A stretch of DNA of 34,454 nucleotides, from NCBI RefSeq assembly GCF_008124605.1, contig NZ_VRYN01000009.1, positions 1 to 34,454 of the forward strand, read 5' to 3'. This document shows, one piece after another, positions 1 through 34,454 of this stretch. The notes under the pieces were generated by a model. That model made no database searches, was not told the DNA's origin, and was given only the letters and a program-made list of their open reading frames with translations. The DNA comes from Halobacterium salinarum DSM 3754 (GTDB lineage: Archaea > Halobacteriota > Halobacteria > Halobacteriales > Halobacteriaceae). Position numbers and translations under genes: made by a program. Numbering within the stretch: position 1 is the first letter of the stretch; the number at the start of each line of letters is the position of its first letter.

Positions 1-292
1 TATCTCGTCGAAGAAGCGTGTTAGCGACTCGTTCGAGCCGTTTGGGCTCGAACTTCGTCCGGAGATGGTAGAGGATCGTGTTGGCAGCGGGGCCGTTCTG
101 ACTCGACGCACAGAGCGTAGAGACAGAGGTCCCGTCGGCGCAAGCGCCGACGAGGACCTCATAGATGCCCTCAGTAGTGATTTCAGCGTTATTGGCTAAG
201 GAAAGCGGAACTTCCTCCTCAAGGGTGTTGACGAGAAAGTTAAGAAGCTGGTCCTCGTGAATCTCACTGTCTGCTTGCTGGGTCGTAGACAC
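1..292 (-). CDS. ISH3-family transposase, N-terminal part (runs off window)
   Basis: The reading frame starts at a GTG (290-292) and runs to the left edge, giving about 97 residues. The start was chosen because the copy at 34182 has the same GTG and the same first residues (STTQQADSEIHEDQLLNFLV). The two proteins then differ at scattered positions, for example TLEEEVP against CLDEEVS, while motifs such as ANTILYHLRTKFEP are shared. In this family the N-terminus precedes a DDE catalytic domain, which lies outside the window. Assignment to the ISH3/ISH27 group rests on recognising this N-terminus. Activity cannot be judged. Confidence 0.75.
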   Translation of the reverse strand, partial: MSTTQQADSEIHEDQLLNFLVNTLEEEVPLSLANNAEITTEGIYEVLVGACADGTSVSTLCASSQNGPAANTILYHLRTKFEPKRLERVANTLLRRD

Positions 293-340
293 ACCTTCAG
301 CAAGCAGACGTTCTAACTAAGCGGCTTTGTGATGTACTGA
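1..340 (-). mobile_element. ISH3-family insertion sequence (ISH27/ISH3-like), 5' end only
   Basis: This is the terminal part of an insertion sequence that continues beyond the left edge. The same end, in opposite orientation, is at 34134-34454. The two copies are nearly identical from the TCAGTACATCACAAAGCC end through the transposase start, then diverge inside the coding region, so they are related but distinct copies. The boundary at 334-340 is where the two copies stop matching. The element cuts a ParA-type gene whose 3' part follows directly. No target duplication can be tested because the other end lies outside the window. Confidence 0.8.
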
Positions 341-549
341 AACTTGCCACCGAGTACTTGGAAGCGTTCCATGAGGAGTACCCCGACGCCATCGCCCCCG
401 AGTACATCCCGTACTCACAGGACATCCGCAACGCCACCCAGCAGGGCATGACTGCCTTCGAGCTGGAGGACCCGAGCACGACTGCACAGCGCGCTCGTGA
501 GGCATACCTCGCCGACGCTGCCGCGCTCCTTGAACGCGTGGAGGACTAA
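341..549 (+). pseudogene. ParA/Soj-family partition ATPase, C-terminal fragment cut by IS
   Basis: The open frame begins in the insertion sequence junction and reads KLATEYLEAFHEEYPD and onward for about 69 residues, ending at TAA 547-549. Its C-terminus, with the YIPYSQDIRNA motif and an acidic helical tail, resembles the end of haloarchaeal plasmid ParA proteins. All nucleotide-binding motifs (deviant Walker A and Walker B) are missing, so the fragment should have no ATPase function. The next gene starts three bases after the stop, as expected for a parA-partner operon. Together with the iterons downstream this marks the segment as a remnant of a plasmid partition locus. ParA identity is inferred from the fragment and context only. 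Confidence 0.6.
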
Positions 550-552
550 ACC

Positions 553-936
553 ATGGACGAAGATCTCGAACAACTACGCGAGCAGACCAGCACTGGCGAC
601 CGCCTCGATGAGGCGAGCGCCGAGCAGGAACAGCACGCCCTTCAGGAAGCAATCCTCGCAGAACTGGAGGCTATTGACGCCGGTGAGAAGCAGAAGACGG
701 TGAGCGTGTGGGACGGCCCGATGGCCGCACTCCTCAGCGCGCTCGAAGACCGCGACGACGATCTGGTTGAGACCGGCGAGCAGCTGCGTGACGCACTGGG
801 CATCGAGGACGAGAGTGATCCAGATCGGAGCGAGGTCCTCCGTCTAGCGCTCCGGCTCGGCTTCGAGACTGCGGCACCGGATAAACTCGATGCCACCCGT
901 AGTGCGGTCGAAGAACACGCCAGCCAACGGCTATAG
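553..936 (+). CDS. Putative ParA partner (centromere-binding, RHH-like C-terminus)
   Basis: This is a 127-residue acidic protein starting at ATG 553, three bases downstream of the truncated parA. The first 60 residues are Glu/Gln-rich and probably helical or coiled-coil. Near residues 90-105 the sequence RSEVLRLALRLGFE resembles the helical part of ribbon-helix-helix DNA-binding proteins. Genes in this position next to parA usually encode the centromere-binding partner, and the stop codon here is itself part of the first of five 12-bp-spaced CTAT iterons, which are plausible binding sites. The gene is intact although its parA partner is not. Function is inferred from position and a weak motif; it could also be an uncharacterised plasmid protein. 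Confidence 0.6.
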   Translation: MDEDLEQLREQTSTGDRLDEASAEQEQHALQEAILAELEAIDAGEKQKTVSVWDGPMAALLSALEDRDDDLVETGEQLRDALGIEDESDPDRSEVLRLALRLGFETAAPDKLDATRSAVEEHASQRL

Positions 937-990
937 GATAGCCTATAGGATTCTCTATTGCTCATCCTATGGTAATTTCTATAGGGTAAA
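931..990 (+). repeat. Five CTAT iterons at exact 12-bp spacing (centromere-like)
   Basis: CTATAGGATAGC (931), CTATAGGATTCT (943), CTATTGCTCATC (955), CTATGGTAATTT (967) and CTATAGGGTAAA (979) are phased at 12 bp. Copies 1 and 2 share CTATAGGAT, and copy 5 shares CTATAGG. ATCCTAT at 964-970 also makes an inverted copy. The array begins inside the last two codons of the parA-partner gene. Phased short repeats beside a par operon are the usual form of a plasmid centromere or par operator. The function is inferred. Confidence 0.6.
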
Positions 991-1019
991 TTGTCCGTCG
1001 CTGATGCACTGTGGGCTGG

Positions 1020-1313
1020 TTAGGATCTCTCGAAGAACGGCGCAATCTGGTCCATGTTGAGGGTGAGGACACCCATAGCAAGAGTGTTCGCTAACAGAGC
1101 AAAGATCGCCATGATTACCTGACCGACAAGATGGAAGGGGCCCATCGCCTCAAGAATTGGTTTGGCAAGCTTGATTTCGTGAAGCAGTATGAATAGAACG
1201 ACTGTCCCGGAGATGATGTAGTAGGTCGCTACGAAGCCGAATATCTTGTGTAGTGCATTCACTTCGACAGGTTCGTCTGCATCATCGGCTTCATCGTCGT
1301 CAGCCTGACTCAT
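1020..1313 (-). CDS. Small membrane protein, two predicted transmembrane helices
   Basis: This is a protein of about 97 residues. ATG at 1311-1313 is preferred over a GTG two codons upstream. The N-terminal 20 residues are strongly acidic (DDDEADDADEP). A hydrophobic helix follows near residues 25-50 (FGFVATYYIISGTVVLFILL) and a second near residues 60-85 (VGQVIMAIFALLANTLAMG). I do not recognise the family. It lies alone between the iteron array and a transposase remnant in the plasmid-like segment. Two-helix proteins of this size on plasmids can be immunity, holin-like or secretion accessory proteins, but nothing here singles out one role. Confidence 0.6.
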   Translation of the reverse strand: MSQADDDEADDADEPVEVNALHKIFGFVATYYIISGTVVLFILLHEIKLAKPILEAMGPFHLVGQVIMAIFALLANTLAMGVLTLNMDQIAPFFERS

Positions 1314-1489
1314 GATCACCGCAAGAAAAGCGGGATGGATGGTTCTTCCCCTGTGATCGAGGCACCGCCTGCAGAAGTTGAGACCGCTCTTCTCAATGCA
1401 TATGGTAGTCTGGCGCAGTTCATAAATATTCGATCCCGATCCGATGTCACTGTGGCGGGATATCCTCGGCAGAGCTGACAGAACGATTA

Positions 1490-1521
1490 CCGAGTTTCAG
1501 CAGTTTCGCGGCGAAACTCGG
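1490..1521. repeat. Hairpin with two mutually exclusive foldings
   Basis: CCGAGTTTC (1490-1498) pairs perfectly with GAAACTCGG (1513-1521). Alternatively AGTTTCG (1502-1508) pairs with CGAAACT (1512-1518) around a CGG loop. The two structures share bases and cannot form together. The hairpin lies between the small membrane gene and the transposase remnant. It may be a terminator or insertion-sequence end structure; there is no evidence for regulation. Confidence 0.4.
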
Positions 1522-1584
1522 CCTCAAGGAGTGACGGCTTCTGATACGTCTGCTCTGTTGAATCCGATGATTGCGTGAGGATCA

Positions 1585-1668
1585 CTATTTGAGTGCTTGT
1601 TCAAGGTTGTAGACTACGGCGGTCATCACGAGTTCGCGGAAACCACGATCCCATACGCGAGTGTGGAG
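1585..1668 (-). pseudogene. Transposase C-terminal remnant
   Basis: The minus-strand frame reads LHTRVWDRGFRELVMTAV and then VYNLEQALK before its stop. This resembles the extreme C-terminus of halobacterial transposases of the IS5-like type (W-R-FRE-V-M-VYN pattern). Only about 28 residues are recognisable, and the catalytic domain is absent. I treat it as decayed insertion-sequence debris. The match rests on a short motif and is uncertain. Confidence 0.35.
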
Positions 1669-2160
1669 AGTCGGCGGTGGACGCTTTTGAGGCGTGGGTG
1701 TGGCGTAGTTTGACGTTACCATAACACCCACATATAGTGACCGTGCAGTGTATCGTGTCGCTGGAGGGACGCTAACGGATGACATACCCGTGACGTCTGC
1801 ATCGCCTGTCGCCCCCACCCCATTCGGGGATCCCCCGGCGACACCCGCTTTGTCACCCGGATTGATGTCCGATACTGGCGAGTGCGTGGAAACACTTGTA
1901 GTGGTCCGAAAACCTACAATATCCCAGTAGATACTACTCGAGTGTGTCGCCAGTTCGGCGTCAGAAGTGAGACCACTGTCGCCATATTACCTGTCATCCA
2001 CCCCATCCGTCGGCGACACATCCTTTCAGTCACCACCTCTTAGATCCGATAGTTTTGCCCTTTCAGCAGCCTCGGTGAGTGGCGGTGACTGCATTTTCTG
2101 AGCTCAAAAACTCGTCTTTGACGCTGTAAGTCTGTAGACAATTGGGCTTATCCCGATGCC
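1669..2160. other. Non-coding debris between transposase remnants
   Basis: I see no credible gene here. Short open frames on both strands lack family features. Several GTCGCC/GGCGAC words recur but are not regularly spaced. The stretch lies between two unrelated transposase C-terminal remnants, which suggests successive insertion and deletion events. Confidence 0.5.
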
Positions 2161-2163
2161 GTC

Positions 2164-2418
2164 TTGCGTTCACCAAGGCAGTATCGATGGGAAATTGGGA
2201 GTGGCTATCGGTTGATCAAGCGGTTCATGGCTGTGACGACGTCGACGGATTTCGGGCTCCGATCCTTCTACTTCGCGTTTGCGTGTCTGTTGTACTCGAT
2301 TTGGCGAGCAGTCAATTTACTCGTCCAAGTCGAGTTGACTGGTGAGTACGAACGCGCGCCGATTGTGACGGCCGACAATACGCTCACGCTGCTGAAGAAG
2401 GAGACCGGAATCGGATAA
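2164..2418 (+). pseudogene. DDE transposase C-terminal remnant (ISH3/IS4-type)
   Basis: The frame reads YRWEIGSGYRLIKRFMAVTT, then a hydrophobic segment near FYFAFACLLYSIWRAVNLLV, and ends at TAA 2416-2418. The RWEIG-GY--IK pattern is the C-terminal catalytic Glu region (a Y-R-E-K-like signature) of IS4-related halobacterial transposases. About 80 residues remain, the N-terminal two thirds with both catalytic Asp residues are missing, and no start codon is sensible. It is a dead fragment. It is not the 3' end of either flanking ISH3 copy, since those run out of the window. Confidence 0.6.
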
Positions 2419-2711
2419 GGAGGTACTCTGTCCGGGGCCAGTGCGGATTTCTGAGTGGCAACGCTGTCAGGAATTTCGAAAATCCACCGATTTAGTTGGG
2501 AGTGCGATAGGAAGAGACGATTGAGAGGAGATTCGAAGCCGAATAGTCACTGATTCGTCCGAGACTGCGCATCACAGCCTCGCTAAACCCCCTGTAGTCT
2601 CAACTTCCACACCCGACAATTTGATATAGCAGTATATAGTTTAAAATTGTGCTTATTCAGCCATAGTAGGTGTTTCAGGGCGCGAGAGTCGTGATTTCGC
2701 TCCGACAGAGT
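2419..2711. other. Non-coding, AT-rich tract
   Basis: I find no gene here. The first half is presumably the 3' tail of the preceding insertion-sequence remnant. From 2620 to 2660 the sequence becomes markedly AT-rich (GATATAGCAGTATATAG, then TTTAAAATTG), unlike its surroundings, and could contain a promoter or an old replication-origin tract. No iterons are evident. Confidence 0.4.
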
Positions 2712-2741
2712 TGGTTTGGTTTAGATGCGTAAAACAAACCA
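2712..2741. promoter_or_regulatory. Imperfect inverted repeat upstream of the CxxC-protein gene
   Basis: TGGTTTG (2712-2718) is the inverted complement of CAAACCA (2735-2741). Pairing extends inward with one mismatch to TTT/AAA around an 8-base centre. It lies about 40-70 bp upstream of the ATG at 2780, so it could be an operator for the 2780-4133 gene pair. This is inferred from position only. Confidence 0.35.
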
Positions 2742-2779
2742 GAACTAAGAGGGTGGCCGCCCTCCGGTCAGCACGAACC

Positions 2780-3031
2780 ATGGACCTCCCACAGCGAGCG
2801 TCTATATCCCACCAAAACGTCGATGCTGGCCCAATCGCTAAACGCGCCGTCGTAAACAACAGCGAAGTCGTCGCCTGCGCTGGCTGCGACGAGGACCTCG
2901 ATACCAGCAACTACCATCTCCACACCACCATCAGATTCGGCGCTGGCGGTGGCCGAGGCGTCCGCTACAAATCCTTCGTACTCCACGATGCGGAGTGTTT
3001 CAACGCGTGGAAGCGTGATTTAGATGTCTAA
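2780..3031 (+). CDS. Small CxxC protein preceding integrase
   Basis: This is an 83-residue protein with the start placed at ATG 2780; the frame is open further upstream but without family features. It contains CAGC near residue 34 and a later HDAEC motif, a C2HC arrangement typical of a small zinc-binding domain. In between is a Gly-rich stretch (RFGAGGGRGVRYKSF) that could form a beta hairpin. The final codons overlap the integrase start by 8 bp (ATGTCTAA at 3024-3031), so the two genes are almost certainly co-translated. A role in controlling or assisting the recombinase is possible but unproven. Confidence 0.6.
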   Translation: MDLPQRASISHQNVDAGPIAKRAVVNNSEVVACAGCDEDLDTSNYHLHTTIRFGAGGGRGVRYKSFVLHDAECFNAWKRDLDV

Positions 3032-4133
3032 CAACAACGCTACCCCTGGGGTTCGCGACCTCGAAACCCTCCTCGACGACCGCATGGTCAGCCTCGAAAG
3101 CCCACAAACCCAGCAAATCACGAGGGTCGCCGTCAACAACCTGTTCCAGTTCCTCGCCGAAAACAACGACGTCGATGCCGTCGAGGACGTTGACGAACAG
3201 GACGCCCGAGATTGGGTTATCCACCTCGTGAAAGAAGACGAGCTCGCCCCGAACTCTATCCGGACGTATTTCGCGCTCGCCCGCGCCACGTTTGGCTGGT
3301 GGCAACGCAGCGGCGAAATCGACCAGAACCCGCTCGCGACGACCACCGCCGAAGAAGTCCTCCCGTCGAAGAGCAACGACGTCGAGCAACAATTCTGGAA
3401 TGCGGACGCCCGCGAACAGTTGCTCACCTACGTCGACGAACGCGCCCATGCTGCACTTGAGAACGACAGCAACGACGCCGCACGCGCGTTCCGGGACCGC
3501 TCCCTTGTCTACATCCTCGCTGATACCGGCGTCCGCGGAGCGGAGGTCTGTAGCGTCAGTCGCGACGACCGCCGCAACGGCCTCCGATGGGAGGATGTCG
3601 ACCTCGAGGCGGGCGTGATGACTGTCCTCGGGAAGTCCGGCGACCAAGAATCGGTGTCGCTCCCGGGGGTAACCACCGAGAAGCTGGCGCGCTACCGGCG
3701 ACTCATCGACGCCCCCGACGAGTGGCCCGTCATCCCGACCGGAGACGCAGCCTCGAAATACCGGGCCGTTCGCGACGAACTGGCCGACCGTGGATACGAG
3801 GACGCGGAAATCGAGGAGGTCCTGGAAGACTGCGATATCGGCGAGGTGTTGCGCGAGTACGAGGTTGCGCCGCCCGCGTTGACGACAGAGGGCGCAAGAA
3901 CGCTCTTACAGCGGCTTTGCGAGCAGGGAGACGTCGATATTGACGGGGACTATTTGAAGCCCCACGGCGGCCGGCGTGGGCTTGGTGACGAACTCTACGG
4001 CGAGGTCGCCGCCGAAAGCGCACAGGAGGTCCTTCGACACAAGTCCATCGAGACAACCCACGCCTCCTATCGAGATCGGCACCCAGAGGACTTAGCAGCA
4101 GATATCGAGAAGGTCCGTTACAAGAGCGAGTAA
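3024..4133 (+). CDS. Tyrosine recombinase (XerC/D-like integrase)
   Basis: This 369-residue protein has a SAM-like N-terminal core-binding domain (about residues 25-100) and a C-terminal catalytic domain. Catalytic residues of the family are visible: Arg171 in DTGVRGAEV, His314 and Arg317 in HGGRRG, His339 in LRHKSIETT, and the nucleophile Tyr349 in ASYRDR. It is full-length and looks active. An unusual acidic insertion (about residues 245-290) precedes the HxxR box. It is co-translated with the upstream CxxC protein. In haloarchaea such enzymes serve plasmids and proviruses for dimer resolution or integration. No flanking att repeats were found, so its substrate is unknown. It is not closely similar to the recombinase at 18361-19374. 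Confidence 0.85.
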   Translation: MSNNNATPGVRDLETLLDDRMVSLESPQTQQITRVAVNNLFQFLAENNDVDAVEDVDEQDARDWVIHLVKEDELAPNSIRTYFALARATFGWWQRSGEIDQNPLATTTAEEVLPSKSNDVEQQFWNADAREQLLTYVDERAHAALENDSNDAARAFRDRSLVYILADTGVRGAEVCSVSRDDRRNGLRWEDVDLEAGVMTVLGKSGDQESVSLPGVTTEKLARYRRLIDAPDEWPVIPTGDAASKYRAVRDELADRGYEDAEIEEVLEDCDIGEVLREYEVAPPALTTEGARTLLQRLCEQGDVDIDGDYLKPHGGRRGLGDELYGEVAAESAQEVLRHKSIETTHASYRDRHPEDLAADIEKVRYKSE

Positions 4134-4152
4134 GTTGGGTTGAGGGAGTGGT

Positions 4153-4446
4153 CTAATCTCGAAGGCCCCACGGGAGTTCGCCGCCGTTCTCCTTGATGAA
4201 CGCCTTTGCGTCCTCCATGTCCGTGAGGCGGACTGCGTTTCGTTGTCCTCCGTACTTTTCAACGGGGGCTTCGGGGTCGGTAGCCATCTCTTCGAGGAGT
4301 TGTTTGACTCGGCCCTCGTTGTGGCTGGCGAACCCCCAGTTGCTCGCGATATGCTCGATTGTGCGATTGTGCGCGCCTGTAGCCCGGTTTGACGCCATCT
4401 TGTAGACGATTTTCACTTCGAGGTCAGACACTCCCTCGCCACTCAT
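4153..4446 (-). CDS. Hypothetical winged-helix-like protein
   Basis: This is a 97-residue protein with the start placed at ATG 4444-4446; the frame extends upstream to 4500 but that part is less protein-like. Residues 20-60 (RTIEHIASNWGFASHNEGRVKQLLEEM) fit a helix-turn-helix, followed by a region that could be a wing (VEKYGGQRNAVRLTD) and a final helix. I do not recognise a named family. It converges on the integrase gene, with 19 bp between the stops. It may be a plasmid regulator; the DNA-binding role is inferred from predicted secondary structure only. Confidence 0.5.
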   Translation of the reverse strand: MSGEGVSDLEVKIVYKMASNRATGAHNRTIEHIASNWGFASHNEGRVKQLLEEMATDPEAPVEKYGGQRNAVRLTDMEDAKAFIKENGGELPWGLRD

Positions 4447-4752
4447 TAGGTAGCCTTTATCACCCCCAACAAAAAGAGTGTCGTCCAAAACTACACACAA
4501 GAGAATTTGAATGACTCTATCAGAGTCTGATAACTAGTTAACTTAGTTGCTAACCAACACAGTTATAAGATTCTACCTAGTACTAACGAGTATGCCACCC
4601 GGCACACCCCCGGAACAACACTGGACACGACCGCCTAGCTGACGAAACGCAGCTTGGTGGGAGAATCGCGGTTAGACTGACTGGTAGGCTCTGCGACGAC
4701 TGGTCTGCCCCGTCTCGACCCGGGTAGGGGAAAATCGTGACGGGGATACAAA
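4447..4752. other. Divergent regulatory interval with inverted repeats
   Basis: The genes at 4153-4446 and 4753-5076 diverge from this interval. It contains a perfect GACTCT-ATC-AGAGTC dyad (4513-4527), followed by AACTAGTT and overlapping GTTAACT words, all in an AT-rich block up to about 4585. These could be operators for either winged-helix-like product. The remaining GC-rich part holds no convincing gene. Confidence 0.45.
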
Positions 4753-5076
4753 ATGGAACTCGAAACAAAAAACGAAACCTACGCTGAAGGACACGCACTA
4801 ACAAAGCTCTTCGGAGAATCGGCGAAAACGAAAATCATCGCAGCACTGCTCAGCGAGAGCGACGTCGACGTGAATGTCACCGATATCGCTGACCTTGCTG
4901 GGCTGCACCGCACGACCGTCTACGACCACATCGACGACCTCGAAGACCTCGGCGTCGTCGAACAGACCCGAACGGTCAGCGGCAGCCCCATGTACCAAAT
5001 CAATCGCGACAGCGACGTCGCAGAAGATATCGCCCAGCTCCACTGGGACCTCCTCGACGTCGTCGACGAGGAGTGA
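4753..5076 (+). CDS. Winged helix-turn-helix transcriptional regulator
   Basis: This is a 107-residue protein starting at ATG 4753. Residues 15-85 match a winged helix: FGESAKTKIIAALL, then VTDIADLAGLHRTTVYDHID as helix-turn-helix with recognition helix, then LEDLGVVEQTRTVSGSPMY as the wing. The C-terminus is acidic (LLDVVDEE). Short proteins of this layout are common on haloarchaeal plasmids and near insertion sequences. The AT-rich dyads upstream are plausible autoregulatory sites. The regulated genes are unknown. An ISH8-like element lies 190 bp downstream. Confidence 0.75.
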   Translation: MELETKNETYAEGHALTKLFGESAKTKIIAALLSESDVDVNVTDIADLAGLHRTTVYDHIDDLEDLGVVEQTRTVSGSPMYQINRDSDVAEDIAQLHWDLLDVVDEE

Positions 5077-5268
5077 CTCATAGACGTTTCCGCGGTTTTT
5101 GAGGGAATAATGTGGAAACGCCGGCTGCAGGACATTTGAGGGTTAGAAAACGGGCTCCGCAATCCATGGTTCTCTCTGCACCAGAGCTAAACCCTTGATG
5201 AACAAACCAGTCTCGTATCCGATGGAACCTGAAGACCAAGCGAACTTCCCCCGGTTTAGGGGCTCGGC

Positions 5269-6665
5269 CATCCGTCTTTAGTTAGGAGACGAACCGCGTG
5301 ACAGTGGCGGCTTATCGAGGCTACGAAGGAATGAGGAGGTGTCGAGTGTGCACAACGAAACCTCCTCATCACGGATTATGCGTCGGCTCACTACACTGTT
5401 TCCCTCCGAGTTCCTCGAAGAGCACGCCGAGGAACTCGGCGTGGTCGAACGCGACCGCAAGCTCCAGATTCCCGTCTTCGTCTGGGCATTCGTGTTCGGC
5501 TTCGCCGCAGGCGAACGCCGAACACTCGCAGGGTTTCGACGCAGCTACAACTCCACAGCTGACGAGCCGATCTCACCGGGTGGGTTCTATCAGCGGTTGA
5601 CGCCGACGCTCGCGGAGTACTTCCGCGACCTCGTCGAGCACGGTCTCGACGAGGTCGCTGTTCCCGACACTGTTGACGTTGACATCGACCGATTCAGTGA
5701 TGTAATGATCGCTGATGGAACGGTGTTGCGGTTACACGAGTTTCTCGCTGATCAGTTCGAAGCCCGCCACGAGGAGCAGGCTGGAGCGAAGCTCCACCTG
5801 CTCCACAATGCCACTGAACAGACGATTGAACGGATCGACGTTACCGACGAGAAAGCACACGACAGCACGCTGTTCAAGACAGGGTCGTGGCTTGAGAACC
5901 GCCTCGTATTGTTCGACCTCGCGTACTTCAAGTACCGACGGTTTGCGCGGATCGACGAGAACGGCGGCTCCTTCGTGAGCCGGCTGAAACAGAACGCGAA
6001 TCCGGTGATTACGGATGAATTACGGGAATGGCGCGGCCGCGCCATTCCCTTGGAGGGCAAGCAACTCCGTGATGTGCTCGACGATCTCGACCGGACGTAC
6101 ATCGATGTGGAAGTCGAAGTCGAGTTCAAGCGCGGGCCGTACAACGGGACGCGGTCGCTGGATACGAAGCGGTTCCGCGTCGTCGGCGTCCGCGACGAGG
6201 ACGCCGACGACTACCATCTATACGTGACAAATCTGTCGCGAGAGGAGTTCTTTCCGGCGGATTTAGCGCAGATCTACCGGTGTCGGTGGGAAGTGGAGTT
6301 GCTGTTCCGTGAGTTGAAGACGCAGTACGACCTGGACGAGTTCGACACGAGCAACGAGCACGTGGTGAAGATCTTGCTGTACGCAGCGTTGCTGTCACTG
6401 CTTGTGAGCCGTGATCTGTTGGATCTGGTCACCGAGCAGGCGGATGATGAGCTCGTGTTTCCACCGGAACGCTGGGCGGCGACCTTCCGGTCGCACGCCC
6501 AGCTCATCCTCCACGAACTCGGTGAGCACCTCGGTTATTCGCCACCGCCGCTGTTGGAGCGGCTGATCGAGGACGCACAGAAGATCCACAAGCAACGACC
6601 GATCTTACAAGAGACGCTCGCTACCGCTACACAACCGAGGTGTGAGTCTTAACTAAAGACGAATG
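5269..6665 (+). mobile_element. ISH8-like insertion sequence (IS4 family), complete
   Basis: The terminal inverted repeats are CATCCGTCTTTAGTTA at 5269-5284 and, on the opposite strand, CATTCGTCTTTAGTTA ending at 6665, with one mismatch. Length is about 1397 bp, close to ISH8, and a full transposase lies within. The flanking 10 bases, GGGGCTCGGC on the left and GGGGCGAGGA on the right, share only the first five bases. The 10-bp target duplication expected for ISH8 is therefore not intact. This suggests recombination or deletion at one side after insertion. Confidence 0.85.
5339..6652 (+). CDS. ISH8-like IS4-family transposase
   Basis: This 437-residue DDE transposase starts at GTG 5339; an internal Met at residue 14 (MRRLTTLFPSEF) is the alternative start and matches the usual ISH8 N-terminus. 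The catalytic triad is visible: Asp126 in MIADGTVLRLH, Asp193 in LFDLAYFKYRRF, and Glu in YRCRWEVELLFRELK, which is the Y-R-E-K signature of IS4. The frame is uninterrupted, so the enzyme may be functional. The gene fills its insertion sequence. Confidence 0.9.
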   Translation: MSSVHNETSSSRIMRRLTTLFPSEFLEEHAEELGVVERDRKLQIPVFVWAFVFGFAAGERRTLAGFRRSYNSTADEPISPGGFYQRLTPTLAEYFRDLVEHGLDEVAVPDTVDVDIDRFSDVMIADGTVLRLHEFLADQFEARHEEQAGAKLHLLHNATEQTIERIDVTDEKAHDSTLFKTGSWLENRLVLFDLAYFKYRRFARIDENGGSFVSRLKQNANPVITDELREWRGRAIPLEGKQLRDVLDDLDRTYIDVEVEVEFKRGPYNGTRSLDTKRFRVVGVRDEDADDYHLYVTNLSREEFFPADLAQIYRCRWEVELLFRELKTQYDLDEFDTSNEHVVKILLYAALLSLLVSRDLLDLVTEQADDELVFPPERWAATFRSHAQLILHELGEHLGYSPPPLLERLIEDAQKIHKQRPILQETLATATQPRCES

Positions 6666-7357
6666 GGGGCGAGGATAACGATCACCACTTAGATTCAGCC
6701 AAGTGCAAGAAACGAGACATCTGGTTCTATATCGATGATCTAGGACATTATCAGCCACCTCTTCCAATCCCTCTATTCTTCTGGCGACAGAGTCGGATCG
6801 TGTGGAACGAATCTGAAGGTATAACAGACCGCCAATTCCACAATATCAACCCACACGACTATGTTGACGATAGGCTATTGTGCGGGATCCTGAACTCACG
6901 AGTAGTTTGGTTAACCCGTGAAATAGAAGGTAGGCATGCAGGAGGTCAGGGAATGACTCGGCTTCAGATGGTGAAGTATGAAGCCGCTCAGATACCAATA
7001 CCCGACCCAAAGCAGCTCTCTAAAGAGGAAAAACAGCGTATTTTAGATGCGCTTCAAGACCTAATGGACCGGGAAGAAGAATTAGTAGAGGAGGGGGTGG
7101 TAGAGCCTGAAGAACAGCTAGAAAAGAAGGAGGACGAACTCGATGCTCTAGACCGAGCTGTGTTGTCAACGATTGGTATGGAAGACAGATTGGACGAACT
7201 CAAGAAAAGCGTTGAGGCATTAGTAGACCTGCGAAGAGAGGGAGCCGGTGAACAGACAGAGGTTCTTGTCAACCGGACCGAAGAGGAGCAGGTTATTGAA
7301 TTAGAAGGTGTTTCTGAAGCAAGGGAGAGTACACGCTTAACCGACTTCTCTTCATAG
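6666..7357 (+). pseudogene. DNA methylase / restriction-modification protein, C-terminal fragment
   Basis: The frame is open from the ISH8 edge to TAG/TAA at 7357, giving about 230 residues without a proper start; an internal GTG at 6800 is the first plausible one. The sequence RRDIWFYI-like start, FHNINP, then LCGILNSRVVWLTREI, GGQGMTRLQMVKYEAAQIPIPDP and a long acidic coiled coil match the target-recognition and C-terminal region of N6-adenine methylases of the type IIG/BREX kind. The SAM-binding and NPPY motifs are absent. The upstream flank of ISH8 does not continue this gene, so the 5' part was lost. AT content is higher than in the chromosome-like genes, suggesting transfer. Confidence 0.55.
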
Positions 7358-7560
7358 ATAATTCGTCGTCACAGGAGATATTAGGTATCTCCACGTGGTT
7401 GCGCGTCATGGCAGGCGATTTCTGGTATGTACACGCGAAACCACGATTTCTGTGAACGAGGTGTCGTGTCGATTCACCCGGAGATACGTTGATATTCCTC
7501 TTCGCTCATCTCGACAAGTCGTAACATCAATTTGGATGGCGGATCAATGACCAGTCAACG

Positions 7561-8444
7561 ATGGATGAGGAGTCCGCTCAAGTCTTCCTACCATCACGTG
7601 AGCGATGTTTTGAACGTCTCCGTCTCGCCCGCTTCGGCGAGACGGTGACGTGTGTCCATTGCGAGAGCGACAACGTTGTGAAGCGAGGGACGACCGGTAA
7701 AGACGCCCAACAGCACTGGTGCAAGGAGTGTGAGACGTATTTCAACGACCTCACGAACACGATTTTCGGTCAGCATCGCTTCGAACTCGAAGAGATGTTC
7801 TACATCATCAAGGAGATGCGATCTGAGCCGACCGCTCAGATCGCTCGTGACCTTGGCCGAGACTACGAAGCTGTTCTCAACTTTGTCCACAAAGTCCAAG
7901 ACGTGAGTGGGGAGATCGATGAATTTGAACTGTACGAGGTCTGTGAAGCTGACGAAGTCTACGTGACAGCCGGCGAGAAGGGGATCGAAGACGAAGATGA
8001 GAGTCCGCGCGAGCGCGGACTCAAAAAAAGGGACGAGGACGATTCGAATCAGACAAACCGCCAGTGCTGACACTCGTCCGTCGCTCCGACGGACGAGTTC
8101 GGTTTCTCGTCTGCAAGAATCTCCAAGGTACCGACGAAGACATCGCTGAGTATGGCGACGGCAGCGTCATCCTCTGTACTGACGATTACTCGATTTACGA
8201 TGGGATCGAGAACAAGGAGGGGGTGGACGGCCATCTGGCCGTCACCCACTCCGACACCTATGTCATCGGCGATGCCCACACAAACACCTGCGAGAACCGC
8301 CACAGTTTCCTTCGCCAGTGGCTGGCGAAGTTCAGGGGTGTCTCGAAGCATCATCTTCAGAAGTATCTCAACTTCCTTGCACTGAAGCTCAACTCACCCG
8401 AAGATTGGTTCGAGAAACTCCTATGTTACAATGTATCGGGATGA
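7561..8444 (+). CDS. IS1595-family transposase, two frames joined by -1 shift at A7
   Basis: Frame one (7561-8070) carries a zinc ribbon (CVHCESDN and CKECETYF) and the start of the DDE domain (EADEVYVTAGEKG). Frame two (to 8444) carries LTLVRRSDGRVRFLV, the second Asp (LCTDDYSIYDG), and the third catalytic region HTNTCENRHSFLRQWL with KYLNFLALKL. The frames join after GLKKK at a run of seven A (8023-8029). A -1 shift, or one extra A in the RNA, gives GLKKKGRGRFESDKPPVLTL and an unbroken protein of about 294 residues. A 9-bp hairpin directly abuts the A run. It may be a programmed slippage product or a frameshift mutant. Confidence 0.75.
8001..8029 (+). promoter_or_regulatory. Stem-loop plus A7 slippage cassette
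   Basis: GAGTCCGCG (8001-8009) and CGCGGACTC (8014-8022) form a perfect 9-bp stem with loop CGAG, immediately followed by AAAAAAA (8023-8029) and GGG. In RNA this is a hairpin directly 5' of a slippery A run, exactly where the transposase changes frame. The architecture is that known for stem-loop-assisted transcriptional slippage in some insertion sequences. Confidence 0.55.
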
Positions 8445-8532
8445 GCGAGATGGAAAACGGCCCCGCCAGAAAAAAGAGTGTCGGGGCTGACTGAACCAAA
8501 CGCTTAATCCGACCGGCCGCTGATGCAGACCT

Positions 8533-8931
8533 ATGTCCGATGACGAGACGGACGTGCTTGAGTTCTCCCTGGGAGCAGGTCGGTACTGCATCGACATCGC
8601 ACACGTCGATGAGATCGTCGACGCCGGCGAGGACGTGACCCCGATTCCGAACTCCGAGCAGCACGTGATCGGCGTAGTCGACTTGCGTGGTGAAACAACA
8701 ACGGTGGTCGATCCGCGCGTGAAACTCGGCGAAGACGGCGCGGCCGACGGAACCCGCATCGTCGTGCTGTCGGATCACGACGCCACCGGGCTGCTGGTTG
8801 ACGACGTCCACGAAGTGGAGGCGGTCGGTGAGGCGGCCCTGGATGAGTCGGCGGCGTCGGAGACGACGCGGGGAATCATCCGCCGCGACGACCGGTTCGT
8901 CGTCTGGGTCGAACCCGACGCCCTCGTGTAG
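8533..8931 (+). CDS. cheW: CheW-family chemotaxis coupling protein
   Basis: This 132-residue protein has one CheW domain, starting at ATG 8533. Recognisable features are the N-terminal strand DVLEFSLGAGRYCIDIAHVDEIV, the central IGVVDLRGETTTVVDPRVKLG and the late LLVDDVHEVEAV. CheW couples membrane or soluble transducers to the kinase CheA at receptor arrays. Length is slightly below typical CheW. Haloarchaea often carry a second CheW outside the main che cluster, and this gene has no che neighbours, so it is probably such a copy. A TATA-like CTTAAT about 28 bp upstream suggests a leaderless transcript. The insertion sequence ends only about 75 bp upstream and could affect expression. Confidence 0.8.
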   Translation: MSDDETDVLEFSLGAGRYCIDIAHVDEIVDAGEDVTPIPNSEQHVIGVVDLRGETTTVVDPRVKLGEDGAADGTRIVVLSDHDATGLLVDDVHEVEAVGEAALDESAASETTRGIIRRDDRFVVWVEPDALV

Positions 8932-8943
8932 TCGGAGCGGTGG

Positions 8944-10008
8944 TTAGTCGAGTAGCCGATCGGTGTCGGCGTGGTCGTGGAGGAGTCGCTGCATCACGTC
9001 GACGGTGTGTTCGTCGCGGACGCGTCCGTCTCTGACCAGCTCCTCGGCGCGTTCGAGCGTCGTCAGCGTGTCCGCGTCCACTGAGAGCACGGGCACGCCT
9101 GCGTCCGTTGCCTTACCGAGTACCGCACCCGAGGGGCGGTGGCCGCCGGTGAGCACGAGACACTGCACGCCCGGCGCGTCCAGGGCCGCCGTTTGGATGT
9201 CCGCGCGGTCGCCGCCCGTGATGACGGCTGCGTCCTTCGTTCTGCGGAAGTGACTGAGCGCGGATTCGCTGCTCATCGCGCCCACGAGGAAGCGCTCGAC
9301 GATGGCGTCGGTGGTGGCGGTGTCCTCGGTGAGCACCGTCGCGCCCAACTCGGACGCGAGGTCGTCGACGGTGACCCCCGCGAGGTCGCGCTCGACGGGC
9401 AACACGCCGAGCACGGGGATCCCCTGGCTTTCGAGGAACGGCGTGACTTCGCTTTCGACGTCGTCGTAGACGGCGTCCGCGACGGCGTTGAACACGACGC
9501 CCGCACAGCGGTCGCCGAGCGCGTCCGCGGCGGCGAGTACGTCGTCGACGTCGCTGGGGCCGGTGTAGTCCGCGACCACGATCGCGCGGGCATCGAGCAG
9601 TGCCGCGATGTCGCCGTCGGTGAGGTCCACGATGCCGCCGGTCGTCGGTGTGCCAGCGCCCTCGACGAGCATCACGTCGCGGTCCGTGGCGAGTTCGTCG
9701 TAGGCGTCCTGAACGCGGTCCGCGAGGTTCGCGCTGTCTTCGCGGCCGCGGACGGCTCCCTGGATGAACGTCGGCGAGTACACGACCGGTTCGAGGTCGT
9801 GGATCTCCGCGTCGAGGTCCAAGAGGTCGCGCGCCAACAGCGGGTCGGCGTCGAGGGTTTTCCCGACGTTGCTCTGGAGGCGGGTGCCTTTCGGTTTCAT
9901 GTATCCGACGGTCCGGTCGCGGTCGCCGGCGAGCCGTGCGAGCGCGAGCGAGACCGCCGTTTTGCCGGTGCCTGCGTTCGTCGATGTTACGAGTAGGGTG
10001 TCTGTCAT
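8944..10008 (-). CDS. BioD-like P-loop / DRTGG-domain protein
   Basis: This is a 354-residue protein. The N-terminal two thirds are a dethiobiotin-synthetase-like P-loop domain (TNAGTGKTAVSLALARL at residues 10-26, EGAGTPTTGG near 115). The C-terminal third is a DRTGG-type domain (about residues 230-340). This is the N-terminal regulatory half of long phosphotransacetylases, but the catalytic PTA domain is absent, so it should not transfer acetyl groups. Its ATG overlaps the TGA of the upstream acetate-CoA ligase (ATGA), implying co-translation and a role tied to that enzyme, perhaps nucleotide or acyl-CoA sensing. Role is inferred; the domain calls are firm. Confidence 0.8.
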   Translation of the reverse strand: MTDTLLVTSTNAGTGKTAVSLALARLAGDRDRTVGYMKPKGTRLQSNVGKTLDADPLLARDLLDLDAEIHDLEPVVYSPTFIQGAVRGREDSANLADRVQDAYDELATDRDVMLVEGAGTPTTGGIVDLTDGDIAALLDARAIVVADYTGPSDVDDVLAAADALGDRCAGVVFNAVADAVYDDVESEVTPFLESQGIPVLGVLPVERDLAGVTVDDLASELGATVLTEDTATTDAIVERFLVGAMSSESALSHFRRTKDAAVITGGDRADIQTAALDAPGVQCLVLTGGHRPSGAVLGKATDAGVPVLSVDADTLTTLERAEELVRDGRVRDEHTVDVMQRLLHDHADTDRLLD

Positions 10009-12107
10009 AGTTCGTCAGGGTCGATGGTGAGTTGCACGTCGAGCGCCGTTGCGCTGTCACCGGTTGCCAGCAGCGGGTTGACGTCCAGTTCGAGGATCGC
10101 GGGGAAGTCGGTGACGAGCTGGCTGAGCCGCTGGATGGCCTCCGTGATGGCGGCCTCGTCGGCGGGGTCGCGGCCGCGGGCACCGCGCAGCAGCGGCGCG
10201 GAGTCGAGGTCGTCGATCATGTCACCGGCTTCGCGCTCGGAGACGGGGGCGACGCGGACGCTGGTGTCTTCGAGGATCTCCACGAAGATCCCGCCCAGCC
10301 CGAACAACAGCAGCGGCCCGAACTGTGGGTCGCGATTCATCCCGAGGATGGTTTCGGTGCCGGCGTCGACGTCGACCATCTCCTGGACTTGGATGCCGAG
10401 GATGGTTGCGTCGGGCTGGTAGTTGGTGGCTCGCGTGATGAGGTCCTCGTAGGCGTCCGCGACGGCGTCGGTTTCGACGCCGACTTTCACGCCGCCGATG
10501 TCGGATTTGTGGAGGATGTCCGGGCTGACGATCTTCATCACGACGTCCCCCTCGATGTCGCGGGCGACGCGGCGCGCGGCGTCCGGGCTGTCGACGACGT
10601 CGCCGGTCGGTGTCGGGATGCCGTAGGCGTCGAGCAGGTCCATGGCTTCGACGCCGAGCCGGGTTGCGCCGCGGTCGGCGGCGTCTTCGAGGATGTCGCG
10701 GGCGGCGTCGCGGTCCACGTCGAAGGCCGTGGGGGCCTGGTAGTCCCGGGATTCGACCTCGCGTTGGACCGCGAGCGCGTCCAGGCTGCCGATCGCCCGG
10801 GCGGGGTCGAAGTAGTTGGGGATGCCGGCGTCCCCGAGTACGTCGGTCGCTTGCTCGGTGCGTTCACCACCCATCAGACACGTGACCACTGGCTTGTTAT
10901 GTTTTTCCTGCAGCGCGGTGATGACGCCGCTCAGTTCGGTGTAGTCGATGACCGCGGTCGGTGCCGAGAGGACGAGCGCACAGCCGACGTGCTCGTCGGC
11001 GAGCACGGTGTCGATGGCCGTGCGGAAGCGGTCGATTTCGGCGTCCCCGATGACGTCGACGGGGTTGTAGACGTTCGCTTCGTCGGGCATCGACCCCTGG
11101 AGGGCGTCGATGGTGTCGTCCTCGAAGGACGCCATCGACAGCCGGGAGTCACCGACGGCGTCGGTCGCCATGACGCCGGGACCGCCGGCGTTCGTGATGA
11201 CGGCGACGTCCTCGGAGTCGGGCATCGGGAGGCCGTCGAGTGCGCGCGCGAAGTCGAACAGCTCCTGGACGTTTTCCGCGCGGACGACGCCGGCCTGCTT
11301 GAACCCGGCTTCGTAGGCGGCCTCGCTGCCGGCGATGGTGCCGGTGTGCGAGGAGGCGGCCTGTGCGCCGGCTTCCGTGCGGCCGGATTTGACGACGACC
11401 GCTGGCGTGTCCTGCGTGACTTCACGCGCGTCGTCAATGAACTCGCGGCCGTCGTCGACGCCTTCGAGGTAGCCCAGGATGACGTTCGTGTCGGGGTCGT
11501 CGGCCCACGCCTGCATGAAGTCCGTCTCGCTGAGCACGGCTTTGTTGCCGAGGCTGGCGATGTCTTTGAAGCCGATGCCCTGGTCGTTGGCCCAGTCGAG
11601 GACGGCGGTGATGAACGCGCCGGATTGGCTCATGAACGAGAGGTTCCCGGGGAGGGCGTTCGACGGGCCGAACGTGGCGTTGAGCCCGGTCGGCGTCGAC
11701 AGCAGCCCGAGGCTGTTGGGGCCGACGAGGTTGATGTCGTAGTCGTCGGCGACGGCCACGAGGTCGCGCTCGCGGTCCGCGCCGTCGCCGCCGGTTTCGC
11801 TGAACCCGGCGGTGATCACGACGACGTTCTCGACGCCCGCCTGGCCGGCGTCGCGGACGGCGTCGACGACGATCTGTGGCGGCACGACGACGACAGCGAG
11901 GTCGACCGGCGGTGCGTCGCCGAGGTCGGGGTAGCATGGGTACCCGAGCACGTCGTCGCGGCCGGGGTTGACTGCGATGACGTCGTTGTCGAAATCACTG
12001 AGGTTGTCGATGATGGCGCGACCGATCGCCCCGTCGCGGTCAGTCGCACCGACGACGGCGACTCGATCCGGGGTGAACAGTCCACCTGCGTCTTCTTGGG
12101 TCGTCAC
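10005..12107 (-). CDS. acd: ADP-forming acetate/acyl-CoA synthetase (fused alpha-beta)
   Basis: This 700-residue enzyme converts acyl-CoA, ADP and phosphate to acid, CoA and ATP, the archaeal route of acetate formation. The order is CoA-binding domain (VAVVGATDRDGAIGRAI near residue 16), ligase-CoA domain (FMSQSGAFITAVLDWA near 159), active-site phosphohistidine His254 in SSHTGTIAG, then an ATP-grasp domain (VVMKIVSPDILHKSDIGGVKV). Alpha and beta parts are fused, as in haloarchaeal Acd. A TATA-like TTTAAG on the minus strand about 25 bp upstream of the ATG suggests a leaderless mRNA. The BioD-DRTGG gene follows with a 4-bp overlap. Acetyl-CoA is the likely substrate, but broader acyl use is possible. 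Confidence 0.9.
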   Translation of the reverse strand: MTTQEDAGGLFTPDRVAVVGATDRDGAIGRAIIDNLSDFDNDVIAVNPGRDDVLGYPCYPDLGDAPPVDLAVVVVPPQIVVDAVRDAGQAGVENVVVITAGFSETGGDGADRERDLVAVADDYDINLVGPNSLGLLSTPTGLNATFGPSNALPGNLSFMSQSGAFITAVLDWANDQGIGFKDIASLGNKAVLSETDFMQAWADDPDTNVILGYLEGVDDGREFIDDAREVTQDTPAVVVKSGRTEAGAQAASSHTGTIAGSEAAYEAGFKQAGVVRAENVQELFDFARALDGLPMPDSEDVAVITNAGGPGVMATDAVGDSRLSMASFEDDTIDALQGSMPDEANVYNPVDVIGDAEIDRFRTAIDTVLADEHVGCALVLSAPTAVIDYTELSGVITALQEKHNKPVVTCLMGGERTEQATDVLGDAGIPNYFDPARAIGSLDALAVQREVESRDYQAPTAFDVDRDAARDILEDAADRGATRLGVEAMDLLDAYGIPTPTGDVVDSPDAARRVARDIEGDVVMKIVSPDILHKSDIGGVKVGVETDAVADAYEDLITRATNYQPDATILGIQVQEMVDVDAGTETILGMNRDPQFGPLLLFGLGGIFVEILEDTSVRVAPVSEREAGDMIDDLDSAPLLRGARGRDPADEAAITEAIQRLSQLVTDFPAILELDVNPLLATGDSATALDVQLTIDPDEL

Positions 12108-12290
12108 GTGTGGACCGATGGCTGGGGACGGCTTAAACTTGCAGACCCGGTGTCTCCGGGAGAACGCCTCTCACACACGAAGATTCGTGAGGGATCCTGG
12201 CGCGCCATACGGGTGAGGCGGTGGGGTCCCGGACGGCGACGACGTGCAATCGGCGGTGCAGCCGGATCGTTACACTATCGCCACAGATAG

Positions 12291-12306
12291 TTTAGGCATC
12301 CCAAAA
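12291..12306. promoter_or_regulatory. DtxR-type metalloregulator-like box upstream of ZIP gene
   Basis: TTTAGGCATCCCAAAA has a perfect left half (TTTAGGC) of the palindromes at 26028 and 27282 and a degenerate right half (CCCAAAA for GCCTAAA). It lies 50 bp upstream of the ZIP start. The right half resembles that of the box at 33949 (GCCAAAA). Metal-dependent control is inferred. Confidence 0.5.
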
Positions 12307-12356
12307 ATTGTTTTCGCTTCGAAAAAGACTTCACACTACGAACGTATGGCTGAGAC

Positions 12357-13157
12357 ATGATCCCGTCAGGGGAGCTGTTGTTCGTGGTCTTTGCCGGCCT
12401 CCTCACGGACCTGGCTACCGGATTGGGCGCGCTGCCGTTCTTCTTCGTCGACGACATCGACGACCGGTGGCGGGTCGGACTGTGGGGGTTGGCCTCCGGA
12501 ATCATGGTCTCGGCGTCGGGGTTCGGGCTGTTCCGCGAAGCGCTCAACTACGGCGGCCCCACTGAGATCGCGGCCGGCGCGCTCGCGGGCGTCGCGCTGG
12601 TGGTGGTCGCCGAACACGTCATCGACGACCACGAGTTCGAGCCACGGGACATCGCCGCCGCGGACGTGAAGAAACTCGCGCTCATCGCGGGCGTGCTCAC
12701 CGTCCACTCGTTCCCCGAGGGCGTCGCTGTTGGCGTCTCGTTCGCGGACATGGGGATCGACGGCGGGCTGTCGGTGCTCGGGTTCTCGATCCCGATCCTC
12801 GCGGTGTTCATGACCATCGCCATCTCGATCCACAACGTGCCGGAGGGGCTTGCGGTGTCGATCCCGCTGCACGAGCACGGCGCGCGCCGCTGGACGCTGG
12901 TCGGGGTCGCCGTGTTCACCAGCATCCCCCAACCGATCGGTGCCGGGATCGCGTACGTCTTCGTGCAGATCGCGCGCGCCGCGCTCCCGTTCGGCTACGG
13001 GTTTGCGGGCGGCGCGATGGTGTTTCTCGTGCTCAGTGAGTTCATCCCGGAGGCACGCGAGGTCGGGCGTGCGCTCCCACACAACGGACGCCGAGAGCTC
13101 GCCGCCGGGATTGCCGTCGGCGTGGCCGGCATGGTGCCGATGTTGTTCGTCACCTGA
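12357..13157 (+). CDS. ZIP-family divalent metal transporter
   Basis: This 266-residue integral membrane protein has about eight helices. The family's metal-binding signatures are present in helix 4 (HSFPEGVAVGVSFAD) and helix 5 (HNVPEGLAVSIPLHEHG). ZIP proteins bring zinc, iron or manganese into the cytoplasm. The start at ATG 12357 is the first in frame; an ATG 11 bp upstream leads to an immediate stop. The metalloregulator-like box at 12291 suggests control by metal status. The gene stands alone and converges on the aldehyde dehydrogenase, 12 bp apart. Metal specificity cannot be read from the sequence. Confidence 0.9.
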   Translation: MIPSGELLFVVFAGLLTDLATGLGALPFFFVDDIDDRWRVGLWGLASGIMVSASGFGLFREALNYGGPTEIAAGALAGVALVVVAEHVIDDHEFEPRDIAAADVKKLALIAGVLTVHSFPEGVAVGVSFADMGIDGGLSVLGFSIPILAVFMTIAISIHNVPEGLAVSIPLHEHGARRWTLVGVAVFTSIPQPIGAGIAYVFVQIARAALPFGYGFAGGAMVFLVLSEFIPEAREVGRALPHNGRRELAAGIAVGVAGMVPMLFVT

Positions 13158-13169
13158 GCGGGCGGCGGC

Positions 13170-14612
13170 TCAGAGGATGATGGACTTCTCGCGCACGAAC
13201 TCGTGGATGGTGGAGTCCAGCCCCTCGCGGCCGATGCCGGAGGCGTCGTTCCCGCCGAAGGGCACGTCGCCGAGGCCGTGGCTCGGCGCGCCGTTGATGC
13301 GGACCGCACCCGCGTTCACGCGCTCGGCGACGCGCATCGCGCGGTCGTGGTCGGCCGTGAACACGGCGGCGTCGAGCGCCAACTCCGACCCGTTGGCGGT
13401 CCGAACGGCGTCGTCCTCGTCGGTGACCGTGGTGACCGCGCACACCGGTCCGAACTGCTCCTCGTCGACGATGCGCGCGTCACGGGGAACGTCGGCCAGC
13501 AGCGTCGGCTCGTAGTAGTGGACGCCGTCCTCGACGTGCCGTTCGCCGCCACGGACGACTGTCGCGCCGCGGTCGACGGCGTCGTCGACGAGTTCGGCCA
13601 CCCAGTCGGCCTGGTCGGCGCTGACGAGCGGCCCGAGGGTGGTGTCCGCATCGAAGAGGTCGCCGATCGACCACTCGGCCATCGCGTCGTCGATGCGCGA
13701 CACCAGCTCGTCGTGGACGGATTCGTGGGCGAGCACCCGGGAGACAGCCGAGCACCGCTGGCCGGCGTATTTGAGCGACCCGGCGGTGGCGGCGTCGGCG
13801 GCCGCATCGAGGTCAGCGTCCTTGAAGACGATTGCGGGCGCGTTCCCGCCCAGTTCCATGTGAAGGCGGGTGATCCCGGATTGGCGCGCGACGTGTTCGC
13901 CGGCCCCCGAGGAGCCGGTCATCGCGATGGCGTCGACGCGGGCGTCCGAGGCCAGCGGGTCACCGATGACACTCGACTCGCCGGGGACGAAGTTGTACGC
14001 GCCGTCGGGGAGGCCGGCGTCGGCCGCGATGTCCGCGAGGATCGCGCCGCTGATCGGGGTCTTGCTGGCTGGCTTCACGATGACGGCGTTGCCGGCGGCG
14101 ATCGCCGGGGCGACCTGCAGCGCCATCGTGGAGAGGGGGTAGTTGTACGGCGTGATGCACAGCACGGTCCCCATTGGTTCGTGTTTCACGATGGCCTGCC
14201 AGTCCTCGTGGCCGGCGGTCGTGCCGGTGCGGTACTCCCCGGTGAGGTGGCGGAGCTCGCCCACAGCGCGGTCGAAGCGCTCGGCGGCGCTCTGGACCTC
14301 GCCGCGCGCGCTGGAGATCGGCTTCCCGGCTTCCCGGACGATGACCTCCGCGAGCTCGTCTTCGCGGCGCCGGATGCCGTCGGCGATCGACTCCAACCAC
14401 TCGACGCGCTCGGGAACGGTGGTCTCCCGCAGGTCCGCGTGCACGCCAGTGGCCGCGCTGAGGGCGCGCTCCGCGTCGCTGGTGTCCGCGGCGGCGACCG
14501 ACGCGAACGTGCCGCCGTCCGCGAGGTCCGAGACGGGCAGTGGCTCACCGTCGGAGACCCACTCGCCGGCGACGAACGGGCGTTCGCGCCGCTGAATCGC
14601 GTTTTGTTCCAT
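13170..14612 (-). CDS. NAD(P)-dependent aldehyde dehydrogenase
   Basis: This 480-residue protein of the ALDH superfamily is full-length. Visible active-site features are Asn157 in TPYNYPLST, the cofactor segment VIVKPASKTP, Glu253 in MELGGNAP, and the nucleophile Cys287 in AGQRCSAVSRV. The EEQFGPV motif is present near residue 400. The short LELGG-GQRC arrangement and length resemble lactaldehyde, GapN-like or succinate-semialdehyde dehydrogenases; the substrate is not determinable. It is divergent from the nitrilase gene, sharing an AT-rich promoter interval near 14630-14665. A nitrilase beside an aldehyde dehydrogenase suggests nitrogenous compound catabolism, but this is speculative. Confidence 0.9.
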   Translation of the reverse strand: MEQNAIQRRERPFVAGEWVSDGEPLPVSDLADGGTFASVAAADTSDAERALSAATGVHADLRETTVPERVEWLESIADGIRRREDELAEVIVREAGKPISSARGEVQSAAERFDRAVGELRHLTGEYRTGTTAGHEDWQAIVKHEPMGTVLCITPYNYPLSTMALQVAPAIAAGNAVIVKPASKTPISGAILADIAADAGLPDGAYNFVPGESSVIGDPLASDARVDAIAMTGSSGAGEHVARQSGITRLHMELGGNAPAIVFKDADLDAAADAATAGSLKYAGQRCSAVSRVLAHESVHDELVSRIDDAMAEWSIGDLFDADTTLGPLVSADQADWVAELVDDAVDRGATVVRGGERHVEDGVHYYEPTLLADVPRDARIVDEEQFGPVCAVTTVTDEDDAVRTANGSELALDAAVFTADHDRAMRVAERVNAGAVRINGAPSHGLGDVPFGGNDASGIGREGLDSTIHEFVREKSIIL

Positions 14613-14707
14613 ACCACACCCTTGTCCGCCGACGGGTAAAGAGTTTACTCAATACCGAAGAAAGATTCTCCACAGCGTTGATGTGGCGGGCGGCCGTCGC
14701 TCCGGGG

Positions 14708-15493
14708 ATGTCAGCCCCCACAGTCGCCGCCTGCCAGATCGCCGTCGCGGACCTCGATCCGGCCGCGAACCTCGCAACCATCGGCGAGCGACTCGCCGCG
14801 CTCGACTCCGGCGGCGTCGACGTGGCAGTGTTCCCCGAGTACGCGCTCACCGGCTTCGTCGCCGACGACCGCGTCTACGCCGCCGCCCTCGACCGAGACG
14901 GGGCCATCCTCGACCGGCTCGCGGCCGCCGCCGCCGAGCACGACGTGGCGGTCCTCGCGGGATACGTCGAGGACGCACCCGACAGCGACGCCTACCACAA
15001 CACGGTCGTCTACGTCACCCCTGGTGGGGAGCGCACGCACTACCGCAAACGCCACCTCTGGGCGGGCGAGCAGGACGCCCTCACGCCGGGCACCGAGCCC
15101 GTGATCGTTGACACGCCCGTCGGCCGCACGGGGCTGGTCACGTGTTACGACCTGAACTTCGTGGCCGTCAGCGCGGCGTTCACACGGGAGCGCGTCGACG
15201 CGCTGTTCGTCGTGGGGGCGTGGCCGGGCACCTACAGCGAGAACTGGCGGCTGCTGCTTCGCGCCCGCGCCCTCGACGGCGTCCGGTGGGTCGTCGGCTG
15301 CGGGCGCACCGGCCGGCGCACGATCCCCGACGCGCCCGTCGTCGAGTACGCCGGCCGGTCGGCGGTGGTCCGGCCCGACGGCGTGGTCTGTCAGGCGCTG
15401 AACCGCGGCCAGCGGACGCTCACCGCCACCCTCGACCCCGACGTGCTCGCCGAACAGCGCGCGTTCATTCCCGTTCTCCCGGGTGAGGCCTGA
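14708..15493 (+). CDS. Carbon-nitrogen hydrolase (nitrilase superfamily)
   Basis: This is a 261-residue enzyme with the Glu-Lys-Cys triad intact: Glu44 in VFPEYALTGF, Lys114 in YRKRHLW, Cys146 in VTCYDLNF. Nitrilase-superfamily members hydrolyse amides, nitriles or N-carbamoyl compounds. The ATG at 14708 begins the typical first strand (TVAACQIAV). An in-frame ATG at 14681 would add nine residues and fits a leaderless transcript from the AT-rich TTTACTCAATACC near 14643, so the start is uncertain. GC-rich codons match the neighbouring chromosome-like genes. The substrate is unknown; an omega-amidase or carbamoyl amidase activity is the usual guess for this length. Confidence 0.85.
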   Translation: MSAPTVAACQIAVADLDPAANLATIGERLAALDSGGVDVAVFPEYALTGFVADDRVYAAALDRDGAILDRLAAAAAEHDVAVLAGYVEDAPDSDAYHNTVVYVTPGGERTHYRKRHLWAGEQDALTPGTEPVIVDTPVGRTGLVTCYDLNFVAVSAAFTRERVDALFVVGAWPGTYSENWRLLLRARALDGVRWVVGCGRTGRRTIPDAPVVEYAGRSAVVRPDGVVCQALNRGQRTLTATLDPDVLAEQRAFIPVLPGEA

Positions 15494-15632
15494 CCCGCTC
15501 GCCGGGTGAGACACGCGTCACCTGCCGACGGCCCACCCACCAGGTATCCGCCGTTTCACGGCGACACACGCCAACCGGCGGGACTCTCCGTCGCCGCCAC
15601 CTAACTAAGTGCTGGCGCCGTACCGGGTGGTA

Positions 15633-16274
15633 ATGGCTGACGCCGACCGCACAACCGACGCTGACGCGCTCATCGATGGCCTCCGAACGCGGCGCTCCGG
15701 ACACAACTTCGACCCGGACGCCGACATCGACGACGACACGCTCACCGAGCTCATCCGGGACGCGACGCTCGCGCCGTCGTCGTACAACCTCCAGCCCTGG
15801 GAGTTCGTCGCCGTTCAGGACGACGACCGCCTCGCCGAGCTCGCCGAGATCGCCTACGACCAACAGCACATCGTGGACGCCGGCACGGCGATCCTGGTCG
15901 CCGGCCACACCGATCCGAAGACCGCCGACCGCGTCTTCGAGGAGTGGGTCGACGCCGGGCGCTTCGACGCCGACACCGGCGCCGAGCTCAAGTCCCAGAC
16001 GGTCGCCAGCTACGAGAGCGACCAGGCCGGCCGCGACTACGCCGTCCGGAACGCCAGCCTCGCCGCCCAGAACCTCCTGCTGTCGGCGCACGCCCGCGGA
16101 CTCACCGCCACGCCGATGTCCGGGTTCGACTTCGAGGCCGCCGCCGAGTTCGCCGGGCTGCCCGCCGACACGGTGCCCGTGGTGCTGATCGCGGTGGGTC
16201 CCAGCGGCGGCGAGGAACCCGACCGCCTCCCGCGGCGCAGCGTCGACGAAGTCCTGCACCGCGAGTCGATGTAA
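15633..16274 (+). CDS. Nitroreductase-family FMN oxidoreductase
   Basis: This is a 213-residue protein with the start placed at ATG 15633, eight codons inside the open frame. Motifs of the family include LRTRRSGHNFDPD near residue 18 (FMN phosphate binding), APSSYNLQPWEFVAV near 48, and the C-terminal PVVLIAVGP followed by a PRRSVDEVLH tail. Such proteins are FMN-dependent, usually dimeric NAD(P)H oxidoreductases acting on nitro compounds, quinones or flavins. The CTAACTAAG element about 30 bp upstream may be its TATA box. The real substrate is unknown. Confidence 0.88.
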   Translation: MADADRTTDADALIDGLRTRRSGHNFDPDADIDDDTLTELIRDATLAPSSYNLQPWEFVAVQDDDRLAELAEIAYDQQHIVDAGTAILVAGHTDPKTADRVFEEWVDAGRFDADTGAELKSQTVASYESDQAGRDYAVRNASLAAQNLLLSAHARGLTATPMSGFDFEAAAEFAGLPADTVPVVLIAVGPSGGEEPDRLPRRSVDEVLHRESM

Positions 16275-16328
16275 CGTGTCGGCACAGTAACCACGCCGCT
16301 TACAGTTGCTGGGTCCGTTCCCGTGTGT

Positions 16329-16502
16329 ATGCCAGACACGTACGTGGATGCGGAGGTCGAAGTCGACGTAGATTCCACCGAACTGGAGGTCGAAGCCGGC
16401 GACGAGGAGACCTTCGAGGCGGCGCTGACCGCGCCGGGACTCGACATCGAGGTCGAGGCCGAGGTACAGGTCGCCGACGAAGACCACGAGTCGGACGCCT
16501 AA
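16329..16502 (+). CDS. 57-residue, extremely acidic protein without Lys or Arg
   Basis: This small gene starts at ATG 16329 and stops at TAA 16500-16502. The product has 22 Asp/Glu among 57 residues and no Lys or Arg. Glu-Val alternation (AEVEVDVD, LEVEAGDEE, IEVEAEVQVADED) suggests two or three amphipathic beta strands. A TATA-like CTTACA lies about 30 bp upstream and strong hairpins follow at 16550-16591, supporting a real transcription unit. Third codon positions are G/C-rich like its neighbours. I do not recognise the family. It could be a metal- or cation-binding protein or a binding partner of a basic protein; neither is shown. Confidence 0.6.
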   Translation: MPDTYVDAEVEVDVDSTELEVEAGDEETFEAALTAPGLDIEVEAEVQVADEDHESDA

Positions 16503-16549
16503 CAGCCGGCCGCGTCGCGGTGTGTGACCGCCACACCGTAACCAGCAAG

Positions 16550-16591
16550 TTCCGCCGCGAACCGGCGGAAGGCGGCAAGCACCGAGTGCTT
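16550..16591. repeat. Two tandem perfect hairpins before the OYE promoter
   Basis: TTCCGCCG (16550-16557) pairs with CGGCGGAA (16563-16570) around CGAAC. Seven bases later AAGCAC (16577-16582) pairs with GTGCTT (16586-16591) around CGA. The TATA-like CTAAAC for the Old Yellow Enzyme gene lies just downstream. They may terminate the small acidic gene, act as an operator dyad, or both. No U-run follows. Confidence 0.5.
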
Positions 16592-16628
16592 CACCACCGC
16601 TAAACGCCACGGGCGGGTACCGTGGTGT

Positions 16629-16799
16629 ATGGCAGACAGTTTTTCGCCACTGGAGCTCCGAGACACGACGATCCGCAACCGGTTCGCCATGTCGCCGATG
16701 TGCCAGAACACATCTAATGAGTATATACAGCGTAAACGTGAGTGTGCGACGGGGCCGGTTGGAACATTGACCTACTCCACATACGCACAGAATAAGTAA
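16629..16799 (+). pseudogene. Old Yellow Enzyme, N-terminal fragment (split by integrative element)
   Basis: ATG 16629 begins the FMN-oxidoreductase N-terminus (SFSPLELRDTTIRNRFAMSP, then MCQ), matching YqjM/XenA-type enzymes up to codon 26. The frame then enters the integrative element and adds 30 unrelated residues before TAA 16797-16799. The rest of the enzyme continues at 19951. The interruption falls after the TGTGCCAG core. A TATA-like CTAAAC about 30 bp upstream drives it. Without the rest of the barrel this fragment has no activity. Confidence 0.85.
16699..16737 (+). other. attL: core TGTGCCAG plus inverted arm ACAGCGTAAAC
   Basis: The 8-bp core 16699-16706 is repeated at 19943-19950. 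Twenty bases inside the element, ACAGCGTAAAC (16727-16737) is the exact inverse complement of GTTTACGCTGT (19913-19923) at the other end. In the excised circle the two arms would flank the core symmetrically. This defines the left end of the element. Confidence 0.8.
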
Positions 16800-17144
16800 G
16801 TCGGTGCGTGAAATTTTCAGTTTAGAGCTTAGATTTACCCACAATTCACAATGAAGGGCGTCAGAATTGTCTCTGTGCCGTTTATTTTCTTTCTGAGGGG
16901 GTAACATCGTCTTGGTACTGAAATCGATTCTAAGCCACTTCACGGCGTTCTGAGAGAAAACGGGTTTGTCGCCTAATCCGCCGATTTTTCAGACTGTTGA
17001 GAAATAGTGAAACCGGGAGTATGGAAACTGCCTTAGAAACGGTTAGAATACTTCTAAAGAGTTTAGAGGCATAGAGGGAGAGAGAAACAACCGCCGACTC
17101 CATGCACCGAAACTCGCCGAACCCGGCTGTGTGTTTAACCCGAT

Positions 17145-17170
17145 GTGAACCTCTGCGTTGCTGTGTTCAC
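17145..17170. repeat. Hairpin 1: GTGAAC stem, 14-nt loop with TGCGTTGC
   Basis: GTGAAC (17145-17150) pairs with GTTCAC (17165-17170) around the 14-base loop CTCTGCGTTGCTGT. The octamer TGCGTTGC recurs in the loop of the hairpin at 17191, which also has a 14-base loop. Confidence 0.55.
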
Positions 17171-17190
17171 CACTACGGTCATTATACTGT

Positions 17191-17218
17191 GTTGGTCTGT
17201 GCGTTGCGTAGGACCAAC
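17191..17218. repeat. Hairpin 2: GTTGGTC stem, 14-nt loop with TGCGTTGC
   Basis: GTTGGTC (17191-17197) pairs with GACCAAC (17212-17218) around the 14-base loop TGTGCGTTGCGTAG. The stem differs from hairpin 1 while the loop octamer TGCGTTGC is the same, as expected when a loop is recognised and a stem is only structural. Confidence 0.55.
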
Positions 17219-17232
17219 TACTCGAAAAGAGT

Positions 17233-17328
17233 GAGAGGAAAGGAAAGGGACTACAGGGATAGGATAGGAGAGTAGAGTTTGACAGCGCGCGTCTTTGAGA
17301 CGAGAGGAAAGGAAAGGGACTACAGGGA
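17233..17328. repeat. Two 27-bp purine-rich direct repeats, 42 bp apart
   Basis: Positions 17233-17259 and 17302-17328 are identical over 27 bases, beginning GAGAGGAAAGGAAAGGG and ending CTACAGGGA. Each copy is followed within about 30 bp by a TTGACAG word. Only two copies exist and no cas genes are present, so this is not a CRISPR. Iteron or transfer-site function is possible. Confidence 0.7.
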
Positions 17329-17379
17329 GAGGGAAGGGAGAGAGAAAACAGGGTTGACAGTCAGATTGCGAATTGACGC

Positions 17380-17700
17380 TTATTTGCGGTCTTCTACTGA
17401 TTTTGATGCATCAGATTCACTTCTGGTGGAACCTACAGACTGCCCGTCATGGTGAATCGGTATGTTTGGCGGAGTATCATAGCCAGACGTAACGCTACGG
17501 TGGCCGAGAAGTTCCGCCTTGTAGTGGTCATAATTTTCTTCTTCGATAGTGAATGAAATCCTATCTCCGATTTCAATCTCGCGATTATCGCGGTCCATTA
17601 CGACTGTTCTTTTCGCACCCATACCCGGTTTGATAATTGGATTTCCCGCATTGCTAAAATCATCAACAGAACCCTCATACCGTTTGCCCATCTCTGGCAT
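17380..17700 (-). CDS. TRAM-like/OB-fold small protein of the element
   Basis: This is a 106-residue protein with ATG at 17698-17700; Met4 (MGKRYEG) is an alternative. The first 65 residues, GKRYEGSVDDFSNAGNPIIK, then REIEIGDRISFTIEEENYDHYKAELL, follow the pattern of the TRAM domain, a small beta-barrel that binds RNA or DNA and is common in haloarchaeal single-domain proteins. The tail (about residues 70-106) is polar and probably disordered. It is the last gene in the minus-strand series. A nucleic-acid chaperone or regulator role is inferred. Codon use is more AT-rich than the host genes. Confidence 0.55.
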   Translation of the reverse strand: MPEMGKRYEGSVDDFSNAGNPIIKPGMGAKRTVVMDRDNREIEIGDRISFTIEEENYDHYKAELLGHRSVTSGYDTPPNIPIHHDGQSVGSTRSESDASKSVEDRK

Positions 17701-17927
17701 GAATCATCATACTCAGAGACGGTGTAAATAGTTTTGTGGGCGATATGTTGCTGTGTGGTGGCGAAAGCCCGGACGGGCAGTGCGTAGAGTCCCGGAACGT
17801 GGAGGTGGGTGGGGAAGGTCGATGTGTGATAGCTTCTGAGGTGTATGAGACAGACTGTTTGCATCTGTGGAAACTCTTTCACTGTCCATGACCCAACCAT
17901 CCTCTCAAAATCCATCCTCACAAGACG

Positions 17928-18206
17928 TTACTGAGTGGCGTCTGTGGTACGCTCGAAGACAGCCATAGCAGAGTCTTCTAATTCCTTAGTGGTATTAGCG
18001 AGTGATATATTTCCGTTATCTTCGGCTTTCAGACGTAGCTCTTTGAGGTTCTGTGCCAAGACTAACGAACTACTGCGGTATTCGTCAAGTTCCCTGTGCG
18101 CTTCCTGTAGGTCGGTAGCTATCTCCCGAAGGGTCATATCGGTATCTGCGTAGGAGAGTGATTCTGTGGCGACGGCGTCGGGTATTCCGATTGTGCTTTC
18201 AGACAC
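17928..18206 (-). CDS. Small coiled-coil protein of the element
   Basis: This is a 92-residue protein beginning at GTG 18204-18206; the first ATG is about 23 codons further in. From residue 25 on it is almost wholly helical with heptad-like spacing (LREIATDLQEAHRELDEYRS, LVLAQNLKELRLKAEDN). I recognise no family. It stands between the recombinase and the TRAM-like gene, separated from each by 150-230 bp of non-coding sequence, so it may have its own promoter. Recombination directionality factors are often small helical proteins beside an integrase, but there is no specific sign of this here. Confidence 0.5.
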   Translation of the reverse strand: MSESTIGIPDAVATESLSYADTDMTLREIATDLQEAHRELDEYRSSSLVLAQNLKELRLKAEDNGNISLANTTKELEDSAMAVFERTTDATQ

Positions 18207-18269
18207 AGAGAATCTTTTAGCGGGCTTCTACTTAGTTCTAAGGTCTTAAAGTATCGACATTAAGTCTTT

Positions 18270-18297
18270 GGCGGCACTTGCGGTGCGTAATGCCGCC
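18270..18297. repeat. Hairpin 3: GGCGGCA stem, 14-nt loop with TGCGGTGC
   Basis: GGCGGCA (18270-18276) pairs perfectly with TGCCGCC (18291-18297) around the 14-base loop CTTGCGGTGCGTAA. The loop has the same length as hairpins 1 and 2 and carries TGCGGTGC, one base different from their TGCGTTGC. It lies between the recombinase stop and the coiled-coil gene start, so it may also act as a terminator. Confidence 0.55.
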
Positions 18298-18360
18298 CGT
18301 CCCAAGAAGTACGTGGAAGGGGTATCTCGTGGTGTTTACCCCCGGAGTGAGGGAAGGGAA

Positions 18361-19374
18361 CTACTCAGAACCGGGGCCGTATCTCCGGGCGGCTTCCCGA
18401 AGGTCATTATTGGCGAATTGAAGATACCGTTCTGTGGTTTCAATCTTCGAGTGGCCCATTAGTTTCTGTAATCGGCGGGTATCCATTCCATTTTTGATAC
18501 TTTGGACGGCGAAACTGTGCCTTAGAACGTGTGCCGTCACTTTTCCCCGGACGTTACCTGCGGCGTCTGTGTGAACAGTAGACTGTAATCCTGCCCGTTC
18601 TGCGGCTTCTTTGACGAGTCGGGTGATACGGTTAGGGTCAATCTGTTCTGAGTGAGTGGTCGGAAAGAGGTAATCGCTTCCAGCTGTTGCCAGAGATTTA
18701 CGGTTGACATTGAGCCACCGATTTAGGAGAGTGTCAAGTTCGGACTGGTAGTAGACAGTACGGTTCTGGTGGGTTTTGTTTGCCCGGACTTTGATTGCCC
18801 GTTCGTCTGTGTCAATGTCTTCTAAGCGGGTTTCTGTTAGTTCTGTGCGGCGTAATCCCGTATGGTAGAGTAGCCGGACAATTAGCTCATTACGTAGCCG
18901 GGGGTTTGGTACGTTATCGGCTAAACTGTCTATTTCGTCCGGTTCAAGGTATTGAACGCCCTCCTTCAGATTTTGCTCTTTCTTAGTTCCGTTCTTTAGC
19001 GCCGTCCATCCTGATAAGTCAAGGTCTTCGGCGGGGTTCTCTGTTTCAGGGATACTCATAGAAGGGTCTTCAGCCATACGAGAGGCTTCCTGATAGAACA
19101 TTGATATAGAAGATTCTCGCATCGAGACTGTTCCGCCAGCATATCCCCCGTTGTTTAGCATTTGTCGGAGGTACGTTCTAACGTCGTGGGTAGTAGCGTC
19201 CCAAAGTGTCTTAGCGCCCCTGTCACGGCTGTTAGGGTCGTAATCTTTAGCTCCGGGATTCTCTAACCACTCTGTCCAGTCTCTTACGTCCTGAGTGTAC
19301 CTGTTAGCGGTTCCCTCCGCTTTTTTTGTAGTCTGACGGTTGTGAAATTCCGAAATAACCGCTTTGCTGTCCAT
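18361..19374 (-). CDS. int: Tyrosine recombinase (integrase of the element)
   Basis: This 337-residue protein has an N-terminal SAM-like DNA-binding domain (about residues 1-110) and a catalytic domain. The active site is intact: Arg175 in YHTGLRRTELT, His282 and Arg285 in HVLRHSFAVQ, His308 in LMGHSKIETT, nucleophile Tyr317 in ERYLQF. It should catalyse integration at and excision from the TGTGCCAG site in the Old Yellow Enzyme gene. Its ATG overlaps the stop of the RHH gene (TAATG), so the two are translationally coupled. It differs from the recombinase at 3024-4133 in length and spacing and belongs to a separate mobile unit. Confidence 0.9.
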   Translation of the reverse strand: MDSKAVISEFHNRQTTKKAEGTANRYTQDVRDWTEWLENPGAKDYDPNSRDRGAKTLWDATTHDVRTYLRQMLNNGGYAGGTVSMRESSISMFYQEASRMAEDPSMSIPETENPAEDLDLSGWTALKNGTKKEQNLKEGVQYLEPDEIDSLADNVPNPRLRNELIVRLLYHTGLRRTELTETRLEDIDTDERAIKVRANKTHQNRTVYYQSELDTLLNRWLNVNRKSLATAGSDYLFPTTHSEQIDPNRITRLVKEAAERAGLQSTVHTDAAGNVRGKVTAHVLRHSFAVQSIKNGMDTRRLQKLMGHSKIETTERYLQFANNDLREAARRYGPGSE

Positions 19375-19880
19375 TATTCAACCCTCCAATAGTACGCGTT
19401 TGAGGAACGAACCTGCCCGGTTCTGTTCGATAACCTTTCGAGAGTTTCGGAAACGTCGCTGGTATCGGCACCGATACGGGCCGCAACTTCCCGAGGTTTT
19501 TGTCCAACACTCTCCGGTTTAGGTTCCTGAGGTCCGGGGGCGTATGTTTCGGGCGCAGTTGGTAATACTTCAAGTAGCACCTGTTCCAGACTAAACAATT
19601 CCTCAGACTCTTTTTCCCGACTGACCGCTTTCACTTCGTCCTGTATGTCTTCGACTGTCCTTTCCAGCCGAGTGAGAGAATCCAGTACCTCACTATCTTC
19701 TACTGTTCCTGTGTCGGCCTGTGCGGTGCGTGGGGCCGCCTCTGTGTCTGTTATCTCCCGTTGGACAGAAAGCCGTATCAAGTGGCTAAGACTGTCGTAC
19801 TCCGGGCCTTCGGCGGCGTCTTCCCATTCCTCTTTGACCGACTCATCAATCCGAAAGGCGACGGTGGTTTTCTCTGCCAT
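19374..19880 (-). CDS. Ribbon-helix-helix protein with C-terminal HTH-like region
   Basis: This is a 168-residue protein starting at ATG 19878-19880. Residues 1-45 (KTTVAFRIDESVKEEWEDAA, then YDSLSHLIRLSVQREI) fit a ribbon-helix-helix DNA-binding domain. The centre (about residues 68-100) is a coiled coil. The C-terminal 55 residues (REVAARIGADTSDVSETLERLSNRTGQVRSS then YYWRVE) look like a winged helix. It is the first gene after attR and is coupled to int, an excellent position for a regulator of excision or of the int operon, perhaps binding the arm repeats 33 bp upstream. Function is inferred from domains and context. Confidence 0.7.
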   Translation of the reverse strand: MAEKTTVAFRIDESVKEEWEDAAEGPEYDSLSHLIRLSVQREITDTEAAPRTAQADTGTVEDSEVLDSLTRLERTVEDIQDEVKAVSREKESEELFSLEQVLLEVLPTAPETYAPGPQEPKPESVGQKPREVAARIGADTSDVSETLERLSNRTGQVRSSNAYYWRVE

Positions 19881-19912
19881 CTACCCGAAACGTCTCACGG
19901 TGGCTCCTTAGT

Positions 19913-19950
19913 GTTTACGCTGTTAATACATAATAGGCGAGTTGTGCCAG
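19913..19950 (+). other. attR: inverted arm GTTTACGCTGT plus core TGTGCCAG
   Basis: GTTTACGCTGT (19913-19923) mirrors the attL arm. Nineteen bases later comes the second core copy (19943-19950), after which the Old Yellow Enzyme frame resumes at TAC TCC TGT. The arm also lies in the likely promoter region of the minus-strand RHH-int operon, whose first ATG is at 19880. Confidence 0.8.
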
Positions 19951-20973
19951 TACTCCTGTGAGGACCGCGACGGCCTCGCGACCGACTGGCACCGCGTCCA
20001 CCTGGGGTCGCGGGCGGTCGGCGGCGCCGGCGTCGTGATGACCGAAGCCACCGCCGTCGAGGAGCGCGGCCGCATCTCCCCCGAGGACCTCGGCATCTGG
20101 AGCGACGAGCACGGCGAGGCGCTGGCACCCGTCGCCGAGTTCATCAGCGACCAGGGCGCGACGCCCGCCATCCAGCTCGCCCACGCCGGCCGAAAGGCCG
20201 GTACCGCGCGCATCTGGGGTGACGACAGCGGCCCCGTCCCGCTCGACGAGGGTGGCTGGGATCCGGTCGCACCGAGCGCCGATCCCTACCCCTACGAGGA
20301 CGACGAGCGCGACACCCGGAAGCTCTCCACGGCGGACATAGAAGACGTCGTGGAGGCGTTCCGCGACGCCGCGCGGCGCGCCAACGAGGCCGGCTTCGAG
20401 GTCGCGGAGATCCACGCCGCCCACGGCTACCTCATCCACCAGTTCCTGTCGCCGGTGTCGAACCACCGCGACGACGAGTACGGCGGCAGCTTCGAGAACC
20501 GCACGCGGCTGGCCCGCGAAGTCACGTCGGCGGTCCGCGAGGAGTGGCCCGACGACAAGCCCGTGTTCGTGCGCATCTCCGCGACCGACTGGATCGACGA
20601 CCGCGACTCCTGGACCGTCGAGGAGTCCGTCCAGCTCGCTGACGACCTGCACGCGCTGGGCGCGGACCTGATCGACGTCTCCACCGCCGGCATCCACCCC
20701 GACCAGGACATCCAGTCCGGCGGGCCCAACTACCAGCTGCAGTTCGCCGAGCGCATCAACGCCGACACCGAGCGCGACGTCGCCGTCGGCACCGTGGGCG
20801 GCATCCAGAGCGCCGAGCAGGCCGACGCCATCGTGCGCAACGACCGCGCCGACCTCGCGATCGTGGGTCGGGAGTTCCTCCGCGATCCGTACTTCCCCCT
20901 GCACGCCGCCCGCGAACTCGGCCGCGAGGACGCCGCCGACGTGCCCCCGCAGTACCGCCGCGGGTTCCAGTGA
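19951..20973 (+). pseudogene. Old Yellow Enzyme, main C-terminal part (split by integrative element)
   Basis: About 340 residues of an FMN-dependent NAD(P)H oxidoreductase barrel follow attR. Motifs include IQLAHAGRKAG (substrate/FMN), HAAHGYLIHQFLSPVSNHR, YGGSFENRTRLAREV and the phosphate-binding AIVGREFLRDPYFPL. Similarity is to YqjM/XenA-type ene-reductases that reduce activated C=C bonds. Joined to 16629-16706 the gene encodes 366 residues. In the present state the only nearby start is TTG 19942, created at attR, which would give a protein lacking the first 23 residues; translation from it is uncertain. The gene is thus off, or weakly expressed in truncated form, unless the element excises. 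Confidence 0.85.
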
Positions 20974-20989
20974 TACGCGCCCGGGGACG

Positions 20990-21382
20990 TCACGCCGGCT
21001 CGAAGCGGTAGCCGTCCCAGCGCTGGCTCTCGGGCTCGCGGATGCCCGCGCCGGGCGCCCGGAGTTCAGCGCAGTAGACGGGGTCGACCGCGGCCCCGAT
21101 TTCGATGCCGTCGGCCGTCGTGAGCTGGCCGAGCGCGCGCACCGCCTCGCCGTCCACCTCGAACTCGACGATGGCGAGGTGGTTCGGCTCGCGCACGCCC
21201 GGCGGCGTCGCCGTCGACGTGGTCCACGTCACGACCTCGCCGGTGCGCTCGGCGAGATCGACGGTCTCGGTCTGTGGGGCACCACAGTCCGGACACCGCG
21301 CGTGTCCGGGGTAGCTCAGGTGGCCGTTCTCGCAGCGGTGCGCGTCGAGGCCTGGCTCGGTGCTGTCGTGGTCGTCGCTCAT
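20990..21382 (-). CDS. DUF35-type OB-fold / zinc-ribbon partner of thiolase
   Basis: This is a 130-residue protein with ATG at 21380-21382. The N-terminal rubredoxin-like zinc ribbon has CENGHLSYPGHARCPDCG (residues 17-34) and is followed by an OB-fold (GEVVTWTTSTATPPGV, LAIVEFEVDGEAVRALGQL, VDPVYCAEL). In archaea DUF35 proteins bind thiolase or HMG-CoA synthase and help channel acyl-CoA intermediates. It overlaps the thiolase stop by 4 bp (ATGA), which supports a stable complex of the two products. The typical length of the family is 120-140 residues. Confidence 0.85.
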   Translation of the reverse strand: MSDDHDSTEPGLDAHRCENGHLSYPGHARCPDCGAPQTETVDLAERTGEVVTWTTSTATPPGVREPNHLAIVEFEVDGEAVRALGQLTTADGIEIGAAVDPVYCAELRAPGAGIREPESQRWDGYRFEPA

Positions 21383-22530
21383 GGCTGTTCGAGGATGGTG
21401 GTGGTCACGCAGTTGCCGAACCCGCCGACGTTGCACGCCAGGCCGACCTCGGCGTCGACCTGCCGGTCGCCCGCGGTTCCGAGCAACTGCTGGTAGAGTT
21501 CGTACGCCTGTGCGACGCCGCTGGCGCCCAGCGGGTGGCCTTTCGACTTGAGGCCGCCCGAGGTGTTGATCGGGAGGTCGCCGTCGCGGTCGGTGACGCC
21601 GTCCCGGACGGCTTTCCAGCCCGCGCCCTTCTCGAAGAACCCGAGATCCTCGCTCTGCAGGAACTCCAGGATGGTGAACATGTCGTGGAGTTCGGCCACG
21701 TCGATGTCGTCGGGGCCACGACCCGCCATCTCGTAGGCCTGCTCCGCGGACTCGACGACCCCGCGCATCGTCGTGGGGTCGTCGCGCTCGTGGACGACGT
21801 GGGTGTCGGTCGCACCCGCAACCCCCGAGATCACGACGTAGTCGTCGGTGTACTCCGCGGCGACGGATTCCGGGCACAGCACCAGCGCGGCGCTGCCGTC
21901 CGTGATGGGGCAGAAGTCGTACAGCCGCAGCGGGTCCGCGACCATGGGGGAGTCCAGGACCGTCTCTAAGTCGACTTCCTTGCGGAACTGCGCGTGGGGG
22001 TTGTCGAGGCCGTTGCGGTGGTTCTTGACCGCGACTTTGCCGAGGCTCTCGCGTGGCGCGTCGTACTGGGCGAGGTATTTCCGGGCGGTCAGCCCCGCGA
22101 AGCTCGGGAGCGTGACGCCGTGCTTGTACTCCACGGGGTGGGTAAGACTCGCGATGACGTCCGTGGCCTCGCCGGTCGTTCGGTGGGTCATCTTCTCGCC
22201 GCCGACCAGCAGCGTCAGGTCGCTCGCGCCCGACGCCACGGACTGCCAGGCGGCGTAGATGCCGGCACCGCCGGAGGAACTGGTCTGGTCGATGCGAGCC
22301 GTGTACGCCGGCATCGCGGCGAGATCGTGGGCCAGCGCGTTCGGCACACCGGTCTGTCCCTCGAACTCGCCGCTCGCCATGTTCGAGACGTAGAGGTGGT
22401 CGACGTCGTCGCCGTCCACGCCGGCGTCGGTGAGCGCGGCGTCGCCGGCCTCCGCGAGGAGCGCCAGCAGCCACGCGTCCCGGTCGCCGAACGCGGTCAT
22501 CGACGCGCCGATGATTGCTACGCGGTCCAT
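21379..22530 (-). CDS. Thiolase-superfamily protein (SCP2-like)
   Basis: This is a 383-residue protein with the start at ATG 22528-22530, the beginning of the first strand (DRVAIIGASMTAFGDRD). The thiolase fold is clear: AELHDMFTILEF, the GHPLGASG histidine motif near residue 335, and the C-terminal CNVGGFGN. At the place of the usual nucleophilic Cys the sequence is QTSSSGGAGIYAAW, so that Cys seems to be Ser; archaeal SCP2-like thiolases often show this. The CNVGG Cys is kept. The DUF35 gene is coupled downstream. A role in acyl-CoA condensation or cleavage is likely; the exact reaction, and whether the enzyme is catalytic on its own, is uncertain. Confidence 0.85.
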   Translation of the reverse strand: MDRVAIIGASMTAFGDRDAWLLALLAEAGDAALTDAGVDGDDVDHLYVSNMASGEFEGQTGVPNALAHDLAAMPAYTARIDQTSSSGGAGIYAAWQSVASGASDLTLLVGGEKMTHRTTGEATDVIASLTHPVEYKHGVTLPSFAGLTARKYLAQYDAPRESLGKVAVKNHRNGLDNPHAQFRKEVDLETVLDSPMVADPLRLYDFCPITDGSAALVLCPESVAAEYTDDYVVISGVAGATDTHVVHERDDPTTMRGVVESAEQAYEMAGRGPDDIDVAELHDMFTILEFLQSEDLGFFEKGAGWKAVRDGVTDRDGDLPINTSGGLKSKGHPLGASGVAQAYELYQQLLGTAGDRQVDAEVGLACNVGGFGNCVTTTILEQP

Positions 22531-22607
22531 GGGTTGACTGTCGGCCACCCCGACTATTTACTTTTGCACCGACGCCCGCGGTCGTCGGTCCGCCCGAACC
22601 CGGGTGG

Positions 22608-23624
22608 TCAGAGTCCGACGGCGTCGGCAAGCAGCTCGTGGGAGCGCAGCGCCGCGTCGTGGTCCGGGACGATCTGCTGGACCATGACCTCCTCGACGCC
22701 GACGCGGTCCGCCAGCTGTTCGAACAGCCCAGCCAGCGTCTCCGGGCTGCCCGAAATCGCGCGCGGCCAGTCCCCTTCGGGAAGCGTCTCGGGGGTGGGA
22801 TCGGGCACGCCCCCGAGTTCGTCGATGGCTTCCTCGACGCCCGGGGTGGTGCCGACCGTGCCGCGTTTCATGCGCTGGTAGGACGCCTCGGCGGACGCCC
22901 GCCGTCGCGCCGCGGCCGCATCGGTGTCCGCACAGACGGCGTTCACCGCGACCATGCCGGTTGGTTCGTCGACGCCACCGGGCAGCGTGGACGCGGTGAA
23001 CGACTCCCGGTAGACGTCGAACGCGCGGGTCGCGAACTGTGGGCGGATGAACGCCGCGAAACAGTACCGCAGCCCGAGTTCGCCGGCGATGGCAGCACTG
23101 GACGGACTGGATCCCAGGAGCCACGGCTGTGGCGGCTCGTCGTCGCCACCGGGGACCGCGATCCCGCTGTACGCGTGGTCCTCGGGGAAGTCGTCGTGGA
23201 GGTGGCCGAGGACCGCTTTGACTGCGTCCGTGTGGTCGCCGTCCGGATCCGAGGAGTGGCGGTCGGTTTCGAGCGCGCGGTCGACCGCGGGCGAGCCGTT
23301 GGCCCGTCCCAGGCCGGCGTCGACGCGGCCGGGTGCGAGCCCGTCGAGCGCGCCGAACTGTTCGGCCACCTTCAGCGGGCTGTAGTGGTTCACCAGCACC
23401 GCCCCCGATCCCAGGCGGATTCGGTCGGTTTCGGCGGCTAGGTGCCCCAGCAGGACTTCCGGGGTGGTGCCGGCAAGCGTCTCCATGCCGTGGTGTTCGG
23501 CGACCCAGAAGCGTTTGTAGCCGAGATCGTCGGCCTGTTGGGCCGCCGCGACGGTGTTGGCGTAGGCGTCGGCGGCAGTGCCGCCGTCCGGGACCGGAGA
23601 CAAGTCGACAACGGAGAGGTCCAT
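22608..23624 (-). CDS. LLM-class (luciferase-like) flavin-dependent oxidoreductase
   Basis: This is a 338-residue protein starting at ATG 23622-23624. The bacterial-luciferase-like TIM barrel is shown by LSVVDLSPVPDGGTAADA at the N-terminus, RFWVAEHHGMETLAGTTPEV, RLGSGAVLVNHYSPLKVAEQ and APGRVDAGLGRANG. Close relatives are the MsnO8/YwcH-type group of short LLM proteins. They use FMN or coenzyme F420 with molecular oxygen or another acceptor. Haloarchaea have F420, so either cofactor is possible. It precedes the thiolase gene on the same strand, with about 78 bp between them. The substrate is unknown. Confidence 0.88.
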   Translation of the reverse strand: MDLSVVDLSPVPDGGTAADAYANTVAAAQQADDLGYKRFWVAEHHGMETLAGTTPEVLLGHLAAETDRIRLGSGAVLVNHYSPLKVAEQFGALDGLAPGRVDAGLGRANGSPAVDRALETDRHSSDPDGDHTDAVKAVLGHLHDDFPEDHAYSGIAVPGGDDEPPQPWLLGSSPSSAAIAGELGLRYCFAAFIRPQFATRAFDVYRESFTASTLPGGVDEPTGMVAVNAVCADTDAAAARRRASAEASYQRMKRGTVGTTPGVEEAIDELGGVPDPTPETLPEGDWPRAISGSPETLAGLFEQLADRVGVEEVMVQQIVPDHDAALRSHELLADAVGL

Positions 23625-23740
23625 GCCAGTGCTCGGGCGCTCCGCGAGAAAACAATTCGCCTACCAGCAGGGATCGGCGACACCGGCTGAAAGCCAAACG
23701 TTGACGTGCAATGCACACGAGGGTACGGTCGACAGAACCG

Positions 23741-25276
23741 ATGTCGCCACAGCGCCACGACGTCGATCCGGGTGCGGTCGCACACCACCGGGGGGCAGTC
23801 GACACCGACGACGTTGCCGAGCTCGCCGAGCGATTGCACAGCGCGGACGCCGACGAGCGCTCGGGGGCCGCCTGGCGGCTGGTTGAGGCGGCCGGAACGG
23901 AGCCGACGGCGGTTCGCGCCCATCTCGAAGCGATCGTGGCGCGCGCCGACGACGAGGACGTGTGGGTTCGACGCGGGGTGACCTGGGTGATCGCGGAGCT
24001 CGCCGAGCGCCAGCCCGACGCCCTCTCGATGAAGTTCTCGGAGCTCGTGGCGCTCACGGACGCCGACGACGAGCTGGTGCGCCAGAACGGCGCGGTGGCG
24101 GTCGCCGGCGTGACCAAGCGCTACCCCGAGCGCGCGACCGCGGGGTTGTCGACGCTCGCGTCGCTGACCCACGATGCCGACCCGTTGTTGGCGCGGTACG
24201 CCGAGGACGCCGTCGCGGAGGTGGCGGCGGAGATCGCGGCGCGCGCCGAGGACGCCGGCTATCCGATGCTCGTTCGCACCACCGCCGAGTACGCGGCGTT
24301 GCTGCCCGACGACCTCACGGTGGTGACCACCGACGACAGCGAGGACGGGCCGCCGGATCCGGTATCGGTGTCGTTCGGGGCGGATGCTCCGGTGGCCGTT
24401 GATGCCGCCGACCGCGGTGACGAGAGTGCGGCCCCCGGTCACCCGCCTGCAGAGGTCCCGGATGCCCCTTCGGTGGGGGTCTCACAGGCGGATCTCACGC
24501 CCGGCCTGGAGCTGCGGGAGACCGTGTTGACGACCGACTTCCGGGCGACCATCACCGACGACACCCTGGAGCACGGGCTGGTGACGCTGCGCCGGCTCAA
24601 CGCAGCCACGGCGAACGGGACCGACAGCCGGGTGGTGGAGGCGTTCCAGCGCGCGCTCAAGCGGTGGGCCGCCGTCGACGAATACCCCCACATCGAGCGC
24701 GTGCTGGGGACCGGCGACACGTGGATCGCCACGCGATACGACGGCGCGGAGACGCTGGCCCGCCGGGGGCCGCCGGCGACGCTGAGCGAGGCACAGTGGG
24801 TGGTCGACCGGGTGACGCGGGCGGTGAGCTACGCGCACGCTCGGGGCGTCGTTCACGGCGGCCTGCATCCGGGTGCGGTGCGGTTCGTGGAGACGTCGGT
24901 CGGCGCGTGGGACGCCCCCGTGGTGGCCGACTGGGGGTTCGCGCACGCAGCGAGCGGCCACCACAGCCCCCCGATCCCTGCGGGGTTCGCGGCCCCCGAA
25001 CACCACGACCCGGCGTCGTACGGGCGCTTCGATCAGTCCACGGACGTCTTCGGACTGGGGGCGCTGGCGTACTTCCTGGTGACCGGTGTCTCGCCGCGCG
25101 GCGGCGACGGGGTGGTGCCGGCCGCCCAGCAGAACCCGGCGCTGCCCGAACGCGTCGACAGCCTCTTCGAGCGGTCGCTGGCGACCAGCAAGCAGGCGCG
25201 CTTCGAGACGGTGCTCGATTTCCAGGCGGCCTTCGACGAGTGCGTGGCCGACCTCCCCGGGGCGTGGCCGGCATGA
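23741..25276 (+). CDS. HEAT-repeat / protein-kinase-like protein (probable pseudokinase)
   Basis: This is a 511-residue protein. ATG 23741 is preferred; an in-frame ATG at 23711 would add ten residues. Residues 20-160 are HEAT-like helical repeats (ADERSGAAWRLVEAA, VWVRRGVTWVIAELA, ELVRQNGAVAVAGV). A linker of about 90 residues leads to a kinase-like fold from about 250. Key catalytic residues are missing: no Gly-rich loop, VTLRRL with Arg in place of the beta-3 Lys, VVHGGLHPGAVRF in place of HRDLKPEN (His372), and ADWGF for DFG (Asp397 kept). APEH and the F-lobe helix DVFGLGALAYFLVTG remain. It probably works as a scaffold or nucleotide-binding switch. It is co-translated with a membrane protein. 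Confidence 0.8.
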   Translation: MSPQRHDVDPGAVAHHRGAVDTDDVAELAERLHSADADERSGAAWRLVEAAGTEPTAVRAHLEAIVARADDEDVWVRRGVTWVIAELAERQPDALSMKFSELVALTDADDELVRQNGAVAVAGVTKRYPERATAGLSTLASLTHDADPLLARYAEDAVAEVAAEIAARAEDAGYPMLVRTTAEYAALLPDDLTVVTTDDSEDGPPDPVSVSFGADAPVAVDAADRGDESAAPGHPPAEVPDAPSVGVSQADLTPGLELRETVLTTDFRATITDDTLEHGLVTLRRLNAATANGTDSRVVEAFQRALKRWAAVDEYPHIERVLGTGDTWIATRYDGAETLARRGPPATLSEAQWVVDRVTRAVSYAHARGVVHGGLHPGAVRFVETSVGAWDAPVVADWGFAHAASGHHSPPIPAGFAAPEHHDPASYGRFDQSTDVFGLGALAYFLVTGVSPRGGDGVVPAAQQNPALPERVDSLFERSLATSKQARFETVLDFQAAFDECVADLPGAWPA

Positions 25277-25992
25277 CGGCCGCCGCGCCCGGTCGCGTCC
25301 TGGACGCGGTGGCGTTCACGGGGAACGGGTTGGTTGTGGTCGCGGGCGTGGCGTTCACCTACTACGCGGCCCGGAACTACGCCCTTGATCGCCTCGAAGC
25401 GCACCGCGATTTCTGGGGGTATCTGACCTACGTCGGGATCGCACTGGCCCTGTTCGGCGGCTGCGGGGTGGCCGAGGTGGTCGGGGTCGGCGGCCGGATC
25501 GTGGTGGCGTGCCGCGATCTGGCGTTGCTGTTCGGGATCGTGTTCGTGTCGTTTTCGCTGCGGGAGGTGTATTACGCGAGCGCGCTGGCTCCGGGACCCG
25601 GGGAGCGGGCGGTGTCGCTGCCGACGCTGCGGGCCATCGAGTTCGGGTTCGTGGTTGTGATCGCGGTGGAGTGGGTGGCCGTGGTGTTCGTCGGCGGTGG
25701 CGCGACAACGGGCATCCTGCGTGGGTGCGTGGCCATCGCGTTCGCCGCCTACGGGGTGGTGTTCAGCGAGCGACTGGAGGGGCTGGCGCACGGCACGGCG
25801 GTGGACACGCTGCGCCGGCATCTGGTGTTCGTGTTGGTGGCGGCAACGGGGGTTGCGGTGGTCGACGTGTTGGCGTTGGGGCTGCCGGGGGTGGCCGCCG
25901 ACAGCGCCCGGTACGTCTTCGTGGTGTTGCTCGCCGGGTTCGTGGTGCCGCCGACGATCCGCCTCCAGCAGTCTGTCGCCGGTGTGACGTAA
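25273..25992 (+). CDS. Seven-helix integral membrane protein coupled to the pseudokinase
   Basis: This is a 239-residue protein with ATG 25273 overlapping the pseudokinase TGA (ATGA). About seven hydrophobic segments are seen: GNGLVVVAGVAFTYYAA, YLTYVGIALALFGG, VACRDLALLFGIVFVSFSLR, FGFVVVIAVEWVAVVFVGG, CVAIAFAAYGVVFS, LVFVLVAATGVAVVDVL and FVVLLAGFVVPPTIRL. Short charged loops separate them and there is no C-terminal signalling domain. I recognise no named family. The arrangement suggests a membrane sensor or anchor whose cytosolic partner is the pseudokinase. Codon use is typical of the chromosome-like part. Confidence 0.75.
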   Translation: MTAAAPGRVLDAVAFTGNGLVVVAGVAFTYYAARNYALDRLEAHRDFWGYLTYVGIALALFGGCGVAEVVGVGGRIVVACRDLALLFGIVFVSFSLREVYYASALAPGPGERAVSLPTLRAIEFGFVVVIAVEWVAVVFVGGGATTGILRGCVAIAFAAYGVVFSERLEGLAHGTAVDTLRRHLVFVLVAATGVAVVDVLALGLPGVAADSARYVFVVLLAGFVVPPTIRLQQSVAGVT

Positions 25993-26027
25993 TCCCCCGG
26001 GAGGAGCGCCGAGACACCGACACACAC

Positions 26028-26043
26028 TTTAGGCCAGCCTAAA
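26028..26043. promoter_or_regulatory. Perfect DtxR/Idr-type palindrome TTTAGGC-CA-GCCTAAA
   Basis: This is a perfect 16-bp dyad ending 16 bp before the ATG of the RGP-family gene. It matches the consensus shape known for haloarchaeal iron-responsive DtxR-family regulators. At that distance from a leaderless start it would overlap the core promoter and repress. Confidence 0.75.
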
Positions 26044-26059
26044 TAGTGGCTGCCAATAG

Positions 26060-27208
26060 ATGACCCAGGACATCTGTGTGATCGTGCCAACGATCCGGGA
26101 GTACGAGTGCATGCGGTCGTACTTCGAGAACGCCCGCCAGCACGGCTTCGACCTCGATCGGCTGTTCGTCGTGCTCGTCACCGAGGATTTCTGTGACACC
26201 GACAGCATGCGCGACCTACTCGCCGCGGAGGATGTCGCGGGTGCCGTCTTCGATGGGGCCGCGCGCGAGCAGTGGTACGACGACCACGACATCGGCGAGT
26301 ACGACCACCTCGTGCCCGCCGCCAGCCACGCACAAACGTCGTTCGGACTGCTGTACATGTGGGCCCACGACTTCGAGTACGGCGTGTTCATCGACGACGA
26401 CACGCTGCCACACGACGAGTGGGACTTCTTCGGCCGCCACCTGGAGAACCTCCACCACGAGGGGCCCGTCGAGTCGGTGTCCTCGGACGAGCGCTGGGTG
26501 AACGTCCTCTACCAGTCCGACTCGGCACTCTACCCACGGGGGTATCCGTACGCCGCGATGGACGAAACGACGACCACCGGACAGGCCGAGACCGACCACG
26601 TCGTCGCCTCACAGGGGCTGTGGACGAACGTGCCCGACCTCGACGCCGTGCGGATCCTGATGGACGGCGATCTCCGCGGGCAGGCACAGACCCGTACCGA
26701 AACGGCGGATTTCGACCGCGACTTCGTCGCCGCCGAGGGCGACTACCTCACGGTGTGCTCGATGAACCTGGCGTTCCGCCGGGAGATCATTCCGGCGTTC
26801 TACCAGTTCCCGATGGACGACAACGCCTGGGACGTCGGGCGCTTCGACGACATCTGGAGCGGGGTGGTGTTGAAACGCGCCGCCGACGTCGTCGGGGGCG
26901 ACATCTACAACGGTGCGCCGCTGTGCGAGCACAACAAGGCACCGCGTTCGACGTTCGACGACCTCGCCAACGAGGTCGCGGGGCTCGAACTGAACGAGCA
27001 CTTCTGGGAGGAGGTCGCGGCCGCTGATCCGGCCACGGAGACGTACGCCGGCGTGGCCGAGGCGGTGGGCCGCCGCCTCGCCGACGGGGAGTACGACAGC
27101 TACAACAACGGGGCGTTCCTCAACGAGTGTGGGGAGTATCTGCTGGACTGGGTGGCCTGCCTGGACGCGCTGGCGGACCGCGAGATCGCGGCGGCCGCCG
27201 GCGACTGA
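26060..27208 (+). CDS. Reversibly glycosylated polypeptide (RGP / UDP-arabinopyranose mutase-like) protein
   Basis: This is a 382-residue cytosolic protein starting at ATG 26060. It matches the RGP family throughout: ICVIVPTIREYECMRSYFEN at the start, the metal-binding GVFIDDDTLP, CSMNLAFRREIIPAFYQF, and RFDDIWSGVVLKRAADVVGG followed by NGAPLCEHNKA. Plant RGPs interconvert UDP-arabinopyranose and UDP-arabinofuranose and become self-glycosylated. Archaeal members are little studied and probably act on nucleotide sugars for surface glycans. A perfect iron-type palindrome lies at its promoter, and the iron ABC operon, itself preceded by such a palindrome, follows 97 bp downstream. This suggests induction under iron limitation. 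Substrate and the glycan link are inferred. Confidence 0.82.
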   Translation: MTQDICVIVPTIREYECMRSYFENARQHGFDLDRLFVVLVTEDFCDTDSMRDLLAAEDVAGAVFDGAAREQWYDDHDIGEYDHLVPAASHAQTSFGLLYMWAHDFEYGVFIDDDTLPHDEWDFFGRHLENLHHEGPVESVSSDERWVNVLYQSDSALYPRGYPYAAMDETTTTGQAETDHVVASQGLWTNVPDLDAVRILMDGDLRGQAQTRTETADFDRDFVAAEGDYLTVCSMNLAFRREIIPAFYQFPMDDNAWDVGRFDDIWSGVVLKRAADVVGGDIYNGAPLCEHNKAPRSTFDDLANEVAGLELNEHFWEEVAAADPATETYAGVAEAVGRRLADGEYDSYNNGAFLNECGEYLLDWVACLDALADREIAAAAGD

Positions 27209-27270
27209 CAGCCCACCACGTCGGGTCGTGTGGATGACCCACAATCACAGCCTCCGGGACTGAACCGGTA

Positions 27271-27297
27271 GGTATAAGCGGTTTAGGCGAGCCTAAT
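27271..27297 (+). promoter_or_regulatory. TATA box and perfect DtxR/Idr-type palindrome before the ABC operon
   Basis: GGTATAAGC (27271-27279) is a good TATA box. TTTAGGC-GA-GCCTAAT (27282-27297) follows at once and contains the perfect TTAGGC-N2-GCCTAA dyad. The ATG is 7 bp further, so the transcript is probably leaderless and the box covers the initiation site, typical of metal-dependent repression. Confidence 0.8.
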
Positions 27298-27304
27298 TTT
27301 GAGT

Positions 27305-28456
27305 ATGTCCGAGGAATCCGGATTCCGCCGTCGAACGTTCCTTGCAGCAACTGGTGCGGCGACTCTCAGCGGTCTTGCAGGCTGCAGCGGCATGCTCGGC
27401 TCCAACAGCAGCACCGACGACCGACCGGGGATCGGTGACTTCCGTGGCTCGGGCGCGATCGTCCAGGACCGCCCCGCTCCCGGGGGCGAATCCATCGAGG
27501 ACCTCCCCGATCTCGAAGGCGAACTCTCGATCTATCTGGGCGGCGGCGAGGGCGGGCGCTACGTCACGCTCATCGACCTCCTCAACGAGTACTACGACGA
27601 CTTCAGCGCCACCCAGCAGACCCAGCGCTCCTCACAGCTCGCAAACAACATCGTCACCGAGTACGAGAACGACACCATGCAGGCCGACGTCTTCTGGTCC
27701 ATTGACGCCGGCTCGCTGGCGTACGTCGCGTCGAACGGCGCGGCACGAACGCTCTCCAGCGGAACCCGGGATCCCGTCCTCTCAGAGCAGTTCACCACCG
27801 AACACTGGGTTGGTCTCGCGGGGCGCTCCCGGGCGGTCCCGTACAACACCAACCAGTTCAGCGAATCCGACATCCCCGACAGCGTCGACGCCTTCACGAC
27901 CGCCGACCGGTTCCAGGGCACGCTCGGCTGGGCACCCACCTACGGCGCGTTCCAAGGGTTCGTCACCGCCATGCGGCAGCTCCGCGGCGACGAAGCAACC
28001 CGCGAGTGGCTCACCAGCATGCGCGACCAGACCCCAACCCGGTACAGAAACGAGTACCAGGCCGTCTCGGAAGGCATCACCAACGGTGAAGTGGGTGCCG
28101 GGCTTACGAACCACTACTACCCGATGCTCGTGTTCGCCGACCGCCCGGACGCCCCCCTGGACCTCGCGTTCACGCAAAACGACGCCAGCTCGCTGGTCAA
28201 CACGGCCGGCGCGAGCGTGCTCAAGGGCGCCGACGACCCCGAGCTCGCGGAGCTGTACATCCGCCACCTGCTGTCCGCCGAAGCCCAGGAGTTCCTGGCG
28301 ACCCGCGGGTTCGCGTTCCCCATGATCGACGGCGTCGACCCGGTCGGCCCGCTGCCGTCCATCGCAGAGCTCTCGCCGCCGGAGATCGACCTGCAGTCGC
28401 TGTCGGACGTCCAGCCCACGGTCAAACTGCTCAAAGACGTCGGCATCCTCTCGTAA
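27305..28456 (+). CDS. Iron(III)-type ABC transporter substrate-binding lipoprotein
   Basis: This is a 383-residue protein. ATG 27305 was chosen over the TTG two codons upstream because of the TATA and box spacing. The N-terminus is a Tat signal with lipobox: FRRRTFLAATGAATLSGLAGC, with Cys27 as the likely lipidated residue and a Ser/Asp-rich linker after it. The mature part is a type-2 periplasmic-binding fold of the Fe(III)/thiamine class (LSIYLGGGEGGRYVTLIDLL, DVFWSIDAGSLAYV, TLGWAPTYGAFQGFV, GLTNHYYPMLV, AQEFLATRGFAFPM). It delivers ligand to the permease encoded next. The iron-type box supports iron as cargo. Homologues are called ibp or fbpA in related genomes. Confidence 0.88.
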   Translation: MSEESGFRRRTFLAATGAATLSGLAGCSGMLGSNSSTDDRPGIGDFRGSGAIVQDRPAPGGESIEDLPDLEGELSIYLGGGEGGRYVTLIDLLNEYYDDFSATQQTQRSSQLANNIVTEYENDTMQADVFWSIDAGSLAYVASNGAARTLSSGTRDPVLSEQFTTEHWVGLAGRSRAVPYNTNQFSESDIPDSVDAFTTADRFQGTLGWAPTYGAFQGFVTAMRQLRGDEATREWLTSMRDQTPTRYRNEYQAVSEGITNGEVGAGLTNHYYPMLVFADRPDAPLDLAFTQNDASSLVNTAGASVLKGADDPELAELYIRHLLSAEAQEFLATRGFAFPMIDGVDPVGPLPSIAELSPPEIDLQSLSDVQPTVKLLKDVGILS

Positions 28457-28458
28457 CG

Positions 28459-30072
28459 ATGGCTGCACGCGAGCGACTCGCCCGCATCCGGAGCGCTGTC
28501 GTCAGCGGCGACGACGACGAACCGGGGCTGTCGCTCGCAGTGCTTGCGGGAGCCGTCGCAGCGTTCGTGTCCCTGCCCCTGGCTGGCCTGCTCGTGCGCG
28601 CGTCGAACTACGGGCTGGGACACTTCCTCGACGTCTTCGCCGACACCAGCAGCCTGGACGTGCTGGTGAACAGCCTCTCGCTGGTTGGCTTGGTGACGGT
28701 GGGCTGTGTGCTCGTGGGCGTTCCGCTTGCCGTGTTGACCGTGCAGACCGATCTGCCCGGCCGCCGCGCGTGGACGATCATCGCCGCGCTCCCGCTGGTC
28801 GTGCCCAGCTACATCGGCGCGTTCACGTTCGTCTCGGCGTTCGGCCCCCGGGGCGATCTCGCGGGCGCGCTCGGCGTGATCGGCATCGAGCGCATCCCCT
28901 CGATCTACGGGCTCCACGGCGCCGCACTCGTGCTCATCCTGTTCACGTATCCCTACGTGTTCCTCACAACGCGGGCGGCGCTGCTGTCCTTCGACGGCAC
29001 ACTGGTCGAGGCCGCGCGCACGTTGAACCACTCGCGGTGGCAGGCGTTCCGCCGCATCACGGTGCCACAGATCCTGCCCGGTGTGGCGGCCGGTGGGCTG
29101 CTGGCGGCGCTGTACGCGCTCTCGGATTTCGGCACGCCGTCGATCATGCGCTACGAGGTGTACACCCAGCAGATCTTCGTCGCCCAGGGCAGCCTGGGGG
29201 TGCCCGAGGGGTATCCGGCGCTGCTGTCGATCCAGTTGCTGGCCGTGGTGGCGGTCGTGCTCGCGCTCGAATCCCGCATCGGCGACGGCGACACCGCCTA
29301 CGTCTCTCGGGGTGCCAGCCAGCCCGGCCGGGTCTCCCTCGGCGTGTGGAAGTGGCCGGCGTTGGCGTTCTGCACCGCCATCGCGGTGCTGTCGCTGGGC
29401 GTCCCCCTGGGGGTGCTTGCGTGGTGGTTCCAGCGGGCCGGGGACGCCATCTTCGAGTTCGATCCGATGATCGCGTGGAACTCGCTGAAGGTGGCGGTGG
29501 CTGCCGCGGGGGTGGCGACGGTGCTCGCGTTGCCCGTCGCCGGATACGCCGCGCGGTCGTCCTCGCGGCTGTCGATGGTCTCCGACCGGCTCACGTACGT
29601 TGGGTACGCCATCCCCGGGGTCGTGATCGCGCTGTCGCTGGTGTTCCTGTCCACGGAGTTCGTGCAGTCGCTGGTCAAGACGGTGCCGCTGCTCGTGTTC
29701 GCGTACGTGGTGCGGTTCCTCCCGCAGGCCGTCGGATCCGTTCGGTCCTCGGTCCTCCAGGTGGACCCGAAGCTCACCGAGGCCGCGCGCACGCTGGGCC
29801 GGTCGTCGACGGACGCGTTCCGGTCGGTGACGCTGCCGCTGATCGCGCCCGGCGTTGCGGCGGGCGCGGCGCTCGTGTTCCTCACCACGATGAAGGAGCT
29901 GCCGGCGACACTGATGCTCCGTCCGATAGGTTTTGAAACCCTGGTGTCGTACATCTGGCTGGTTCGGGGAGCCGGGTCGTACGGCGCTGCTGCGGTGCCC
30001 GCGCTGGTGCTCGTGGGCGTCTCAGCGCTGTCGATGGTTGTGATCCTCGCACAGGAACGATACAATGGCTGA
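28459..30072 (+). CDS. Iron(III)-type ABC transporter permease (two fused domains)
   Basis: This is a 537-residue membrane protein with about twelve helices, starting two bases after the binding-protein stop. Two permease domains are present, each with the EAA loop that contacts the ATPase: EAARTLNHSRWQAFRRITVP near residue 185 and EAARTLGRSSTDAFRSVTLP near 445. The duplicated structure is typical of SfuB/FbpB iron permeases. The C-terminus overlaps the ATPase start by 8 bp. Together the three genes form a complete importer. Confidence 0.9.
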   Translation: MAARERLARIRSAVVSGDDDEPGLSLAVLAGAVAAFVSLPLAGLLVRASNYGLGHFLDVFADTSSLDVLVNSLSLVGLVTVGCVLVGVPLAVLTVQTDLPGRRAWTIIAALPLVVPSYIGAFTFVSAFGPRGDLAGALGVIGIERIPSIYGLHGAALVLILFTYPYVFLTTRAALLSFDGTLVEAARTLNHSRWQAFRRITVPQILPGVAAGGLLAALYALSDFGTPSIMRYEVYTQQIFVAQGSLGVPEGYPALLSIQLLAVVAVVLALESRIGDGDTAYVSRGASQPGRVSLGVWKWPALAFCTAIAVLSLGVPLGVLAWWFQRAGDAIFEFDPMIAWNSLKVAVAAAGVATVLALPVAGYAARSSSRLSMVSDRLTYVGYAIPGVVIALSLVFLSTEFVQSLVKTVPLLVFAYVVRFLPQAVGSVRSSVLQVDPKLTEAARTLGRSSTDAFRSVTLPLIAPGVAAGAALVFLTTMKELPATLMLRPIGFETLVSYIWLVRGAGSYGAAAVPALVLVGVSALSMVVILAQERYNG

Positions 30073-31198
30073 ATCAGCTTCCAGACGCCACGCCGACGAT
30101 ACGTCCAGATCGACCGCCGAGTTCTCGGATTCCGACACGGTCCTCGAACTCGACGGTGTGACAAAGGAGTACGGCGCCGAAACCGCTGTGCGTGATCTCT
30201 CGCTGTCCGTTCGGGAGGGGGAGCTCCTCACGCTGCTGGGGCCGTCGGGCTGCGGGAAGACCACGACGCTGCGGATGCTCGCGGGCCTGGAGCGGCCCAC
30301 CGGCGGCACCATCGAACTCGACGCCCAGCGGGTCGCCGGGCCGGACACGTTCGTCGCCGCCGAGGACCGCGAGATCGGCATCGTGTTCCAGGATTTCGCG
30401 CTGTTCCCGCATCTCTCCGTGGCGGAGAACGTGGCGTTCGGGCTGACCGACCGCGACGAGGACGCGACCGCTGCCCGCGTCGATGAGATGCTCGCGCTCG
30501 TGGACATGCCCGAGATGGGGGATCGCTCCGTCGACCAGCTCTCGGGCGGCCAACAGCAACGCGTGGCCGTCGCGCGCAGCCTCGCGCCCGAGCCGGACAT
30601 CCTCCTGCTCGACGAGCCGTTCTCGAACCTCGACGTTCGGCTGCGCGTGGAGATGCGCGAGGAGGTGCGGCGCATCCTCAAGGAGGCCGGCGTCACCGCC
30701 GTATCGGTCACCCACGACCAGGAGGAGGCGCTGTCGATCTCCGACCGCGTCGCCGTCCTCAACGACGGCTGCATCGAGCAGGTAGGCGACCCTGAAGGCG
30801 TGTTCGAGCACCCCGAGTCCCGGTTCGTCGCGTCGTTCCTGGGGCAGGCGGCGTTCCTCTCGGCGCGCGTCGGCAGCGACACCGTCGACACCGCCGTGGG
30901 GTCGTACGACCGCGCGCTCCTGGCGGGGCTGACCGACGGCTACCAGGGCGCGATGGTTGACGTGCTCGTGCGCCCCGACGACCTGCGCGCCGCGCCCGTG
31001 GCCGACGCCACCGGTGCCGGCAACGGCACGATCGTGAAACGGCAGTACACCGGGCCGTCGTTCATCTACCACGTGGAACTGGACAACGGCGACGTGGTGC
31101 GGTGTCTGCACAACCACGCGGACAACATGGCGATCGCCGAGCCGGTGGCCGTCTCCCTGGTCAGCGACCACGCCCTGGCCTGGTACCCCACGGAGTGA
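30065..31198 (+). CDS. Iron(III)/polyamine-type ABC transporter ATP-binding protein
   Basis: This is a 377-residue ATPase. Walker A is GPSGCGKTTTLRML, the Q-loop is FQDFALFPHLSVAENV, the signature LSGGQQQRVAVARSLAPEP, Walker B ILLLDEPFSNLD, and the switch His is in VTHDQEEALS. The last 100 residues form a TOBE-like regulatory domain (VRPDDLRAAP). The first 30 residues are a Ser/Asp-rich extension. The start at ATG 30065 overlaps the permease stop, and its own stop overlaps the next start (TGATG at 31196-31200), so four genes are probably one translationally coupled unit. Confidence 0.9.
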   Translation: MAESASRRHADDTSRSTAEFSDSDTVLELDGVTKEYGAETAVRDLSLSVREGELLTLLGPSGCGKTTTLRMLAGLERPTGGTIELDAQRVAGPDTFVAAEDREIGIVFQDFALFPHLSVAENVAFGLTDRDEDATAARVDEMLALVDMPEMGDRSVDQLSGGQQQRVAVARSLAPEPDILLLDEPFSNLDVRLRVEMREEVRRILKEAGVTAVSVTHDQEEALSISDRVAVLNDGCIEQVGDPEGVFEHPESRFVASFLGQAAFLSARVGSDTVDTAVGSYDRALLAGLTDGYQGAMVDVLVRPDDLRAAPVADATGAGNGTIVKRQYTGPSFIYHVELDNGDVVRCLHNHADNMAIAEPVAVSLVSDHALAWYPTE

Positions 31199-33264
31199 TG
31201 GTGCGGCTCCGTCGCGCGCTGCGGTCGCGCCCGCTCGTGGTGGCCGCGCTCGCGGCGGCCGCGGCGGTGGTGGCGTTCGCCACCGCCACGCTCGTGTTTC
31301 CGTACCGGTCGTTGAACCACGACGAGGCCGTCTACCTCCAGCAGGCCGCACTGCTGCTTGACGGACGACTGTTCCTGCAGCCGCCGGTCGCCGACGCGTT
31401 CCGGCCGTGGTTTTTCGTCTCCTCGCCGCGGGGGCTGTATTCGAAGTACGCGCCCGTGACCGCGGCGATCTACGCCGCCGGCCGGCTGGCCGGTGACTAC
31501 CAGTACGCGCTGTCGGCGGTGGCGGCGGGCAACGTCGCGCTCCTCTACGGGGTGGTGCGGGACGCCTGGGACCACCGCACGGCGGCCGTCGCCGCGGTGT
31601 CGCTGCTGGCGTCACCGCTGTTCGTCGTGCAGTCGGGGGTGTTCCTTCCGTACGCGCCGACGACGCTGTTGAACCTCGCGTTCGCGTTCGCGTACTTCCG
31701 CGCCGAACGCACCGACAGCACCGTGTGGGCGGGCGTCGCCGGCGTCGCTGTCGGGCTGGCGTTCTTCGCGCGGCCGTACACGGCGGTGCTGTTCGCAGCG
31801 CCGTTCATCGCACACGCGGGCTGGACGCTGTGGGCGGCCGCGCCGGCGTGGCCCGACTGCGTGGCGCGCCGCGCCGCCACCGCAGGGCTGGGGGCGGCCG
31901 GCGTCGCCGTGGCGCTGGGCTACAACGCCGTCGTGACCGGCGATCCGCTGGTGTTCCCCTACGAGGCGTTCGCCCCCCTGGACGGGCTGGGGTTCGGCCA
32001 CCGTGAGATCCTCGGCTACGACCAGTTGTACACGCTCTCGCTTGCGCTGCGGTCGAACGCCGAGGTGGTCGGGTCGTTCCTCCGCAACTGGGCACCGTTC
32101 GGCGCGCTCGGCAGCGTGCTCGCGGTGGTCGGCGGTGCCGTCGTGGCGCGCCGCGAGGCGTGGACGTGGCGGCGTGCCGTGCTCGGCGGCGTCGCGGTGA
32201 GCGTGTGTGGCGGCAACCTCGCGTTCTGGGGGAACCGCAACATCCTCGGCAGCCTCCCCGATCACACGGACGGGCTGATCCACGCCCTGGGGCCGTACTA
32301 CCATTTCGACGTGCTGGTGCCGGTGAGCGCGTTCGCCGCCGTGGGCGTGCTGGCGGTCGTGGATCGCGCGCGCCGCGTCGCAGCGGTCCGTGTCGGCCGG
32401 CAGTCGGGTGTTGCCGTGGTGCTCGTTGTCGGCCTGGTGTTGGGCGCGAGCGCCGTGGCTGCGACGGCCCCACCGGTCACGGAGAACACCGACGTGACCG
32501 CCAACTACGCGGCCGCCTACCAGCCCTTCGAGCCGTCGCCGCCGGAGAACGCCGTGGTGTTCGTGCCGGACCCCTACGGGGACTGGCTGAACCATCCGTT
32601 CCAACCGCTCCGCAACACGCCCGGGTTCGACGGGCCGACCGTGTACGCCGCCGGGGACCGGGCCCCAGCGGTTGCGGCCGCCTACCCGGACCGCGACCTC
32701 TACCGGTACACGTATCGGGGGGCGTGGTCGCCCCAGGGTGATACCCCCGTCGAGCCGGTGCTGCGGGAGGTGTCGCTGGTCACGGGTGAGGCGGTCACGG
32801 CGACGGCGTCGTTCGGCGTGCCGTCCTGGACGGCGGGCGCGACTGTGACCGTGACCGCGGGCGGCGAGCGCGCCCACTACGCGCTGACGGGCGTGGACAA
32901 CCGCAGTCGGGCGACAGTCGACATGCATGTGGCCGACGGGCGCGTCACGCTCAGCGGGCCGGTGGCGGGAGCAGACGCTGATTCGGTGCCGGTCAACGGG
33001 TCCACGGTGTCCATGTCGGTGCTCGTCGATGGCGGGTACGGTGCCGGGTTCAGATACCGAGTTGAGTTGCCGGTGTCGACGGCCGGCCAGCAGTACCGCG
33101 CGGTGACGCCGTCGCGGTCGCTGTGCACTGACCTCCAGGTGTGTGGGGGGCCGTCGTCGACGTACGTCCCCGGCAGCGGCCCCGAGGGGGCGTGGATCAA
33201 CGTGTCGGTGGCAACCGGCCGCCGGACGGCGGCTACGGGAGGCGTTCCTCGGCGCAGACTTTGA
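31198..33264 (+). CDS. GT39/ArnT-like membrane glycosyltransferase
   Basis: This is a 688-residue protein with ATG 31198 overlapping the ATPase TGA. About ten transmembrane helices occupy residues 1-425. The first outer loop has NHDEAVYLQQAALLLDG (Asp42-Glu43), the acidic motif of GT-C enzymes that take sugars from polyprenyl-phosphate donors. The C-terminal 260 residues form a soluble, probably extracellular beta-rich domain. It would transfer a sugar from a dolichol-phosphate carrier to protein or glycan outside the cell. The convergent GT2 gene, of the class that makes such donors, is adjacent. Coupling to an iron importer is unusual. The 3' end overlaps the GT2 gene by 32 bp. Confidence 0.78.
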   Translation: MVRLRRALRSRPLVVAALAAAAAVVAFATATLVFPYRSLNHDEAVYLQQAALLLDGRLFLQPPVADAFRPWFFVSSPRGLYSKYAPVTAAIYAAGRLAGDYQYALSAVAAGNVALLYGVVRDAWDHRTAAVAAVSLLASPLFVVQSGVFLPYAPTTLLNLAFAFAYFRAERTDSTVWAGVAGVAVGLAFFARPYTAVLFAAPFIAHAGWTLWAAAPAWPDCVARRAATAGLGAAGVAVALGYNAVVTGDPLVFPYEAFAPLDGLGFGHREILGYDQLYTLSLALRSNAEVVGSFLRNWAPFGALGSVLAVVGGAVVARREAWTWRRAVLGGVAVSVCGGNLAFWGNRNILGSLPDHTDGLIHALGPYYHFDVLVPVSAFAAVGVLAVVDRARRVAAVRVGRQSGVAVVLVVGLVLGASAVAATAPPVTENTDVTANYAAAYQPFEPSPPENAVVFVPDPYGDWLNHPFQPLRNTPGFDGPTVYAAGDRAPAVAAAYPDRDLYRYTYRGAWSPQGDTPVEPVLREVSLVTGEAVTATASFGVPSWTAGATVTVTAGGERAHYALTGVDNRSRATVDMHVADGRVTLSGPVAGADADSVPVNGSTVSMSVLVDGGYGAGFRYRVELPVSTAGQQYRAVTPSRSLCTDLQVCGGPSSTYVPGSGPEGAWINVSVATGRRTAATGGVPRRRL

Positions 33265-33922
33265 GGATCGAGCCGAGGATCTCCGCGCCGCCCTCCAGGG
33301 GGTCGAGTTTCGTGTCGCCGAGGCGGTCGGCGTACCCGATGGGTTCCTCGATGACGTCGTAGTTCCGGCACAGCGGCCGGATCAACAGCTCCGCCGAGAG
33401 GCCGGTGTTCTGCGTCCAGTCGATGGCGTCGATGACCGGCGCGCGGTAGGCCCGCATTCCGGTGGTGGTGTCGTGGACGCGCTCGCCGACGAGCAGCGAC
33501 GTGATGGCGGCGAACGCGGCGTTCCCGAGGCGGTTGAACGCGGGCATCGTGTCGGCACCCCAGTAGAGGCGGTCGCCGCTGACCACGTCGTAGCCCTCGT
33601 TGATGCGCGCGAGGAACGCCGGGATGCGCTCCATGGGGTAGGTGTTGTCGCAGTCCGTGGTGATCACGACCGGCGTGTCCGCGGCGTCGAGGGCGGCGGC
33701 GACGGCGACGCCGTACCCCTGGGGCTCCTGTTCGATGACGGTGGCGCCGTGTTCGCGGGCGATCTCCGGGGTACGGTCGCTAGAGCCGTCGACGCAGACG
33801 ACGCGTGCGCGGTCGTCGGTGGCGTCGGCGATGTCAGTGAGCACGGTGTCGATGGCGGCGGCTTCGTTGTACGTCCCCATTGCGACGGTCACGTCGTCGA
33901 GGGTGTACGACCGGTCGTGCAT
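33233..33922 (-). CDS. Family 2 glycosyltransferase (polyprenyl-phosphate sugar synthase-like)
   Basis: This is a 229-residue protein starting at ATG 33920-33922. Motifs include VTVAMGTYNEAAAIDTVL, VVCVDGSSDRTPEIA, the nucleotide-sugar-binding TTDCDNTYP (DXD), GYDVVSGDRLYWG and TTTGMRAYR. It matches dolichol-phosphate mannose/glucose synthase-type GT2 enzymes, without C-terminal membrane helices. It would charge a polyprenyl phosphate with a sugar, a donor for the GT39-like enzyme encoded on the opposite strand. A metalloregulator-like box lies 27 bp upstream (33949), shared with the divergent response regulator gene. Confidence 0.85.
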   Translation of the reverse strand: MHDRSYTLDDVTVAMGTYNEAAAIDTVLTDIADATDDRARVVCVDGSSDRTPEIAREHGATVIEQEPQGYGVAVAAALDAADTPVVITTDCDNTYPMERIPAFLARINEGYDVVSGDRLYWGADTMPAFNRLGNAAFAAITSLLVGERVHDTTTGMRAYRAPVIDAIDWTQNTGLSAELLIRPLCRNYDVIEEPIGYADRLGDTKLDPLEGGAEILGSILKVCAEERLP

Positions 33923-33948
33923 TGGCCCTGCGTAGCCCGCACAGCCAT

Positions 33949-33964
33949 TTTAGGCTTGCCAAAA
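33949..33964. promoter_or_regulatory. Asymmetric DtxR-type box between GT2 and response regulator genes
   Basis: TTTAGGCTTGCCAAAA keeps the full TTTAGGC left half and a GCCAAAA right half. It lies 27 bp upstream of the GT2 start and 74 bp upstream of the response-regulator start, whose TATA-like CATAAATAC is at about 33984. The right half matches that of the box at 12291 better than the perfect palindromes. Confidence 0.55.
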
Positions 33965-34037
33965 ACGGGCTGTGGTGAAAAACCATAAATACGTTCACTC
34001 CCATCACCGCATGAGACACCGGAACGAGTTTCCAACA

Positions 34038-34136
34038 ATGAGTGATGCCGACACGGATGCTACGACGGACGAGCACGACACCACTGTGCTCGTTGTCGAC
34101 GACGAACGCGGGCTCGCAGATTTATACACAATCTCA
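34038..34136 (+). pseudogene. Response regulator (receiver domain), cut after about 32 codons by IS
   Basis: The start is ATG 34038; an in-frame ATG at 34011 is the alternative. The product begins with an acidic leader (SDADTDATTDEHD) and then VLVVDDERGLADLYTI, the first strand and acidic pair of a receiver domain. The normal gene would continue LYTIWL- or similar, but here it enters the insertion sequence at about 34134 and stops at TAG 34155. The phospho-acceptor Asp and output domain are missing. In haloarchaea such leaders often belong to HalX-type regulators; that is inference only. A TATA-like CATAAATAC and the metal-type box lie upstream. Confidence 0.7.
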
Positions 34137-34454
34137 GTACATCACAAAGCCGCTTAGTTAGAACGTCTGCTTGCTGAAGGTGTGTCTACGACCCAGCAAG
34201 CAGACAGTGAGATTCACGAGGACCAGCTCCTTAACTTCCTCGTCAACTGCCTTGACGAGGAAGTTTCTCTCAACCTCGCCAACAACGCTGAAATCGGTGC
34301 AGAGGACATCTACGAGGTCCTCGTCGGCGCGACCGCCGACGGGACCTCGATCTCGACGCTGTGCAACTCCAGTGAAGACTCCCCATCGGCGAACACGATT
34401 CTCTATCATCTACGGACGAAGTTCGAGCCGGAACGGCTCGAACGCGTCGCTAAT
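34134..34454 (+). mobile_element. ISH3-family insertion sequence (ISH27/ISH3-like), 5' end only
   Basis: The element begins at TCAGTACATCACAAAGCC and runs off the right edge. It is the inverted counterpart of 1-340: the first 75 bases or so are almost identical, the coding part diverged. It interrupts a response regulator gene. The bases just outside the two copies differ (ATC against AAC in the inverted view), and they interrupt different genes, so they are separate insertions. Confidence 0.8.
34182..34454 (+). CDS. ISH3-family transposase, N-terminal part (runs off window)
   Basis: The frame starts at GTG 34182 and encodes 91 residues to the edge. The first 22 residues equal those of the left copy; later differences include SEDSPSANTILYHLRTKFEP against SQNGPAANTILYHLRTKFEP. 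The catalytic domain is outside the window. It supports the view that at least two diverged family members are present in this genome. Confidence 0.75.
   Translation, partial: MSTTQQADSEIHEDQLLNFLVNCLDEEVSLNLANNAEIGAEDIYEVLVGATADGTSISTLCNSSEDSPSANTILYHLRTKFEPERLERVAN

Follow-up and report, generated by a model that had tools for sequence, protein, structure and literature searches.

Results

A low-GC element lies inside an Old Yellow Enzyme gene

The window, meaning the whole 34,454-nucleotide stretch analysed here (contig NZ_VRYN01000009.1 of Halobacterium salinarum DSM 3754), is haloarchaeal chromosome with a GC content of 0.66, from a genome of 2.36 Mb. An Old Yellow Enzyme (OYE) gene is present in it as two pieces, separated by a block whose GC content is 0.49 against 0.66 in the flanks. 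The features of the locus are as follows.

16629..16706, plus strand: upstream (5') part of the interrupted OYE gene, comprising codons 1-26
16699..19942, no strand: integrated element, 3244 bp, GC 0.49
16699..16706, no strand: attL core TGTGCCAG, with a predicted 7-bp crossover GTGCCAG at 16700-16706
16727..16737, plus strand: left arm ACAGCGTAAAC of the symmetric attP, 11 bp, 20 bp from the core
17233..17337, plus strand: pair of 36-nt direct repeats rich in purines, 69 bp apart; relatives conserve them in part
17380..17700, minus strand: 106-aa cargo protein (p106), 95% identical in the L033 element
17928..18206, minus strand: 92-aa cargo protein (p92), PHROG 16395 (haloarchaeal tailed viruses)
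18361..19374, minus strand: tyrosine recombinase (integrase), 337 aa, XerA/XerC-like catalytic domain
19374..19880, minus strand: 168-aa protein, a putative DNA-binding partner or regulator; its gene lies upstream of that of the integrase and overlaps it
19913..19923, plus strand: right arm GTTTACGCTGT of the symmetric attP, 11 bp, 19 bp from the core
19943..19950, no strand: attR core TGTGCCAG, with the predicted 7-bp crossover at 19944-19950
19943..20973, plus strand: downstream (3') part of the interrupted OYE gene, which starts within codon 24 and runs to the stop

The four genes of the element are all encoded on the minus strand and take up its right four fifths; the left 670 bp holds the 36-nt repeats and no convincing gene. 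The first-pass annotation had described a minimal integrative element at 16699-19950. The direct-repeat cores, the intact integrase and the 3244-bp low-GC block agree with that description, and the left end stands; the right end is moved to 19942, since 19950 includes the second copy of the core. Another direct-repeat pair, CGCGACCGA at 12017/19977, was considered as alternative ends and rejected as a GC-rich chance match outside the element. As the annotation had also supposed, no replication gene is recognisable in the element. It carries no capsid, terminase or conjugation gene that would class it as a provirus or a conjugative element, and Rfam gave no match in the element region. No tRNA gene was found in the window, which agrees with the earlier claim that the insertion is in a protein-coding gene and not, as is usual, in a tRNA gene. 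Phage and plasmid collections contained no relative above 60% identity. A second element (L046), with symmetric arms at 18/19 bp, is present in the window's own genome.

Empty sites in relatives mark a precise insertion

The larger OYE piece matched the Old Yellow Enzyme family, with NADPH dehydrogenase NamA as the closest entry, and the host gene is of the NamA/YqjM type. When position 16698 was joined to 19943, a single open frame of 366 codons resulted, so that the predicted exact restoration of the frame by excision is borne out on computed joining. The insertion junction falls at codons 24-26 (M-C-Q), within the conserved SPM-CQ-YS motif. In four genomes of the same genus the gene is uninterrupted and the joined flanks align across the junction; the two pieces are thus contiguous in relatives, as the annotation had anticipated. 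Upstream synteny is kept in all four, most clearly in G009, where the upstream gene was aligned too. The sequence ATGTGCCAGTA occurs at the site in all four same-genus orthologues, which also contain the same 8-bp core, and ATGTGYCAGTA occurs there in 9/9 orthologues inspected. The element thus combines att direct repeats, an empty site in relatives and an integrase of its own; by these sequence comparisons, it is a genuine and precise insertion inside the OYE gene.

The integrase and its putative partner gene

The integrase matched the Phage_integrase domain (PF00589, 4e-35), placing it in the tyrosine recombinase superfamily. Its open frame retains the catalytic set R175, K200, H282-x-x-R285, H308 and Y317, as aligned to XerA structures. 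Against the XerA equivalog NF040815 it scored 161 bits, below the cut-off of 220, and its gene sits between the att sites of a mobile element; it therefore does not class as XerA, the chromosomal dimer resolvase that works at dif. Comparison with the integrase of a Halovenus rubra element (see below) gave 27 synonymous and 9 non-synonymous changes (dN/dS 0.10), which indicates that the integrase has been under purifying selection since the split from the Halovenus copy.

The 168-aa protein is encoded beside the integrase in nearly all relatives. Its N-terminus has a ribbon-helix-helix (RHH)-like pattern (VAFRI-DESVKEEWEDAAE..SLSHLIRLSVQREI), followed by a coiled coil and a winged-helix-like C-terminus. 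The AlphaFold model consists of two low-confidence N-terminal helices, a long helix and a confidently predicted winged-helix-like C-terminal part. No Pfam family was matched above the cut-off, and a fold search gave weak winged-helix matches, none at an E value of 0.001 or better. The RHH assignment is therefore putative, relying on the sequence pattern and the low-confidence N-terminus of the model. The right arm is located between the start codon of the 168-aa gene and the core, which makes it plausible that the integrase operon is controlled from this arm.

Of the two cargo proteins, p106 gave a structure model too poor for use (mean pLDDT 46.7). For both, identity is 75-95% between elements with integrases of only 37-57% identity; on this sequence evidence, the cargo moves independently of the integrase.

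A symmetric attP with a fixed 47-bp geometry

Each arm occurs once in the window, and symmetric, exact 11-bp arms arose by chance in 1/20,000 random trials. In the circular form the ends of the element would join as GTTTACGCTGT-47 bp-ACAGCGTAAAC, and the core would lie midway between the arms. The symmetric attP noted in the first-pass annotation is kept in homologous elements: arms of the form GTTTRCGYTGT/ACARCGYAAAC are exactly 47 bp apart in 7/7 elements of the integrase clade (in L030, one arm with one mismatch). The cores matching the host cover positions 21-27 of the 47, its exact centre, in 7/7 elements. Because these central positions are the only stretch common to all seven cores, we infer a 7-bp crossover at which the strands would be exchanged. 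The G417 element, whose integrase is 57% identical to that of the window, was fetched after the 47-bp rule had been set. The arms predicted its ends (3058 bp from arm to arm), the two ends have an identical stretch of 13 bp across the central positions, and a 244-aa frame is restored when the element is taken out; G417 is thus the eighth clade member to fit the rule.

The attP is symmetric at 23/31 positions per side of its centre, and the OYE attB at 5/20. Among distant members, symmetric arms are present in some, for example L046, and are absent from the clade that targets ABC-2 permeases and from its neighbours. The attL and attR spellings of the overlap are identical within the window and within Halovenus rubra but differ between these two hosts, which suggests a need for identity over the overlap.

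No closed circle or attP was found in 392 genomes; matches with 2-3 mismatches were found in 13 genomes, and a reversed control pattern matched the 392 genomes at a similar rate. The only attP pattern match in IMG/VR (L096) lies in unrelated DNA without similarity to the element and was judged to be due to chance.

Related elements split unrelated protein-coding genes

Near-identical and related recombinases occur at the same gene elsewhere, where the annotation had proposed to look. In Halovenus rubra, an element of 2964 bp whose integrase is 98% identical occupies this OYE codon, among different surrounding genes; its core is TGTGTCAG at both ends, and both core spellings occur among intact orthologues. 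In G150, from a third haloarchaeal family, a 4788-bp element with a 65%-identical integrase splits the OYE gene at that codon too. The three integrases that target OYE group together in one clade (support 98/97); OYE targeting is therefore an inherited property of the lineage. By these comparisons, this lineage has been transferred among three families of the order.

The ends of 18 elements were located, and those of G417 in addition. Support for them is strongest where arms are present; the ends of L034, L037-L040, L042, L043 and L045 are defined mainly by direct repeats, and no target could be confirmed for L037 and L039. Most relatives split protein-coding genes unrelated in function. Targets with Pfam support were OYE, T2SSE-type ATPase (two), DUF7266, TspO, HhH-GPD glycosylase, GNAT, ABC-2 permease, flavin amine oxidase and an N6-methylase barely above the cut-off; the match of one target to a YCF48-like beta-propeller was below the Pfam cut-off. 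Judged by visible homology, the genes that L040 and L042 interrupt are ABC-2 permease genes too. On sequence evidence, coding-gene insertion is a habit of the element family and not a peculiarity of the window copy.

Two relatives differ in how their target is treated. L031 is inserted at the last codons of its target, whose visible C-terminus resembles enoyl-CoA hydratase by eye, and supplies a new stop codon, as read from the att sequence. L040 carries a full-length recoded copy of the interrupted permease, which begins 45 bp in from the left end of the element and has an altered core. HNH proteins are found in larger relatives (L030 and, below threshold, L032) and are missing from the window element.

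The L033, L049 and L110 integrases are 84-89% identical and their elements have the same arms and 47-bp spacing, and yet their target genes are unrelated and so are their crossovers, GCTGTAC, GTTGTTG and TTCGAGA.

Discussion

Most of what is known of archaeal integrases concerns tRNA genes. The locus described here very probably holds a small, horizontally moving, site-specific haloarchaeal integrative element, which carries an RHH-like protein and a tyrosine integrase and splits an OYE gene. In the mechanism that we propose, the element forms a circle and enters the host gene through tyrosine recombination of its symmetric attP with a short coding attB. The integrase, probably helped by the adjacent RHH-like protein, would recombine a 69-bp imperfectly palindromic attP, composed of two 11-bp arms 47 bp apart that would serve as binding sites around the central 7-bp crossover, with the short coding sequence for SPM-CQ-YS in the OYE gene. 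Integration would split OYE at codons 24-26, and the reverse reaction would restore the gene exactly; that the insertion is reversible is plausible from the sequence.

In domain make-up, the integrase is like the SNJ2-type (betapleolipovirus) and archaeal XerA/pNOB8-type enzymes, being unsplit with a SAM-like N-domain and a Phage_integrase domain; these systems share with it an operon with small partner genes and a short att site (PMC8371274). SNJ2, compared here by its description, uses the end of a tRNA gene and a 13-14-bp att, whereas the window family inserts into coding genes, has a match of 7-8 bp and encodes an RHH-like partner; the window element has an OYE gene as its target in place of a tRNA gene. 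The HRPV-12 record has no annotated integrase. Coding-gene sites in archaea are also used by thaumarchaeal cryptic integrated elements and by virus BJ1 and the Msmi-Pro1 provirus; in such elements the att can be as short as 8 bp, and one supplies a new stop codon (PMC6563490, PMC8371274). The thaumarchaeal insertions are 3'-distal and spare the protein, in contrast to the mostly internal insertions of the window family, which split the gene. Both archaeal integrases in coding genes and bacterial gene-splitting elements that are restored by excision are already known. A literature search of partial coverage found no paper describing this haloarchaeal element family.

The element might be a satellite of a virus or a plasmid and need a helper for replication and transfer, a possibility that we regard as real and rather doubtful. 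Its want of any recognisable replication, capsid or conjugation gene fits, as does the placement of p92 in a PHROG of haloarchaeal tailed viruses. Haloarchaeal rolling-circle plasmids have a DUF1424 Rep in common with larger family members (L041, L042 and, below threshold, L043), which also fits; the window element itself has no such Rep. Neither packaging-site nor helper evidence was seen, however, and a pattern search of IMG/VR gave no relative of the integrase, the RHH-like protein or the cargo.

It is unlikely that the element is a dead remnant, that is, an integrative plasmid or provirus that has decayed and become fixed at this site, with OYE now a pseudogene. Small size and the absence of replication genes that some relatives have could be read in this way, but the integrase is intact and under purifying selection, both att sites and the arms are intact, and a near-identical integrase is present in another family. 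Both OYE halves stay open without decay; open halves, seen in all clear cases, fit a recent insertion and a reversible one equally well.

A functional OYE could also persist if an N-truncated enzyme were still made from a start codon supplied by the element. At attR, TTG-TGC-CAG provides an in-frame TTG from the element end (19942) and a 343-aa frame; L008 and L030 likewise have an in-frame TTG, and L033 an equivalent one. We consider this improbable: about 23 N-terminal residues would be gone and with them, judging from the fold family, one strand of the barrel and some of the flavin site; archaea seldom start translation at TTG, and an in-frame coincidence is weak evidence.

A family that splits coding genes also resembles active-lysogeny and other excision elements (Listeria comK prophage, sporulation and nitrogen-fixation elements), in which excision restores a split coding gene (PMC8987985). 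The first-pass annotation had gone on to suggest a reversible switch in which excision may regulate the ene-reductase; in such a reading, programmed excision would turn the enzyme on, as with the comK, skin and nif elements. This bacterial precedent, the exact frame restoration, the undecayed halves and the fact that OYE was hit three times independently at one codon, in genomes without a second close OYE copy (the window's genome has one, the interrupted one), all speak for it. We nevertheless hold a switch to be very improbable, because sister elements split unrelated genes, the element has recently passed between families and is not a vertically inherited fixture of the locus, and protein evolution in the window OYE is not slowed relative to intact copies (dN/dS about 0.30-0.37 when compared with intact orthologues, and 0.17-0.29 for intact pairs); moreover, a close OYE homologue (E at most 1e-100) is present in 348/392 genomes of the order, with nearly all listed matches full length and uninterrupted, no regulator is linked to OYE, and neither a circle nor a same-strain empty site was seen.

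If the locus is read as a horizontally moving integrative element, its family bears on how such integrases choose their sites. A review has noted that recombination at coding-gene sites was never tested and asks about dyad symmetry there (PMC8371274). The family offers a concrete answer to test: symmetry resides in the attP of the element, the host site lacks it, and comparison predicts a 7-bp crossover. The family also shows that the cost of gene breaking in small elements is met by internal splits, by stop-codon repair or by a built-in spare copy of the target. More tentatively, and with the odds in our view against it, the integrases may need fixed symmetric arms on their own circle and little more than central 7-bp identity in the host, allowing easy retargeting between coding genes. 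If this is true, insertion would be naturally reprogrammable by changing 7 bp, as the L033, L049 and L110 elements would exemplify.

Target genes of related elements

The target of element L040 (genome G224, contig C1, about 24.4–28.8 kb) is an ABC-2 permease gene, which the element splits. Starting 45 bp inward from its left boundary, L040 also encodes that same permease at full length, as a recoded copy in which the core site, the short match between host and element, is altered. The copy is a replacement, built into the element, for the gene that L040 breaks. Element L031 (genome G159, contig C11) has an apparent enoyl-CoA hydratase gene as its target. It sits at the final codons of this gene and provides a new stop codon, so that the protein is spared. 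The window's own genome (G000) contains a second, more distant member of the family, L046 (contig C1, about 278–283 kb), a 4839-bp element that splits a GNAT acetyltransferase gene and has symmetric arms at 18/19 bp.

Repeats and other mobile-type genes in the window

The following features were located in the window.

17233–17337, pair of 36-nt direct repeats, purine-rich, on the left side of the integrative element, where genes are sparse
3024–4133, second tyrosine-recombinase gene of the window
5339–6652, transposase-like gene
7561–8070 / 8064–8444, apparent frameshifted insertion-sequence transposase

The repeats, to which relatives of the element have similar stretches, are possibly origin or regulatory repeats. 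The recombinase and transposase-type genes suggest that 3024–8444 is another mobile region.

Cargo of the family

Small HTH-HNH proteins, homing endonuclease-like, are present in some family elements, namely L030 (by Pfam), L032 (by a Pfam match below threshold) and L039 (by visible similarity). Cargo genes of L033, L037 and L045 are nearly identical to those for the 92-aa and 106-aa cargo proteins of the window element, and the integrases of these elements are very different. Such near-identical cargo beside very different integrases amounts to module exchange.
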